Notes: generated by a model not told the origin, from the sequence alone. A stretch of DNA of 54,708 nt from Chromatiales bacterium (GCA_029879245.1 JAOUQQ010000006.1:1-54708), one strand, 5' to 3'; numbered from the stretch's first letter, positions 1-54,708 are shown. Made by a program: numbers and translations.

Positions 1-38
1 TTATTTGAATGTAAGTCGATTCCGCAATATAGTGTCAT

Positions 39-107
39 GGCAGCCTCCAATGAAGTGTTTGTCGCCTTTCATTGTAGCCTCGCCCCGGCGGTGGGGCGGA
101 GGCTGCC
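39..107. repeat. Nested inverted repeat (Y-shaped structure)
   Basis: A perfect 10-bp outer inverted repeat, GGCAGCCTCC at 39-48 and GGAGGCTGCC at 98-107, encloses two smaller ones: AATGAA/TTCATT (49-54 and 68-73) and GCCCC/GGGGC (82-86 and 93-97). Together they can fold as a three-way junction in DNA or RNA. It lies just outside the 3' end of the first gene. I do not recognise the family. It could be a structured RNA, the 3' end of an upstream transcript, or a palindromic repeat. Confidence 0.45.
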
Positions 108-173
108 TTATGTTTATCAGGTCTTGCATTCACGCACGCAAAAGAAAAATGAGTCAGATTGTCCCCTATGTTC

Positions 174-1109
174 TTATTTTCCATTACACATATAATCCCA
201 GATACTGCCGTAACGCGGCAAGCCCAGATTGTTTAAGGGCGTCACATCATCGCGTATAGAGCAGGCATGATAATCAGAAGCGCAGAGAGAATCTTCATCA
301 TCGGTGTAAAATCTTTGTCCAATTAAATTACGATAGACTTCGATATTGTCGACGCCCATGCCCAACTGCTGCCAGTTAATATCTAGAAACGTTGCGCCGT
401 TAATCATCACATCATGCATATGGGTAAAACCATAAAAATCAGTAGTGGGTGTTTGGCTGGGATCAGATAACCAGGTTGCTGGAAAAGGGCCAGAAGTATG
501 ATCCCATGGTCCGGAAAACATACAGACACGATCCACGATTTTCTGCTTACCAATTAGCGCGGCCATCCCTGCGCCCTGAGAGAACCCACTAAAAACAATC
601 TTGTTATACAAAAGTACATCGGCATCGTAAAAAGCATCCCACTTTAAATGTTGCAACATTTTCAGCAGGCGATTATCAATACCATCTGCCACACTACTCA
701 CATAGGTTGATGACGGGGAACCAAATAGGCGATCCTGACGACTCTCTTTATAACAGGCATCCTCTTCGCCACACATGTCGGTAATAGAGTTACCGTTCTC
801 ATAAGCCAATACCACACCCTTCATACCTGCACTAGACATCGTTCTCAGAATTTTTTGATAATCGTCTGGTGGGCTCCCACTGCCGGGGAAAAATACAAAC
901 AGGCGTTCCTGACAAGGCGCATTAAGGCAGTCCAAAGCCAGATGATGACTGTCTGGCTGATAAAAAATCGCCGCATCCGTATCTGCAACGCGTATCGAGA
1001 TTATTTCTTGAGACGGTTCATTGCTGACATTATTCGCTGTAGACGAATTGTCACAACCGGAGAAAAGAGACAGAAGCAGGGTGATGAATAGTGAAGTTTG
1101 TATATTCAT
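174..1109 (-). CDS. Alpha/beta-hydrolase-like lipoprotein
   Basis: A 311-residue predicted lipoprotein. A hydrophobic signal ends in the lipobox-like LFSGC, with the lipidated Cys at residue 19. A nucleophile-elbow motif GFSQG lies near residues 175-179 (Ser177) after a beta-strand-like IVFS, and FFPGSGSP around residue 75 could form the oxyanion region. This suggests a serine hydrolase anchored in the envelope, perhaps an esterase or depolymerase. The catalytic Asp and His cannot be fixed from sequence alone, though HMHD near residue 230 is a candidate for the His. The start is ATG with no clear ribosome binding site. The substrate is unknown. The gene stands alone, followed on its upstream side by a transposase remnant. 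Confidence 0.6.
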   Translation of the reverse strand: MNIQTSLFITLLLSLFSGCDNSSTANNVSNEPSQEIISIRVADTDAAIFYQPDSHHLALDCLNAPCQERLFVFFPGSGSPPDDYQKILRTMSSAGMKGVVLAYENGNSITDMCGEEDACYKESRQDRLFGSPSSTYVSSVADGIDNRLLKMLQHLKWDAFYDADVLLYNKIVFSGFSQGAGMAALIGKQKIVDRVCMFSGPWDHTSGPFPATWLSDPSQTPTTDFYGFTHMHDVMINGATFLDINWQQLGMGVDNIEVYRNLIGQRFYTDDEDSLCASDYHACSIRDDVTPLNNLGLPRYGSIWDYMCNGK

Positions 1110-1183
1110 TACAATAGTTTAGCAAACAAAAGGCTTCAGCACTGAATAACAGGGTAAGGGAGCCTTCACAGGTAAACCGAGGT

Positions 1184-1226
1184 CGAAAACCGGGCTCAGA
1201 ACACAGTTTCCTCTAATATAGATCAC
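1184..1226 (+). repeat. Element-end repeat, copy 1
   Basis: This stretch contains CGGGCTCAGAACACAGT followed by TTCCTCTAATAT. A close copy in the same orientation occurs at 3071-3112 (CGGGGTCAGTACACAGT, then CTCCTCTAATAT). Each copy is followed roughly 65-85 bases later by the remains of an IS200-like transposase start, so this looks like the upstream end of a decayed REP-associated transposase element. Confidence 0.55.
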
Positions 1227-1266
1227 TTCTATAGTTAACGTCAGCGCAATCACATGGAGGTGGGAC

Positions 1267-1338
1267 GTGGCACGCAAACCAAGATTCATGATGCGTGGCA
1301 TACCTCAACACATCATTCAGCGTGATAATAGGGAATAG
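1267..1338 (+). pseudogene. Truncated REP-associated (IS200-like) transposase, N-terminal remnant
   Basis: Reading from GTG at 1267 gives a 23-residue peptide that begins MARKPRFMMRGIPQHIIQ and ends at TAG 1336-1338. This matches the start of REP-associated tyrosine transposases (typically MARKPR...PGxxxHVIxRGN). The HUH and catalytic Tyr parts are missing, so it is a dead fragment. GGAGG lies upstream as an old ribosome binding site. Confidence 0.6.
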
Positions 1339-1367
1339 ACACCGTTTTCCAAATCCCAAACACCCCT

Positions 1368-2792
1368 CTAATTAAACAGTACGTAGTCAACACCATCACG
1401 TATCTCTATATGAAAGTGATCGTGGTGTGCTGCGTTATAGTGTGGAGTTAATATCCAGTGAAAAAGGTTTTGATCAGCAACCTTGCAGATAAAATCTCTT
1501 AAGAAATGCTGTTTATCTGAGTCATTATCCCGTGGTTTACAAACTTCAGCTCTGTGACGGCGATCTTTCCAGTCACTGACTACCTCATAGGTTGTGCCAT
1601 CACGGGTAATTAACTTTGAGATATCAAGAGCCAGTGCATGATGATGACCACTTACCCTGCCTTTACCACCTACCTTCGCCCCCGGTGAGTAACTACGCAT
1701 GTGGTATACCGTACTAATATTTCTCTCTTTAAGTAGAGGTGATATCCCAATCAGAGCGACAGCCAGGCGGCAATCCATAACAGAAAAAGTTTTTGAGTTT
1801 CCAGTATGTCTATAGTGGATACCTGCTATGGGAGAGGTGAGCCTTATAGGGTATTTTACAGCATCCGATTTATTGGCCATTTCATATCGAACCCCGTTCT
1901 TGTTTAAAGTTTCAAAACACTCGACATTTTCCATCGAAATGATGCGCAATCCATTTATGCCAAGACTGTTATCAGCCAGGTAGATAGGATCTTTATAACG
2001 TTCGGCTGGATCAATCCCCTTTTCATTAATCAGATATTCAATAAAGTTCTCAATAAGAAGAGGCTCATCTTGACGCGCCCACCGCAATCTCTGATAAGCA
2101 ATCATGACAGGAGAGCGGCCTTCGGAATTTCTCGTGTTGACATCGGCGCCAAGCTCAACCAGTACACGGGCATTTGAGATGTGCCCATTTCTGATGGCAT
2201 GTTCAAGCGGCGTTGACTGGCTTGCATTTCTGGGAGGATTAACCTTTGCACCCTGTTTCACCAGAAAGGTGATGAGTCCACTTCTATTCTCAGTGCGGCC
2301 TGCTGCATCCTCTAACATCGAGGAAAGTGTTCGTGTGCCGGACTCCAGTGGTGCACCATTTGATATTGCATGCTGTATCGATACAACGTCGCCGTTATGG
2401 AGAGCCTGAACAAATTCAATTTCGGCCAGCTGATTTTTGGCGACATCTTTGACCTCGCGAGGGTGGTAAATGTTATTCACCATATTCCAGCTATATGACC
2501 AGCTATAACTGGTGTTTCCTTCCATCTTATAAACGGTTAATTTGTCACCTTTTAATGAACCTCTCTGATATTGTCCTAACTTAAACTCATGGTTCGTTAA
2601 TTGAATGGCAATAATATCACCATACTTAAATCCTTTTCCCCGGATTAATCTTTTAACACGTTGTCTATCGTCATCAGTATTGTAATGGTGTGATTCGCTA
2701 TAGCGTTGACCGCCAGATGGTCCGCTACAGGCACTGACTAATGAGAGCAGAAAGACAAGGATGATGCCAGATAGTATCCGCGAATGCTTCAT
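1368..2792 (-). CDS. Ankyrin-repeat lipoprotein with extensin/M15-like peptidase domain
   Basis: A 474-residue predicted lipoprotein. The ATG at 2792 is chosen because it opens a clean lipoprotein signal (hydrophobic run ending LVSAC, Cys22) and has a GGGGG stretch 8 bases upstream. A longer reading to 2882 would bury the signal. After a small beta-rich segment, about residues 125-240 hold ankyrin repeats (TPLEHAIRNGHISNARVLVE, then LGADVN). The C-terminal 140 residues resemble the extensin-like/M15 zinc peptidase fold: GHHHALALDI supplies a His and Asp, and HHDHFHIEI supplies a second metal-binding His. That family often acts on peptidoglycan peptides, so a cell-wall D,D- or L,D-peptidase role is possible but unproven. 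Two decayed copies of the same transposase element flank the gene. Confidence 0.6.
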   Translation of the reverse strand: MKHSRILSGIILVFLLSLVSACSGPSGGQRYSESHHYNTDDDRQRVKRLIRGKGFKYGDIIAIQLTNHEFKLGQYQRGSLKGDKLTVYKMEGNTSYSWSYSWNMVNNIYHPREVKDVAKNQLAEIEFVQALHNGDVVSIQHAISNGAPLESGTRTLSSMLEDAAGRTENRSGLITFLVKQGAKVNPPRNASQSTPLEHAIRNGHISNARVLVELGADVNTRNSEGRSPVMIAYQRLRWARQDEPLLIENFIEYLINEKGIDPAERYKDPIYLADNSLGINGLRIISMENVECFETLNKNGVRYEMANKSDAVKYPIRLTSPIAGIHYRHTGNSKTFSVMDCRLAVALIGISPLLKERNISTVYHMRSYSPGAKVGGKGRVSGHHHALALDISKLITRDGTTYEVVSDWKDRRHRAEVCKPRDNDSDKQHFLRDFICKVADQNLFHWILTPHYNAAHHDHFHIEIRDGVDYVLFN

Positions 2793-3203
2793 AAGTTTAA
2801 CCCCCGATTCTATATCTGCAGTCGTGCTAACGCCATGGAGCTTAACACTAAAAAGTTGACGACGCATATTATGAGAGAACAATAGAATAACCGGGGGTCA
2901 GAGTGAATTTGATTCAGATATACTCATAGCATGAACATCGAATAAGGAGGTGAGAGATCTGCCACGAATGGGTAATAATTAATTTTGCTATGACCCTAAA
3001 CATTTCGACCCCGTTTCCCGGTGTTGTTTGCGCCAATAGGTATTTATGCTTTAATAGTTGAGCGCAATAGTGAAAAAACGGGGTCAGTACACAGTCTCCT
3101 CTAATATTAGACTTAATTGAGTTCTGCCCCAAATATCCCAAATATCAGATCAATCCTTCATGCCGTGGTCTCCCTCAACTGGACTTCAATTTGGAACATT
3201 TAT
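2793..3203. other. Intergenic region with transposase-element relics
   Basis: No gene seen. It holds the promoter side of the ankyrin lipoprotein gene, a GGGGGTCAGAGTGAATT stretch (2893-2909) of the kind found at ends of REP-associated transposase elements, AAGGAGGTG at about 2943 resembling the transposase leader, and a second degenerate element copy at 3071-3190. Confidence 0.5.
3071..3112 (+). repeat. Element-end repeat, copy 2
   Basis: Direct-orientation copy of the repeat at 1184-1226: CGGGGTCAGTACACAGT followed by CTCCTCTAATAT. It is followed at about 3156-3185 by a sequence resembling the transposase start seen after copy 1 (ATGC, GTGG, then CCTCAAC), so both the end and the start of the dead transposase appear twice. 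Confidence 0.5.
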
Positions 3204-5624
3204 TTAGTCATAATAGTAGGGTGTCTTCGCAGTCCATGAGCTCTTGGGATATTTGCTGTGGAGTCTTTCGAACCAGTGTTTGCCCGGTTGACGCTCACCC
3301 TCGCCCCAGCATGAAAGACCGCCTGAGCCGACCTTGTCACACAACACCAGGAAATGGAGTGTCTTGGCTTCGACTTCAGAACTGATATTCTCGTAATGTT
3401 GCAGCGACTTCAGAAAGTAGGTGTATGATCCTTCATCACCGTTTGTCTGCACACATTCGTCGGTGTTTTCCAGGTAGCGTTGATGTATGATCGACCAGTG
3501 TTCAGGTTCACCGTGATGTGCCAGAAAGTAAGCAATATTCATATTTCCCTTTCCCTGATCTGTTCCTGTCGCAACCATCCTGACAGCGGTTCTGATCGAA
3601 GACAGTCTACCCAATGCACTGTCGTCATACTTGTCGAACAGGGCCTGTAGCTGGTGAATTTCCCCTGTAGTGAGGTATCTCATTGCGAGGTCATGCAGCA
3701 CCAGGGTACGCATCGATGAATTCAAATCGGCATCCAGTAATTTTTGATCTTCCTGCGTGCCGCACTGTGCTGATAGATAACCAACAAGGATGGCGTCGCG
3801 AATCCCGTATTGAGAACTCAGCAGGTCGGTTAATGAGCCGGTACGCATAATATTGGTAGCAATGGCAAGTTCGACATCGGTAGAGTACGGTAGAATCTGT
3901 TTGAGTTTTGACCACGCCTCATTGGCCTCGCTGTAACGACCTGCGTGCTCGAGTGCACGTGCCGTTAAAACGCCGTGATAGTCATCAAGCTGTGAATTGC
4001 GCTTGTGATTATTTTCAAAGAAGGTGATATTCCTCTGCTCATAGGCCTCAATTGCCGCCTTAAGATAATCCAGCTCTGAGGCGATTGTGGCCAGTTCCCT
4101 GTTTGCCGAGAGATCAATCCTGCTAAGGGTGGCTTGTAGCCGGTCAACTGAGGTCAGCTCATCGTCCTGTACATAAATGGTGTACTCATTAAGCAGTGAG
4201 GCCACCTTGTGCCTGTCTTGTGAATTTAGTGTGCTTTGATACGATAGCGTTACAAGTGATGCCTCAAGCGCCTCATCAAGTAGTTTCAGGTAGATCTCTT
4301 TATTACCGCGAAGAAGTTCCACACGACGCAACAACCCGCGAGCAGAGTTTAGATAGGGACCCTCAGGGTAGTGTGTAATGTAGGAGTTGAAAGCATCATA
4401 TGCGCCATTCAGTAGTTGAATTTGATCTGGCCGCAGTTTACTGAAGGAATCCCACTCCTTCTGTGCAGCCAGTAAATAGCTGCGTGCAATTAGGTAACGG
4501 CTTGTCTGTGACAACCATCCTTTGCCACGCTGTGCAACCTGCATATAGTGACTTGCAGCCTGCTCATAGTTACCACTATAAAAATGCGTCAGTGCATGCA
4601 TGTAAAGCAGGTGAGGATCTATGACATCTGGTGCACCGGTAGCCTCTGGTGGAGTCTTTGCATTTGCGCAATCTATGAGCATCGCAATGCGCCATGCCAC
4701 AAGGAGTCGATAGGCATTGTCGTTGAGTGAGCTGACCTTAGCCGCAGAACGTATCAGGGATAAGGCATTCTCTGGTGTATTACTGGCACAGTATCCCCAG
4801 CTGTAACGGTCGTAGTCGGGTTTGTCGACTACATAGCGCTGCCGGCTATCACCTTTTGCAGGAGCAAGTTTGTCAATCGCAATGGCAAGCTCTATCTCAC
4901 TCTTCTCCTGGCTATCATTCGCGACCCGCTGTGCCAATGTACGTGCCCCGTCATAGTCACCCTCATGATACAGCACTAACGCCTCTACCAATGCCGCATA
5001 ATGGTGCAGTTGAGGGTGATCGCGTAATTGTGTAAACAGCTCATCATCACGTGGAGCAACATAGTCCTGTACATTCTGGCGACGCTGAAGTTGTGTGTAA
5101 TATTCTGCTTTGACATCGCACATCCAGACCACGTTACGTACAACTTTATCCAGCCACTCCGTATACATTTTCTCCCTGCCACCTTTGCCCTCTGGAATAG
5201 TATCCCATTGATTGTATCTGGCGTGTAAATTTCCTCTTTCGCGGCTCATAATTATGAGTTTGCTGTACTTGACCTCATCCAGCATCTTTCTTATCTCGTG
5301 GTTGCCTCGTAACGGACAGCGATCAAGAATTGAGTTGCCGCTATATTCACTACCGGTTTGAACGAATTCAATTGTTCTACCGGCTGTGCTGGTAATCGCA
5401 TTAATCTCTGCCAGGACATCGATTGATGGCTCATCCTGCCACCTGAGCTCGGCAATACCTAACGCATTCAATACATGTCGTGAATTAATGGTGGTGCTAA
5501 CCGCCGGGTCATATTTCAACGACAGCTCCAGATAAGAATCTTCATCATATTCCGGGCCACACCCCCAGGCGATTCCGAACATCAGCAACAAAAAGGCAAT
5601 TCCGTATGAGCTTTTAGTTGTCAC
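3204..5624 (-). CDS. Large TPR-like lipoprotein, function unknown
   Basis: An 806-residue predicted lipoprotein. The signal ends IAWGC (Cys22). Most of the rest is helical and full of TPR-like patterns (for example YMHALTHFYSGNYEQAASHY and ALEHAGRYSEANEAWSKLK), so it is probably a periplasmic or outer-membrane-anchored protein-binding scaffold. The start is GTG at 5624, with GAGG 8 bases upstream. It begins 2 bases after the stop of the DUF3142 gene, so the two are almost certainly translated from one mRNA and likely act together. No enzyme motif was seen. The specific function is unknown. Confidence 0.65.
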   Translation of the reverse strand: MTTKSSYGIAFLLLMFGIAWGCGPEYDEDSYLELSLKYDPAVSTTINSRHVLNALGIAELRWQDEPSIDVLAEINAITSTAGRTIEFVQTGSEYSGNSILDRCPLRGNHEIRKMLDEVKYSKLIIMSRERGNLHARYNQWDTIPEGKGGREKMYTEWLDKVVRNVVWMCDVKAEYYTQLQRRQNVQDYVAPRDDELFTQLRDHPQLHHYAALVEALVLYHEGDYDGARTLAQRVANDSQEKSEIELAIAIDKLAPAKGDSRQRYVVDKPDYDRYSWGYCASNTPENALSLIRSAAKVSSLNDNAYRLLVAWRIAMLIDCANAKTPPEATGAPDVIDPHLLYMHALTHFYSGNYEQAASHYMQVAQRGKGWLSQTSRYLIARSYLLAAQKEWDSFSKLRPDQIQLLNGAYDAFNSYITHYPEGPYLNSARGLLRRVELLRGNKEIYLKLLDEALEASLVTLSYQSTLNSQDRHKVASLLNEYTIYVQDDELTSVDRLQATLSRIDLSANRELATIASELDYLKAAIEAYEQRNITFFENNHKRNSQLDDYHGVLTARALEHAGRYSEANEAWSKLKQILPYSTDVELAIATNIMRTGSLTDLLSSQYGIRDAILVGYLSAQCGTQEDQKLLDADLNSSMRTLVLHDLAMRYLTTGEIHQLQALFDKYDDSALGRLSSIRTAVRMVATGTDQGKGNMNIAYFLAHHGEPEHWSIIHQRYLENTDECVQTNGDEGSYTYFLKSLQHYENISSEVEAKTLHFLVLCDKVGSGGLSCWGEGERQPGKHWFERLHSKYPKSSWTAKTPYYYD

Positions 5625-5626
5625 TT

Positions 5627-6313
5627 TTAGTTCCTCACATTTAAGAACAGCATGGAGCCGCGATAATTATTGCCAGTAGCTATGCGCATTGACGAGAAAT
5701 CAGTGTGCCTTGTTATTCCAAGCCTGTACGTGTACGGAAAATTAATTAGCCGTTGTGTTAATCGTTGTGTATCTGGAAGAGGGGTGTAATCCTGATAGAG
5801 CTGGAAGGCGATGTAATCTAGCTCGTTTGCAAGACGCTCTACCCCACGAGGGTTATCCTCATACCATGTAACAAGGCCGGTGGCGCTAAGGTGTACCTGC
5901 GGCATTTCCCCTTTCAGAGTGCGTACCATAGCGGCATACTCGGTTAGGGCAGATGAGGGGGAGTCGTAATCCAGCTGTATATGCTGAATATCGATGCCGT
6001 GATGGCGCCACTGGGTTATGGCATAGGAGATCTGGGCAGCCAGGTAAGCAGTATCAACCAACCCATTCAGGCGAAACAGAAGTACCAGCTCACGACCATC
6101 TATCTTTACGGGTTGAATACCGCGCTTAACAAACCTTGGGGACTCCTCGGCATAAAAGTCACCCTGGTAGAGAACCCACTCCCGGCAGGTGTCAGCCAGC
6201 GTGAGATCGCTTGACCTCCATATCCAGCATGCGTTGGGCCTTGTTTGTGTTACTGCTCCTGAGACATTTAACAGCAGAGATAACAGCAACAAGATGGTTA
6301 TTCGGCGAATCAT
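5627..6313 (-). CDS. DUF3142 family exported protein
   Basis: A 228-residue protein with an N-terminal signal peptide (MIRRITILLLLSLLLNVSGA). The body matches the DUF3142 pattern, probably a TIM-barrel-like fold related to glycoside hydrolases: IQHIQLDYDSPS near the middle, a strand-end LSATGLVTWYED, and LDYIAFQLYQDY. The acidic residues of the LDYDSP motif sit where such barrels place catalytic or ligand residues, but no activity is known. It is the first gene of a two-gene operon with the TPR lipoprotein. The start is ATG with a weak AGAAAG upstream. Confidence 0.65.
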   Translation of the reverse strand: MIRRITILLLLSLLLNVSGAVTQTRPNACWIWRSSDLTLADTCREWVLYQGDFYAEESPRFVKRGIQPVKIDGRELVLLFRLNGLVDTAYLAAQISYAITQWRHHGIDIQHIQLDYDSPSSALTEYAAMVRTLKGEMPQVHLSATGLVTWYEDNPRGVERLANELDYIAFQLYQDYTPLPDTQRLTQRLINFPYTYRLGITRHTDFSSMRIATGNNYRGSMLFLNVRN

Positions 6314-6441
6314 CCGTGTCTTTCTAATTATAAAAAAGAGTAGATTAATTACTTATGCCATATGTTAGAAGTGCGTTGCAAGAAAAAAGAGCCTGTGCCC
6401 TTTTTATCTATCTGAATTAATTCAATACACAAGGCTGACAA

Positions 6442-6477
6442 GGAGGTGAAATATTGTACGAAAACCAAGATTGACCA
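6442..6477 (+). repeat. Third transposase-leader relic
   Basis: AGGAGGTG followed, nine bases on, by TACGAAAACCAAGATT resembles the leader and first codons of the dead transposase at 1255-1287 (GGAGGTG, then CACGCAAACCAAGATT). The reading frame (RKPRL) breaks down at once. It lies upstream of the methyltransferase gene. Confidence 0.4.
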
Positions 6478-6584
6478 CCGCGAATTTCACAGAGAATACG
6501 CAATGGGGCAATAATTGTGAGCTCGCTTATTATGTGAAGTCATATAAGACAGACCGCTACTCCACGATACGGAACACCTAAATT

Positions 6585-7469
6585 ATGTTGTATAGTACGG
6601 CCACTATTCCAACCAGCTATACGCACATTATGCCCGGCTACTACCTTCATATCATCAATGCCAATCAGGCGCTTGAGGCCATTGCCAAAGGTGAGTCCTG
6701 TGTGCGGCTATCCACTGACCTGAATCTTACGGAACGGGACTTTGTGATAACAGAGCAGGGTCTGGTGCTTGATGAGGAGAACCGACTCTCCATTGCTGAA
6801 CTCAAACGAATCGCCAAGAAGAGCCAGCGAATCACACTCTGCCGTGATGGTGAAATGATTGCACTTGAAGACCGCAGCGAGGGGTATTACAAGCTCGTTC
6901 CCACGGAGGGTGCGCCGCTGCTGGAGATCAGCGGCGTGAAGATGCACATCTCCAAAGGGACCGACCCCTTTGCGAGCGCCTCAGAGATGGCGCAACAGGC
7001 GGTGCGCAAGGGTGACCGGGTGCTGGACTGCTGTAGCGGTCTGGGCTACGCCGCCATCGCGGCCCACAGACTCGGTGCAAGCGAGGTGCTGACCATTGAG
7101 CTGAGCAGAGTTGTGATGGGGTTGCGCGCGCAGAACCCCTGGTCAAACGATCTAGGGCATGAGGGGATTGTGCAACGTCATGGCAATAGCTTAGAGCTGA
7201 TAGCTACCATGGCGGCGGACTCCTTCGATTCTGTCATTCATGACCCACCACGCTTTTCCCTCGCCGGGGAGCTCTATAGCGAAGCGTTCTATCGGCAGAT
7301 CTACCGCGTGCTTCGCCGTGACGGAAGGCTTTTTCATTACACCGGCAATCCACATGTCGTAAAGAAGGGGAGCAGCTTTGTTGACGGTGTCATTCGTCGG
7401 CTCAATGCGGCCGGCTTCAGGCATGTGGTAAAAGTTGAGCATCTGATGGGGGTCAGTGCGCAGAAATAA
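6585..7469 (+). CDS. SAM-dependent methyltransferase, COG2521-like
   Basis: A 294-residue cytoplasmic protein. Residues from about 130 form a class I Rossmann methyltransferase: VLDCCSGLGYAAIAA is the SAM-binding motif I, EVLTIELS has the acidic residue at the end of strand 2, and FDSVIHDPPRFS is a motif IV of the (D/N)PP type, as seen in enzymes that methylate amino groups or nucleic-acid bases. About 120 residues of N-terminal domain precede it. The family resembles predicted methyltransferases of COG2521, otherwise common in archaea, and the substrate is unknown. ATG 6585 is used. Met17 (6633) is an alternative. It is monocistronic. Confidence 0.65.
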   Translation: MLYSTATIPTSYTHIMPGYYLHIINANQALEAIAKGESCVRLSTDLNLTERDFVITEQGLVLDEENRLSIAELKRIAKKSQRITLCRDGEMIALEDRSEGYYKLVPTEGAPLLEISGVKMHISKGTDPFASASEMAQQAVRKGDRVLDCCSGLGYAAIAAHRLGASEVLTIELSRVVMGLRAQNPWSNDLGHEGIVQRHGNSLELIATMAADSFDSVIHDPPRFSLAGELYSEAFYRQIYRVLRRDGRLFHYTGNPHVVKKGSSFVDGVIRRLNAAGFRHVVKVEHLMGVSAQK

Positions 7470-7592
7470 TCGAAACTAAAGGGGAGCGGATTAATATTGC
7501 CAGGCGTAAAAATTGGCCTATATAAGATAAACTGACCTGAAGTGGCTAATATTTCATCCCTCCGTATCCTTTTGAACTGAAATATTATATTT

Positions 7593-9281
7593 TCATGGGC
7601 ATTCCGGATTACATGCATTTAAGTTCGTGACAAATTTCAGCGAAATATTGCCATTATCCATATCTGCATTACGCACAGCATTCTTTTTGATTCGCATGAT
7701 TTTTGCAGAACGATCCACGGTTATGTCGAACTCAGGTGCTCCCCCCAGGGATCGTGTTAGCATAAAGTGAGCGCTTTGAAATGGAAGTTTAGAGGTCAGC
7801 ACATAGGGGATAGGTGCAGACGGACTAACAAGCACATAGACCGAGGTTGCCTTTTTTGATTCTCTGAAGTCCTGTGTTGCGGCATCCAGCGACAGCTTAA
7901 GTTTATTGCCCGTCAATTCACCGCGTACCGGAACCCTAAAGTAGGCTGGGGTGAATACGCCTGCCAAACCGGTTGTCGACACTGCTGATAAACTGCCAGG
8001 GAGCGGTTGGATCATGAACCTGACGAGTATGTCCTTTCTGACTCTGGGGTCCAGCACGGAAAAATTCTCCCACGCCTTAAATTTACTTCCGACACCCTCA
8101 ATCTCACCTGTCACGTGAATTGAATCAGAGTCGTTGGTGCGTTGATAGCGAACGTTAATCACTGCGTCGATCTCTTCATCATATTTCAACCAGGTGGTGC
8201 CATTTTCGCGCATGTTAACGTTCAGAGAAGCTTGAACGGTTCCGCTGAATTTTTGACAGAATAGCTCAAAGACACCATCGATAAACATAGGAACCAGATC
8301 AGTGATCGCACCAGCCAATCGAGCCATAGATGCTGACGGGTCTTGGATTCGTTCAACCGTTCTGTTGATGCCTTGATTGATGATCCCACGTGTTGCCGCG
8401 TTGCGGTACGACACTGGCATCCCTGATACAAGTGTATCGGCAGACAGGCCCTGCAGCAGGCTATAGGATGTAGAGACAGCACCTGAGGCCATAGTAAAGG
8501 CAAGTGATGCCGTCTTCAGGCCCTGCCCGGTATAATACAGCCCGTCACAAACGTTATGATCATTGCCAGGTGGTGTGGCACTCAAAATATGATCTGCCTC
8601 GCTAAGTTCGCTGTACATCCGGTCATAGACAGGTGTGAGGTGTTCTGCCATTGGTGGGACCTGACCAGTTATATCATCGATAATTTGCAGCGCGGCATCT
8701 ACCGCTTCAACATGCGTATCGCTTTGCGCAATCATTTCACGCAGTTGGGAGACTTTTTCAAGTGCCTCTTGCTGAGTGGGTGATACAGGGGAGCGTTCAA
8801 TGATAGTATGGATGTTGTTAATAATGGCACGAGTTTTAGATATAACGGTGGAAAGCTTTTGTTTTATCTGGTCACGTTGAGAGGAAAAGCTAACTACGTC
8901 AAATGACAGACTCTCCTGCCCCTGTCCGCCAGGACCTTTCACCAGAACAGTGTATCGACCCATCGTGTTGAAAGGTACACGATATATTTGTGAGTAGTTG
9001 CGAGCGGCATCTACCGAAACATTAAAGATTTGATTATCACCGTCTGGTGACGTTAACGTTATATTAACCAGTCGGTTATCTCTAAGTGCGGTGGCCGTAC
9101 CTGATATTGTTACGACGCCACCGGGCACAGTCGTTGACGGTGTAATAGAGGCCTCTAAAGGCATGGTGGAAGGGACGAGCGACTCAGCTCCAGCACTCAT
9201 GCAGATTAACAGCAGCACATAAACTGTGACCAGTTTGTAGAGGTACTGCTGCATATGTGGATGAAATAAGTAAAGACCCAT
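7593..9281 (-). CDS. Large exported protein with N-terminal Ig-like domain, function unknown
   Basis: A 562-residue protein. ATG 9281 is chosen because AAGGAG lies 6 bases upstream. ATG 9296 lacks such a site. A long signal peptide (hydrophobic LVTVYVLLLICMSAGAES) is followed by an Ig-like domain at about residues 30-115 (ITPSTTVPGGVVTISGTA and YRVPFNTMGRYTVLVKGPGG). A helical, possibly coiled segment follows (residues 120-240), then a beta-rich C-terminal part. It is likely periplasmic or surface exposed. I do not recognise a family. It is a single gene between the convergent methyltransferase and the diguanylate cyclase. Confidence 0.55.
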   Translation of the reverse strand: MGLYLFHPHMQQYLYKLVTVYVLLLICMSAGAESLVPSTMPLEASITPSTTVPGGVVTISGTATALRDNRLVNITLTSPDGDNQIFNVSVDAARNYSQIYRVPFNTMGRYTVLVKGPGGQGQESLSFDVVSFSSQRDQIKQKLSTVISKTRAIINNIHTIIERSPVSPTQQEALEKVSQLREMIAQSDTHVEAVDAALQIIDDITGQVPPMAEHLTPVYDRMYSELSEADHILSATPPGNDHNVCDGLYYTGQGLKTASLAFTMASGAVSTSYSLLQGLSADTLVSGMPVSYRNAATRGIINQGINRTVERIQDPSASMARLAGAITDLVPMFIDGVFELFCQKFSGTVQASLNVNMRENGTTWLKYDEEIDAVINVRYQRTNDSDSIHVTGEIEGVGSKFKAWENFSVLDPRVRKDILVRFMIQPLPGSLSAVSTTGLAGVFTPAYFRVPVRGELTGNKLKLSLDAATQDFRESKKATSVYVLVSPSAPIPYVLTSKLPFQSAHFMLTRSLGGAPEFDITVDRSAKIMRIKKNAVRNADMDNGNISLKFVTNLNACNPECP

Positions 9282-9725
9282 TGAATTCTCCTTCATAAAT
9301 CCATTTAACTACGACTCAGTTTAGGCCATGTTATAGCAGGAATCAATCAGAGGAATAATCAGGTCAGAACAATTAAAGGATGCAGAGTATTTTGGCAGGG
9401 TATTCCGGACGGTGTGTGCACAGTGAGTTCCAGTCCTGATTTTATTGGAGTCTATTTCGCACTTTGCGCGATCCCGATACTGTCTCTCATATCTGAGAGA
9501 TTATTTATAAACATGGCATTCGTGTTTATGGTAATACTTCGGTTACTGTTATTGGTATCGTTCCATCTGTGAAAAAAAGCGACATAGATTAAATGGATCA
9601 TTCTTAACATTAATGAGGTTAGTTACGATTAAAAACTGGATCAGATAAATGTTGTTTCTAAGTATCAGAAAAATCCACTCTGAGACCTGTTTAACATGAC
9701 TACATGGGGTATCCAGGTTGGCTAA
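9282..9725. other. Non-coding 444-base region
   Basis: No credible gene. It contains a perfect 7-bp hairpin, TCTCTCA-TATC-TGAGAGA (9483-9500). It must hold the promoter of the exported-protein gene read on the minus strand. Nothing else distinctive was seen. Confidence 0.4.
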
Positions 9726-11303
9726 TTACGAATAGAGACAGATTTGGTTTCTGCCGTTCTGTTTTGCCGAGTACAAAGCTTTATCTGCGTGACGAAGTAG
9801 AATGTCGGTGCTGCCGGATGCGTCCGGTACGAGTGAGGCGACACCAAAACTCATAGTGATATGTTCACTGATTGAAGAGCCTTTGTGCTCTATGTTAGCA
9901 GTGGACAAATTGTGTAAGATCTTTTCAGCGAGTTGTTTGCCGTCCTGAATATTTGCATCGATCATAAGAATAACAAACTCTTCACCACCATATCTTGCAA
10001 CAATATCTGAAGCGCGATTTAGAGACGACTTTAAGATATTGGCAACCTGTATGATGCAATCGTCACCTTGTTGATGACCATAGGTGTCGTTATATTTTTT
10101 GAAATAGTCAATATCACACATAATGACCGATAACGATGATTTATCGCGGCGATGCCTGTTCCATTCTTTTGCGAATTCCTGATCAAACATTCTTCTGTTA
10201 GCAATGCCTGTCAATGGGTCATGGAGTGACAGACGCAGTAACTCATCATTGAGGTCGTTTAAGGAGTCTGTTTTAGATTGTATTGTGTCGAGTAATGTAT
10301 TAATGGAAGTTGACAGCTGGCCAAATTCATCACGGTTACTGTAGATTACTCGTTTGTTGTAGTTGAGTGAGGTGGATATGTTTTGAATCTGTTGGAGGAT
10401 GGTCGATAAAGGAGTAAGGATGTTGTTATTGATTAGAAAAATAATAAGCGCGATTGTTGCCACACCTACAGCGATAGCTGACAGGGCGGAAAGATTGATG
10501 ACGTTTTTACCTTCTTGTGTGATGTGTCGCTGATAAGCGATCTCAATGGTAAATGCATGACTACCATAGATGTCCTCGATAATCATTCTAGTGATAATCT
10601 GTTGATTATCAGTCAAAAATGAAATCAGTGGATCAGAATCCGACGGCTCGACATCTGTGTTATTAAGCTTGCGTGTGTCTTTAAATGATAGGTTGAGTTG
10701 CGTCAGGTCTTTTAAGGTATTTTCTTGCAAATACCGACCGAAAATCAGATAGCCATAAGAAGGGCCGTGATTGTTGGAATGGAGAATATGACGGGATGAA
10801 ATGGCCATGATATTTCCATTGTTTATTACAATGCCTGAAACAGATTGGCTTTCTTCTTCTGGCTCCTTGGGTGCGGGTAGAAGTTTATTGGTGAGAGTGA
10901 CGCTGTCTGCTGAGACGCTCTTTAATTGGCTTGCATCACCATTGAGGTCGATTGACCTAATCCAGAGAGTTTTTCCAGAGGTGTCAATAAATTGCATGTG
11001 ATGAATATTCAGGTTCTCAAGTAAGCTTTCATCAGCAAGGTTGCTTTCTATGTAGTCGGTCGAGCGAGTAGAGATGAATTCGACCGTATCGTTCCACGAA
11101 GCCCAATCCAGGGTAAGATTATCGAGATGGGTGAGTTCCTGCTTGAGTGCCTGCTGAAGCCTGTGGTTGTTCTTCCAGATTTCATTTTTCTCTATAGCAT
11201 CGAATTCGGGCATTATTAATGCCCATGTGAGGGTATACTGAACTGCAGACACGAATAACAACAGGCCTATAAAGACGGTACTTGCTTTCTGTTTGAGTGT
11301 CAT
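9726..11303 (-). CDS. Diguanylate cyclase with CHASE4 sensor and HAMP
   Basis: An inner-membrane receptor that should make cyclic di-GMP. ATG 11303 is used (AGGA upstream, start MTLKQKAS), giving 525 residues. Order: a TM helix near residues 7-27; a periplasmic CHASE4 domain (FDAIEKNE and LTLDWASWNDTVEF are typical) to about 260; a second TM helix (SAIAVGVATIALIIFLI); a HAMP linker; then a GGDEF domain with active-site GGEEF. RASD five residues before it is an intact RxxD inhibitory site, so product feedback is expected. The CHASE4 ligand is unknown. Monocistronic. Confidence 0.85.
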   Translation of the reverse strand: MTLKQKASTVFIGLLLFVSAVQYTLTWALIMPEFDAIEKNEIWKNNHRLQQALKQELTHLDNLTLDWASWNDTVEFISTRSTDYIESNLADESLLENLNIHHMQFIDTSGKTLWIRSIDLNGDASQLKSVSADSVTLTNKLLPAPKEPEEESQSVSGIVINNGNIMAISSRHILHSNNHGPSYGYLIFGRYLQENTLKDLTQLNLSFKDTRKLNNTDVEPSDSDPLISFLTDNQQIITRMIIEDIYGSHAFTIEIAYQRHITQEGKNVINLSALSAIAVGVATIALIIFLINNNILTPLSTILQQIQNISTSLNYNKRVIYSNRDEFGQLSTSINTLLDTIQSKTDSLNDLNDELLRLSLHDPLTGIANRRMFDQEFAKEWNRHRRDKSSLSVIMCDIDYFKKYNDTYGHQQGDDCIIQVANILKSSLNRASDIVARYGGEEFVILMIDANIQDGKQLAEKILHNLSTANIEHKGSSISEHITMSFGVASLVPDASGSTDILLRHADKALYSAKQNGRNQICLYS

Positions 11304-11568
11304 GGCTACGTCCTGATCCTTCACTATATGTATATTGACCACGCCCATAGGCGTTATAACGATACTATCGTGTTTGGCTAATATTCGCACCCTGTGTTTT
11401 AGTGTGCATAATCTGCAACATTCAGGAGCGTGTAATAACTCTCATACCGTACTTTTTTGTAGGGATAAATCCCATATAGAGTGTGGTTTCTAGTCTGGTT
11501 TCCACCAATAAGAATTCATGCTTTAATAACCAAGAATAACAGTGTGAAACTAATTGAGGCTCAGGTTC

Positions 11569-12036
11569 ATGATTCTTAAAAAAGAGCAGATCGCTCCGGA
11601 TTTTGCTGTACCAAATCAGGACAACACGGTGATCAATCTCTCCGGCTTCCGGGGGAAGATGAATGTGGTGCTCTATTTCTATCCTAAGGATGACACCACG
11701 GGATGTACGCTGGAGGCCAACCAGTTTACTCAACTGGCATCTGAGTTCGCTCAGTTTGACAGTGTGGTGCTGGGTGTGAGCAAAGACAGTTGCGCCAGTC
11801 ATCAAGCCTTTATCGACAAATACGGTTTGAAGGTTGATCTGCTCTCTGATAGCAGTGGCGCGCTGTGTGATGCCTATGGGGTGTGGCAGGAGAAGGAGAA
11901 AGACGGGGTGAAAAAGATGGGAATTGTCCGCTCCACCTTCGTGATCGATAAACAAGGGGTACTGGTTGAGGTTATGTACGGTGTGGGTGCGGATGGCCAC
12001 GCCGCGGAGATATTGGCGCTGGTGAAGGGTCTCTAG
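11569..12036 (+). CDS. bcp: Peroxiredoxin, BCP/PrxQ type
   Basis: A 155-residue thiol peroxidase that reduces H2O2 and organic peroxides with thioredoxin-like partners. ATG 11569 is chosen: GAGG lies 9 bases upstream, and the protein then starts MILKKEQIAPDF as in the family. The peroxidatic Cys46 lies in YPKDDTTGCT. The usual resolving Cys five residues on is absent (Asn51). Other Cys residues are C75 (SKDSCASH) and C100, so it may use a non-standard resolving Cys or a 1-Cys mechanism. It is followed closely by the NMT1-like gene. Confidence 0.85.
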   Translation: MILKKEQIAPDFAVPNQDNTVINLSGFRGKMNVVLYFYPKDDTTGCTLEANQFTQLASEFAQFDSVVLGVSKDSCASHQAFIDKYGLKVDLLSDSSGALCDAYGVWQEKEKDGVKKMGIVRSTFVIDKQGVLVEVMYGVGADGHAAEILALVKGL

Positions 12037-12073
12037 TGTTGCTGCATATGCTTGAATATTGCACGGTGCACAT

Positions 12074-12964
12074 ATGTCACAGATAACCATTATGTCTCTG
12101 CGCCACTCGGCGTTTTACAGCCCGCTTCTGATGACAATGGCCGGCGGCTTCTTGCAGGGCGAAGGCCTGGAGCCGAGTTATCGACAGGAGTCACCCGGTG
12201 ATATAGTTGTTGATAACATTCGTAATGGCAGTTGTGACCTTGCGCAGTCTTCGGTAGCGACCAGCTTTGCTGCACTGCAGCGTGGGGAGCTCCCCGATAT
12301 TGTCCACTTTGCCCAGATTAATGCCCGCGATGGCTTTTTTATCGCCGCACGTGAGCCTGATGAGAGTTTCACCTGGGAAAAACTGGCCGGGCGGAACGTG
12401 CTGGTCGATCACTTCTTTCAGCCGATGGCGATGTTCAGGTACGCACTACATCGCAAGGGTGTCGCGTACGATTCATTGAAGGTTGTTGATGCAGGACAAC
12501 CAGGGGAGATGTTGCAGGCTTTTCTTGGCGGCAGAGGTGACTATATCCATCTGCAGGGGCCGGCGCCGCAACAACTGGAGCAGGATGGTCACGCCTTTGT
12601 TGTTGCTGCTGTAGGCGATGCGGTTGGTCCGGTCGCCTTTAGCAGCCTGTGTGCCTCACGTGACTGGCTGCGAGGGGAAAAGGCAAAGGCCTTTATGCGT
12701 GCCTATCGTAAGTCTCAACGGTATGTATTAGAGGCTGAGGCTGAGGAGATAGCGGCTCGACAGCAGGAGTATGGATTTTTTACAGAGATAGACCCGCGGG
12801 TACTGGCCAATACCATCAGGGCCTATCAGCAACTTGGGTGCTGGCAGCAGACGCCGGATATCCCTCAGGCTGACTACGAAAACCTGCTTGATGTGTTTGC
12901 ATTTTGCAGTGGCGAAGAGCGACGTTATCCCTTCAACGCAGCAATTGTTGCTCCGCCAGGATAA
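12074..12964 (+). CDS. NMT1/THI5-like substrate-binding protein
   Basis: A 296-residue protein of the COG0715 type: two alpha/beta lobes with the pattern LRHSAFYSPLLMTMAGGFLQ, GLEPSY, and DLAQSSVATSFAALQRGELPDIVHFAQIN. The family binds thiamine pyrimidine precursors, nitrate, sulfonates or similar ligands for ABC import. No signal peptide is visible and no permease or ATPase gene is nearby, so a cytoplasmic enzyme-like or ligand-carrying role is possible. ATG 12074 is preferred over the TTG at 12059. It lies 37 bases after the peroxiredoxin gene, perhaps co-transcribed. Confidence 0.7.
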   Translation: MSQITIMSLRHSAFYSPLLMTMAGGFLQGEGLEPSYRQESPGDIVVDNIRNGSCDLAQSSVATSFAALQRGELPDIVHFAQINARDGFFIAAREPDESFTWEKLAGRNVLVDHFFQPMAMFRYALHRKGVAYDSLKVVDAGQPGEMLQAFLGGRGDYIHLQGPAPQQLEQDGHAFVVAAVGDAVGPVAFSSLCASRDWLRGEKAKAFMRAYRKSQRYVLEAEAEEIAARQQEYGFFTEIDPRVLANTIRAYQQLGCWQQTPDIPQADYENLLDVFAFCSGEERRYPFNAAIVAPPG

Positions 12965-13039
12965 AGAAAAATACCATGCTGATCATTCTGACCTGCTTTA
13001 TATAGAACGGAAGACGAACTCATGGAGATAAAGAGTTTT

Positions 13040-13053
13040 TTACTCTGACCCCG
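13040..13053. repeat. REP-transposase-type end fragment
   Basis: TTACTCTGACCCCG here is close to the reverse complement of CGGGGGTCAGAGTGA at 2892-2906, the type of sequence seen at ends of REP-associated transposase elements. It sits between two converging genes. Weak evidence. Confidence 0.3.
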
Positions 13054-13072
13054 AACGCTTATCAGGCTCATT

Positions 13073-13759
13073 CTAGTTGATATCACTGGCAGGTGGTAGA
13101 TCGGCAAACACACTATTGGCCATCCAGCTGGTAATGTTATTGACCAGTTGGGGTGGTCCAACAATCTTCATTACCCCATCTTTCTGAGCCTTGCGATAAC
13201 TGTTTTCACCCATCCAGATATCCGCCAGTGTTCTTACATCAGAGGTGAAGTAGACGTCCACATCCTTGCCGGGGTCGTTGACGCAGACATCCAGGTCATT
13301 TCCCGTTACGACAATCCACCAGTCCGGGTACTCCTTGATATCAGTAAATTTAAAACGAATAACCGTCTCATCGCCAATCAGTTTATCAGGCACAATGCTG
13401 CGCTGAAGATAGAGCATGAGTAGTTCCACATCGTAATCCTTCTCGGTCAGGCTGGAGCGTGCCCATCGCATTCCCCATTGTCCCATCCCTAGAATGACCG
13501 GCATAAGCTCCTTACATGATTCCGTAGCGTAATATTCATACCCCTTCTGGCCAGCGATCTTCTTTTTCAGTATGAGGCCATAGCTGGTTAGTGAATCGAG
13601 CCGTTTTGAGAGCAGGGTGGGTGAGATTAATGTTAACCCGCGCTGTAGCTCATTAAAGCGGGTAGCTCCCATTATAAGCTCGCGGACTATCAGGATCGTC
13701 CACTTCTCACCCAGAATTTCCGTTGCCTTGGCGATAGGGCAAAACTGACCATATTCCAT
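13073..13759 (-). CDS. HxlR-family regulator with C-terminal SCP2-like domain
   Basis: A 228-residue DNA-binding regulator. ATG 13759 is used because AGGAG lies just upstream and the HxlR domain begins at once: CPIAKATEILGEKWTILIVRELIMG, then RFNELQRGLTLISPTLLSKRL (residues about 7-100, winged helix). The C-terminal part (ITVSR-like beta strands, VNDPGKDVDVYFTSDVRTLADIWMG) looks like an SCP2/sterol-carrier fold, a hydrophobic-ligand pocket fused to a few HxlR proteins. It is divergent from the MddA-like operon, and the shared 190-base intergenic region carries a large palindrome that probably serves as its operator. It likely represses its own gene and the operon until a ligand binds; the ligand is unknown. 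Confidence 0.75.
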   Translation of the reverse strand: MEYGQFCPIAKATEILGEKWTILIVRELIMGATRFNELQRGLTLISPTLLSKRLDSLTSYGLILKKKIAGQKGYEYYATESCKELMPVILGMGQWGMRWARSSLTEKDYDVELLMLYLQRSIVPDKLIGDETVIRFKFTDIKEYPDWWIVVTGNDLDVCVNDPGKDVDVYFTSDVRTLADIWMGENSYRKAQKDGVMKIVGPPQLVNNITSWMANSVFADLPPASDIN

Positions 13760-13803
13760 TGAGTTCTCCTGATTTGGTCGGGGATGTACCAACTCCACTT
13801 TCT

Positions 13804-13855
13804 GTAGTTGGATACTCCATATTGTGTAGTTAGATACTACACAATATGAAGTATC
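13804..13855. promoter_or_regulatory. Palindromic operator between the HxlR gene and the MddA-like operon
   Basis: A perfect 13-bp inverted repeat, CATATTGTGTAGT (13818-13830) and ACTACACAATATG (13836-13848) with a 5-bp spacer, is extended by GATACT (13811) and AGTATC (13850) on the outside. GTAGTTNGATACT also occurs twice as a direct repeat 22 bp apart (13804 and 13826), two helical turns. This fits two or more HxlR dimers bound side by side. Weak promoter-like hexamers (TTGTGT, 17 bp, TATGAA or TATGGA) lie inside the palindrome on both strands. Confidence 0.7.
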
Positions 13856-13955
13856 GGTAAAACCCCGGCCTCTCTAAGATTCTCTTCAACGATGCAGTAT
13901 CAGAGCGGCATCGAACAGAAGTAACTATCAACATTCAACATGAGAGGTAAATACG

Positions 13956-14189
13956 ATGGACAAGAAAGCAACCGATGTAATGATCTATACCCAGGCCAAA
14001 CTTGATGATGAGCAATTCAGCGAAATCACACGTCAGGTAAGGACGATTGATGGTGTTACCCGCTTCGAGCGTTCGCAGCACAAGCCGCAATTTATTCTGG
14101 TCGCCTACCAGGCGAGTAAGACACGCGCTCTCGCTATTCTGGACAAGATCACACGGATGGGCTTTAACGCCTCACTGGTGGGTATCTGA
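13956..14189 (+). CDS. Small HMA-like protein without CxxC
   Basis: A 77-residue cytoplasmic protein. Its size and pattern (VMIYTQAKLDDEQFSEITRQ, VDGV-like turn, FILVAYQ, ALAILDKITRMGFNASLVGI) suggest the ferredoxin-like HMA fold, including the closing GF-x-A-x-LVG strand. The metal-binding CxxC is absent, so it probably does not carry copper. It is the first gene of the operon downstream of the HxlR operator. ATG 13956 follows GAGAGGTAAATACG. The function is unknown. Confidence 0.65.
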   Translation: MDKKATDVMIYTQAKLDDEQFSEITRQVRTIDGVTRFERSQHKPQFILVAYQASKTRALAILDKITRMGFNASLVGI

Positions 14190-14214
14190 TGCCACTCTGA
14201 GTGAGGAGAACGAT

Positions 14215-14304
14215 ATGCAAACCGTAAGGATAAAACAGCGCATTGCCGGACTAAGAGCGGCCGTGCAGGAGATTTTAGTTAACCTGGCATACAGTGCCGC
14301 CTGA
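14215..14304 (+). CDS. Putative 29-residue peptide
   Basis: ATG 14215 follows GTGAGGAGAACGAT, a strong ribosome binding site, and TGA is at 14302. The peptide is basic at its start (MQTVRIKQRIAGLRAAVQEI) and amphipathic, 29 residues. It lies between the HMA-like gene and the methyltransferase gene, whose own start is 15 bases further on. It could be a real small protein or a translational coupling leader. Only spacing and ribosome binding site support it. Confidence 0.4.
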   Translation: MQTVRIKQRIAGLRAAVQEILVNLAYSAA

Positions 14305-14319
14305 TAAGGAGAAACAACC

Positions 14320-15078
14320 ATGATTAAACGATCACTAATGCTTACCTATGGAGTAGCGAGCTACCTGCTATTCGTGGCAGTATTCGGCTACGCCATCCTC
14401 TTCATTGGAAATATCCTGGTGTCTCCATCACTCGACTCGGTTGGTGATGGTAACCTGTTACATGCAATGCTCATCGATATGGGCCTTCTCGGCCTCTTTG
14501 CGGTGCAGCACAGTATTATGGCACGTCCGGCATTCAAAAAAATGTGGACCAGAATCATACCTAAAGAGATTGAGCGTAGTACCTATGTACTGATCTCAAC
14601 AGTGCTACTGGGCGCTACCGTCTATTTCTGGCAGCCGATGGGTGGCATTATCTGGGAAGTGAGCTCGCCGATGGTGCAAACTATTCTCTATGGTCTGTTT
14701 GCAACCGGCTGGGCTATTCTGTTCCTCGCCTCCTTCCAGCAGAACCACTACGATCTTTTTGGTTTGCGTCAGGTATGGCTCGCGTTTCGCAACAAACCCT
14801 ACACTCAGCTCCCATTCAAGACTCCTTTCCTCTATCGTCATATGCGCCATCCGCTCTACGTGGGTATGTTGATTGGAATCTGGGCCGCCCCTACCATGTC
14901 AGTGGCCCATCTGGTATTCGCGCTGCTCTGCACAGGGTATATCTTCGTCGGTACATTATTCGAGGAGAAGGATCTGGAGGAATTGCTGCCAGAGTATAAG
15001 CAGTACAAAAAAGATGTCCCGATGTTTATGCCACGGCCATCACGCAACCTGAAGCACGGGAACTCAGTACCAGCATAA
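14320..15078 (+). CDS. mddA: MddA/NnrU-like membrane methyltransferase (methanethiol S-methyltransferase family)
   Basis: A 252-residue protein with about five to six TM helices. QHSIMARPAFKKMWTRIIP followed by ERSTYVLIS is the signature of the MddA branch of isoprenylcysteine methyltransferase-like enzymes. The C-terminal half has the SAM-binding YRHMRHPLYVGMLIGIWAAP and FEEKDLEELLPEYKQY of the family. Characterised MddA converts methanethiol to dimethyl sulfide with SAM. NnrU-type relatives have other or unknown roles, so the substrate here is an inference. It is the last gene of the operon controlled across the HxlR operator. ATG 14320 has AAGGAGAAACAACC upstream. It ends before a strong terminator. 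Confidence 0.75.
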   Translation: MIKRSLMLTYGVASYLLFVAVFGYAILFIGNILVSPSLDSVGDGNLLHAMLIDMGLLGLFAVQHSIMARPAFKKMWTRIIPKEIERSTYVLISTVLLGATVYFWQPMGGIIWEVSSPMVQTILYGLFATGWAILFLASFQQNHYDLFGLRQVWLAFRNKPYTQLPFKTPFLYRHMRHPLYVGMLIGIWAAPTMSVAHLVFALLCTGYIFVGTLFEEKDLEELLPEYKQYKKDVPMFMPRPSRNLKHGNSVPA

Positions 15079-15102
15079 TTAAGCTTAAAGATGTATAACC
15101 AG

Positions 15103-15137
15103 GGCCAGTGGGTAGGAGTACCCATTGGCCTTTTCTT
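15103..15137 (+). terminator. Rho-independent terminator after mddA-like gene
   Basis: A 12-bp stem, GGCCAGTGGGTA (15103-15114) with TACCCATTGGCC (15119-15130) including one G-T pair, has a GGAG loop and is followed by TTTTCTT. Confidence 0.85.
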
Positions 15138-15295
15138 ATGTATCACTGAAAAATCGGATATTGGTTAATACTATGGAGTGAGCAGGTTAAATTAAGTGAA
15201 AATAATGTTAGGCGATGGCAAAAACAGTGCAATAGATGTTGGTGCGGGCTTTTGCTCAAATCTAAATGTAATCATTGTCACAATGGGAGAATAGG

Positions 15296-15691
15296 CTAAT
15301 CTTCGAAATTAAGTTTATCGATGATTCGATTAAGTACCCCCTGTTCGCCATCATCATTGGTGGTGCTTGATAGTAGAAGGGCTGCTGCAGATTCCGCTTC
15401 AATGCGTGCTATATAGTCGTCGTTACATACTTTAACGGCTAACTTAAGCTCCTCAAACAGTGCAGTGACTTCACCCGGCATACGTACCCAGGTATCAATG
15501 ATCAATCCTGTTGCGGGTTCTACCCTTGCAGGAAATGTTTTCTTTAATACCAGGTCGTTGTAGTGTTCACACCACTCCTTGGGTGCCTGGTGGTTGAGTT
15601 TGAAGTAGAGATTAATATAGGGCTCTTTACGAATACGAGCCGGACGTGTCTCATCCATGCCACAAATTCTTATGTCGCTGATACCTTCCAT
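15296..15691 (-). CDS. Hypothetical protein, 131 residues
   Basis: A soluble protein with no signal peptide or TM helix. Pattern: a beta-rich first half (RIRKEPYINLYFKLN, APKEWCEHYNDLV) and an alpha-helical end that finishes NRIIDKLNFED. The start is ATG 15691 with AAGG upstream. Two Cys residues (WCEHY, VCNDDY) but no metal motif. I do not recognise a family. It is a single gene between the MddA terminator and the DUF3025 gene. Confidence 0.5.
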   Translation of the reverse strand: MEGISDIRICGMDETRPARIRKEPYINLYFKLNHQAPKEWCEHYNDLVLKKTFPARVEPATGLIIDTWVRMPGEVTALFEELKLAVKVCNDDYIARIEAESAAALLLSSTTNDDGEQGVLNRIIDKLNFED

Positions 15692-15843
15692 TGTAATACC
15701 TTGCCCATGGGGCTATTGATGTACACCTGACAGCATACACCCTTACAAGGTAAATAACCGGAATAGGCTTAATATATTATCTCAGGCGTGATATCCCTGT
15801 ATTAGTGCGTCAGGAGTAGTATGGCAGCGTGTACGCCAGCCAC

Positions 15844-16704
15844 TTAACGGCGTCTGCCAGGTCTGAAATAGTGCGTGTTTTCGTAATAGCTCTCGTTACT
15901 ATTTGTACTATCCCATCCAGGCATGCCGAGAATGGGAAAGGGTTGCAAGTCTTGAGGAGACCTATAGCTACTACCGGCGATGAAAATCGCTGCAAGGCGT
16001 TTATCGACATAAGCCAGACGTTCTGCTTGTGACAGTCTGAAATAGTCCTCTGCAACGTGGAGAAGAATGGTGTTGGCGGTCATCCCAGTATAGGGGGCAA
16101 GCGCCTTTTCATACATGGCGTGACCGAAGGTGATACATTCAAAATGTTCGGCAAGCTCATCACGTCGTTGCCAGAATAGCACCTTCCACCTGAAGTCACG
16201 CACCAGTTGCAGTAACGAATTGTCAGATGAGAGGAGTACCGCCCCTCCCTCATCGAACAGTGAGAGCATATTCTCCAAAGGGGTACGCCGGCCGATATCG
16301 CCACCATTCTCCAGGCGCATTCGAGCCTGTGGTATGTGTATAGCGTTTATCGCTGCTTTAGCATGGGGAAAAATGAGCCAGGTTTGATACTGAAAAAAGT
16401 CGTGCCAGTTTTCGCTACGGGTCTGGAGTTCACCACTAAAGTAGATGCGCGGAGCGTAGTGATCCTCGAAGTGCTCTGGTCTCTCATCCTGTGCGACTAT
16501 CTTTAACACCTTGCCGCTGAGCAGCCGAATCGGCTGCTCCAGCTGCTCCAGCACTCGCTGTAAATCGCTCAGCTCAGGCCACTGTGTAAAGTCGCGGAAG
16601 CGTTCGGCCTGTGGCCCTATGGGAGAAAATAGTGGTGAGGCATCAGGAAAGTCACCGTGCCAAGGAACCATGGCATCAATTCGTGTATTGGTCTTGGTAC
16701 CCAT
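15844..16704 (-). CDS. DUF3025 family protein
   Basis: A 286-residue protein of the DUF3025 family: YAPRIYFSGELQTRSENWHD followed by FFQYQTWLIFPHAKAAINAIH near residues 85-125 is the family core, with the middle-region FGHAMYEKAL. Members are soluble proteins of unknown function in gamma- and betaproteobacteria. ATG 16704 follows GGGGGCTAACTAG. It may be alone or share a transcript with the small protein gene upstream (16829-17089). Confidence 0.7.
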   Translation of the reverse strand: MGTKTNTRIDAMVPWHGDFPDASPLFSPIGPQAERFRDFTQWPELSDLQRVLEQLEQPIRLLSGKVLKIVAQDERPEHFEDHYAPRIYFSGELQTRSENWHDFFQYQTWLIFPHAKAAINAIHIPQARMRLENGGDIGRRTPLENMLSLFDEGGAVLLSSDNSLLQLVRDFRWKVLFWQRRDELAEHFECITFGHAMYEKALAPYTGMTANTILLHVAEDYFRLSQAERLAYVDKRLAAIFIAGSSYRSPQDLQPFPILGMPGWDSTNSNESYYENTHYFRPGRRR

Positions 16705-16828
16705 CTAGTTAGCCCCCTCTTCTGTTAGAAGGATCTCATAAATGCACCGGCTATGAATAGTCATTATCTAGTTCAGTAGATGGTTGCAGGAGGAGAGTGA
16801 CCGAGAGTACGGTGATTGAGAGTTTCAA

Positions 16829-17089
16829 TCAGTCATATCGCTTGAGGTGTTCAGCGGTCTCTTCGAAGAGGATGGCAATCTGATCGGTCATCTGCTCTCG
16901 TATAAGCTTGTTGAACCTTTCCAGCATGGTGGAGAGGTCATGGTCTTTGAGTTGAACCAGGCTATGGCGCTTAAGGGCGATTATTGCGTCATCAAATTCG
17001 ATGCCTGTGCCCGGCCCTGGTGTTTGCAAAAAGCTTCTACCGGTTTGCAAAAAAATAGTGATGGGATTTTGTGGGTTGAGTAATGACAC
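16829..17089 (-). CDS. Small hypothetical protein, 86 residues
   Basis: A GTG start at 17089 is preceded by TTGGAGGGTCTCTC, a good ribosome binding site, giving 86 residues. After a short N-terminal stretch the protein is mainly helical (ALKRHSLVQLKDHDLSTMLE, then LFEETAEHLKRYD). No known domain. The GTG start and the lack of a recognisable family leave some doubt. Confidence 0.45.
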   Translation of the reverse strand: MSLLNPQNPITIFLQTGRSFLQTPGPGTGIEFDDAIIALKRHSLVQLKDHDLSTMLERFNKLIREQMTDQIAILFEETAEHLKRYD

Positions 17090-17274
17090 GAGAGACCCTC
17101 CAACATAAAAACGAGTGGACGGATGCCAATTTTATCCATGACGTAAATGATTTCAAGAGGATGGGTAGTCTGGTACAGGGTGTACCAGGTGGCGAAATTG
17201 ATGTTTTCAGCAGTGGAAGCCGAGCCGTAGCACATCTCTTAAACAGTGAGACTCTATTTTTGTAACGAAGAGTA

Positions 17275-17295
17275 CGGGGTGTGTGATACACCCCG
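17275..17295 (-). terminator. Hairpin after trpB, possible terminator
   Basis: An 8-bp perfect stem CGGGGTGT/ACACCCCG with a 5-base loop lies 11 bases beyond the trpB stop. No U-rich tail follows on the minus strand, so it may instead stabilise the mRNA 3' end. Confidence 0.4.
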
Positions 17296-17306
17296 CGCTG
17301 TTATCG

Positions 17307-18656
17307 TTACACCTTCGGCAGATTGTGCAGTGCCGCGTCAATGGCCTCCTGCGGATAGTCGTAATCCTCCAGCTCACCACTGAAGTACTTGTCGTAGGAG
17401 GCCATGTCGAAGTGGCCGTGGCCAGAGAGGTTAAAGAAGATGGTCTTGCTCTCACCGCTTGCCTTGCACTTGAGCGCCTCGTCGATCGCCGCTTTGATCG
17501 CATGGTTCGACTCGGGCGCTGGGATGATCCCCTCACTCTGGGCAAACTGTACCCCTGCCTCAAAGGTGCCGACCTGGGGCACCGCAACGGCCTCAATCAG
17601 CCCTTCGTGATAGAGCTGCGAGACCAGCGCCGAGTCGCCGTGATAGCGCAGGCCGCCGGCGTGGATGCCGGGGGGTACGAAGTCGTGGCCCAGGGTGTAC
17701 ATCTTCAGCAGTGGGGTCATGCCGATGCTGTCACCAAAGTCGTAGGCGTAGTGGCCGCGGGTGAGAGTTGGGCAGGAGGTGGGCTCTACCGCCACCAGCC
17801 GCACCTCCTTACCGGCCGCCTTATCGGCGAGGAAGGGGAAGGCGACGCCGCCGAAGTTGGAGCCGCCACCACAGGGGGCGAGGATCACGTCGGGATAGTC
17901 TCCCACCTTCTCAAACTGCTTCTTCGCCTCAAGGCCGATCACCGTCTGGTGCAGAAGCACGTGGTTGAGCACCGAGCCGAGGGCGTAGTTGGTGTCGGGG
18001 CTGGAGGCGGCCACTTCAACTGCTTCGGAGATGGCGATGCCCAGAGAACCGGGAGAGTCCGGGTCTTTCTCCAGTATGGAGCGACCCGCCTGGGTGGTAT
18101 CGCTGGGACTGGCAATGACATTGGCCCCCCAGGTGTGCATCATAGAGCGACGGAACGGCTTCTGGTGATAACTCACCTTCACCATGTAGACCAACACCTC
18201 AATACCGAACATCTTACCGACCAGCGACAGCGATGAACCCCACTGGCCTGCACCGGTCTCGGTACTGAGCTTTTTGATCCCTGCCTGCTTGTTGTAATAG
18301 GCCTGGGCCACGGCGGTATTGGGCTTGTGAGAACCGGCAGGGCTGACACCCTCGTACTTGTAGTAGATCTTGGCCGGCGTACCGAGGGCGGCCTCCAGGC
18401 GATGGGCACGATATAGCGGGGAGGGACGCCACAACTGGTAGATTTCGCGCACCGCTTCGGGGATCTCAATCCAGCGCTCGGTGCTCACCTCCTGCATGAT
18501 CAGGGATTCAGGAAAAATGGCGGCCAGGGCGTCGGGGGTAACCGGGTTGCCGTCAGGGCCAAGCACCGCCTCAGGCGGGTTGGGCATATCGGCTACGACG
18601 TTATACCAGTGAGTGGGGATCTCGGATTCATCTAGCAGGATCTTGGTCTGATTCAT
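17307..18656 (-). CDS. trpB: Tryptophan synthase beta chain, TrpB2 type
   Basis: A 449-residue PLP enzyme of fold type II, condensing indole with serine to form tryptophan. The PLP lysine is in [12 protein letters not shown] (Lys111), and the glycine-rich phosphate loop is CGGGSNFGG. Length and the Arg-rich [12 protein letters not shown] start match the TrpB2 subfamily, which often works without TrpA. No trpA lies nearby, so it may scavenge indole or serve as a second beta chain. ATG 18656 follows AAGGAGAGAGCGCCCA. Monocistronic, with a palindrome upstream that could be an operator. Confidence 0.85.
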
Positions 18657-18979
18657 TGGGCGCTCTCTCCTTGGGTGTTATTTTCGGGTTATGTGTGACG
18701 AGTTAGCGGTTCAATCTGAGCAGATTGTTATTGCGATGTCAAAGCGTAGCGTGCGGGATCTGAGTGTAGTGATGCATGAATTAATACAGCGGTATCCATG
18801 CAAGCAGTATGAACGATACTTCATGCAAACTGAATGTTGCAGGGAAATAAGAATGTGTATTAAATCACGCCGGTCTCTCACCACTATCGGATAGCACTGT
18901 ATTCTGCAATACGACTCGTTTGATGCCGTGAACTGACAGAAAATATCGATAGTTAATCTTGCCGATGCGAACCTGGTAC
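18657..18979. other. Region upstream of trpB
   Basis: Non-coding, 323 bases. It holds the trpB promoter on the minus strand and a palindrome at 18712-18727. The small plus-strand ORF within it (18691-18894) has no ribosome binding site or family and was not called. Confidence 0.4.
18712..18727. promoter_or_regulatory. Palindrome upstream of trpB, possible operator
   Basis: CAATCTG-AG-CAGATTG, a perfect 7-bp inverted repeat with a 2-base centre, lies 56-71 bases upstream of the trpB start. The regulator, if any, is unknown. Confidence 0.3.
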
Positions 18980-19648
18980 TTACTGTGAAAACTCCAGGCT
19001 GTTAAATATCCTTTCTTTTATCCCACTAAAATCATCAGTCTGTGTACCAGGTGGTACACGCTGCATAACGCTGAGTTTAACCACAAGCTGCGCATCGGTG
19101 GGATGCAGGCACAGTAGATCATCAATGTGGATGGTGTAGGGTATGCCGATACTGGTCACTGTTTCGTCATCTTGTGCGATGTGGGATGTGAGCACGCATT
19201 CCGCTCCGCCTTGTATTATCTGCTCTGCACGGTATTGTCGATTGCTGTAGTGCGGATGAGCATCATCACTGGCCAGCGTGTTTTGTATTTGTTGTAGAAA
19301 GGCGTCGCCATCCCGACTGTAATCCATTCCCTTGTAGATACCGCAGACTATAGCGGAGCTGTGTCTACCGTGTTCACTATCGTAAGGTTTACCGAACAGA
19401 ATCAGTTCACTCTTGCTGTGTGTAACTTTACGCCACCAGTGTCCGTTAGGAGGGGTGAAACTAAAGCCGGTGAGTGAGATGCGTGGTCCAATGCGGTTTA
19501 TCTGTTCGTGCTTGTCGGGGGTGAGGGAGCAGCCCGCCATTATCAGTAGTGATGAGAGAAAAAGGGCACTACGAGTGAGCAGTGTGGAGAGCACTACATC
19601 CCCTATTCCCTGTCTGGCAGTATGATTACTCCTGAAGTAGTGTGACAT
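18980..19648 (-). CDS. Hypothetical lipoprotein
   Basis: An envelope lipoprotein of unknown function. The lipobox is LIMAGC in LFLSSLLIMAGC. The start is uncertain: ATG 19648 gives a long basic leader, whereas GTG 19594 (AGGGG 5 bases upstream) gives a compact signal peptide. The GTG at 19660 also reads through. The body is beta-rich with several Cys. The gene overlaps the end of the 114-residue protein gene by 23 bases with the ATG used, so the two are probably co-transcribed. No enzyme motif seen. Confidence 0.55.
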   Translation of the reverse strand: MSHYFRSNHTARQGIGDVVLSTLLTRSALFLSSLLIMAGCSLTPDKHEQINRIGPRISLTGFSFTPPNGHWWRKVTHSKSELILFGKPYDSEHGRHSSAIVCGIYKGMDYSRDGDAFLQQIQNTLASDDAHPHYSNRQYRAEQIIQGGAECVLTSHIAQDDETVTSIGIPYTIHIDDLLCLHPTDAQLVVKLSVMQRVPPGTQTDDFSGIKERIFNSLEFSQ

Positions 19649-19970
19649 CTGTCTCACCACTCACCCTGTTGATAAGAAACTGTAGATCACAATATTCGGT
19701 CTGCACATCGGTGGGTGTCGGGTCGTCGGCACAGCTGCAACCGGCGATGATGCCACTGTAGAAAACGCCGGCCTTGACTATGATGTTATCCCCCTCCTTC
19801 CTCTCGTCGATCACCATTACCTTGAATGGCTCTGCGCTGACATAGGAGCTCAGGGCGAGGCCCTGCTGCAGCGGGAGCTGCTCTGCGCGGAGTTGCTCAA
19901 CCTCATGTTTGAAGGTATCGCGAAACGGTTGGCTGCCCCACTGGGAGGCAGACTGTACTAATTTGATCAT
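19626..19970 (-). CDS. Hypothetical protein, 114 residues
   Basis: A soluble 114-residue protein. Residues 1-45 look helical (ASQWGSQPFRDTFKHEVEQL). Then come mostly beta strands with three Cys: GCSCADDPTPTDVQTEYCDL near residues 80-100, perhaps a Cys cluster. No signal peptide. It is divergent from glnK and overlaps the lipoprotein gene. I do not recognise a family. Confidence 0.6.
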   Translation of the reverse strand: MIKLVQSASQWGSQPFRDTFKHEVEQLRAEQLPLQQGLALSSYVSAEPFKVMVIDERKEGDNIIVKAGVFYSGIIAGCSCADDPTPTDVQTEYCDLQFLINRVSGETDVTLLQE

Positions 19971-20050
19971 GGTTTGGTACTGCCCGGTTGGTAGCTGTTC
20001 AGTTGGAGCAGTCTAGCAAATATCGTCCTCCGACACATGACGCCGGCGTA

Positions 20051-20067
20051 TGCACCATATTGGTACA
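20051..20067 (+). promoter_or_regulatory. NtrC enhancer site 1
   Basis: TGCACCATATTGGTACA matches the NtrC consensus TGCACCA-N3-TGGTGCA at 16 of 17 positions, counting the spacer. It is centred about 115 bases before the likely start site of glnK. Confidence 0.8.
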
Positions 20068-20081
20068 CGCCTCGATCATGC

Positions 20082-20098
20082 TGCACCCAATCTGCGCA
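20082..20098 (+). promoter_or_regulatory. Weak NtrC site 2
   Basis: TGCACCCAATCTGCGCA keeps the left half-site and part of the right one. Its centre is 31 bases, three helical turns, from site 1, as in the paired sites of enteric glnA. Confidence 0.5.
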
Positions 20099-20148
20099 AA
20101 TCGGCCCTGGAAAGCTGACTTTTAGGCTGCATTGAGCCCTATTTATTC

Positions 20149-20164
20149 TGGCACGCCTCATGCA
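20149..20164 (+). promoter_or_regulatory. Sigma-54 promoter of glnK-amtB
   Basis: TGGCACGCCTCATGCA has the invariant GG and GC 10 bases apart and matches TGGCACG-N4-TTGCA with one mismatch. It lies 75 bases before glnK. Confidence 0.85.
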
Positions 20165-20190
20165 ATAGCCCCTCCTGAACATCTTTCTAA

Positions 20191-20577
<387 letters not shown>

Positions 20578-20609
20578 CGCGTAACGAGACCCTACGGGAG
20601 GGTAATAAG

Positions 20610-21860
20610 ATGGAAGCAGTGACAGAAGTAAAATATGCGTTGGACACCTTCTACTTTCTGGTGTCGGGCGCACTGGTCATGTGGATGGCGGCAGGTTTCG
20701 CCATGCTTGAGGCGGGGCTGGTACGTTCGAAGAATACCGCTGAGATCCTGACCAAGAACGTGGCGCTCTATGCCATCGCCTGTGTGATGTACATGCTGGT
20801 GGGATACAACATGATGTATCCAGGTGATAGTGCGATCTCAGGCATCTGGCCGGGGATCAGTTTCCTGCTGGGCGGTGATAATACGGTAGAGGCGGTACTG
20901 GCGGGTGGTGAGGACGCCCCCTACTACTCTGGTATGTCTGACTTCTTCTTCCAGGTGGTATTTGTTGCCACTGCGATGTCGATCGTCTCCGGTGCTGTGG
21001 CCGAGCGGATGAAGCTGTGGGCCTTCCTCGCCTTTGCCGTGGTGATGACCGGTTTCATCTACCCGCTTCAGGGTTACTGGAAGTGGGGTGGTGGTTTCCT
21101 TGATGGCCTTGGCTTTCTCGACTTTGCCGGTTCTGGTGTGGTGCACATGACCGGTGCCGCTGCTGCACTGGCTGGTGTGCTGCTGTTGGGTGCACGTAAG
21201 GGCAAGTACGGTCCCAATGGTGAGATTAACGCCATCCCCGGTGCCAACATGCCGCTGGCGACTCTGGGTACCTTTATCCTGTGGATGGGCTGGTTTGGCT
21301 TTAACGGTGGTTCAGAGCTGAAGATTTCTGATGTGGGTGAGGCCAATGCCGTTGCCATGGTCTTTGTTAATACCAACATGGCAGCTGCCGGTGGCGTTAT
21401 TGCCGCCCTGATTACCTCCAAGCTGCTGTTCGGCAAGGCCGACCTGACCATGGCGCTCAATGGTGCCCTCGCCGGTCTGGTAGCGATTACTGCGGAGCCT
21501 CTGGCCGGTAGTGCGCTGGCATCAACACTGATTGGTGCGGTGGGCGGCGTGCTGGTGGTCTTCTCTATCCTTACTCTGGACAAGCTGAAGATCGATGACC
21601 CGGTTGGTGCCATCTCGGTCCACGGTGTGGTCGGTATCTGGGGCCTGCTTGCAGTGGTTATTACCAATCCGGAAGCGACACTGAGTGCACAGCTTATCGG
21701 CATCGCCACCATCTTCGCCTGGGTATTTGGTGCCAGCTTTGTCGTCTGGATGGTGATTAAGGCGGTAATGGGTATTCGCGTCAGCGAAGAGGAGGAGTAC
21801 GAAGGTGTAGACCTGACCGAGTGTGGTCTTGAGGCCTACCCGGAGTTTACCTCCAAGTAA
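20610..21860 (+). CDS. amtB: Ammonium transporter AmtB
   Basis: A 416-residue inner-membrane channel with about 11 TM helices that passes ammonia/ammonium. Family features: FAMLEAGLVRSKN, the pore-region GGFLDGLGFLDFAGSGVVHM (conserved His), and SVHGVVGIWGLL near the end (second pore His). No cleavable signal peptide is obvious. It starts 32 bases after glnK, with GGGAGGGTAATAAG upstream. Co-expressed with glnK under NtrC and sigma-54. A strong terminator follows. Confidence 0.95.
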   Translation: MEAVTEVKYALDTFYFLVSGALVMWMAAGFAMLEAGLVRSKNTAEILTKNVALYAIACVMYMLVGYNMMYPGDSAISGIWPGISFLLGGDNTVEAVLAGGEDAPYYSGMSDFFFQVVFVATAMSIVSGAVAERMKLWAFLAFAVVMTGFIYPLQGYWKWGGGFLDGLGFLDFAGSGVVHMTGAAAALAGVLLLGARKGKYGPNGEINAIPGANMPLATLGTFILWMGWFGFNGGSELKISDVGEANAVAMVFVNTNMAAAGGVIAALITSKLLFGKADLTMALNGALAGLVAITAEPLAGSALASTLIGAVGGVLVVFSILTLDKLKIDDPVGAISVHGVVGIWGLLAVVITNPEATLSAQLIGIATIFAWVFGASFVVWMVIKAVMGIRVSEEEEYEGVDLTECGLEAYPEFTSK

Positions 21861-21887
21861 TTTCATTCCCCCGGGTGCGATCTTTAA

Positions 21888-21912
21888 GGGCGCCAGTTGG
21901 CGCCCTTTTTTT
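21888..21912 (+). terminator. Terminator after amtB
   Basis: Perfect 8-bp stem GGGCGCCA/TGGCGCCC (21888-21905, GT loop) followed by seven T. The T run abuts the stop codon of the converging HAD gene. Confidence 0.9.
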
Positions 21913-22879
21913 ACATATATCCCATCTCCTGCGCAATAGAGGAGAGCATTGCACGCCCCGCCTCCAGATGATTTTGCATACCATGGCGATGGTCAATCCA
22001 CCACTTTGCGTCAGTTTGCTCTTCAAGATAGGTGATCGCACGCTTGATCCCCTGTTGAACGCTGTACCAGTAGTCGGGGTCCTCCCGCTCCGCCTCTTCA
22101 CTTACCTCTTCAACCCACCTGAGTACCCTGTCAACACCACCAAAGGCGCTAAGGCGAATTGTCTCAGCCCAAGCAATCTGTTTGTCACTGCCCTCCAGCG
22201 GCGGCAGGCCGCGCTCACGCGCCTGGTGCTGTGCCTGCAGTGTCTTTTTACGTCGCTCTTCGCGCTGTTCGGTAGCTGCACAGAGTCGACAGACACCCTG
22301 TGAGAGCTGTGTGAGGCGGTCACCCCAGGTGAAGTCATCATCACCATAGAAAGGATAGAGCACAGTGTGATTGCAGGCATGGTTGACCACCTTGAGTTCA
22401 AACTGCTCACGACTCTCACCATTGCCCTGATTGTGACCGATCAGGGTACAGGGGATGTTCTGCTCGGTCGCCCAGCCTGCGACGTCGAGATGGCTGTCCG
22501 ACTCATAGATGCGACGAACAGTGATGCCTGCAAAGTGATTGGCAATCACCCCCGCCTTGTATTCTGCGGAGGGTTTGAAGTTACCCGGGGGGCGCAGGTA
22601 GAGACCGTCATAACCGATCTGCCATTGCTCAAGCCAGGCACGCGTCCTGTCTGACACGGCAGCGCTGCGACCGCTTATCAGGATCACCGCTATACCCTCG
22701 GCGCGCGCCTGATTAAGGCGGTCAATCAGCGGCAGATTAGGCATATCATCACCGCAGGCCATATGAAACTTATCCCAATCACGAACACCCTCATCGTTGT
22801 TGAGGTAGTGCAGTCGGTGTTCGATTAATGAAAGAACGCCATCTAGACCGCAGATAATGATTTCAGTGGATAGCATCAT
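21911..22879 (-). CDS. HAD-family protein lacking the catalytic aspartate
   Basis: ATG 22879 or 22876 opens a 322- or 321-residue protein. A polynucleotide-kinase-3'-phosphatase-like HAD domain covers about residues 1-150: ISGR (motif II), a Lys in SAEYKAG (motif III) and ESDSHLD (motif IV) are present. Motif I, however, reads IIICGLDGVLS, where active HAD enzymes have DxDG, so the nucleophile Asp is Gly. The C-terminal region, from about 220, is helical with CRLC. It is likely a pseudoenzyme or binding protein. It starts 51 bases after the usher stop, so it may be read as the last gene of the pilus operon or stand alone. Confidence 0.6.
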   Translation of the reverse strand: MMLSTEIIICGLDGVLSLIEHRLHYLNNDEGVRDWDKFHMACGDDMPNLPLIDRLNQARAEGIAVILISGRSAAVSDRTRAWLEQWQIGYDGLYLRPPGNFKPSAEYKAGVIANHFAGITVRRIYESDSHLDVAGWATEQNIPCTLIGHNQGNGESREQFELKVVNHACNHTVLYPFYGDDDFTWGDRLTQLSQGVCRLCAATEQREERRKKTLQAQHQARERGLPPLEGSDKQIAWAETIRLSAFGGVDRVLRWVEEVSEEAEREDPDYWYSVQQGIKRAITYLEEQTDAKWWIDHRHGMQNHLEAGRAMLSSIAQEMGYM

Positions 22880-22930
22880 GCTCTGTGAATAAAGGGTAGA
22901 GATAAACCATCGATAATAAATCGAGTCCAA

Positions 22931-25630
22931 TTAGATAGGGTTGAGATCAAAGTCGATGCCATTAATAAAAGGGTTATCCGCATAAATAGTAATGACCTCA
23001 TCATGCGGTTGCTGCAGATCCAGTTCCTCAAGTTGGTCGGCAGAGATACGTACCGTACTAACACCCAGCGGTGCATGAGTAAGGATGTAGAAACCATCAA
23101 ATGCGGTTTTTGTGGTAGAGACGATGTTGCCACCACCATCAACAAGCTCGACGGTAACGTTACCGACTCCTACCTTACGACCATTTCTGAGTAGGTAGAC
23201 AGTGCCGTCTATCTCACCAGTGAAGGTGACGGGAAAGTCGACCTGAGAGGCATGACCTGGACGGGGAACTATTTCAATTCCATCGAGTGTAGACTTCCAT
23301 GTGGGATCTGTCAGGGTCGAGGGATCAATAGTAATGTTAGTTGGTCTGTGCGATGGAAGGCCGCTAATAAAGAGAATGCCATCTTCATTTGAACGTTCCA
23401 TCCGTGATCCATTGTTAATGCGTAAGCCAATGTTACGAAGTGGCTGGTCGCCGTTGTTGAAGAGGCCGTCCTGATTGGAATCTATAAAGAAACGCGCTGA
23501 GATACTACCCTGATTGGCGATAGTACGAGCGTCATTAATGAATTGTTTATGCCGTGGCTCATACCCGATGCCAATAGAGAAGTTAAGATCAAGATTGAGA
23601 TCATGATTGGTATTGTAGCTCCCGCCAAAACTGAGGCCATAACCTCGTGATAGTCTGGTTGCCCGGGCACTAATTGAGGTCATATCCTGTGAAAGAGAGT
23701 GATTGATGCCATAACCGAATTGATAGTTTCCACTTCGTCCTGGTGTTAAGTGGAGATCAATGTTGTCGAAGCGTTGTTCAGGTTTAATTGTGTAGCCAAG
23801 TGTTCCGCGAATACGTGACTGTCCAAACTGAGTGCTGAGATTAAGATGGCCATTGGCCGTGGCATCCAGACTGCTCAATTTCTGGTGATGCAGATAATTT
23901 GTAATAGCAAAGCCGTGAGTGCTCATGGATATCTGATTGGTAGTCTCCACCAGCTCATCACCTGTTACATACTCTTTGCGCTTAATATCGAGCAAAATGG
24001 GAATGCGGGGCAGAAAAGAGGGGGGGATAGCACTGTTTAAGGTGATCTGACTCTCTCGCTTCATCTCTGGCAGGACGACTGGATACTCCTCGCTATAAAA
24101 GCGGTTAAATGCGGTGTCATGAAGAGCAATTGCAACACCACCAACACGTGTTTGCAATCCAAGCTCAACGGCATTGCCACTGGCGCTGTCGTCGATTGCG
24201 TAAAGCGAGGCTAGCACCGCATCCATGTAGCCGGTAAAGCCGGCCTTTAGATAGTCGTGCCGGATATAGTTACCGCTGGCATCGAGTAGGGGAATGGAAA
24301 GATGATTGAGGTGAGCAGTAAGGTTACTACGAAGGCCGTAGTTATATTGCAGTGTTGACCTGTGATTATCGTTTTCATCACTGATAGCAGAGAGCCGGTA
24401 GTAGTGCTCACCCGTTGGCGTCAACTGATTACTCAACTGAAATAACATGCTCTCCTCTCGTACCTCTCCCTTTGGTCCATAAAAGACCAGACGAAAGTGG
24501 TTGCTACCAAATAGTAGCGGGACATCCTGAAAGTCATATTGGCCGTCAGCCGCATCGGGCTGGTAGCCTAACAGGGCATTATTGCGATAAAGCTCTACCT
24601 CCCATCCAGGCAGTAAGACACCGGTAAATCGGTGGCGTTCAAACTCCATCGGTAAACCGAGAGGGTGGCTGCTCACGGTTACTCCGTACTCGGTATTGCT
24701 TGCGGTATTGATCAGTGCAACACGCGGTTCAAGAACATGGCCAAATTGATACTGTGTTGCCCCCATAGGACCAAGAAGCTGACCATCGGGATCACTTCGA
24801 CCAAGTGTTAAACGAAAGATATCAACACCCTCCTGATCGTTGGCTGAGATATAAGCACTGGCCTCGTGCTGTAATAGATCTCCTGTCGCATAGGTAGTGG
24901 AACGAACCGTTGTCTCGTCACCATTATCTGAAAAGCGCTGACCGATACTTATGGTCTGATCGATGAAGGGAACATCTGCATAAAGATAGGGGTCATTGAT
25001 GCGTGTAAATTTTGGCGTGTTGCGTGAATCGTGGTGTGAAATTTTACTGCTTCGCTGCTCTCGCTCCATACGCAACTGAAAGGGAAGGGGTTGGCTGGAA
25101 CTTATTGTGAGACGAGAAGCGTATAGATCAACGTTAAAAGTAATATCCAGCCACTGCATGAGTAAATTTGAATCAACATAGATGTCATCCACGATGGGTT
25201 GTACGAGTTCGACAGGGTAGTTGCTACTTCTAGCCCGGATAGTCACTTCATTGCGAGTGATATCCAGATGAAAGCTGTTCTCCTCAGCAAAGAAAAAGCC
25301 TGAGGCACCCTCCTGATCAACCGTTATTGCAAGATCGAGTATCGATGAAAGGTGCCCGAGCGGGAGCAGTGTCGTGTTCTGGAACTGGTAGGCGGCGATT
25401 ACATCATCAAAGCGGTAACCTCCTGCATTGATCTCAAGTATACGAAGATCCGTGTCTTCTGGATGCCATTTAGATGGTGGTGTGGAACTGCCTGAGGCGA
25501 AATGGGGATCACTTTGATGAGGTGTCAGCTCGGTGGATAGAGAGCTTCCTGTTTCAGCATAGAGAGTGAATGGTATAGCGTAGAGTAATAGAGCTGCCGC
25601 CAGGCGTATGCAAATTGTCAGCTTCCCCAT
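22931..25630 (-). CDS. Usher-like outer-membrane protein of a DUF4402 pilus locus
   Basis: An 899-residue outer-membrane protein with a signal peptide (LAAALLLYAIPFTLYAET). A large central beta-barrel region has alternating strands (YQFGYGINHSLSQDMTSISA). The plug-like segment WEVELYRNNALLGYQPDAAD, then GQYDFQDVPLLFG, is typical of ushers. The N-terminus (residues 60-190) carries two repeats like copper-amine-oxidase N domains (LLPLGHLSSILDL; DDIYVDSNLLMQWLDI) instead of the usual FNxxFL domain. The end has a Ca-loop-like DSNQDGLFNNGD and a carboxypeptidase-regulatory-like domain. It resembles alternative ushers such as EcpC in outline. The start is 11 bases after the chaperone stop. Its role is to export the DUF4402 subunits. 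Confidence 0.65.
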   Translation of the reverse strand: MGKLTICIRLAAALLLYAIPFTLYAETGSSLSTELTPHQSDPHFASGSSTPPSKWHPEDTDLRILEINAGGYRFDDVIAAYQFQNTTLLPLGHLSSILDLAITVDQEGASGFFFAEENSFHLDITRNEVTIRARSSNYPVELVQPIVDDIYVDSNLLMQWLDITFNVDLYASRLTISSSQPLPFQLRMEREQRSSKISHHDSRNTPKFTRINDPYLYADVPFIDQTISIGQRFSDNGDETTVRSTTYATGDLLQHEASAYISANDQEGVDIFRLTLGRSDPDGQLLGPMGATQYQFGHVLEPRVALINTASNTEYGVTVSSHPLGLPMEFERHRFTGVLLPGWEVELYRNNALLGYQPDAADGQYDFQDVPLLFGSNHFRLVFYGPKGEVREESMLFQLSNQLTPTGEHYYRLSAISDENDNHRSTLQYNYGLRSNLTAHLNHLSIPLLDASGNYIRHDYLKAGFTGYMDAVLASLYAIDDSASGNAVELGLQTRVGGVAIALHDTAFNRFYSEEYPVVLPEMKRESQITLNSAIPPSFLPRIPILLDIKRKEYVTGDELVETTNQISMSTHGFAITNYLHHQKLSSLDATANGHLNLSTQFGQSRIRGTLGYTIKPEQRFDNIDLHLTPGRSGNYQFGYGINHSLSQDMTSISARATRLSRGYGLSFGGSYNTNHDLNLDLNFSIGIGYEPRHKQFINDARTIANQGSISARFFIDSNQDGLFNNGDQPLRNIGLRINNGSRMERSNEDGILFISGLPSHRPTNITIDPSTLTDPTWKSTLDGIEIVPRPGHASQVDFPVTFTGEIDGTVYLLRNGRKVGVGNVTVELVDGGGNIVSTTKTAFDGFYILTHAPLGVSTVRISADQLEELDLQQPHDEVITIYADNPFINGIDFDLNPI

Positions 25631-25641
25631 CTCTCATTCAG

Positions 25642-26511
25642 TTAGAGGGGCAGTAGTGCCTCAGCGATCAGGCCCTGTTGTTCATCTTTTCCGGACTCAA
25701 GGAAGAGGATGCGAATTTTACCCTTATCCAGGGAGACACCCTCAGGGATAGAGAGTGGCATAGAGTAATGTCTGACGCTGTTGGGCGTGTAGACGGCAAT
25801 TCCGTTGGCCAGGGCAATGACCAGTGGCTTCTCACCATTTTCACGCAAATATATGGCGCGAAAATCACCATAAACTGAGCTACTACCACTTCTCACCATA
25901 TCTACAGCGATTTGTGGTGAAGGGTGTGCTTTATCGGCCGGGATAATATGCGGCCTTTCCAGCGTTAGCTGACTCTCCAGTTTACCGTGACGGACGATAA
26001 CAGGAATTGAGATCCCAATCACCGGGATAATCTCGACCGTTATCCCCTCTTTTGGCGGGGCAACGGTGGCCTCCACGGCACTGCTTGTTGGCTTGGGGAT
26101 CGACTGAAACAGAAGGTGTGAACGGTACTCACCCTGTTCCAAATCACGTGGCTTTCTCAACATGATTCGGACAACCTGCGATTGTCCGGGTTGCAGCGAA
26201 ATCTGGCGCGGGGAGTAACGAAGTAACGGGTCGGAAAACATGCCTTCCGCACTATCGTCGAGTGGGGAAAATTGCCCATCCTCTGTCATCGCCTGGCGAA
26301 TGAAAGAGATACGAAAGTCACCGGCTGTATCACCCGAATTGATCAGGGTAACCTGAGCGGTACGCACATTGTCTTCAAAAACAACCCGCGATGGGGTAAC
26401 CATCAGGTTGGCTGCAGCATGGGCAACGACAGGCAGTGCCAATAGTAGCAGTACAACCAGTCTTTCTGATATCACTCTAGAGCTGCGGATGAGTATGCGC
26501 ATACACAGCAT
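25642..26511 (-). CDS. PapD-like periplasmic chaperone
   Basis: A 289-residue periplasmic chaperone with a signal peptide ending AHAAA. Its first Ig-like domain has VTPSRVVFEDNVRTAQVTL, and the G1 strand pattern SPRQISLQPGQSQVVRIMLR matches PapD-family chaperones. Domain 2 covers about residues 160-280. It should bind DUF4402 subunits and donate a strand. The start is ATG 26511, or ATG 26502, which has a better-spaced GGGGA. It precedes the usher gene by 11 bases and follows the 167-residue subunit gene. Confidence 0.8.
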   Translation of the reverse strand: MLCMRILIRSSRVISERLVVLLLLALPVVAHAAANLMVTPSRVVFEDNVRTAQVTLINSGDTAGDFRISFIRQAMTEDGQFSPLDDSAEGMFSDPLLRYSPRQISLQPGQSQVVRIMLRKPRDLEQGEYRSHLLFQSIPKPTSSAVEATVAPPKEGITVEIIPVIGISIPVIVRHGKLESQLTLERPHIIPADKAHPSPQIAVDMVRSGSSSVYGDFRAIYLRENGEKPLVIALANGIAVYTPNSVRHYSMPLSIPEGVSLDKGKIRILFLESGKDEQQGLIAEALLPL

Positions 26512-26548
26512 TCCCCGGTTCTGTTGTTGTTTATAATTGCTAGCACCA

Positions 26549-26574
26549 CCTATCCGGGCTTACGCCCAGATAGG
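26549..26574 (-). other. Intercistronic hairpin between subunit and chaperone genes
   Basis: A near-perfect hairpin, CCTATC-c-GGGC paired with GCCC-a-GATAGG around a TTAC loop, lies between the 167-residue subunit stop and the chaperone start. No U-tract follows, so it looks like an mRNA-stabilising element that lets the subunit be made in excess. Confidence 0.5.
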
Positions 26575-26594
26575 AATGGCTGCCGTACGTTACG

Positions 26595-27098
26595 CTACTG
26601 ATAATTGACGGTAACGGAATAGGCGGATGCACTGGTGTAGAGTCCTGCTGGAGCTAATGGAGGTATCGTCAACGTACCACCCACATAGATCGTGTCAGCC
26701 GCCGTACCGTCAAGTGTATAAGGTGAGGCCAGAGAGGATGTCAGCCCGCTAAGTGTCAACGTGGTAGCACCATTGGCCAAAGGGTTAACGACGGCAAGCA
26801 CAATGGTCACGGCAAGACCGGTCTTTCCGCCAATTAAAAACTTCCCTGACGAGATGGTTGAGGTTACAGGCAAACCAGTGGTTATTGAGCGGAGTGGCAA
26901 TGCGCCTGCGGTTATAGTCACCGTATCACCGGCGGCATCTGGTACAAACGCGCCAAAATTGAGGGTGGCCTGTTCTGTGAGGGTGACAGGGGCAACAATC
27001 TCCGCATCGGCCTTACTGTTTAGCGTTGCGGCGACGGCGGTTGTGCTTAATAGAGTGGCCAGTATGGAAGCTGTGCCCAGAGTAAGAAGAGTTTTCAT
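26595..27098 (-). CDS. DUF4402 pilus subunit (167 residues)
   Basis: A secreted subunit with an N-terminal signal peptide (SILATLLSTTAVAA). The DUF4402 pattern is clear: APVTLTEQATLNFGAFVPD, GDTVTITAG and the C-terminal SAYSVTVNYQ strand. No Cys. It probably polymerises by donor-strand exchange and, being the last subunit before the chaperone and followed by a hairpin, may be the major pilin. ATG 27098 follows GGGGGTATCGCC. The function is inferred from the locus. Confidence 0.75.
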   Translation of the reverse strand: MKTLLTLGTASILATLLSTTAVAATLNSKADAEIVAPVTLTEQATLNFGAFVPDAAGDTVTITAGALPLRSITTGLPVTSTISSGKFLIGGKTGLAVTIVLAVVNPLANGATTLTLSGLTSSLASPYTLDGTAADTIYVGGTLTIPPLAPAGLYTSASAYSVTVNYQ

Positions 27099-27249
27099 GG
27101 CGATACCCCCGCTTGCCCTATCCAGACGGACAGAGAGTTAAATTAGGATACTAAATCGATTAGTGCTGCCCCTGATGGTAGGCGATTTATTAAGTATCTG
27201 CAATAACTGTGCGATTTATATCGAATTACAGTCACACAATGAGGGTGTA

Positions 27250-27804
27250 CTAGTTGTAGTCGACCGTGACAGCAACCGGAATTACGTAGGCGCCAATAGG
27301 CTGGTTGGGGGAGATGTTGAGTGTTGCGCCTATATAGAGCATCTGCCGACCACTGTTATCGAGAAGCCCGTTTTGTTCCGGCAGACTGGTAAAACTGTGG
27401 ACAACCATACTGGTTGTGGTTGAATTGTTGAGTACACTGGAGATGGGTAGTCTAATCGAATAGCTGGAGTTGGGGGTACCAGTAACCTCAAAACTTGCAG
27501 GTGAACCATCTAATGCAGAGCTGAGGTCAGTTGCCCCAGTAAAGGTTTGCGTACCGGTTGGTGATATGGTGACCGTGCCACCGGTTGGCATCGTCGGGAT
27601 ATTGCCAAAACTGAGGTCACTACGCGCTGTGATGCTGATTGTCTCAATGACATCTGCGGTAACACGGGCGATAGCCGTTGCCGCCTGTGGAGAACTCCAG
27701 GCAAAGAGCACGATGGCACTGCTGATAACCGACAGAGCGATAGTGACCCTTTTCAGGAACTGTATGGGCGATTTAGCGTTCATTGTCTTCATAGAGCGAA
27801 CCAT
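27250..27804 (-). CDS. DUF4402 pilus subunit (184 residues)
   Basis: A second DUF4402 subunit. ATG 27804 gives 184 residues, with GGCGGAACCCCA upstream; a TTG reading from 27843 is less likely. The signal peptide includes VTIALSVISSAIVLFAW. Core: DVIETISITARSDLSFGNI, GGTVTISPTGTQ and a C-terminal VIPVAVTVDYN. It lies between the two-domain subunit and the 167-residue subunit, so it may be a minor or linking subunit. Confidence 0.75.
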   Translation of the reverse strand: MVRSMKTMNAKSPIQFLKRVTIALSVISSAIVLFAWSSPQAATAIARVTADVIETISITARSDLSFGNIPTMPTGGTVTISPTGTQTFTGATDLSSALDGSPASFEVTGTPNSSYSIRLPISSVLNNSTTTSMVVHSFTSLPEQNGLLDNSGRQMLYIGATLNISPNQPIGAYVIPVAVTVDYN

Positions 27805-27906
27805 TGGGGTTCCGCCTGACCAATTCAAGTTGACGTTGAGCAATCAATGCAAAATTCTCCCGTTTACGACCAGGCATAGTGCTATTAGCATCTACCCTGA
27901 AGGGTA

Positions 27907-28908
27907 TCAATTGTAGTTCACAGTTAAACTGTATGGGATTCCACTTCCCGTTGCTGTTGAATAGGTACCCGGTGTTTGCAGGGGAGCAAGGTTGAGGGTG
28001 GCACCAACGTTAAATGTCTCAATTCCGCCTGGGGGGATTGTACCGCTGCTGTTGTGGGTAAAGCTGTTGGCGATAATCTGTGCCCCTGCCCCGTTATCCA
28101 GCGTGGCCGTAGTGCTGATGAGTGTGGAATAGCTGAGATTGGGTTCACCAGTAAGCTGAAAGGTTCCCGCAGTGCCAGGCAGAACATTGATCTTGGCTGC
28201 GTCACCGGTAACGCTACGCTGGCCGAGTGTATCGATGGTAACGCTACTTGCGACGGTGCCGGCGGCGATGGTACCAAAGTTCAGAGAGATCGTTTCAGCC
28301 AGATTGAGTGGTGATGCAGAGGTCGCCGTCGCCGTGCTGCTTAGCGAAACAATGGTGCCTGACTGTGTCAAATCTACGGTAAAGGCGGGAGAGGTATAGA
28401 GTCCCGCCGCTTGAGGAAAGGTGGTAGTCAGAGTTCCCTGAAAGGTGAAGGTAAGGGGAAGATTGGCTGTTGATAGCCCTAGCAGTGGCAAGGCTGTCGG
28501 GGTAGGAGCCAGTGTCGGCTCACTGACCAGAATATTGGTCAGGGGTATAGTCGTTCCGGCCCCCGCAAGTGGTGCGGGCATGATTCCCCAACTGAGGTCA
28601 AATCCGTAGGTGCCGCACACAGCAGGATCCAGCGTATTATTTACGGTGACAGTGAAGGCAGTAGTTGGCGTGGCATTGGAGAGTGTTATGGCACCTGTTG
28701 GGGTAATGAGGCCATTGCTATCCATCACCAGGCTTCCACTACCCAGTTCAATGGAGAAGGTGCCAAACGCGAGGGGCTGGGCGCTGGTGACAACCCAGCG
28801 ACTCTTGCACTGTTTTATGTTCGGCGGGGGCGGAGCACAATGTGCCCCTACGCTGGCAAGCAATAGCGTGAAACACACCAGCATGGGCAGATTTTGCCTG
28901 TATAACAT
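27907..28908 (-). CDS. Two-domain DUF4402 protein, possible tip adhesin
   Basis: A 333-residue secreted protein, the first gene of the operon. After a signal peptide ending AHCA comes a first domain with a Cys pair (QCKSRW and AVCGTYGFDLSW), then a second, DUF4402-like domain at about residues 190-333 (LAETISLNFGTIAAG, then GIPYSLTVNYN). In chaperone-usher pili a two-domain protein of this kind is the tip adhesin, with the second domain accepting the next subunit. That role is inferred. The promoter lies in 28909-29079. Confidence 0.7.
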   Translation of the reverse strand: MLYRQNLPMLVCFTLLLASVGAHCAPPPPNIKQCKSRWVVTSAQPLAFGTFSIELGSGSLVMDSNGLITPTGAITLSNATPTTAFTVTVNNTLDPAVCGTYGFDLSWGIMPAPLAGAGTTIPLTNILVSEPTLAPTPTALPLLGLSTANLPLTFTFQGTLTTTFPQAAGLYTSPAFTVDLTQSGTIVSLSSTATATSASPLNLAETISLNFGTIAAGTVASSVTIDTLGQRSVTGDAAKINVLPGTAGTFQLTGEPNLSYSTLISTTATLDNGAGAQIIANSFTHNSSGTIPPGGIETFNVGATLNLAPLQTPGTYSTATGSGIPYSLTVNYN

Positions 28909-29079
28909 TAAATGGATGCCTGCTTTTTGTCGTTATGTAACCTGAATCTATCCGCGACTATTTCGCTATCTGTTATTAATTTCATCGGGCGCTACCGTAA
29001 ATCTACCCCACATGCCGAGAGGGCGTCCACCAGATGACTATACACCTAAGTGATTGTGAGATATAAAAATATTCGATTG

Positions 29080-29931
29080 CTATCCCATCATTTTGCCTTG
29101 AAGCACGATAAGTGACTTCTCTGCTACGTCTAGATCTGCGGCTACCACTGCGCACTTGGCCTGCAACAAAAAGAAGAGCCCCGCACGTGAGCCATGCAGA
29201 CTCTCATAGTTTGCCATCCCTTTAGCGATGATCAACTCGGCCTCATTAAATTGCTGACGAAACTGCTCGTTACAGCGTTCCAGCAAGGTACCCAGAGTAG
29301 CGGCGCCATGATCGATCAGCTCGCAAATTTTATCGATGCCTGCGGCGATGGCATCTTCACGGGTAGCGTCATTCACTGCAGGGCCACCCTTGACCACATA
29401 AGTGACAGGAATGTGAAGTTGCTCGATTAATAGTCTGTCCATTACTGTCTCACCGGCATTATCGGCGAGAAAAAGAACGCCTTTTGCCCCTGCCAGCGCC
29501 TCTCTGAGCTGTTCGATATGATTAATCATCGGCTCAGTGGTTAGTACCCGTTCGATGCTTGCCTCCAGGTCGTACTGATCACTCACACCCAGATCGATAA
29601 TGTTACCGGCAATGGCAAGGCGAACGGCAGTTTGCAGCGGGTCGTCTGACTCCATCACCAGTTGCTTCAATTTGGGATAGAGCGAGAGGGCATGGGCCGT
29701 CGCCTCACTTTTCGCCTCCTGATAGGGGTCAGAAGTTCGGGTGATATCACGGATCAGGGCGTGGATGTCGGAGGCTGTAACCGGCGGCGTCTCATCGGCA
29801 GGGGAGGCATCAAGGCGGCGACGGATCTGTAATAGCAGATGCTCGGTGTCCCGCTCGTTGAGGCCAACTCGCTCTGCACTCTGTAGCGCCTGGCGCTGAA
29901 AACAGCGCTTGCACTCGGGACTCGCCTGCAT
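29080..29931 (-). CDS. DUF89 family metal-dependent phosphatase
   Basis: A 283-residue protein of the DUF89/ARMT1-like group (prokaryotic subfamily I). Hallmarks: an N-terminal CKRC pair, AGNIIDLGV, the core FLADNAGETVMD (metal-binding Asp/Asn) and KGMANYESLHG. DUF89 proteins are metal-dependent phosphatases of damaged sugar phosphates or phosphopantetheine-like metabolites. The target here is unknown. The ATG is 5 bases after the Slt stop, so it is in the slt operon. Confidence 0.8.
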   Translation of the reverse strand: MQASPECKRCFQRQALQSAERVGLNERDTEHLLLQIRRRLDASPADETPPVTASDIHALIRDITRTSDPYQEAKSEATAHALSLYPKLKQLVMESDDPLQTAVRLAIAGNIIDLGVSDQYDLEASIERVLTTEPMINHIEQLREALAGAKGVLFLADNAGETVMDRLLIEQLHIPVTYVVKGGPAVNDATREDAIAAGIDKICELIDHGAATLGTLLERCNEQFRQQFNEAELIIAKGMANYESLHGSRAGLFFLLQAKCAVVAADLDVAEKSLIVLQGKMMG

Positions 29932-29936
29932 GGTGA

Positions 29937-31859
29937 TTAAAGGGCGTTGTTGATATGGCCTACTGCGGGCATTCGCTCCTGCAGGCGGGTGATCGGCTTG
30001 TCGAGACGCTGGTCATAAAAGACGCTGTAGGCCATAACGCGACGTACATATTTACGGGTCTCGTTAAAGGGCATGTTCTCTATCCAGATATCGGCATCGA
30101 CATGGCCATCCTCAGGGAACCACTTATCAACACGGTGTGGACCGGCGTTATAGGCGGCGGTGGCCAGTACCGGGTTGTTAAAGCGATCCAGCACCTGTCG
30201 CAGGTAGGCGGCACCGAGGCGAATATTGATATCGGGTACAAGTAACTGCTCGGTGTCGCTAATCGGGTAGTTGAGTCTTTTGGCGACCGCCTTACCGGTA
30301 CTCGGCATCAACTGCATCAACCCCATGGCCCCTGCAGGTGAGCGTGCATCCGGCATCATGGCACTCTCCTGGCGGGCTACCGCGTAGACCCATGAGGGGT
30401 CGAGGTCGCGGGTCTCTGCCTCGCGGGTAACGGTGCCGCTATGGGCCAGCGGGAAGCGAATGTCGAGGTCACTGAAATAGCGAGCCTTGGCCAGGGTAAG
30501 GAGGGCGGTATCGTACCACTTCCACTCATCGGCCAGTTTACCGGCTACGAGGATCTCCTCCTTGTTCATTCGGGCAACGGCGCTCTCCCACTCCAGACGG
30601 GCCTCTTTGGTCAGTAGTAGCATATAGAGTTCGTGGGCACGAACCATGCCGGGTGTCTGTTTCAGTGCCTTGATGGCAGCCGGATCAACATCTACCGGTT
30701 GATGATCAAGATTGTATTCACCATCGATCTGATCGGCGGCAAGAAAGCCGTAGTAGCCCCTGTCACCACTAACTGTATGGTAGAGGTGCTCCGCCTGCTG
30801 CTGCTCACCCAGTTGCTCATTGATGCGGGCCTGCCAGTACTGCCAGTCGACACTCTGACGCTCTGTAACAGGCATCGACTCAATCCAGGTTCTTGCGGCC
30901 CTCCAGTTACTCTGGCGAAGTGCCAGACGGGTGGCCCAGGTGCGGTCATGCTGGGTAACTGACTCAGGGGTGATCTGGGCATACCAGATAAGACCGCGAC
31001 TATCGCCGTCATAGGCAAAGTTGCGGGCGATGGCGCGATTGATTTCGTTATTTTGTGCGGTGCTGAAACGGTATTTTCCACTCACCTTGTTCCACAGTTT
31101 TGCCGCCCTGGCGGCATCACGTCGCGCCAGGCGCTGTAGACCGTGAGCGACGATGTGGCGGTGGCGAGCGCTGTCTTTTTTTATCTGGTCACTTCGTTCG
31201 ATCAGTGTCGGATCGTTATAAACACGACGCCATAAGGTGACTGTCTCACGGTCATCACCGCTTAGCCCCTTGGCGAGGTGGCGTGCCAGTGAGGTATTCC
31301 CCTGATGCATCGCCAGCTCAACACGCTGCCAACGCAGGGCAGGGGTGATGCCGCCACCCCTCTCCCACGCCTGGAAGAGATCATCGCAGGCGTCAGGCTG
31401 CGATTTTCCCGATAGCCACAGTTTTTCAGCGCCTGCCCAGGCACTCTTCTTATCACCGGTATGTAACTGGGCGGTGTGGAGACGACACTGCATAACGGTG
31501 CTGCCACCTCGGTAAAAGTGGAGAAACTCCGGCCAGCGCTTTTCATCTGCCAGACGTTTGAGCCATGCCCCGCGCAGATGCGAGGCGATGGGAAGTGTGT
31601 CGTAACTGGTGAGAAAGGCCTCAATGGTGGCGGGAGGTTGTTCGCCCAGCCTGTCACGTAGTTTCCAGTAGATAAGGTAGGGGTAGAGCGGATAGTCTTT
31701 GAGTTGCTGAATATTACGACCAAAGACCTCGTAGTTGCCCTGCTCCAGTGCCTTCTTGGTTTCGAGAAAGAGTACCCGCTCTGCGTGGCCGTCATTGGCC
31801 TGGCCATTGGCGCCAATAGAGATCAGCAGTGCGCCCAACAGGGCACTGAAACTCTTCAT
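29937..31859 (-). CDS. slt: Soluble lytic murein transglycosylase
   Basis: About 640 residues from ATG 31859, which gives a clean signal peptide (MKSFSALLGALLISIGANGQA). A longer form to 31919 is possible. A superhelical domain of alpha repeats covers the first 400 residues. The C-terminal lysozyme-like catalytic part has VYAVARQESAMMPDARSPAG (catalytic Glu in RQES), then AMGLMQLMP. It cleaves the glycan strand between MurNAc and GlcNAc in the periplasm, forming 1,6-anhydro ends. The DUF89 gene follows in the same operon. Confidence 0.9.
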   Translation of the reverse strand: MKSFSALLGALLISIGANGQANDGHAERVLFLETKKALEQGNYEVFGRNIQQLKDYPLYPYLIYWKLRDRLGEQPPATIEAFLTSYDTLPIASHLRGAWLKRLADEKRWPEFLHFYRGGSTVMQCRLHTAQLHTGDKKSAWAGAEKLWLSGKSQPDACDDLFQAWERGGGITPALRWQRVELAMHQGNTSLARHLAKGLSGDDRETVTLWRRVYNDPTLIERSDQIKKDSARHRHIVAHGLQRLARRDAARAAKLWNKVSGKYRFSTAQNNEINRAIARNFAYDGDSRGLIWYAQITPESVTQHDRTWATRLALRQSNWRAARTWIESMPVTERQSVDWQYWQARINEQLGEQQQAEHLYHTVSGDRGYYGFLAADQIDGEYNLDHQPVDVDPAAIKALKQTPGMVRAHELYMLLLTKEARLEWESAVARMNKEEILVAGKLADEWKWYDTALLTLAKARYFSDLDIRFPLAHSGTVTREAETRDLDPSWVYAVARQESAMMPDARSPAGAMGLMQLMPSTGKAVAKRLNYPISDTEQLLVPDINIRLGAAYLRQVLDRFNNPVLATAAYNAGPHRVDKWFPEDGHVDADIWIENMPFNETRKYVRRVMAYSVFYDQRLDKPITRLQERMPAVGHINNAL

Positions 31860-32180
31860 GAACTTCTGGTGTTGGCGCTTCACGGTGGTGCGGAACCCCC
31901 CCAATCTGTTGGTCTGCATCTTGAAGTATAGTGCCTAACTTACTGAAAAATTGAGTGAAGGAAAAGTGATTTGGTGATTGTGAGAACTATGTCCGGTTTT
32001 AAACAAGGCTCTTGCGAAGCTTTTCTACCAGCGAACATCTGAAGGGATCAAAAAGAGGTCACGCAACTTGTTCAAATCCATATACATTTACCATGAAGTT
32101 GGTGGTATCGTTGCGTAACACTAGATTATTTACAGTTATTTCAATAAGTTATACGGATATAAAATTTTGGAGAGATAGTC
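31860..32180. other. Divergent intergenic region
   Basis: About 320 bases between the divergent slt and the 387-residue protein gene. The last 70 bases before the latter are AT-rich with promoter-like TTTACA and TATACG. No gene seen. Confidence 0.4.
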
Positions 32181-33344
32181 ATGCAGTACGGGCCACGTGA
32201 GATCACCAACCCCTTTCGTCCGATACCGCTGGAGGTACCGGAGGGGATGAAACCCAACGAGTTCTTCAACTCCACCGAGAACCTTAACGATCTGGTGCAT
32301 AACAACGGGCTGCTCATCAATCCCGAAGACCTGTTGCTCTATCGTAAGGCGTTGGGCCACTCCAACGAGTTCGACACCTCGATCATCTACAACACCTCGA
32401 AGACGATCCTCAACCCGCTGGGTCGCCCGGTGCGCCGCACCCAGGTACCGGACAACGTCAGGCACGTGTGGAATCGGATGAACCAGATCATCATCGAGTA
32501 CATGCTGGAGCAGTACCCTGACCCGTCCGAATATCTGGTGCTGGCCGGAGAGGCGAGCCTTGACGCCACCTGGCCGCTCACCTCGCCCGGGGTGCCGAGT
32601 ATCCGCATGCTGCACAACCACTTCATCGTCTTCAATAAACAGCAACTGCGTGATGCCCCGCTTGCCGACCCGAGTAACCCCAACCTTACCGACGGCGGCC
32701 AGCACTCCCTGTTTCAGGCCCACATGCGTGAGGTCTACCGTGCCTTTATTGAGGGACTCGATCTGGAGATCCTGCGCCCCTGTAACGATGGCAGTTGCAA
32801 GATAGAACTGACCGGCTACCCGCAGGGGCTACCGGCGTGGGAGATCATGGGAGGTGCCGATGCGCTCAGGGAGGTGCGCTTCTGGAAGGAGTACGACACC
32901 ATCCTCAAGGGCTTTATCGATTTCTATCGCACTTTCTTCAGTCAGGTCTCGACGCGTAACGCACCGATGCCGAAAGAGGTCTACTTCCCTGCGCTGGTAG
33001 AGGAGAAGCTACTCTTCAACAACGACTTCCTGAAGGCGGCGAAGATGGTGCGAGATCGCTGTATCGTCGACCCCGCCTACGCCAACGCGATCCGCTGGCA
33101 GCCCGCCTTCAAACAGCTCATCTACCGCAACGACAACGGCAAGCTCATCGTCACCATCAGCCAGAATTCTATCGGCAATGCGATCACCGAGCTGCTTGGG
33201 GTGGTGGTGAAACGTACCCCCGATGCCGAGGCCTATGAGCTGAGCGAACCGGCACTGATTGAAAAGCTGCTGGCGGTGAGAAAGCGTCTGGTGGATGCGG
33301 ATCTGGGTGAGGGGATCGCCACCGAACACTGGGCGGCAGAGTGA
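32181..33344 (+). CDS. Unrecognised conserved-looking protein, 387 residues
   Basis: A soluble protein with no signal or TM helix. ATG 32181 has GGAG 8 bases upstream. Codon use is strongly biased to C-ending codons, suggesting high expression. Visible features: SPGVPSIRMLHNHFIVFNKQ, an LHNH pattern that could recall the nucleotide-binding loop of the HIT/GalT group, PCNDGSC (a Cys pair), and a helical end. I do not recognise a family and assign no function. It converges with mqo, with 16 bases between the stops. Confidence 0.6.
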   Translation: MQYGPREITNPFRPIPLEVPEGMKPNEFFNSTENLNDLVHNNGLLINPEDLLLYRKALGHSNEFDTSIIYNTSKTILNPLGRPVRRTQVPDNVRHVWNRMNQIIIEYMLEQYPDPSEYLVLAGEASLDATWPLTSPGVPSIRMLHNHFIVFNKQQLRDAPLADPSNPNLTDGGQHSLFQAHMREVYRAFIEGLDLEILRPCNDGSCKIELTGYPQGLPAWEIMGGADALREVRFWKEYDTILKGFIDFYRTFFSQVSTRNAPMPKEVYFPALVEEKLLFNNDFLKAAKMVRDRCIVDPAYANAIRWQPAFKQLIYRNDNGKLIVTISQNSIGNAITELLGVVVKRTPDAEAYELSEPALIEKLLAVRKRLVDADLGEGIATEHWAAE

Positions 33345-33360
33345 CCCCTCCCCCCGTTTT

Positions 33361-34632
33361 TTAGAGAAAGTTAACGATGCGATCGGCATCGCGCTGTGCA
33401 TTGCCGAGACAACTGGTGGCGCCCGGAGAGGGGGTCATGTTGAAGAGGATCCCGGTACCGGGGTCGATCTGTGCCTCGCCGAGATGGAGCTTCTGCTGCG
33501 CTTTATCGATCATCACCGGGCGGATACCACCAAAGCCCTTGGCAAACTCCAACTGTTCCAGCTGCAGGGTGGGGATGATCTTCTGCGCCTCTTTGAGAAA
33601 CAGGCGGCGCCCCAGTCCCGGCACCTCATAGAGTATGTTGCGTAGCATGTAGTGACGCACCTCTGCCTCGCTCAACAGATTGCCCATCACCCGGAGCACA
33701 GCGAGTTGGGGTTTGGTGACGCGCAGGAATTGCGGCAGGGTCTCCCAGTGGTAGCGCTCTAGCAGGGGTAGCACCAGTGCGGTGGGGCCGAAGCGTGTCT
33801 TACCCGGTACCAGCAGATCCGGGTCACCGTGTACCGCGGCGAAGGGGAGCTTGTCGTTCTGTACGGTATAGACCTTGCCGTTGAGCAGTTGCGGGGTGAA
33901 GTAGAAGCTGCCCGCCACAGGCAGACAGGCATACTCCTGGCCATAGCCCATCTGCTGGGCGAAGAGCAGACTGTGGCCGCCAGTGGAGACCACTACGCTC
34001 TTTGCCGCAAGCCGACCGGCGCTGCTCTCAATCACAAAGCCTCCCGCCTGTTGTGTGATGGTACCTACCCGTGTACCCAGTTGAACCTCAAATCCTGGCT
34101 GTAGTCGCAGCGCCTGTTCGACGAAGGAGTGGGCAAGCAGGTTAAAATCGACGGCACTGTATTGATCACGCACCGCGATGGCGTTGATGCGTTGTTCCCG
34201 TCCCTCCACCACCATAGGTTCAATGGTGGCGATGCCCTGTGCATCGAGCAGCTCCATCTCGGGGAAGTGGGGGTGGAAGCTCTCATAGCGCGTGGTGAGC
34301 TTGTCGCACTCCTGCTCCCCAACCGCCAGCACCATCTTCGGGTATTTGAAGATCAGGCGCTCACGCTCGAACGGAGGCAGCGATTCGGCGTAGTCGACCA
34401 CCATCTGTGCAGTCTTTTGTACCTGCAGCGCCTTCTCCAGGGTGTAGTTGGTCTCGATGTCACCACAGTGGAGGGTCTGGCTGTTGTTGCGCCCGTGGGA
34501 GTTGACGGCGGCGAGCGAGCCGTACTTCTCCAGCAGTACCACCTTCTGCACATCACCGCGCCGTGCCAGCTCATAGAGCAGCGCTGTACCGGAGATACCT
34601 CCGCCGATGATGGCGACGTCGTACTGTTTCAT
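33361..34632 (-). CDS. mqo: FAD-dependent malate:quinone oxidoreductase, epsilonproteobacterial type
   Basis: A 423-residue FAD enzyme. GGGISG near the start is the dinucleotide-binding loop. The stretches SQTLHCGDIETNYT, LPVAGSFYFTPQLLNGKVYT, KLPFAAVHGDPDLLVPGKTR and FNMTPSPGATSCLGNA match the short Mqo form known from Helicobacter pylori rather than the longer E. coli enzyme. It should oxidise malate to oxaloacetate and pass electrons to quinone at the membrane. The ATG follows AAGGACCCACAGC. The resemblance to epsilonproteobacteria suggests transfer. A related L-2-hydroxyglutarate-type dehydrogenase cannot be fully excluded. Confidence 0.75.
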   Translation of the reverse strand: MKQYDVAIIGGGISGTALLYELARRGDVQKVVLLEKYGSLAAVNSHGRNNSQTLHCGDIETNYTLEKALQVQKTAQMVVDYAESLPPFERERLIFKYPKMVLAVGEQECDKLTTRYESFHPHFPEMELLDAQGIATIEPMVVEGREQRINAIAVRDQYSAVDFNLLAHSFVEQALRLQPGFEVQLGTRVGTITQQAGGFVIESSAGRLAAKSVVVSTGGHSLLFAQQMGYGQEYACLPVAGSFYFTPQLLNGKVYTVQNDKLPFAAVHGDPDLLVPGKTRFGPTALVLPLLERYHWETLPQFLRVTKPQLAVLRVMGNLLSEAEVRHYMLRNILYEVPGLGRRLFLKEAQKIIPTLQLEQLEFAKGFGGIRPVMIDKAQQKLHLGEAQIDPGTGILFNMTPSPGATSCLGNAQRDADRIVNFL

Positions 34633-34740
34633 GCTGTGGGTCCTTATTCCCTAACTTTGAGTATAGGAAAAGCTGAGTTGATAGCTGGGTATTAATTTTA
34701 AATGATTACTGAACTTTGCGGTATCACGCGAAGAGGGTGG

Positions 34741-36402
34741 TTAGTCTCGCCCCTGTGGCCAGTTGCTGTAGAGGGTGTAGATACCGAGGATTCCGAGGAC
34801 CCAGCTCTCAACACCGATGCCGTAGACCATCCGTGCCGGGGCATAGCCATCAAGGGCCATCATCACGGTGGCGCCGAGGATCAGCGACGAGCCGAGGATG
34901 GCAAAGAAGGTGCGCTGGTTGGCGCGGCGGATCTCGCGACGGATCGCCTCCAGCTCTTCGCGGTTGGCGTCGACCTTCAGCTTGCCTGTTTTCGCCTGCA
35001 GCAGCACGTCGTGGATCAACGAGGGGATCTCCGGCAGCTTCTCTCCCCACTGTGGCACGTTCTCCTTGAGGCGATTAGCGAAGGCACGTACGCCAATCTG
35101 CTCGCTCATCCAGCGCTCAAGGAAGGGCTTGGCGGTGGCCCACAGATCGAGCTCCGGATAGAGCTGGCGCCCCAGCCCCTCGATATTGAGCAGGGTCTTC
35201 TGCAGCAGCACTAGCTGCGGTTGCACCTCCATGTTGAAGCGGCGCGCGGTCTGGAACAGGCGCAGCAGCAGCTGGCCGAAGGAGATCTCGGCGAGCGGGC
35301 GTTCAAAGATCGGCTCGCAGACGGTGCGGATCGCCGCCTCGAACTCATCGACACGGGTATCGTGCGGCACCCAGCCCGACTCCACGTGAAGCTCGGCCAC
35401 CCGGTGGTAGTCGCGGTGGAAGAAGGCGAGGAAGTTCTCGGCCAGGTAGCGCTGATCCTCCTGGCTGAGGGTGCCGACGATGCCGAAGTCGACCGCCAGA
35501 TACTGACCCCGGGGCGAGACGAAGATGTTGCCCGGGTGCATGTCGGCATGGAAGAAGTTGTGGCGGAAGACCTGGGTGAAGAAGATCTCCACGCCACGGG
35601 CCGAGAGGGCCTTAAGGTCGATACCCGCCTCGCGAATTTGATCAATATTTCCGATGGGGATGCCGCTGATGCGCTCCATCACCATCACGTTCTTGCGGCA
35701 GTGGTGCCAGTGGATCTCCGGTACATAGAGCAGTTCGGAGCCCTGAAAGTTGCGGCGGATCTGCGTCGCCGAGGCGGCCTCGCGCATCAGATCCAGCTCA
35801 TCGATGAGGTTCTTCTCGAATTCGGCCACGACATCAACCGGACGCAGGCGGCGTCCCTCGCGCCAGTAGCGCTGCAGCTTGTCGGCGAGAATGTAGAGCA
35901 GACCGATGTCGCGACGGATCACCGGTTCGATGCTGGGCCGCAGTACCTTGACCACCACCTCGGTGCCATCTAGCAGTTTGGCGACGTGCACCTGGGCGAT
36001 GGAGGCGGAGGCGAGCGGGGTGCGATCGAATTCGGCAAAGACCTTCTCCAGCGGCTGACGGTAGGCCTTTTCGATGATCGCGACGGCACTCTCGCCGGGG
36101 AAGGGGGGAACCCGATCCTGCAGTTTTGCCAGCTCCTCGGCGATATCGTCGGGTAGAAGGTCTCGGCGGGTTGAGAGGATCTGGCCGAACTTGACGAAGA
36201 TCGGGCCAAGATCCTCCAGGGTGCGGCGGATACGTATACCGCGTGCTATCTCCCTGTGCTGCAACAGGCGCCACCACATCAACCAGCGCAGGAAACGCAG
36301 CGGGCGAAACAGGTGGGTGGCGAGGATCAGATCATCCAGGCCGTGACGCACCAGTGTCCAGCTAATGTAGAGCAGGCGCATCGCCTGTCCGGGACGGATC
36401 AC
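34741..36402 (-). CDS. ubiB: Ubiquinone biosynthesis kinase-like protein UbiB
   Basis: A 553-residue atypical kinase/ATPase needed for ubiquinone assembly. The family KxGQ motif appears as GPIFVKFGQILSTRRDLLPD near residue 50. HADMHPGNIF and DFGI are the catalytic loop and Mg site. Two C-terminal TM helices (FFAILGSSLILGATVMM and a later one) hold it to the inner membrane. The start is GTG 36402, with GAGGGG 10 bases upstream, 6 bases after ubiJ. Last gene of ubiE-ubiJ-ubiB. Confidence 0.92.
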   Translation of the reverse strand: MIRPGQAMRLLYISWTLVRHGLDDLILATHLFRPLRFLRWLMWWRLLQHREIARGIRIRRTLEDLGPIFVKFGQILSTRRDLLPDDIAEELAKLQDRVPPFPGESAVAIIEKAYRQPLEKVFAEFDRTPLASASIAQVHVAKLLDGTEVVVKVLRPSIEPVIRRDIGLLYILADKLQRYWREGRRLRPVDVVAEFEKNLIDELDLMREAASATQIRRNFQGSELLYVPEIHWHHCRKNVMVMERISGIPIGNIDQIREAGIDLKALSARGVEIFFTQVFRHNFFHADMHPGNIFVSPRGQYLAVDFGIVGTLSQEDQRYLAENFLAFFHRDYHRVAELHVESGWVPHDTRVDEFEAAIRTVCEPIFERPLAEISFGQLLLRLFQTARRFNMEVQPQLVLLQKTLLNIEGLGRQLYPELDLWATAKPFLERWMSEQIGVRAFANRLKENVPQWGEKLPEIPSLIHDVLLQAKTGKLKVDANREELEAIRREIRRANQRTFFAILGSSLILGATVMMALDGYAPARMVYGIGVESWVLGILGIYTLYSNWPQGRD

Positions 36403-36408
36403 CGTGTC

Positions 36409-37041
36409 TTACCCCTCAACTTGTAACCTGTTTAGCAATCGTTTGATTCGCGCCTCGATGCGATCAACATCGCTGCGCAGGGTGTCGACGTTCCGGATGA
36501 ACTCATCGACCTCCCAGTCAACCGGTAGTGCCTCGCGCTCCTCCTGCAGATAGTCTGCGCTGTCGCGTCCCAGATGCTCGGCGGTGCGCGCACCCCAGGT
36601 AAAGAGGCCGCGAAGAGTATTGCCGATCTGGTGGGCGATAATGTCTCCGGTAAGGCGTGAGAGGTGCTCCTCCCAGTCGATGTCGAGCTGCTCGAAGACT
36701 CGCTGGATCTGGGTACCCAGCTCCACATCGCCGTCGATCTCCACCCCGCCCTTGAACAGCCCCTCACCGGTACGACCGGTGGACATGCGTAACAGGGCGA
36801 AGGGTGCACCGCGCAGGGTGGTGTCGACCTCACCATCGTAGTCGCCCATCAGGCGCAGTTTTCCCTCGGCGGTGGGTTGTAGCGTAAGGGTGATACCGGT
36901 GCCGTTCAGTTCGATGGCGATGGTTTTGCCGTCGAGACGGGCGAGTCGTGCTGTGGTCTTCGGGTCCAGGGCCAGGGCGGCATTAAGGGCCTGCTCCAGC
37001 AGCGCCAGTGCGGCGACGTCGATCATCAAACCGCCGGACAT
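36409..37041 (-). CDS. ubiJ: Ubiquinone biosynthesis accessory factor UbiJ
   Basis: A 210-residue SCP2-fold protein that binds ubiquinone intermediates and helps assemble the Ubi complex. An N-terminal SCP2 domain (TARLARLDGKTIAIELNGTG, then GDVELGTQIQRVFEQLDIDW) is followed by a helical C-terminal tail (VDEFIRNVDTLRSDVDRIEA). It lies 2 bases after ubiE in the usual order. Confidence 0.9.
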   Translation of the reverse strand: MSGGLMIDVAALALLEQALNAALALDPKTTARLARLDGKTIAIELNGTGITLTLQPTAEGKLRLMGDYDGEVDTTLRGAPFALLRMSTGRTGEGLFKGGVEIDGDVELGTQIQRVFEQLDIDWEEHLSRLTGDIIAHQIGNTLRGLFTWGARTAEHLGRDSADYLQEEREALPVDWEVDEFIRNVDTLRSDVDRIEARIKRLLNRLQVEG

Positions 37042-37043
37042 GG

Positions 37044-37802
37044 CTAGAATTTGTAACCGCGGTGCAGGGCGACGATGCCACCGGTCAGATTATGGTAGTC
37101 ACACCTCTCAAAGCCGACCGCCTCCATCATCCCCTTCATCGTCTCCTGATCGGGATGCATGCGGATCGATTCGGCCAGGTACTGGTAGCTATCAGCATCG
37201 TTAGCCACCAGTTTCCCCATCAGCGGTAGCAACTTGAAGGAGTACTGATCATAGATCGCACTGAGGCCGGCGCTGGTCGGTTTGGAGAACTCCAGCACCA
37301 GCAGGCGGCCGCCCGGCTTGAGAATGCGGAACATCGAGGCGAGCGCCTTCTCCTTGTCGGTGACGTTGCGCAGTCCGAAGGCGATGGTGATAAGGTCAAA
37401 ATGGTTGTCGGGGAAGGGGAGGCACTCGGCGTTGGCCTGGGCGTAGCGCACGTTGCCGACGATGCCGCGGTCGATGAGGCGCGAGCGCCCCACCTTGAGC
37501 ATCGAGTCGTTAATATCGGCCAGCACCACCTCACCCTCAGCGCCGACTATCTCACTAAATTTCGCCGCCAGGTCGCCGGTACCACCAGCGATGTCGAGCA
37601 CACGCCAGCCGCGGCGCACCCCGCTCTTCTCAATGGTGAAGCGCTTCCACAGGCGGTGGATCCCCATCGACATCAGGTCGTTCATCAGGTCGTACCTGGC
37701 GGCCACCGAGTGGAATACCTCGGCCACCTTGCCCGCCTTCTCCTCGGTCTTTACCTGCTTATAACCGAAATGGGTGGTCGACTCCTGATGGTTGTCACTC
37801 AC
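37044..37802 (-). CDS. ubiE: Ubiquinone/menaquinone methyltransferase UbiE
   Basis: A 252-residue class I SAM methyltransferase for the C-methylation in quinone synthesis. Motif I is [16 protein letters not shown]. The family stretch [20 protein letters not shown], then [14 protein letters not shown], is present, and it ends [11 protein letters not shown]. The start is GTG 37802 with CAGGACAGTCGT upstream. It lies 15 bases downstream of the DUF971 gene. Confidence 0.93.
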
Positions 37803-37817
37803 ACGACTGTCCTGTGG

Positions 37818-38177
37818 TTATGCTTTACGTTGATGGCCGGCTGCCTCGAGCCGATCCAGGTAATCCTGCCAGTATTTATCGTAGTTTGCACCCAGGTCGT
37901 AGAGGGTCTCCCAGGCGTAGATACCACTGTCATGGCCATCATCGAAGGAGGGCTGGATGGCATAGCTGCCCACCTGCTCGATCTTCTCGATGTTGACCTC
38001 CTCCTTGCCCAACTGCAGCACCTCCTGGCCCGGGCCGTGTCCCTGCACCTCGGCGGAGGGGGAGTAGACACGCAGATATTCGCACGGCAGATCGAAACGG
38101 GTGCCATCATTAAAGGCGATCTCAAGTGAGCGTTGCTGCTTGTGCAGGGTGATCTCTGTCGGTATGTGTTTGTTCAT
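37818..38177 (-). CDS. DUF971 protein (GBBH-like N-terminal domain)
   Basis: A 119-residue protein: ITLHKQQRSLEIAFNDGTRF, then CEYLRVYSPSAEVQGHG is the DUF971 core, as in the N-terminal domain of gamma-butyrobetaine hydroxylase. Such proteins sit between hslU and ubiE in related genomes. The function is unknown. ATG 38177 follows CGAGGAACAGC. Confidence 0.8.
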   Translation of the reverse strand: MNKHIPTEITLHKQQRSLEIAFNDGTRFDLPCEYLRVYSPSAEVQGHGPGQEVLQLGKEEVNIEKIEQVGSYAIQPSFDDGHDSGIYAWETLYDLGANYDKYWQDYLDRLEAAGHQRKA

Positions 38178-38282
38178 GCTGTTCCTCGTTGGCTAACTAT
38201 ATGAATAGCTAACAGGTGGTGTCTGCCGTAGGGGGATTCAATGCGCCGCAGATGGGCGATTCTACCCCAGCTGCGCGTTCGA

Positions 38283-39629
38283 TTACAGGATATAGCGACT
38301 CAGATCCTCATCCTCGGCCAGCTCACTTAACTGTGCGTTCACATAGGCCGAATCGATAGAGATGGCTTGTCCGCTGCGATCGGCTGCCTCATATGAGAGT
38401 CCCTCCAGCAGACGCTCCATCACCGTATGCAGGCGACGGGCACCGATATTCTCGGTCTTTTCGTTAACCTGACAGGCGATCTCGGCGAGACGGGTAATGC
38501 CATCGAGTGTGAATTCGATAGTGACCCCCTCGGTGGCCAGCAGTGCCTGATACTGCTCGGTGAGCGAGGCGTCCGGCTCGGTGAGGATACGCTGGAACTC
38601 CTCCACTCCGAGGGCGTCGAGCTCGACGCGGATCGGCAGACGCCCCTGCAGCTCGGGGATGAGATCCGACGGCCTGGAGAGGTGAAAGGCGCCGGAGGCG
38701 ATAAAGAGGATATGGTCTGTCTTGATCATGCCGTACTTGGTAGAGACGGTAGAGCCCTCCACCAGCGGCAGCAGATCACGCTGTACCCCCTCGCGGGAGA
38801 CGTCGGGGCCCTTGCTATCGCTACGCCCGGTGATCTTGTCCATCTCATCGAGAAAGACGATGCCGTTCTGCTCCACTGCATGGAGTGCGCGGGATTTGAT
38901 CTCCTCTTCACTCACCAGCTTCCCCGCCTCCTCATCGGTGAGCTGTTTCAGCGCCTCCTTGATGCGCAACTTGCTCTTCTTCTTACGCTGATTACCCATG
39001 TTCTGAAACAGCCCCTGTAACTGGCTGGTCATCTCCTCCATTCCTGGAGGGGCCATGATCTCGACGCCGATGGGGGTGGCACTGACCTCGATCTCGATCT
39101 CCCTGTCGTCGAGATCACCCTCTCGCAGTTTCTTGCGGAATTTCTGCCGGGTTCCGGACTCATCCTCGCTGCGCTCCTCCGGCTCATTGGCAAAGCCAAA
39201 GCTACCGCTACGGGCGGGGGGGAGCAGAATATCGAGGATCCGCTCCTCCGCCGCCTCAAAGGCGCGGTGGCGCACCTTTTTTGTCTCCTCCTCACGTACC
39301 ATCTTTATGGCGATATCGATAAGGTCGCGGATGATCGATTCCACGTCGCGCCCTACATAGCCCACCTCGGTGAACTTGGTCGCCTCCACCTTGATAAAGG
39401 GGGCGCGCGCCAGCTTGGCCAGGCGGCGGGCGATCTCGGTCTTACCTACCCCGGTGGGGCCGATCATCAGGATATTTTTCGGCGTGATCTCATTGCGCAG
39501 TGCCGCATCAACCTGGCTTCTGCGCCAGCGGTTGCGCAATGCGATGGCTACGGCTCTCTTGGCGTTGGCCTGGCCGATGATGTGCTTGTCCAGCTCCTGG
39601 ACGATCTCTCTGGGGGTCATGGTCGACAT
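38283..39629 (-). CDS. hslU: ATP-dependent protease ATPase HslU
   Basis: About 448 residues from ATG 39629, which gives [20 protein letters not shown], the usual start. A GTG at 39644 adds five residues. It is an AAA+ unfoldase with Walker [16 protein letters not shown], Walker [11 protein letters not shown], and the family tail SRYIL, whose C-terminus activates HslV. It begins just after hslV and works with it in a cytosolic protease. Confidence 0.95.
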
Positions 39630-39644
39630 GGGGTTGTTACTCAC

Positions 39645-40187
39645 TTACTCGGTGTCGAGTTCTTCAATCGTCAGATTGTTGTTGGTGTAGATGCAGATAC
39701 TGGCGGCAATGTTGAGCCCCTTTTCGACAATCTCGCGGGCGCTCAGTTCGGTATTTTCATACAGAGCGGTGGCCGCCGCCTGGGCAAAGGAGCCGCCGGA
39801 ACCGATGGCGATAAGGTTGTTCTCAGGCTCGATCACATCTCCATTGCCGGTGATCATCAGGGTGGCCGTCCTGTCGGCCACCAGCAGCAGCGCCTCCAGC
39901 TTGCGCAGCACCCGGTCGGTGCGCCAGTCCTTCGCCATCTCCACCGCGGCACGGGTTAGGTGGCCCTGGTGTTTCTCCAGCTTCCCCTCGAAGCGCTCAA
40001 ACAGGGTGAAGGCATCGGCGGTGCCACCGGCAAAGCCGGCGATGACGTTATCGCGATAGAGGCGGCGCACTTTGCGAGCGTTGCCCTTCATCACGGTATT
40101 GCCGAGCGAGACCTGGCCATCGCCGCCGATCACGACCTTGTCGTTGCGGCGCACGGCGAGAATGGTGGTTCCACGATACTGCTCCAC
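39645..40187 (-). CDS. hslV: HslV peptidase subunit
   Basis: 180 residues, proteasome-beta-like. After a short propeptide the mature enzyme starts at Thr in [20 protein letters not shown] and [15 protein letters not shown] are conserved. GTG 40187 follows CAGGAG at good spacing. First gene of hslVU. I looked for a sigma-32 promoter upstream and found no clear match. Confidence 0.95.
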
Positions 40188-40257
40188 GGCAGGCTCCTGT
40201 TGCGAACGGGGCGGTGATTTTACCGCAAACGGCGGCGGGTTACCCGATAGTTCTCTA

Positions 40258-41769
40258 TCACTTTGAGGCCGAAGAGAGCAGTTTTTTCAGCCGTGAGGAC
40301 AAATCAGACTCGACCTTCTGCCCCCGCTGATAGAGGGCAATGATCTCCATACGACCATCCTGCAGTGCCATCTGCGCCACATTGTCGGGGCTGATGGTCC
40401 AGCGCCCCAGAGTGGAATCAACAGGCCAGCGAAAATCGGGATAGGCGTGGAAGACGATCTCCGAGCAGACGATCCGGTCGCTGGTCTCAACATCAAAGTT
40501 AAAGTCGTACTCCTTGCCGATGTGACTCAGGGTGTTGGTGACGTAGCCTGCGAGCTGCTCTCTATCGATATTAACCGGCCTGAGGATCAGCAGATCATCG
40601 ATATTGAGAAAGTGCTCCAATCTGCTGAGTGTGACTCCACTACGCAACGCCTCGGCGACCCTTCGGCCTGCCAGCAGTTCGCGATGGTATGACGCTACGA
40701 ATGGGTGCTCCCATATACCCATCTCCTGTAACTGCTGTGGGCTGCCGCTCCACACCGCCACATGGCCCCAATAGCCGGGAATAAAGCTGTCGGTAAGACG
40801 AAAGGGGGTCTTCTCCAGCAGGATGTCGCCGGGTTGAAGAAGTGCCTCAATTTCTGTGAGCTGCGCGCTGTTGCCGTAGAGTTTTCCCTTGCGTTCCTCC
40901 ACTACCCCGACGGCGTTACCAAAGAGCATACTCAGGGTATGCATCGATTCCCGGGCCAGTACCCGAAGGCTGTCCTCCATCGCCTCGGTGGTGAAGTACA
41001 TGCTCTTCTCCGCCAGCTCCTCCAGCTTGCGTCCCTTAAACAGCCGATAGTTGGGGCTCTGTTCGATAATGGCGTAGAGATAGGCGAGCTGATCATCAGC
41101 AACGGCGCTCTTGCGTAGTGAGCCCTTAAAGCTGTCGAATGCCTCGATTCCGGCCAGTGTGCGGTTGTAGTTCTCCATCGAGAGGTAGGCCTCGGTGAGT
41201 TCGTTAAAGGCGTACTCATCGATGCCGTAGGCACTGTCAGAGAGATTGACCAGCTGCCGCAGCCGGGCGTTCTCGGCAAGGGTGTCGAGGGCCAGCATAT
41301 AGCTGTCGTAGAGCATCAGGGTGGCCGCCAGCGAGAGGGTGATGCCGCGGTGGCGCAGAGTGGTTGCGAGGCCGTGGCGCTCATTGAGCCAGCACTCATG
41401 GGCTGCGGCGATCTGATAGAGCTGCTCGCGCACCGCAAGATGCTCCGCCAGCCCCTGATTGAGGGCGGCGATCTCGCCGCCGCTCAGCACCTGTCCATCA
41501 TTGATTTTCTGTTGCAACTGCTGTGAGAGGGCGATGATCACCGCTCGCTGTTGTAGCGATCGCTCCGCCAGTAGCTGAAAGGCGGTGACCTCCTGAGCCA
41601 GGGTATTCTCATCGCCCTGATGGACACTCCGGGTGTGCTGCCGGCAGAGCTGCAGTGCCTGCTCGTAGTCGTGATGCGCTACCGTATCAGGGTTGTGCGG
41701 TGTGGTGGAGCAGGCGGTGAGCAGAGCCGCAATGATGGGGAGGGTTAGATGTTTCAACATACGAGTCAT
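40258..41769 (-). CDS. YiiX/YebB-like hydrolase on a long lipoprotein
   Basis: A 503-residue predicted lipoprotein (lipobox LLTAC near residue 20). The first 300 residues are helical and of unknown fold. The last 180 residues match the YiiX/YebB-like permuted NlpC/P60 family: [20 protein letters not shown], then [12 protein letters not shown] (catalytic His) and [13 protein letters not shown] (catalytic Cys). A role in cleaving amide or ester bonds at the cell envelope is likely. The substrate is unknown. It is upstream of hslVU on the same strand. Confidence 0.75.
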
Positions 41770-41803
41770 GTTCTTCTCTGTGACATCAACGTGGCAACGA
41801 AAA

Positions 41804-42484
41804 TTAGCGTCGCAGAAAGGTTAACCAGCGCGCCAGGCTCAACAAGCTCGCCAGTGAGGCGGCGACGTAGGTGAGGGCGGCTGCCTGCAGTATTCTTCTG
41901 ACTGCGCGTTCATCGCGCTTATCGATATAGTTCCCCTCACGCAGGATTGGCAGTGCCTTGTTAAAGCTGGCGTCCCACTCTACCGGCAGAGTCACCAGAT
42001 GAACTACGGTCGCCAATGCCATACTGCCAAAGCCGAGCAGGAAGAGCAGGATACCGCTGTGCGGAAGGCGGGTGATCAGCGCGACGATGGGGATGGCGAA
42101 CATCAGGATCGCCCCGATCTTTTCTGCACGTTGTGCGAAGATAATAAGGCGGCTGCGGGTAGCCAGTAGCGGCTCACTGTTTTTGTGCTGTATCGCATGG
42201 CCCACCTCGTGGGCGGCGACGGCGATGGCGGTGAGGGATTTTCCACTGAAGTTGTCGGGACTGAGGCGCACCATCCTGTCGTTCGGGTCGTAGTGATCCC
42301 CCTTCTCGGTCTGCTCTACCACGGCGGAGATCTCAAACCTTTTGAGCAGATGTTCGGCCAGCTCACCACCGCTGCCGGGAAACTCCTCGCGCGTTTTGCT
42401 ATAGCGTCGAAAGGTGTAGCTGGCCCACCACTGCGGGCCGAAGATAAGGGCGATGAGCAACAGCAGGATGATGAGATAGGGCAT
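41804..42484 (-). CDS. Neutral zinc metallopeptidase, YugP type
   Basis: A 226-residue membrane protein. TM helices occur at the start (LIILLLLIALIFGPQWW) and in the second half. The zinc site AAHEVGHAIQH (HExxH) near residue 90 is on the cytosolic or periplasmic face. Family members are predicted peptidases (YugP). ATG 42484 follows AGGAGAGAGCGG. It probably shares a transcript with argS and the SPOR gene. Confidence 0.85.
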   Translation of the reverse strand: MPYLIILLLLIALIFGPQWWASYTFRRYSKTREEFPGSGGELAEHLLKRFEISAVVEQTEKGDHYDPNDRMVRLSPDNFSGKSLTAIAVAAHEVGHAIQHKNSEPLLATRSRLIIFAQRAEKIGAILMFAIPIVALITRLPHSGILLFLLGFGSMALATVVHLVTLPVEWDASFNKALPILREGNYIDKRDERAVRRILQAAALTYVAASLASLLSLARWLTFLRR

Positions 42485-42494
42485 CCGCTCTCTC

Positions 42495-43070
42495 CTAGCC
42501 TTGCTTCTCCTTCACAATGAAGAAGTCGATAGCGTTGTCCTGCAGCTTGCGCCGTGCCTGATCGAGCTTGCGGCGGTCGGTGTAGGGGCCAACGCGTACC
42601 CGGTGCCAGGTGTTGCCACCATCGATGGTTACCTTCTGCACAGTAGGGGCGAGGTTGAGAAGGAACAGCTCTGCCATGCGGGAGCCGGCGTCCTCTTCGC
42701 TCTTAAAGGAGCCGACCTGCAGATAGTAGTTGGCCTTCTCGGCGTTGGGTGTCGGTGTGTTGCCGAGTTCTGACTCGGGGATCACCACCTCCTGCTCGGG
42801 GAGGATACTGTAGAAGTCGAAATTGATCCCCCCCTCCTTTTTTGGCGCCTTGGGAACGGGCTCCTTCTTTACTGCACGGGCATCGGTAGAGGTGCCCTTA
42901 GGTTGTGGCAGGGAGATGCCGGCCAGCGGATTTTTGCCCTGGCCCTGCAGATAGACCAGAAAGGCGATGAAGAGGCCTACCAGCAGACCAACCGCGAGCC
43001 ATAGCCAGCCGGGCAGCGGTGACGACTTCGGCTTGCGCGATGTGGTCCGTTTTGCGTAGTCGCGTGCCAT
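42495..43070 (-). CDS. SPOR-domain protein, FtsN-like
   Basis: A 191-residue inner-membrane protein: a basic N-terminus, a TM helix (WLWLAVGLLVGLFIAFLVYL), a Pro/Lys-rich linker, and a C-terminal SPOR domain (NYYLQVGSFKSEEDAGSRMA ... NTWHRVRVGPYTDRRKLDQA) that binds denuded glycan at the division site. It starts inside the argS stop (TAATG), so it is translationally coupled. Confidence 0.85.
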   Translation of the reverse strand: MARDYAKRTTSRKPKSSPLPGWLWLAVGLLVGLFIAFLVYLQGQGKNPLAGISLPQPKGTSTDARAVKKEPVPKAPKKEGGINFDFYSILPEQEVVIPESELGNTPTPNAEKANYYLQVGSFKSEEDAGSRMAELFLLNLAPTVQKVTIDGGNTWHRVRVGPYTDRRKLDQARRKLQDNAIDFFIVKEKQG

Positions 43071-44836
43071 TACATACTCTCCGGCGCCGAGACGCCGAGC
43101 AGGCCGAGGCCGTTGTAGATCACCTGTCGTGCCGCACGAATGAGGGTGAGGCGGGCGTCACGCAGGGCCCCGTCATCAACCAGAAACTGGTGAGCGTTGT
43201 AGTAGGTGTGAAAGTCATTGGCCGCCTCGCGCAGGTAGTGCACCAGCTGGTGCGGTTCGTGGTTGAGGGCCGCCGCCTCCACCACCTCCGGGTAGCGCGA
43301 AAGGGTGCGCAGCAGCGCCTGCTCGTGCGACTCTTCGAGCAGATTCAGGCTCTTCAGACCACTACCCTGATCGTAACTGAGCCCCTTCTCATCCATCTGG
43401 CGCAGCACGCTGCAGACGCGGGCGTGGGCGTACTGGATGTAGTAGAGGGGGTTGTCGTTGGACTGTGACTTGGCAAGATCCAGATCGAAGTCCATGTGCT
43501 GCTCGCACTTGCGCATCACGTAGAAGAAGCGGGCCGCATCGTTGCCCACCTCATCGCGCAGTTCACGCAGGGTGACGAACTCGCCGGAGCGGGTCGACAT
43601 CTGCGCCTTCTGCCCGCCGCGGTAGAGGATGGCGAACTGCACCAGCAGCACGTCGAGCCTGTCGGCGTCCTCCTTGTCGCCCATCGCGGTAAGCGCCGCC
43701 TTCACCCGCGGCACATAGCCGTGGTGGTCAGCCCCCCAGATGTCGATGACGCGGTCGAAGCCGCGATTGAGCTTGTGCCAGTGGTAGGCGATGTCGGAGG
43801 CAAAGTAGGTTTTAATCCCGTTGTCGCGCACCACCACGCGATCCTTTTCATCACCATAGTCGGTGGAACGGAACCAGAGGGCCCCCTCCTGCTCATAGAC
43901 GTGGCCCGACTTTTTCAGCTGCGCGATCGCCGCATCAACCTTGCCGGAGCTGACCAGCGAACGCTCCGGGTACCACTCCTCGTAGACCACGCCGAACTCT
44001 TCGAGGTCCTGGCGGATATCGGAGAGGATCACATCGAGCGCCCTGTCGAAGAAGGTGAGGTAGCCCTCCTCGCCGAGCAGTTTTTTCGCCTGCATGATAA
44101 GGGCGTCGATGTGGTCCTCCTTATCGCCCCCGGCGGGCTCATCGGCGGGGATGGCGTTGAAGACGTCGGCGGTAGCGTGACGATAGCTGTCACCATGCCC
44201 GCAGTGCAGGTCGGCAGCGATGTCCCAGATGTAGTCCCCCTTGTAGCCGTTGATCGGGAAGGTGAGTGTCTCACCGGCCAGTTCCAGGTAGCGCAGCCAC
44301 ACTGAGGTGGCGAGAATATCCATCTGGCGGCCAGCGTCGTTCACATAGTATTCGCGGTGCACCTGAAAGCCGACGGCGGCCAGCAGGTCGGCCACGGTGG
44401 CGCCATAGGCGGCGCCGCGACCGTGGCCCACGTGTAGCGGCCCCGTCGGGTTGGCGGAGACAAACTCCACCTGCACACGCTTGCCGGCGCCGATGTCCGA
44501 ACGGCCGTAGGCCTCACCCGCCTCGACAATATCACCCACCACCGAGTGGTAGGCGGCGGGTGTGAGGGTAAAGTTGATAAAGCCCGGTCCGGCGATCTCC
44601 ACCTTCTCCACACGATCCGATTTGGGCAGATGGGCAACAACCTTTTCGGCAAGGTCGCGCGGTTTACAGCGGGCCGCCCTGGCCAGCACCATCGCGATGT
44701 TGCAGGCGAAGTCACCGTGGGAGGCGTCGCGGGTGCGATCGATGGCGATACTCTCGGGCAGGGCAAGATCGAACACCCCGGCACTGACGAGGTCGTGCAG
44801 GGCGGCTTTAACGAGTTCCTGAAGATGAACTTTCAT
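43070..44836 (-). CDS. argS: Arginyl-tRNA synthetase
   Basis: A class I tRNA synthetase. ATG 44836 ([13 protein letters not shown]) is chosen because it fits the family start. A longer form reaches 44884. N-terminal add-on domain, then [13 protein letters not shown] (HIGH signature) near residue 130, QMSTRSG in place of KMSKS, and the helical anticodon domain at the end. It charges tRNA-Arg. It forms an operon with the SPOR gene and lies downstream of the beta-barrel gene and priA. Confidence 0.95.
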
Positions 44837-44936
44837 AGGGGCAGTGTGAACCGGCTTTATCGATATCGGAAATAAGTCGGCCATTATCCCTGCACCACAA
44901 GGGCAGTGGCAAGGGGAGGTGTATGGTTTAGCGATT

Positions 44937-44956
44937 CTCCCCGCATCAGCGGGGAG
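44937..44956 (-). terminator. Weak hairpin after the beta-barrel gene
   Basis: CTCCCCGC and GCGGGGAG form a perfect 8-bp stem with an ATCA loop, just beyond the barrel gene stop. No U-tract follows on the minus strand. Confidence 0.4.
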
Positions 44957-44968
44957 AGTGGAGGTAGA

Positions 44969-45505
44969 TTACAGCTTGAACTTGATACCGGCTGAGAGGT
45001 GGTTGATATCCTTGTGCAGAATGGTGAAGCCGGCAGTAAAGTCCATTTGAGGGTTGATGGCATAGTCCATCCCAAAACCGAGGCTCAGGCTGGTGTCGGT
45101 ATCGGAGTTGCTGGATGTACAGGTTGAGGGCAGGCCACCAACGAGGCACAGGTAGGTGACATCGACCTCTGCACTGGTATAAGTGAGACCTACACGGCCA
45201 TAGAGATTGAAATTGGGGTCCACCTTGTGTGTGTATTTACCGTAACCAGAGAGGCTGTAATATGAAAAGTCGAGCCCTCCAGAATCAGGGCTGCTAATCG
45301 ATTTGGTTAATTCTCCCTCTGCAGAGAAATTTGGATGGACGTTTGGAACAGGTATCTCATAGCCGACGGCAATAGATAGTCCATCACTAAAACCGTCGAC
45401 ATCAGGAAAGACGAGTTGGGCATTGACGACACCACTTTGGGCATGTGCAGACTGCAGCGGAATGATTGTGGCAGCGGCGATGATTACAAATTTAATAATT
45501 TTCAT
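44969..45505 (-). CDS. Outer-membrane beta-barrel protein
   Basis: A 178-residue protein from ATG 45505 (GAGG 11 bases upstream; signal peptide IIAAATIIPLQSAHAQ). Strand-rich body: GLSIAVGYEIPV, FSYYSLSGYGKYTHK, LYGRVGLTYTS, ending in AGIKFKL, an aromatic-free terminal strand. The pattern fits an 8-strand barrel like OmpA/OmpW-type or Ail-like proteins. It has two Cys near CLVGG and STCTSS. The role is unknown. Confidence 0.7.
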   Translation of the reverse strand: MKIIKFVIIAAATIIPLQSAHAQSGVVNAQLVFPDVDGFSDGLSIAVGYEIPVPNVHPNFSAEGELTKSISSPDSGGLDFSYYSLSGYGKYTHKVDPNFNLYGRVGLTYTSAEVDVTYLCLVGGLPSTCTSSNSDTDTSLSLGFGMDYAINPQMDFTAGFTILHKDINHLSAGIKFKL

Positions 45506-45612
45506 GGTAAACGTTACCTCGCAAAAAATGATCTTGAGTAACTTGATGCGACCGATTACATCACAGGCTAAAAAGCCAGGCAATTGACTAGAAAGATATT
45601 TGTGATGATGAG

Positions 45613-47817
45613 CTAATAAAGCTCAATCGGATCGACATCCAGCGACCAGCGTACCTTGCGCCCGGCCTTTAGCGCCTCAAGGGCAACAACCCATTGCGCC
45701 AGCAGGTGGTGCAACGCCTTGCGCTCCGTTGTCTGCAGTAGTAGCTGTGCGCGACTGCGCCCGGCGCGTCGTTCCATCGGTGCGGGGATCGGACCGAGTA
45801 GCCAAACCCCCTTATGACCCAGCTGTTCGGCCAGGGTGCGGGCCGCCTCAAGAAAGAGCAACGGCGCCTCCCGGTCGACCGCCTCGGCACGTAGCAGGGC
45901 GAGGTGGGAGAAGGGGGGAAGTTCAGCGCCTCTGCGCTCCTCCAGGGTGGCACGGGCAAAGTGGGCGTAGTCTCTCTCTACCAGCAGTTTGAGGAGCGGG
46001 TGGTCGGGCACATGGGTCTGGATCACTACCTCCCCCGGTCGGCTGGCGCGTCCGGCCCGCCCCGCCACCTGGACGATAAGCTGTGCCATCCGCTCGGTGG
46101 CACGAAAGTCGACACTAAAGAGCCCCTGATCCGCATCGAGGACCCCGACCAGGGTGACATTGGGAAAGTGGTGCCCCTTGGCCAGCATCTGGGTGCCGAT
46201 GAGGATCTGGCCCGACTGGCGATGGATCTTCTCCAGTAGCGCGTCCATCGAACCCTTGCGGCGGGTGGTGTCACGGTCGATGCGTAGCACCTCCCTCTCA
46301 GGGAAGAGCGACTTGAGGTGCTGTTCGATGCGTTCAGTTCCCTGGCCGATGGGGCGAAGGTCGGGGCTGCCGCACTGTGGACACTGCCTTGGTAGTGGCC
46401 GTTCACTGCCGCAGTGGTGGCAACGCATCCGTTGCTGCCCGGCGTAGAGGGTCATGTGGGCATCGCAGCGCTCACACTGGCTGTGCCAGCCGCAGTCGTG
46501 GCAGAGCAGCACCGGCGCGTAACCACGACGATTGAGGAAGAGCAGTACCTGTCCATCCTGCTCCAGATGGTGGCGCATCGTCTGCAGCAGGTGCGCCGAA
46601 ACCCCCTCCTCCATCGGTTGCTGGCGCAGGTCGAGCAGGCGCATTGCCGGGTGGATGGCGTTGCCGGCGCGCTCCGGCAGTTGCAGATGGTGGTAGCGGC
46701 CGCTCAGGGCGTTGTGCAGGCTCTCCAGCGAGGGGGTGGCACTGCCGAGCAGGATCGGGATATCGAGTGCTCGGGCTCGAACCACCGCGACATCACGCGC
46801 CGAATAGCGAAAACCATCCTGCTGCTTGAACGAGGCGTCGTGCTCCTCGTCGAGGATAATCAGTCCCGCCCGCGCCATCGGGGTAAAGATGGCAGAGCGG
46901 GTGCCGATGATGATCGCCGCCTCACCGCTTGCCGCCAGTTGCCAGGCGGTAAGTCGTTCACCATCCGAGAGGCCGGAGTGGAGCAGGGCGATGGGTACAG
47001 CAAAGCGGCGGGAGAAGCGGCTCACCAGTTGCGGGGTGAGGCCGATCTCCGGGATCAGCACCAGTGCCTGTCGCCCCTGATTGAGTACCTCGGCAATCGC
47101 CTGCAAGTAGACCTCGGTCTTGCCGCTGCCGGTGACACCGTCGACAAGAGAGACCTGAAAACCGCTAGTGGCGTTGAACGCCGCCACTGCCCGTTGTTGA
47201 TCGGGGGTGAGTGCGGGAGGGGTCTCTCTTTCGTCCTGCGCTACCGGTGGGGAGGCGGTGAGGTGCTCTTCGCGCACCACCCACCCCTTCTCGATCAGGG
47301 TACGCATCACCCCCTGCCACCCCTCCTGCTGGCTGTCGATCTCACTGGCAGTGAGACCGGGTGGCACGACCCCATGCAGTAGTTTGAGCAGCGCCCGCTG
47401 CCGCGGAGCGCGAGAGAGGGTGCCGGGGTCGATTGCCCTCCCTGCGGCGCTCAGGGACCAGTAGGAGAGGCCATTTGCTGCAGCGCTGCGCTGCTGGCGC
47501 AGCAATATTGGCAGCGCCGCCTGGAATACCTCACCCGGCGGGTGGTGGTAGTAGTCGCAGCACCATCGCAGCAGCTTAACCATCTCTGCGTCAAACAGCG
47601 GCTCGCTATCGAGTTGTTTGAGTGCCGGTTTCAACCGCTCAACGGGAACCTCACTATGCCCTGCCACGGCCACCAGCACGCCGACAATGCGGCTGCGACC
47701 GAAGGGGACCAGATAGCGCTGCCCTGGAGCGGGGGTGGTGCATGCTGGTGGTGGCAGGTAGTCGAACAGCCGACGCAGTGGAGAGGGAACGGCGATGCGC
47801 AGGATGGGTGGAGTCAT
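45613..47817 (-). CDS. priA: Primosomal helicase PriA
   Basis: A 734-residue replication-restart helicase, loading DnaB at stalled forks. It has the N-terminal 3'-DNA-end binding domain, Walker A GVTGSGKTEVY, Walker B DEEHD, and a zinc region with eight Cys (CHDCGWHSQCERC, then CHHCG and CPQC). The start is ATG 47817. An inverted pair of DnaA boxes lies about 115 bases upstream. Confidence 0.95.
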   Translation of the reverse strand: MTPPILRIAVPSPLRRLFDYLPPPACTTPAPGQRYLVPFGRSRIVGVLVAVAGHSEVPVERLKPALKQLDSEPLFDAEMVKLLRWCCDYYHHPPGEVFQAALPILLRQQRSAAANGLSYWSLSAAGRAIDPGTLSRAPRQRALLKLLHGVVPPGLTASEIDSQQEGWQGVMRTLIEKGWVVREEHLTASPPVAQDERETPPALTPDQQRAVAAFNATSGFQVSLVDGVTGSGKTEVYLQAIAEVLNQGRQALVLIPEIGLTPQLVSRFSRRFAVPIALLHSGLSDGERLTAWQLAASGEAAIIIGTRSAIFTPMARAGLIILDEEHDASFKQQDGFRYSARDVAVVRARALDIPILLGSATPSLESLHNALSGRYHHLQLPERAGNAIHPAMRLLDLRQQPMEEGVSAHLLQTMRHHLEQDGQVLLFLNRRGYAPVLLCHDCGWHSQCERCDAHMTLYAGQQRMRCHHCGSERPLPRQCPQCGSPDLRPIGQGTERIEQHLKSLFPEREVLRIDRDTTRRKGSMDALLEKIHRQSGQILIGTQMLAKGHHFPNVTLVGVLDADQGLFSVDFRATERMAQLIVQVAGRAGRASRPGEVVIQTHVPDHPLLKLLVERDYAHFARATLEERRGAELPPFSHLALLRAEAVDREAPLLFLEAARTLAEQLGHKGVWLLGPIPAPMERRAGRSRAQLLLQTTERKALHHLLAQWVVALEALKAGRKVRWSLDVDPIELY

Positions 47818-48206
47818 GGGGCGATAGTATCACGGTAGTCGGGCGAAATTTTCCAGCGGCAAAGGTGATTCGGAACGGGTCATGGGAGTAAAAATTACGC
47901 TAAGTTGTTGAAGCTAATTAGTGGCCGATGATTTATCCACAAAAGCTGTGGATAACTTTGTGGATTGATTGGGGCCATCACGGCTGAGTCCGCATCAATA
48001 AAGTACTTTTGCTAGATCGACGAGAATTTGAACAAAAAATATTTCACTGAAAAATCAATGCGTTAAAGTTGATTAGTGTATGCTAATAGACTCAGCAATT
48101 ATCCCTTGACAGATTCTGCAGTGGTTGTTCCAGATGTGAATAAAAGTGAAAAAAGTTGGGTTCCTGGGCTTGTCAGGAGGGAGCTTTTTGTGTATTGCGT
48201 CACGGT
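47818..48206. other. AT-rich region upstream of priA
   Basis: 389 bases without a gene. It holds a paired DnaA box (see separate entry) and AT-rich stretches such as CAAAAAATATTTCACTG, and probably the priA promoter on the minus strand. Confidence 0.5.
47933..47955. promoter_or_regulatory. Inverted pair of DnaA boxes
   Basis: TTATCCACA (47933-47941) and its reverse complement TGTGGATAA (47947-47955) are perfect R1-type DnaA boxes, 5 bp apart. A degenerate third box (TTTGTGGATTG) follows at about 47958. They may regulate priA or bind DnaA for another purpose. Confidence 0.6.
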
Positions 48207-49652
48207 TTAGCGGCGGGCGGCGATGAGGCTCAACCCCATATTCGCCTGCTTGGCAAAGTGGCAGAAACTCTCAAAGCAATCCCCGTCCAGTTTGCGCCCG
48301 CTGAGGGCGCGATCGGCAAAGAGGATACCAATATTTTTACCGTTAATGGTGACGGCGGCGCTAAAGAACTCCCCCATGCCGACAACCCCGCGGATCGTGC
48401 TATCGACAGAGGTGCTACCACCCTCTCCCTCTGCATGGGCCACACCACCCCGGTCGATCTGCTCGAAGAACAGGTTGTTTCGGTTCGGCTCGCGGCTGAA
48501 GTGAAAGCGCTGCTGCAGTGACTCATTACCGTGGCCAACGGCGAACTTGGCGCGTATCGCCTGTTTGTCGGGTGAGACCAGGGCAAAGAGGACACGATCC
48601 ATACCAACGCCACGATAGATCCCCTCCATCACCATCTCAATGATCATATTCAGATCACCACCGCTCTCCATCAGTGCGGCAAGTTCCCGTAGTATCCGCA
48701 GCTGCAGCATCCCGTCCGGTTGCGGATACTCCTCTCCTCTTTCAGCTTTTACCTCACGCGTAGTGGGGCTGATGCCGGGCAGCGGGATCGCACGGGCGGC
48801 ACTGGCGGCACCGTAGTAGGTGGCGATCTCCGCGGCCTCTCGGGCATTACGGTGGATCTGATCGATGACGCGCCGGGTTTCGCTGCCGGCCAGTTTCCCG
48901 ATCTCCTGCATCACCTGCTGTGTCTCGGGGGCCTCCCAGCCGTGAGCGGCCGCTGCGGCAACTACCTCATGGGCAAGGGCGATGTTGCGCCCGCGCGCCC
49001 CGCTATCGTTTGGGTGGTTGAGTGTCTGGATCAGTAACGGATTGAGATGCCACTCCTCCGCCAGGCGGCGGCTCACCTCACGCAGTGGAAAACCGAGTAC
49101 CTGCTGTTGTGCCTGCTCAGGGGTAAGAGCTGACCTCTGCATTACCTCATCAAGTTCATCGCCCGCCTCACCGCTAAAGCACCAGAAGGCCATATCGCCA
49201 ATGTGGTAGAGCAGTGTAGCGATGAAGACCTCCTCCGGGGAGTCATCCTTGCGCTCACAGGCGATGGAGCGGGCCTGAACGGCTGCGTGGATCGCCTGAC
49301 CCAGGGAGTGGGTAAGGCGGTCGCGGGCGTTGCCCTTCACAAAGGCGTCAACCAGACTGATGGAGAGGCACATATTGCGCACCGTCTTGAAACCGAGCAC
49401 GATCACCGCGCGGCTGATGGTGCTCATCGGGGTGCGCTGCGGATTGTAGTGGACTGAGTTGGCCAGCTTGAGAACCCGGGCGGTCATCGAGGCGTCCTTC
49501 AGCACGACCCCGGCCAGTTTTGCGGCGGGTGCGTCATCATCCTCCGCGACACTGATAACACTCTGCACCGTCTGCCCGAAAATGGGCATCTCGCGGTTAC
49601 ATATCAGACTGACCCACTGCTCCAGTGACTGTTGCTGCACATTGCTCGCCAA
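48207..49652 (-). CDS. HDOD-domain signalling protein with C-terminal GAF-like region
   Basis: 481 residues. TTG 49652 is used: GGGAGTCACACC upstream gives a ribosome binding site. An HDOD domain at about residues 20-215 has AGVVLKDASMTARVLKLANS, then LGFKTVRNMCLSISL and LYHIGDMAFW. The HD residues needed for catalysis appear degenerate, as usual for HDOD. The C-terminus (about 330-470) looks GAF-like (MDRVLFALVSPDKQA and LFADRALSGRKLD). It is probably a cytosolic signalling hub; the ligand is unknown. Confidence 0.8.
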   Translation of the reverse strand: MASNVQQQSLEQWVSLICNREMPIFGQTVQSVISVAEDDDAPAAKLAGVVLKDASMTARVLKLANSVHYNPQRTPMSTISRAVIVLGFKTVRNMCLSISLVDAFVKGNARDRLTHSLGQAIHAAVQARSIACERKDDSPEEVFIATLLYHIGDMAFWCFSGEAGDELDEVMQRSALTPEQAQQQVLGFPLREVSRRLAEEWHLNPLLIQTLNHPNDSGARGRNIALAHEVVAAAAAHGWEAPETQQVMQEIGKLAGSETRRVIDQIHRNAREAAEIATYYGAASAARAIPLPGISPTTREVKAERGEEYPQPDGMLQLRILRELAALMESGGDLNMIIEMVMEGIYRGVGMDRVLFALVSPDKQAIRAKFAVGHGNESLQQRFHFSREPNRNNLFFEQIDRGGVAHAEGEGGSTSVDSTIRGVVGMGEFFSAAVTINGKNIGILFADRALSGRKLDGDCFESFCHFAKQANMGLSLIAARR

Positions 49653-49715
49653 GGTGTGACTCCCACGTCTCTAATTGCCGGATCACTCCGGCCAGAAATG
49701 ACAAGCGCGGGCGTG

Positions 49716-50276
49716 TTACTCGGCAGGTTTGATTCCCGGTGCTGGCAGGCCATCAATGCTGGTGAGGTTGTTCTGCTGCTGGTAGCTCTGCAGTCCGGCA
49801 GCGCCCTTCTTATCTGCCCATGAGATAAGGTCGTCGCGCTGTGATTGCAAGCTCATCAGTGGTACCCCATAGCCGCAGGAGGTCTGTATCCGTGAGACAG
49901 TGATACGAATGATCTGCCGGGCAGGGGGGAGTGAGCTGTCGAAATGGGCAGCGAGTTCGTTCCACTCGCCATCCTCGGGGCGCACCACCTCGCCACGGCC
50001 ATAGAGGCGCAGGATGCGCGGTGCCCCCTCGAAGGCGCAGAACATAATGGTGATACGGCCGTTTTCGGCCAGGTGGGCGGCGGTCTCATTACCGCTGCCG
50101 ACCAGATCGTAGTAGGCAACATCATGTGGTCCCAGCACGCGCAGGGAGTCGAGACCGCGCGGTGAGAGGTTGACATGCCCCTCACCACTTAGCGGTGCGG
50201 AGGCGACAAAGAAGAGTGGTTGTCTGGCTATCCATTCCGCCAGCTCGTTATTGATCTCCGGTAGTACCTTTGCCAT
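49716..50276 (-). CDS. Pyridoxamine 5'-phosphate oxidase-fold protein
   Basis: A 186-residue FMN-binding split-barrel protein: PLFFVASAPLSGEGHVNLSP, then VAYYDLVGSGNETAAHLAEN and RITIMFCAFEGAPRILRLYG carry the family pattern. Not a true PdxH (the substrate arm is missing). It likely binds FMN or a related cofactor. The ATG follows AGGAGAGAGGG, and it lies just downstream of gpsA, 12 bases away. Confidence 0.75.
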   Translation of the reverse strand: MAKVLPEINNELAEWIARQPLFFVASAPLSGEGHVNLSPRGLDSLRVLGPHDVAYYDLVGSGNETAAHLAENGRITIMFCAFEGAPRILRLYGRGEVVRPEDGEWNELAAHFDSSLPPARQIIRITVSRIQTSCGYGVPLMSLQSQRDDLISWADKKGAAGLQSYQQQNNLTSIDGLPAPGIKPAE

Positions 50277-50288
50277 CCCTCTCTCCTG

Positions 50289-51299
50289 TTAGCTGTTTTC
50301 CGCCTTCTGCTCGCGCCCCAGTAGCACCTCAACCGCCTGTTGCGGCGAGAGTCCTTCATATAGCACTCGGTATACCTGTTCGCTGATCGGCATCTCCACC
50401 CCCATCTGGCGGGAGAGTTGATAGACTTCGGGGGCGCTCTTCACCCCTTCAACCGCCTGACCGATGGTGGTGATGGCGGCATCCAGTTTCTCGCCCCTGC
50501 CCAGTGCCAGGCCGACGCGGCGATTGCGCGACTGATCATCGGTGCAGGTGAGCACCAGATCACCCATTCCCGCCAGCCCCATGAAGGTCTCTGTCTGACC
50601 ACCCAAGCCGACCCCCAGACGCATCATCTCATGCAGCCCGCGGGTGATGAGGGCGGCGCGGGTGTTGGCGCCAAAGCCGAGGCCATCGGCGATTCCGGAG
50701 GCGATCGCCAGTACATTCTTGCAGGCGCCACCGATCTCAACCCCGACCACATCACTGCAAGTGTAGGCGCGAAATGCCCCCCCATGCAGGCAGCCCGCAT
50801 AGAATTCGATGGCCTCACTACTACCGGCAACAGTGACGGCGGTAGGCAGGCCATTGGCCACCTCTGCGGCAAAGGTGGGACCCGAGATCACGGCACACGA
50901 CTGCTCCTCACCCAGCTCCTCGGCGATCACCTGATGCAGCAGCTTGCGACTGCCGGGTTCCAGCCCCTTGGTGGCCCAGCCGAGGTGGCAGCCCGGTTTT
51001 AGTTGTGGGCGAATGGCTTGGAGCGTGGGGCGAAAGGCGTGGCTGGGGATCGCCAGCAGCACGTGGTCGGCCAGTTGCAGGGTCGCATCAAGGTCTACTG
51101 TTGGTGTCAGGAGATCGGGAAAGGGGCTCTCGGGAAGGTAGCGACTGTTACAGCGCTCCACCGCCATCGTTGCCATCGCCTCGCTGTCACGCCCCCACAG
51201 CAGGGTGGTGACACCGTTGCGTGCCAACTGGATCGCCAGAGCGGTACCCCATGAGCCGGCACCGAGCACGGCGATGCGTGCGTCGCAGTGATGAGCCAT
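50289..51299 (-). CDS. gpsA: Glycerol-3-phosphate dehydrogenase GpsA
   Basis: A 336-residue NAD(P)-dependent enzyme that makes glycerol-3-phosphate from DHAP for phospholipids. N-terminal GAGSWGTALAIQLARNG is the dinucleotide-binding loop. GACKNVLAIASGIADGL supplies the catalytic Lys. It follows secB in the cluster secB-gpsA-PNPOx. Confidence 0.94.
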   Translation of the reverse strand: MAHHCDARIAVLGAGSWGTALAIQLARNGVTTLLWGRDSEAMATMAVERCNSRYLPESPFPDLLTPTVDLDATLQLADHVLLAIPSHAFRPTLQAIRPQLKPGCHLGWATKGLEPGSRKLLHQVIAEELGEEQSCAVISGPTFAAEVANGLPTAVTVAGSSEAIEFYAGCLHGGAFRAYTCSDVVGVEIGGACKNVLAIASGIADGLGFGANTRAALITRGLHEMMRLGVGLGGQTETFMGLAGMGDLVLTCTDDQSRNRRVGLALGRGEKLDAAITTIGQAVEGVKSAPEVYQLSRQMGVEMPISEQVYRVLYEGLSPQQAVEVLLGREQKAENS

Positions 51300-51308
51300 G
51301 GTGTCGCC

Positions 51309-51791
51309 CTAGTGGACCGGTTGCTCCTTGCTCTCAGCTGCGGCAGCCTGCTGCTGTTGCATGTGCTGGGCGTAGAGGGCATCGAAATTGATGGGGGCGA
51401 GCAACAGTTGCGGGAAGCTCCCCTTGCTGACCAGATCGGCAATCACCTCGCGGGCGAATGGGAAGAGCATGTTGGGGCAGTAGGCGTTGAGCATACCGCC
51501 CATCTCCTGCTCGCCAAGACCAGAGAGGAGGAAGATCCCCGCCTGCTGCACCTCGGCCAGATAGGCGGTCTTCTCACCCACTTTGGTGGTGACGGTAACG
51601 GTTAGCACCACCTCATAGACTCCCTCCTGCAGCTGTGCGTTGGCACTGTTGATATCAACATTTACGCCGGGCTCCCACTTTTCGGTAAAGATGGCCGGGG
51701 AATTTGGGGTCTCAAAGGAGATGTCCTTGGTATAGATACGCTGCAGCGCAAACTGCGGTCCGTTCTGTTGGGGAGGGGTGTTCTCAGCCAT
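51309..51791 (-). CDS. secB: Protein-export chaperone SecB
   Basis: A 160-residue cytosolic chaperone that holds preproteins unfolded for SecA. Core: [19 protein letters not shown], then GIFLLSGL and [20 protein letters not shown]. The ATG follows ACAGGAAACCAAC. It precedes gpsA and follows trxC. Confidence 0.94.
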
Positions 51792-51838
51792 GTTGGTTTC
51801 CTGTGTCGTAGTAGTGCCGCGCGCATGGCGACATTGGT

Positions 51839-52273
51839 TTATAAGTGTTGTCGGGTCCAGGCGATGAGATTTTGCAGATCCATTGCCCCTGCGACCCGAT
51901 CGACTTCACGCCCACCCCTGAAAAGGGCGAGAGTGGGGATACTGCGAATGTTGTACTGTGCCGCCAGCCCCTGTTCTGCCTCGGTGTTGACCTTGGCCAG
52001 GCGTACCCGGGGTTGCAGCTGTGCCGCAGCCTGTACGAAAACTGGCGCCATCATCTTGCAGGGGCCGCACCAGGGGGCCCAGAAATCGACCAACACAGGA
52101 ACATCACTGCGTTGGATATGGGTAGTAAAATTACCCTGATTCAGCTCCACCGGCTGACTCTCAAACAGCGGTTGTTTACACCTGCCACAGCGCCCGCCGG
52201 CCCCCAGTTTCGCCGCGGGAACTCGGTTGATGCCATTGCAGTGGGGACAGACGATGTGTAACGAGTCGCTCAT
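51839..52273 (-). CDS. trxC: Thioredoxin 2
   Basis: 144 residues from ATG 52273. An N-terminal zinc-finger pair (CPHC and CGRC) precedes a thioredoxin domain with active site WCGPCK. It reduces disulfides in the cytosol, often in oxidative stress. It lies in the redox cluster between grxC and secB. Confidence 0.92.
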
Positions 52274-52291
52274 CTCAAGCAAGGGTGCGTA

Positions 52292-52552
52292 TCAGGCAAG
52301 GCCGAGCTTTTCGTCCAGTTCGCCGAGGACATTCAGCTCCGCCATATCGTCAAAGCCGCCGACATGAAAATCGTCGATAAAGATCTGCGGTACCGAGGTT
52401 CGACCATTTGCCCTGGCAAGCATCTCATGACGCTTTTCGGGCTCCTCATCGATGCGGATATCGGTGTAATCCACCTGTTTTTTATCGAGCAGCAGGCGGG
52501 CACGGATGCAGTAGGGGCAGTGTTCTGTGGTGTAGAGGACGACGTTTGGCAT
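52292..52552 (-). CDS. grxC: Glutaredoxin 3
   Basis: An 86-residue glutaredoxin with CPYC active site (TEHCPYCIRARLLL) and the TSVPQIFIDDFHVGGFDDM glutathione-binding part. It uses glutathione to reduce protein disulfides. It sits between the rhodanese and trxC genes. Confidence 0.93.
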   Translation of the reverse strand: MPNVVLYTTEHCPYCIRARLLLDKKQVDYTDIRIDEEPEKRHEMLARANGRTSVPQIFIDDFHVGGFDDMAELNVLGELDEKLGLA

Positions 52553-52600
52553 AGTTAGAACCTTTACATGGACGCCATCGGATCATCGGTTTCAGGCGTC

Positions 52601-53050
52601 TTAGCGTTTTTTTCCTTTGGCCCGCTTCTTCTTCTGTAGTGGCAGACCGGCGTTTTGCCAGGCCAGTACCCCGCCCTTGAGGTTATAGACGGTCTCAAAC
52701 CCCTCTTTGCGCAGTCTGGCACAGGCAGTGGCCGAACGGTGGCCACTGCGGCAGCTTACTATAATCGCCTTTTCGCGCATATTTGCAAGTTCGCTGAGTC
52801 GCTCACCCAGCTTACCCAGCGGGATGTGGAGCGAGTCGAGGATATGCCCCTCCTCATACTCCTTATCGTCGCGTACATCGAGTATCACTGCATCTTCGTG
52901 GTTATAGATGCGTACGGCATCTACCGGTTCCACCTGGCTGTAGCCACGCAAACGGCTGCTGAAATTGCTGCCCATCAGCATGAAGAGGATGATCGCCAAG
53001 GCGGCAAAGAGATCCCAGTGGTTGGTGACAAATTCTATATATTGAGCCAT
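52601..53050 (-). CDS. Membrane-anchored rhodanese, YibN-like
   Basis: 149 residues from ATG 53050. One N-terminal TM helix (LFAALAIILFMLMG) is followed by a rhodanese domain with VRIYNHEDAVILDVRDDKEY and the active loop CRSGHRS (persulfide-carrying Cys). It could move sulfane sulfur. It lies 48 bases downstream of the ArsR gene and probably shares its transcript. Confidence 0.88.
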   Translation of the reverse strand: MAQYIEFVTNHWDLFAALAIILFMLMGSNFSSRLRGYSQVEPVDAVRIYNHEDAVILDVRDDKEYEEGHILDSLHIPLGKLGERLSELANMREKAIIVSCRSGHRSATACARLRKEGFETVYNLKGGVLAWQNAGLPLQKKKRAKGKKR

Positions 53051-53098
53051 GAGATGCCTGTAGGGGGAGATGGCTGGCCGCACGGGCGGCCAGAGGTA

Positions 53099-53416
53099 CT
53101 ATTCCATGGTGCAGAAGACGTTACGCATCATGCCGATAAGCTGCAGGGTGCGGTTGTCGACCACCTTGTAAAAGACGCGATTGGCGTCCTTGCGCGAGGA
53201 GAGGATCCCCTTATCACGCAGGATCGCCAGGTGCTGTGAGATGTTGCTCTGTGAGGTACCGACACGCTCGACGATATCCTGCACGCTAACCTCCTGGTCA
53301 CCCAGGGTGCAGAGAATCTTGAGACGCAGCGGGTGGGACATCGCCTTGAGCGAGCGTGAAGCGCGCTCAATGTCCTCGTCCCTGGTAATCAGGTTGATGG
53401 AGTTACTCTCTATCAT
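53099..53416 (-). CDS. ArsR-family repressor, YgaV/SqrR-like
   Basis: A 105-residue winged-helix repressor. ALKAMSHPLRLKILCTLGDQ, then the recognition helix TSQSNISQHLAILRDKGIL. There is no metal-binding ELCVCDL motif. Instead there are two Cys, C36 (in KILC) and C102 (in NVFC), 66 residues apart, as in SqrR and BigR and similar in place to YgaV, where they form a polysulfide bridge. It is the first gene before a rhodanese, so a persulfide-responsive switch is likely. The start is ATG 53416, with no strong ribosome binding site. Confidence 0.8.
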   Translation of the reverse strand: MIESNSINLITRDEDIERASRSLKAMSHPLRLKILCTLGDQEVSVQDIVERVGTSQSNISQHLAILRDKGILSSRKDANRVFYKVVDNRTLQLIGMMRNVFCTME

Positions 53417-53535
53417 GTCAAAACCCAGTCATTGAGTGAAAAAGTCTGCAATCGGTAGCGCCATGGTCACGAGGTCCTGTGGCTTGCTGCCAATATCAGT
53501 AAAACATTATACAATAAAGTCACGTTTGAAAAGAG

Positions 53536-53565
53536 CTTATTCTTATAGAGTTAATTTGGAATAAG
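53536..53565. promoter_or_regulatory. Inverted repeat between arsR-like gene and gpmI
   Basis: CTTATTC (53536-53542) and GAATAAG (53559-53565) form a perfect 7-bp inverted repeat with 16 bases between, in an AT-rich intergenic region. It could be an ArsR-type operator. Weak evidence. Confidence 0.35.
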
Positions 53566-53674
53566 GTAAATTTTATATTTTGGCCTCCGGACATGGTATT
53601 CACGGCGCAGAGAAACTAGACTGCCGTGTTAGCCCGTCTGTTAACAGTTAACAAATTAGGTTGGTTCACACGTT

Positions 53675-54708
53675 ATGCCCTCTGTTGAGCGTCATCTCCC
53701 CCTCGTCCTGACCGTACTGGATGGTTGGGGTTATTCCGAGAAAACCGATTACAACGCCATTCACAGCGCCCGTACGCCGGTATGGGATGGCCTTTGGAGT
53801 AAGTACCCGCACTCGTTTGTGCGCTGTTCTGGCGCAGAAGTTGGGTTACCCGGAGGTCAGATGGGTAACTCCGAGGTGGGGCACCTCAATCTGGGGGCGG
53901 GGCGTGTGGTCTACCAGGAGTTCACCCGCGTCAGCCGTGCAATCAAGACCGGTTCCTTCTTCACCAATGCCACCCTCACCGAGGCGGTCGATCGCGCGAA
54001 GGAGAGCGGTAAGGCGGTTCACATCCTCGGGCTGCTCTCCCCTGGTGGGGTTCACAGCCACGAGGAGCATATCCATGCGATGGCGAAGCTGGCGGTGGAG
54101 CGAGGTGTTGATCAGGTCTACCTGCACGCCTTTCTCGATGGGCGTGATACCCCGCCAAAGAGTGCGGCGGAGTCGATCGCCGCGATGCAGAAGGTCTTTG
54201 ATGAGCTCGGCTGCGGGCGTATCGCCTCCATCATCGGACGCTATTACGCGATGGATCGCGACCACCGCTGGCCGCGCGTGCAGGCCGCCTACGACCTGAT
54301 CACCTGCAGCCGCAGTGAGTTTGTCGCCACCGATGCGATGAGCGCCCTGGAGATGGCCTATGAGCGGGGCGAAACGGATGAATTTGTCCAGGCCACCGCG
54401 ATCAAGCCTGTGGGGAGTGAAAAGAGCTGTTTGCAGGATGGCGATGTGGTGATCTTTATGAACTACCGTTCGGATCGTGCCCGCCAGATCACCCGCCCCT
54501 TTGTTGAGGCCGATTTTGACGCCTTCGAGCGTAGCAACAGCCCAAATCTGGGGATGTTCGTTAGCCTCACCGAGTACAGCGCGGACTACATTATCCCGGT
54601 AGCCTTCCCGCCAGAGCGGCTGGTCAACGTCTTTGGCGAGTATATCTCCAACCTGGGGATGCACCAGTTGCGTATTGCCGAGACCGAGAAGTATGCCCAC
54701 GTCACCTT
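53675..54708 (+). CDS. gpmI: 2,3-bisphosphoglycerate-independent phosphoglycerate mutase, 5' part
   Basis: 344 codons reach the window edge, about two-thirds of the roughly 510-residue enzyme. It interconverts 3- and 2-phosphoglycerate in glycolysis using Mn. [10 protein letters not shown] holds the first metal-binding Asp, and [15 protein letters not shown] the catalytic Ser. HSHEEH and DGRDTPPKS are family motifs. The start is ATG 53675; no good ribosome binding site is visible. Divergent from the ArsR gene. Confidence 0.94.

Follow-up and report, generated by a model that had tools for sequence, protein, structure and literature searches.

A candidate chaperone-usher pilus locus with DUF4402 subunits and a divergent usher in a Chromatiales bacterium

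What might three secreted proteins of the DUF4402 family (PF14352), a Pfam family without an assigned function, be doing in a cluster with a PapD-like chaperone and a large protein that resembles an outer-membrane barrel? The cluster lies in a window (the whole stretch of DNA that was analysed, 54,708 bases in length) that is one contig of a 2.7-Mb genome in 197 contigs with a completeness of 98%. An earlier note on this DNA had proposed that the genes specify an undescribed pilus system. We are confident that the five genes together represent a complete chaperone-usher (CU) assembly line for a surface fibre, and we set out below the evidence for this view and for the place of the locus among known CU systems.

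ORF calling placed the five open reading frames on the minus strand between positions 22,931 and 28,908, in the transcription order sub1, sub2, sub3, chaperone and usher-like gene (Table 1). The gaps between them as called are 63, 151, 83 and 11 bases from sub1 to the usher gene, the last being the chaperone-usher spacing that had been reported, and each of the five proteins begins with a hydrophobic, signal-like stretch. The true start of sub2 is probably a downstream ATG rather than the called TTG. Order, strand and signal peptides thus agree with the proposal of a single operon, but its limits were not marked by our pattern scans, in which promoter-like sites were fewer than in shuffled sequences and terminators were present at a chance level. 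In the genome as a whole, sub1, sub2 and sub3 are the only DUF4402 genes, and searches with PF00577 and with PF05229 (SCPU) returned no match. The five-gene operon is therefore the sole candidate CU system found there.

Table 1. Genes of the candidate chaperone-usher operon, in order of transcription (positions counted from the first base of the window).
Gene product	Position	Strand	Remarks
sub1, secreted DUF4402 protein with two domains, tip subunit candidate	27907..28908	-	333 aa; DUF4402 2.2e-21
sub2, secreted DUF4402 pilin-like subunit	27250..27843	-	197 aa from TTG; DUF4402 2.2e-30
sub3, secreted pilin-like DUF4402 protein that may be the major subunit	26595..27098	-	167 aa; DUF4402 7e-17
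PapD-like periplasmic chaperone, non-classical (archaic-like) type	25642..26511	-	289 aa; PapD_N above cut-off
Divergent outer-membrane usher (usher-like protein)	22931..25630	-	899 aa; profile and fold matches, without PF00577

All three subunits matched DUF4402 above the Pfam cut-off, and the scan reported no SCPU domain in any of them. The two halves of sub1 each match the DUF4402 profile (2.6e-9 and 1.4e-33), the first being a divergent domain with a proline-rich mature N-terminus and a cysteine and the second a standard one, and sub2 is 41% identical to the subunit at the equivalent place in locus L012. The three DUF4402 proteins, one of them with two domains, are thus as the earlier note described them, as are their matching C-terminal strands, VTVNYQ, VTVDYN and LTVNYN; indeed, DUF4402 domains end in the pattern G.Y...V.V.Y, like CU pilins. 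When mature-domain profiles were built from 59 DUF4402 and about 31 SCPU sequences, they matched at 82% (reversed control, 0.2%), with the local match lying chiefly in the C-terminal 28 columns; a smaller set without signal peptides gave 17%. (An initial score of 93% was dropped as being driven in part by signal peptides, and the comparison was repeated on mature domains.) SCPU and FimA-type subunits scored only 0.3% in the same comparison, so the DUF4402-SCPU test is a conservative one. Between DUF4402 and FimA-type subunits no similarity could be detected (2%). One domain (G414:C6) was recognised by both models, SCPU at 9e-14 and DUF4402 at 5e-4. A structural model of sub3 (pLDDT 72) has beta strands from residue 38 onward and a disordered segment after the signal peptide, an extension that would fit a free donor strand. 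A fold search with this model against PDB and viral libraries found nothing significant, type 1 pilus subunit entries appearing only at ranks 11 and 47. Assembly of DUF4402 pilins by strand donation, as had been suggested, is thus favoured by the profile match to SCPU but not by the fold search, and we regard the assignment of DUF4402 proteins as donor-strand pilins as moderately supported.

The identity of the chaperone is firmer. It scored 24.1 bits for PapD_N against a cut-off of 23; a direct search against PDB sequences gave no match, and a PDB profile search gave a weak match to FimC. In profile-profile comparison by hhalign it matched archaic chaperones at 98% (2e-13; 97% without the signal peptide), classical chaperones at 90% and EcpB at 14%, which establishes its homology to CU chaperones. 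The CU chaperone superfamily has a near-invariant proline, and a conserved arginine (Arg89 of CsuC) is confined to archaic and alternative chaperones (CsuC/EcpB), whereas classical chaperones use an Arg/Lys pair (PMC4654587, Pakharukova et al.). Both the superfamily proline (P101) and the non-classical arginine (R130) are kept in 18 of 19 relatives of our chaperone, and P101, R130 and P170 are conserved in the family as in archaic chaperones. At the column of the classical Lys112, proline is present in 19/19 relatives and in 4/4 archaic chaperones and lysine in 4/4 classical chaperones of E. coli; the column of the classical Arg8 holds arginine in 16/19 relatives. With Arg130 and a proline for Lys112, yet with an Arg8-like residue retained, the chaperone looks archaic-like with one classical feature. 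Equivalents of Tyr196 and Arg174 of CsuC were not assignable in the alignment.

The 899-residue protein is less readily named. A Pfam scan found no PF00577 at E<=1 and only weak C-terminal matches to SdrD_B and CarboxypepD_reg, an NCBIfam scan gave no usher family (the only names overall being weak ones for fimbrial chaperones), a direct search against PDB sequences gave no match, and a PDB profile search returned SdrD only. RefSeq calls such proteins 'carboxypeptidase(-like) regulatory domain' or 'SdrD B-like' proteins. These product names and C-terminal matches would suit a surface protein of the MSCRAMM or carboxypeptidase-regulatory-like kind rather than an usher, but the matches span fewer than 60 of the 899 residues, the chaperone is a constant partner, and profile and fold comparisons point to an usher barrel and plug; we consider this reading extremely improbable. 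Relatives were gathered from genome contigs (44-48% identity) and from whole genomes. Scanned singly, 11 of them gave C-terminal SdrD_B/CarboxypepD_reg matches without exception (11/11), N-terminal Cu_amine_oxidN1 in six, weak PF00577 in three and TcfC in one (at 0.086). A family profile of 18 relatives, compared by hhalign, matched archaic ushers at 98.5% (E 3.3e-15, 565 columns, profile columns 232-862), the classical ushers of E. coli at 96% (4e-9) and EcpC at 7%; the barrel controls LptD and FhuA scored 0.2% and 0.8%, and reversed-profile controls 0.3% and 19%. The same profile finds PF00577-type ushers in other genomes (L105 was verified as PF00577), and conserved patterns align at the plug position of known ushers (LLPGWEVELYRN...GQYDFQDVPL..G.N.FRLVFYGP.G). 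The AlphaFold model was poor overall (pLDDT 36, from an alignment of three sequences taken from the window and from related loci), with residues 331-400 confident, so the evidence for barrel and plug consists of the profiles plus one confident block of about 70 residues. Even with this model, a Foldseek search of the PDB ranked PapC first (6.7e-4), followed by several PapC and FimD structures, and the middle (plug) domain of Caf1A matched with a probability of 1.00 (TMt 0.67, 76 columns).

The homology of the barrel, plug and C-terminal region to those of known ushers is therefore established by computation, and the usher-like barrel of the earlier note is supported by the profile and fold matches, though not by PF00577. 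The protein is laid out as a signal peptide, an N-terminal alpha/beta domain (about residues 55-180), a barrel with a plug or middle domain (about 331-400), and two C-terminal beta domains that resemble SdrD_B and CarboxypepD_reg; in some relatives SPOR domains are fused or adjacent to the usher. The N-terminal 215 residues did not match the N-domains of archaic (2.9%) or classical (0.2%) ushers, and because the archaic-versus-classical control fails likewise (1.1%), this comparison is only suggestive of an N-domain that differs from the known one. By this identification, a family known in RefSeq as 'carboxypeptidase(-like) regulatory domain-containing' proteins would become one of pilus ushers.

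If these proteins work together, their genes should travel together, and for the most part they do. Loci L011, L012, L013, L045, L093-L101 and others share one gene order, subunit(s)-chaperone-usher, and it recurs across Alpha-, Beta- and Gammaproteobacteria. Among 25 usher loci that we tabulated, the chaperone gene lies directly upstream on the same strand in about 18, close by in another arrangement in further ones (L016, L050 and L051) and at a contig edge in L053. In 22 to 23 of the 25, a chaperone was seen within the retrieved sequence or at a contig edge, so the pattern that the earlier note named as refuting its proposal, with chaperone and usher missing from most homologous loci, is not what these loci show. 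In an even set of 398 Pseudomonadota genomes, with DUF4402 counted above the cut-off, the usher occurs in 13, DUF4402 in 11 and the two together in 10 (10/3/1/384, Fisher p 1.3e-16). The one genome with DUF4402 but not this usher, G618, carries a different DUF4402-CU operon: a pair of DUF4402 genes, a chaperone gene and a gene for an 831-residue protein of a sister (third) usher type. There are departures from a strict rule of linkage: orphan DUF4402 genes exist. Extra DUF4402 genes lie far from the operon in family f213, which looks alphaproteobacterial (L145-L152); in genus g114 DUF4402 genes are scattered, with usher-like and chaperone genes apart; and one usher-bearing genome (G053) has neither DUF4402 nor a chaperone by profile. 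The earlier proposal of a DUF4402 chaperone-usher system is thus upheld by the identities of chaperone and usher, by gene order and by linkage across the phylum, and a function can be offered for DUF4402, three members of which are here tied to a CU assembly line.

We envisage that the DUF4402 subunits enter the periplasm as incomplete beta-sandwich domains. There the PapD-like chaperone would hold each subunit by lending it a strand and would clamp the carboxylate of its C-terminal ...V-x-V-x-Y-x sequence, probably by means of the non-classical arginine (R130). It would hand the subunits to the outer-membrane usher, a putative pore, which would secrete them and link them into a polymer as strands are exchanged, every incoming subunit using its N-terminal extension to complete the fold of the preceding one. 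The product would be a fibre, with the two-domain protein as its candidate tip cap. The usher that builds it would come from a lineage separate from the sampled ushers of the classical, archaic and alpha (EcpC) types, and its N-domain appears unlike that of known ushers.

Is this lineage a branch of its own? Six usher clades are recognised in reported schemes (PMC3559732). A maximum-likelihood tree of 36 ushers, including 22 of the DUF4402 type, a sister group of three, four archaic ushers and EcpC for the alpha type, grouped the 22 together (91/99) and set them and the sister group apart from the classical, archaic and EcpC ushers (99/97), although the tree is limited by long branches and by the small archaic (sigma) sample. 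A competing view is that the locus is a diverged archaic (sigma-type, Csu-like) pilus. The gene kinds are the same, the usher shares homology in barrel, plug and C-terminal region, and in profile comparisons the archaic set comes closest for usher, chaperone and subunits alike. The chaperone has the archaic-type arginine anchor, with proline replacing the classical lysine, and archaic systems likewise have subunit C-termini of the type G.Y..t.tVTV.Y and a two-domain subunit. However, the subunits here match DUF4402 in Pfam and not the SCPU family of archaic systems, and the archaic ushers compared were found by PF00577, which the present usher lacks. The tree joins archaic to classical ushers and leaves the new ones outside the four archaic ushers sampled; the N-terminal 215 residues, with the proviso given above for the control, fail against archaic and classical N-domains alike. 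The usher here also differs in its SdrD_B/CarboxypepD-like C-terminal domains, and usually no subunit gene follows it. We judge the archaic reading unlikely.

Other known systems are more distant. With the classical pili of E. coli (FimD/PapC) the locus shares the logic of the pathway, homology of the usher and the arginine at the Arg8 position, but its chaperone lacks Lys112 and its subunits have no detectable FimA-type similarity. With alternative (alpha; ECP/CFA-I) pili it has in common the non-classical arginine of EcpB, but in the profile comparisons EcpC was a poor match for the usher and EcpB for the chaperone, EcpC being the one alternative usher compared, and a single relative gave the TcfC match. 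On balance, we slightly favour a distinct branch of the CU pathway, and give the same modest preference to its being a deep, unrecognised one in Alpha-, Beta- and Gammaproteobacteria that assembles DUF4402 fibres through an usher with a different recruiting N-domain. A representative survey of ushers screened distant candidates by PF00577 and/or flanking chaperone genes (PMC3559732), a procedure that could have missed ushers of the DUF4402 type. Our literature search, which took in few subscription journals, found no mention of DUF4402/PF14352 and no description of the system. A widespread CU branch in Pseudomonadota thus seems to have been overlooked, and its ushers would serve as an outgroup for the recruitment of chaperones by ushers and for the origin of the CU pathway.

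It is also conceivable that the usher exports DUF4402 proteins into a surface coat or as short oligomers, with no pilus and no tip adhesin. Spore-coat-U proteins are a point of comparison for a surface coat rather than a pilus, and DUF4402 resembles SCPU/spore coat U domains; the SPOR domains of some ushers hint at localisation to the cell wall. DUF4402 proteins with two domains are also encoded at some other loci (G146 and G337), but not universally: the closest relatives (L011 and L012) lack them. Several subunits per operon with similar C-termini fit a polymer with distinct positions, and we regard the coat as a somewhat unlikely alternative. Returning to the fibre, we can only infer an adhesin at its tip because the two-domain protein is missing from the closest relatives; we find the role plausible, with the balance tilting a little against it.

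Finally, we note that the operon, which lies between an ARMT1-like gene on one side and a HAD gene on the other, is an accessory locus: it is missing from a genome of the same genus (G001), the ARMT1-like/HAD interval is occupied by one other gene (about 1.4 kb) in G007, and the flanking anchors are rearranged or adjacent, with the operon missing, in G001 and G010. RefSeq plasmid records contain a matching operon in Polaromonas, Sphingopyxis and Pseudoalteromonas, some copies being on conjugative plasmids, and the copy on the JS666 plasmid is flanked by IS6 transposases. Such absences, replacements and transposases might indicate a decayed or mobile passenger that is non-functional in this genome, but five open frames with signal peptides and tight spacing speak against decay, and we think this very unlikely. 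If such operons are in working order, surface fibres are to be expected in numerous environmental bacteria, among them sphingomonads, Polaromonas and Pseudoalteromonas, some of them plasmid-borne.

C-terminal SPOR domains are present on some relatives of the window usher, and a Pseudoalteromonas copy of the operon is flanked by separate SPOR-domain genes. This is a hint that assembly platforms of this kind may associate with septal or other denuded peptidoglycan. As for the three usher-like proteins of the sister group, which branch beside the DUF4402-type ushers, none was matched by the Pfam usher model PF00577.

Within the sister group, genus g114 has its usher-like gene oriented divergently relative to a two-domain DUF4402 gene; numerous DUF4402 genes are dispersed there, and the chaperone-like gene lies at another place. 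Orphan DUF4402 genes, single or paired, were also seen in loci from whole genomes (L145-L152), with no chaperone or usher gene within approximately 8 kb; the complete operon is present elsewhere in these genomes. The orphans are possibly alternative subunits or represent a different use of the domain.

Finally, gene order is rearranged among family members in the interval corresponding to window positions 22880-32200, between the HAD (PNKP-like) gene and the gene at 32181: the pilus operon and genes for an ARMT1-like protein, an Slt-like transglycosylase and a DUF3025-like protein are variously present or absent.

Usher-like and SPOR-domain genes of related loci and genes of the window apart from the pilus operon
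Feature	Locus	Position	Remark
Usher-like protein	L048	5206-7776	sister group
Usher-like protein	L049	198-2771	sister group
Usher-like protein	L153	4561-7056	sister group
Usher relative	L014	7786-11400	C-terminal SPOR
Usher relative	L050	10859-14092	C-terminal SPOR
Separate SPOR-domain genes	L161	3509-3994 and 8811-9449	Pseudoalteromonas
CHASE4-HAMP-GGDEF diguanylate cyclase	window	9726-11390	same contig as operon, no apparent link to it
504-aa ORF	window	1368-2882	ankyrin repeats fused to extensin-like C-terminal domain
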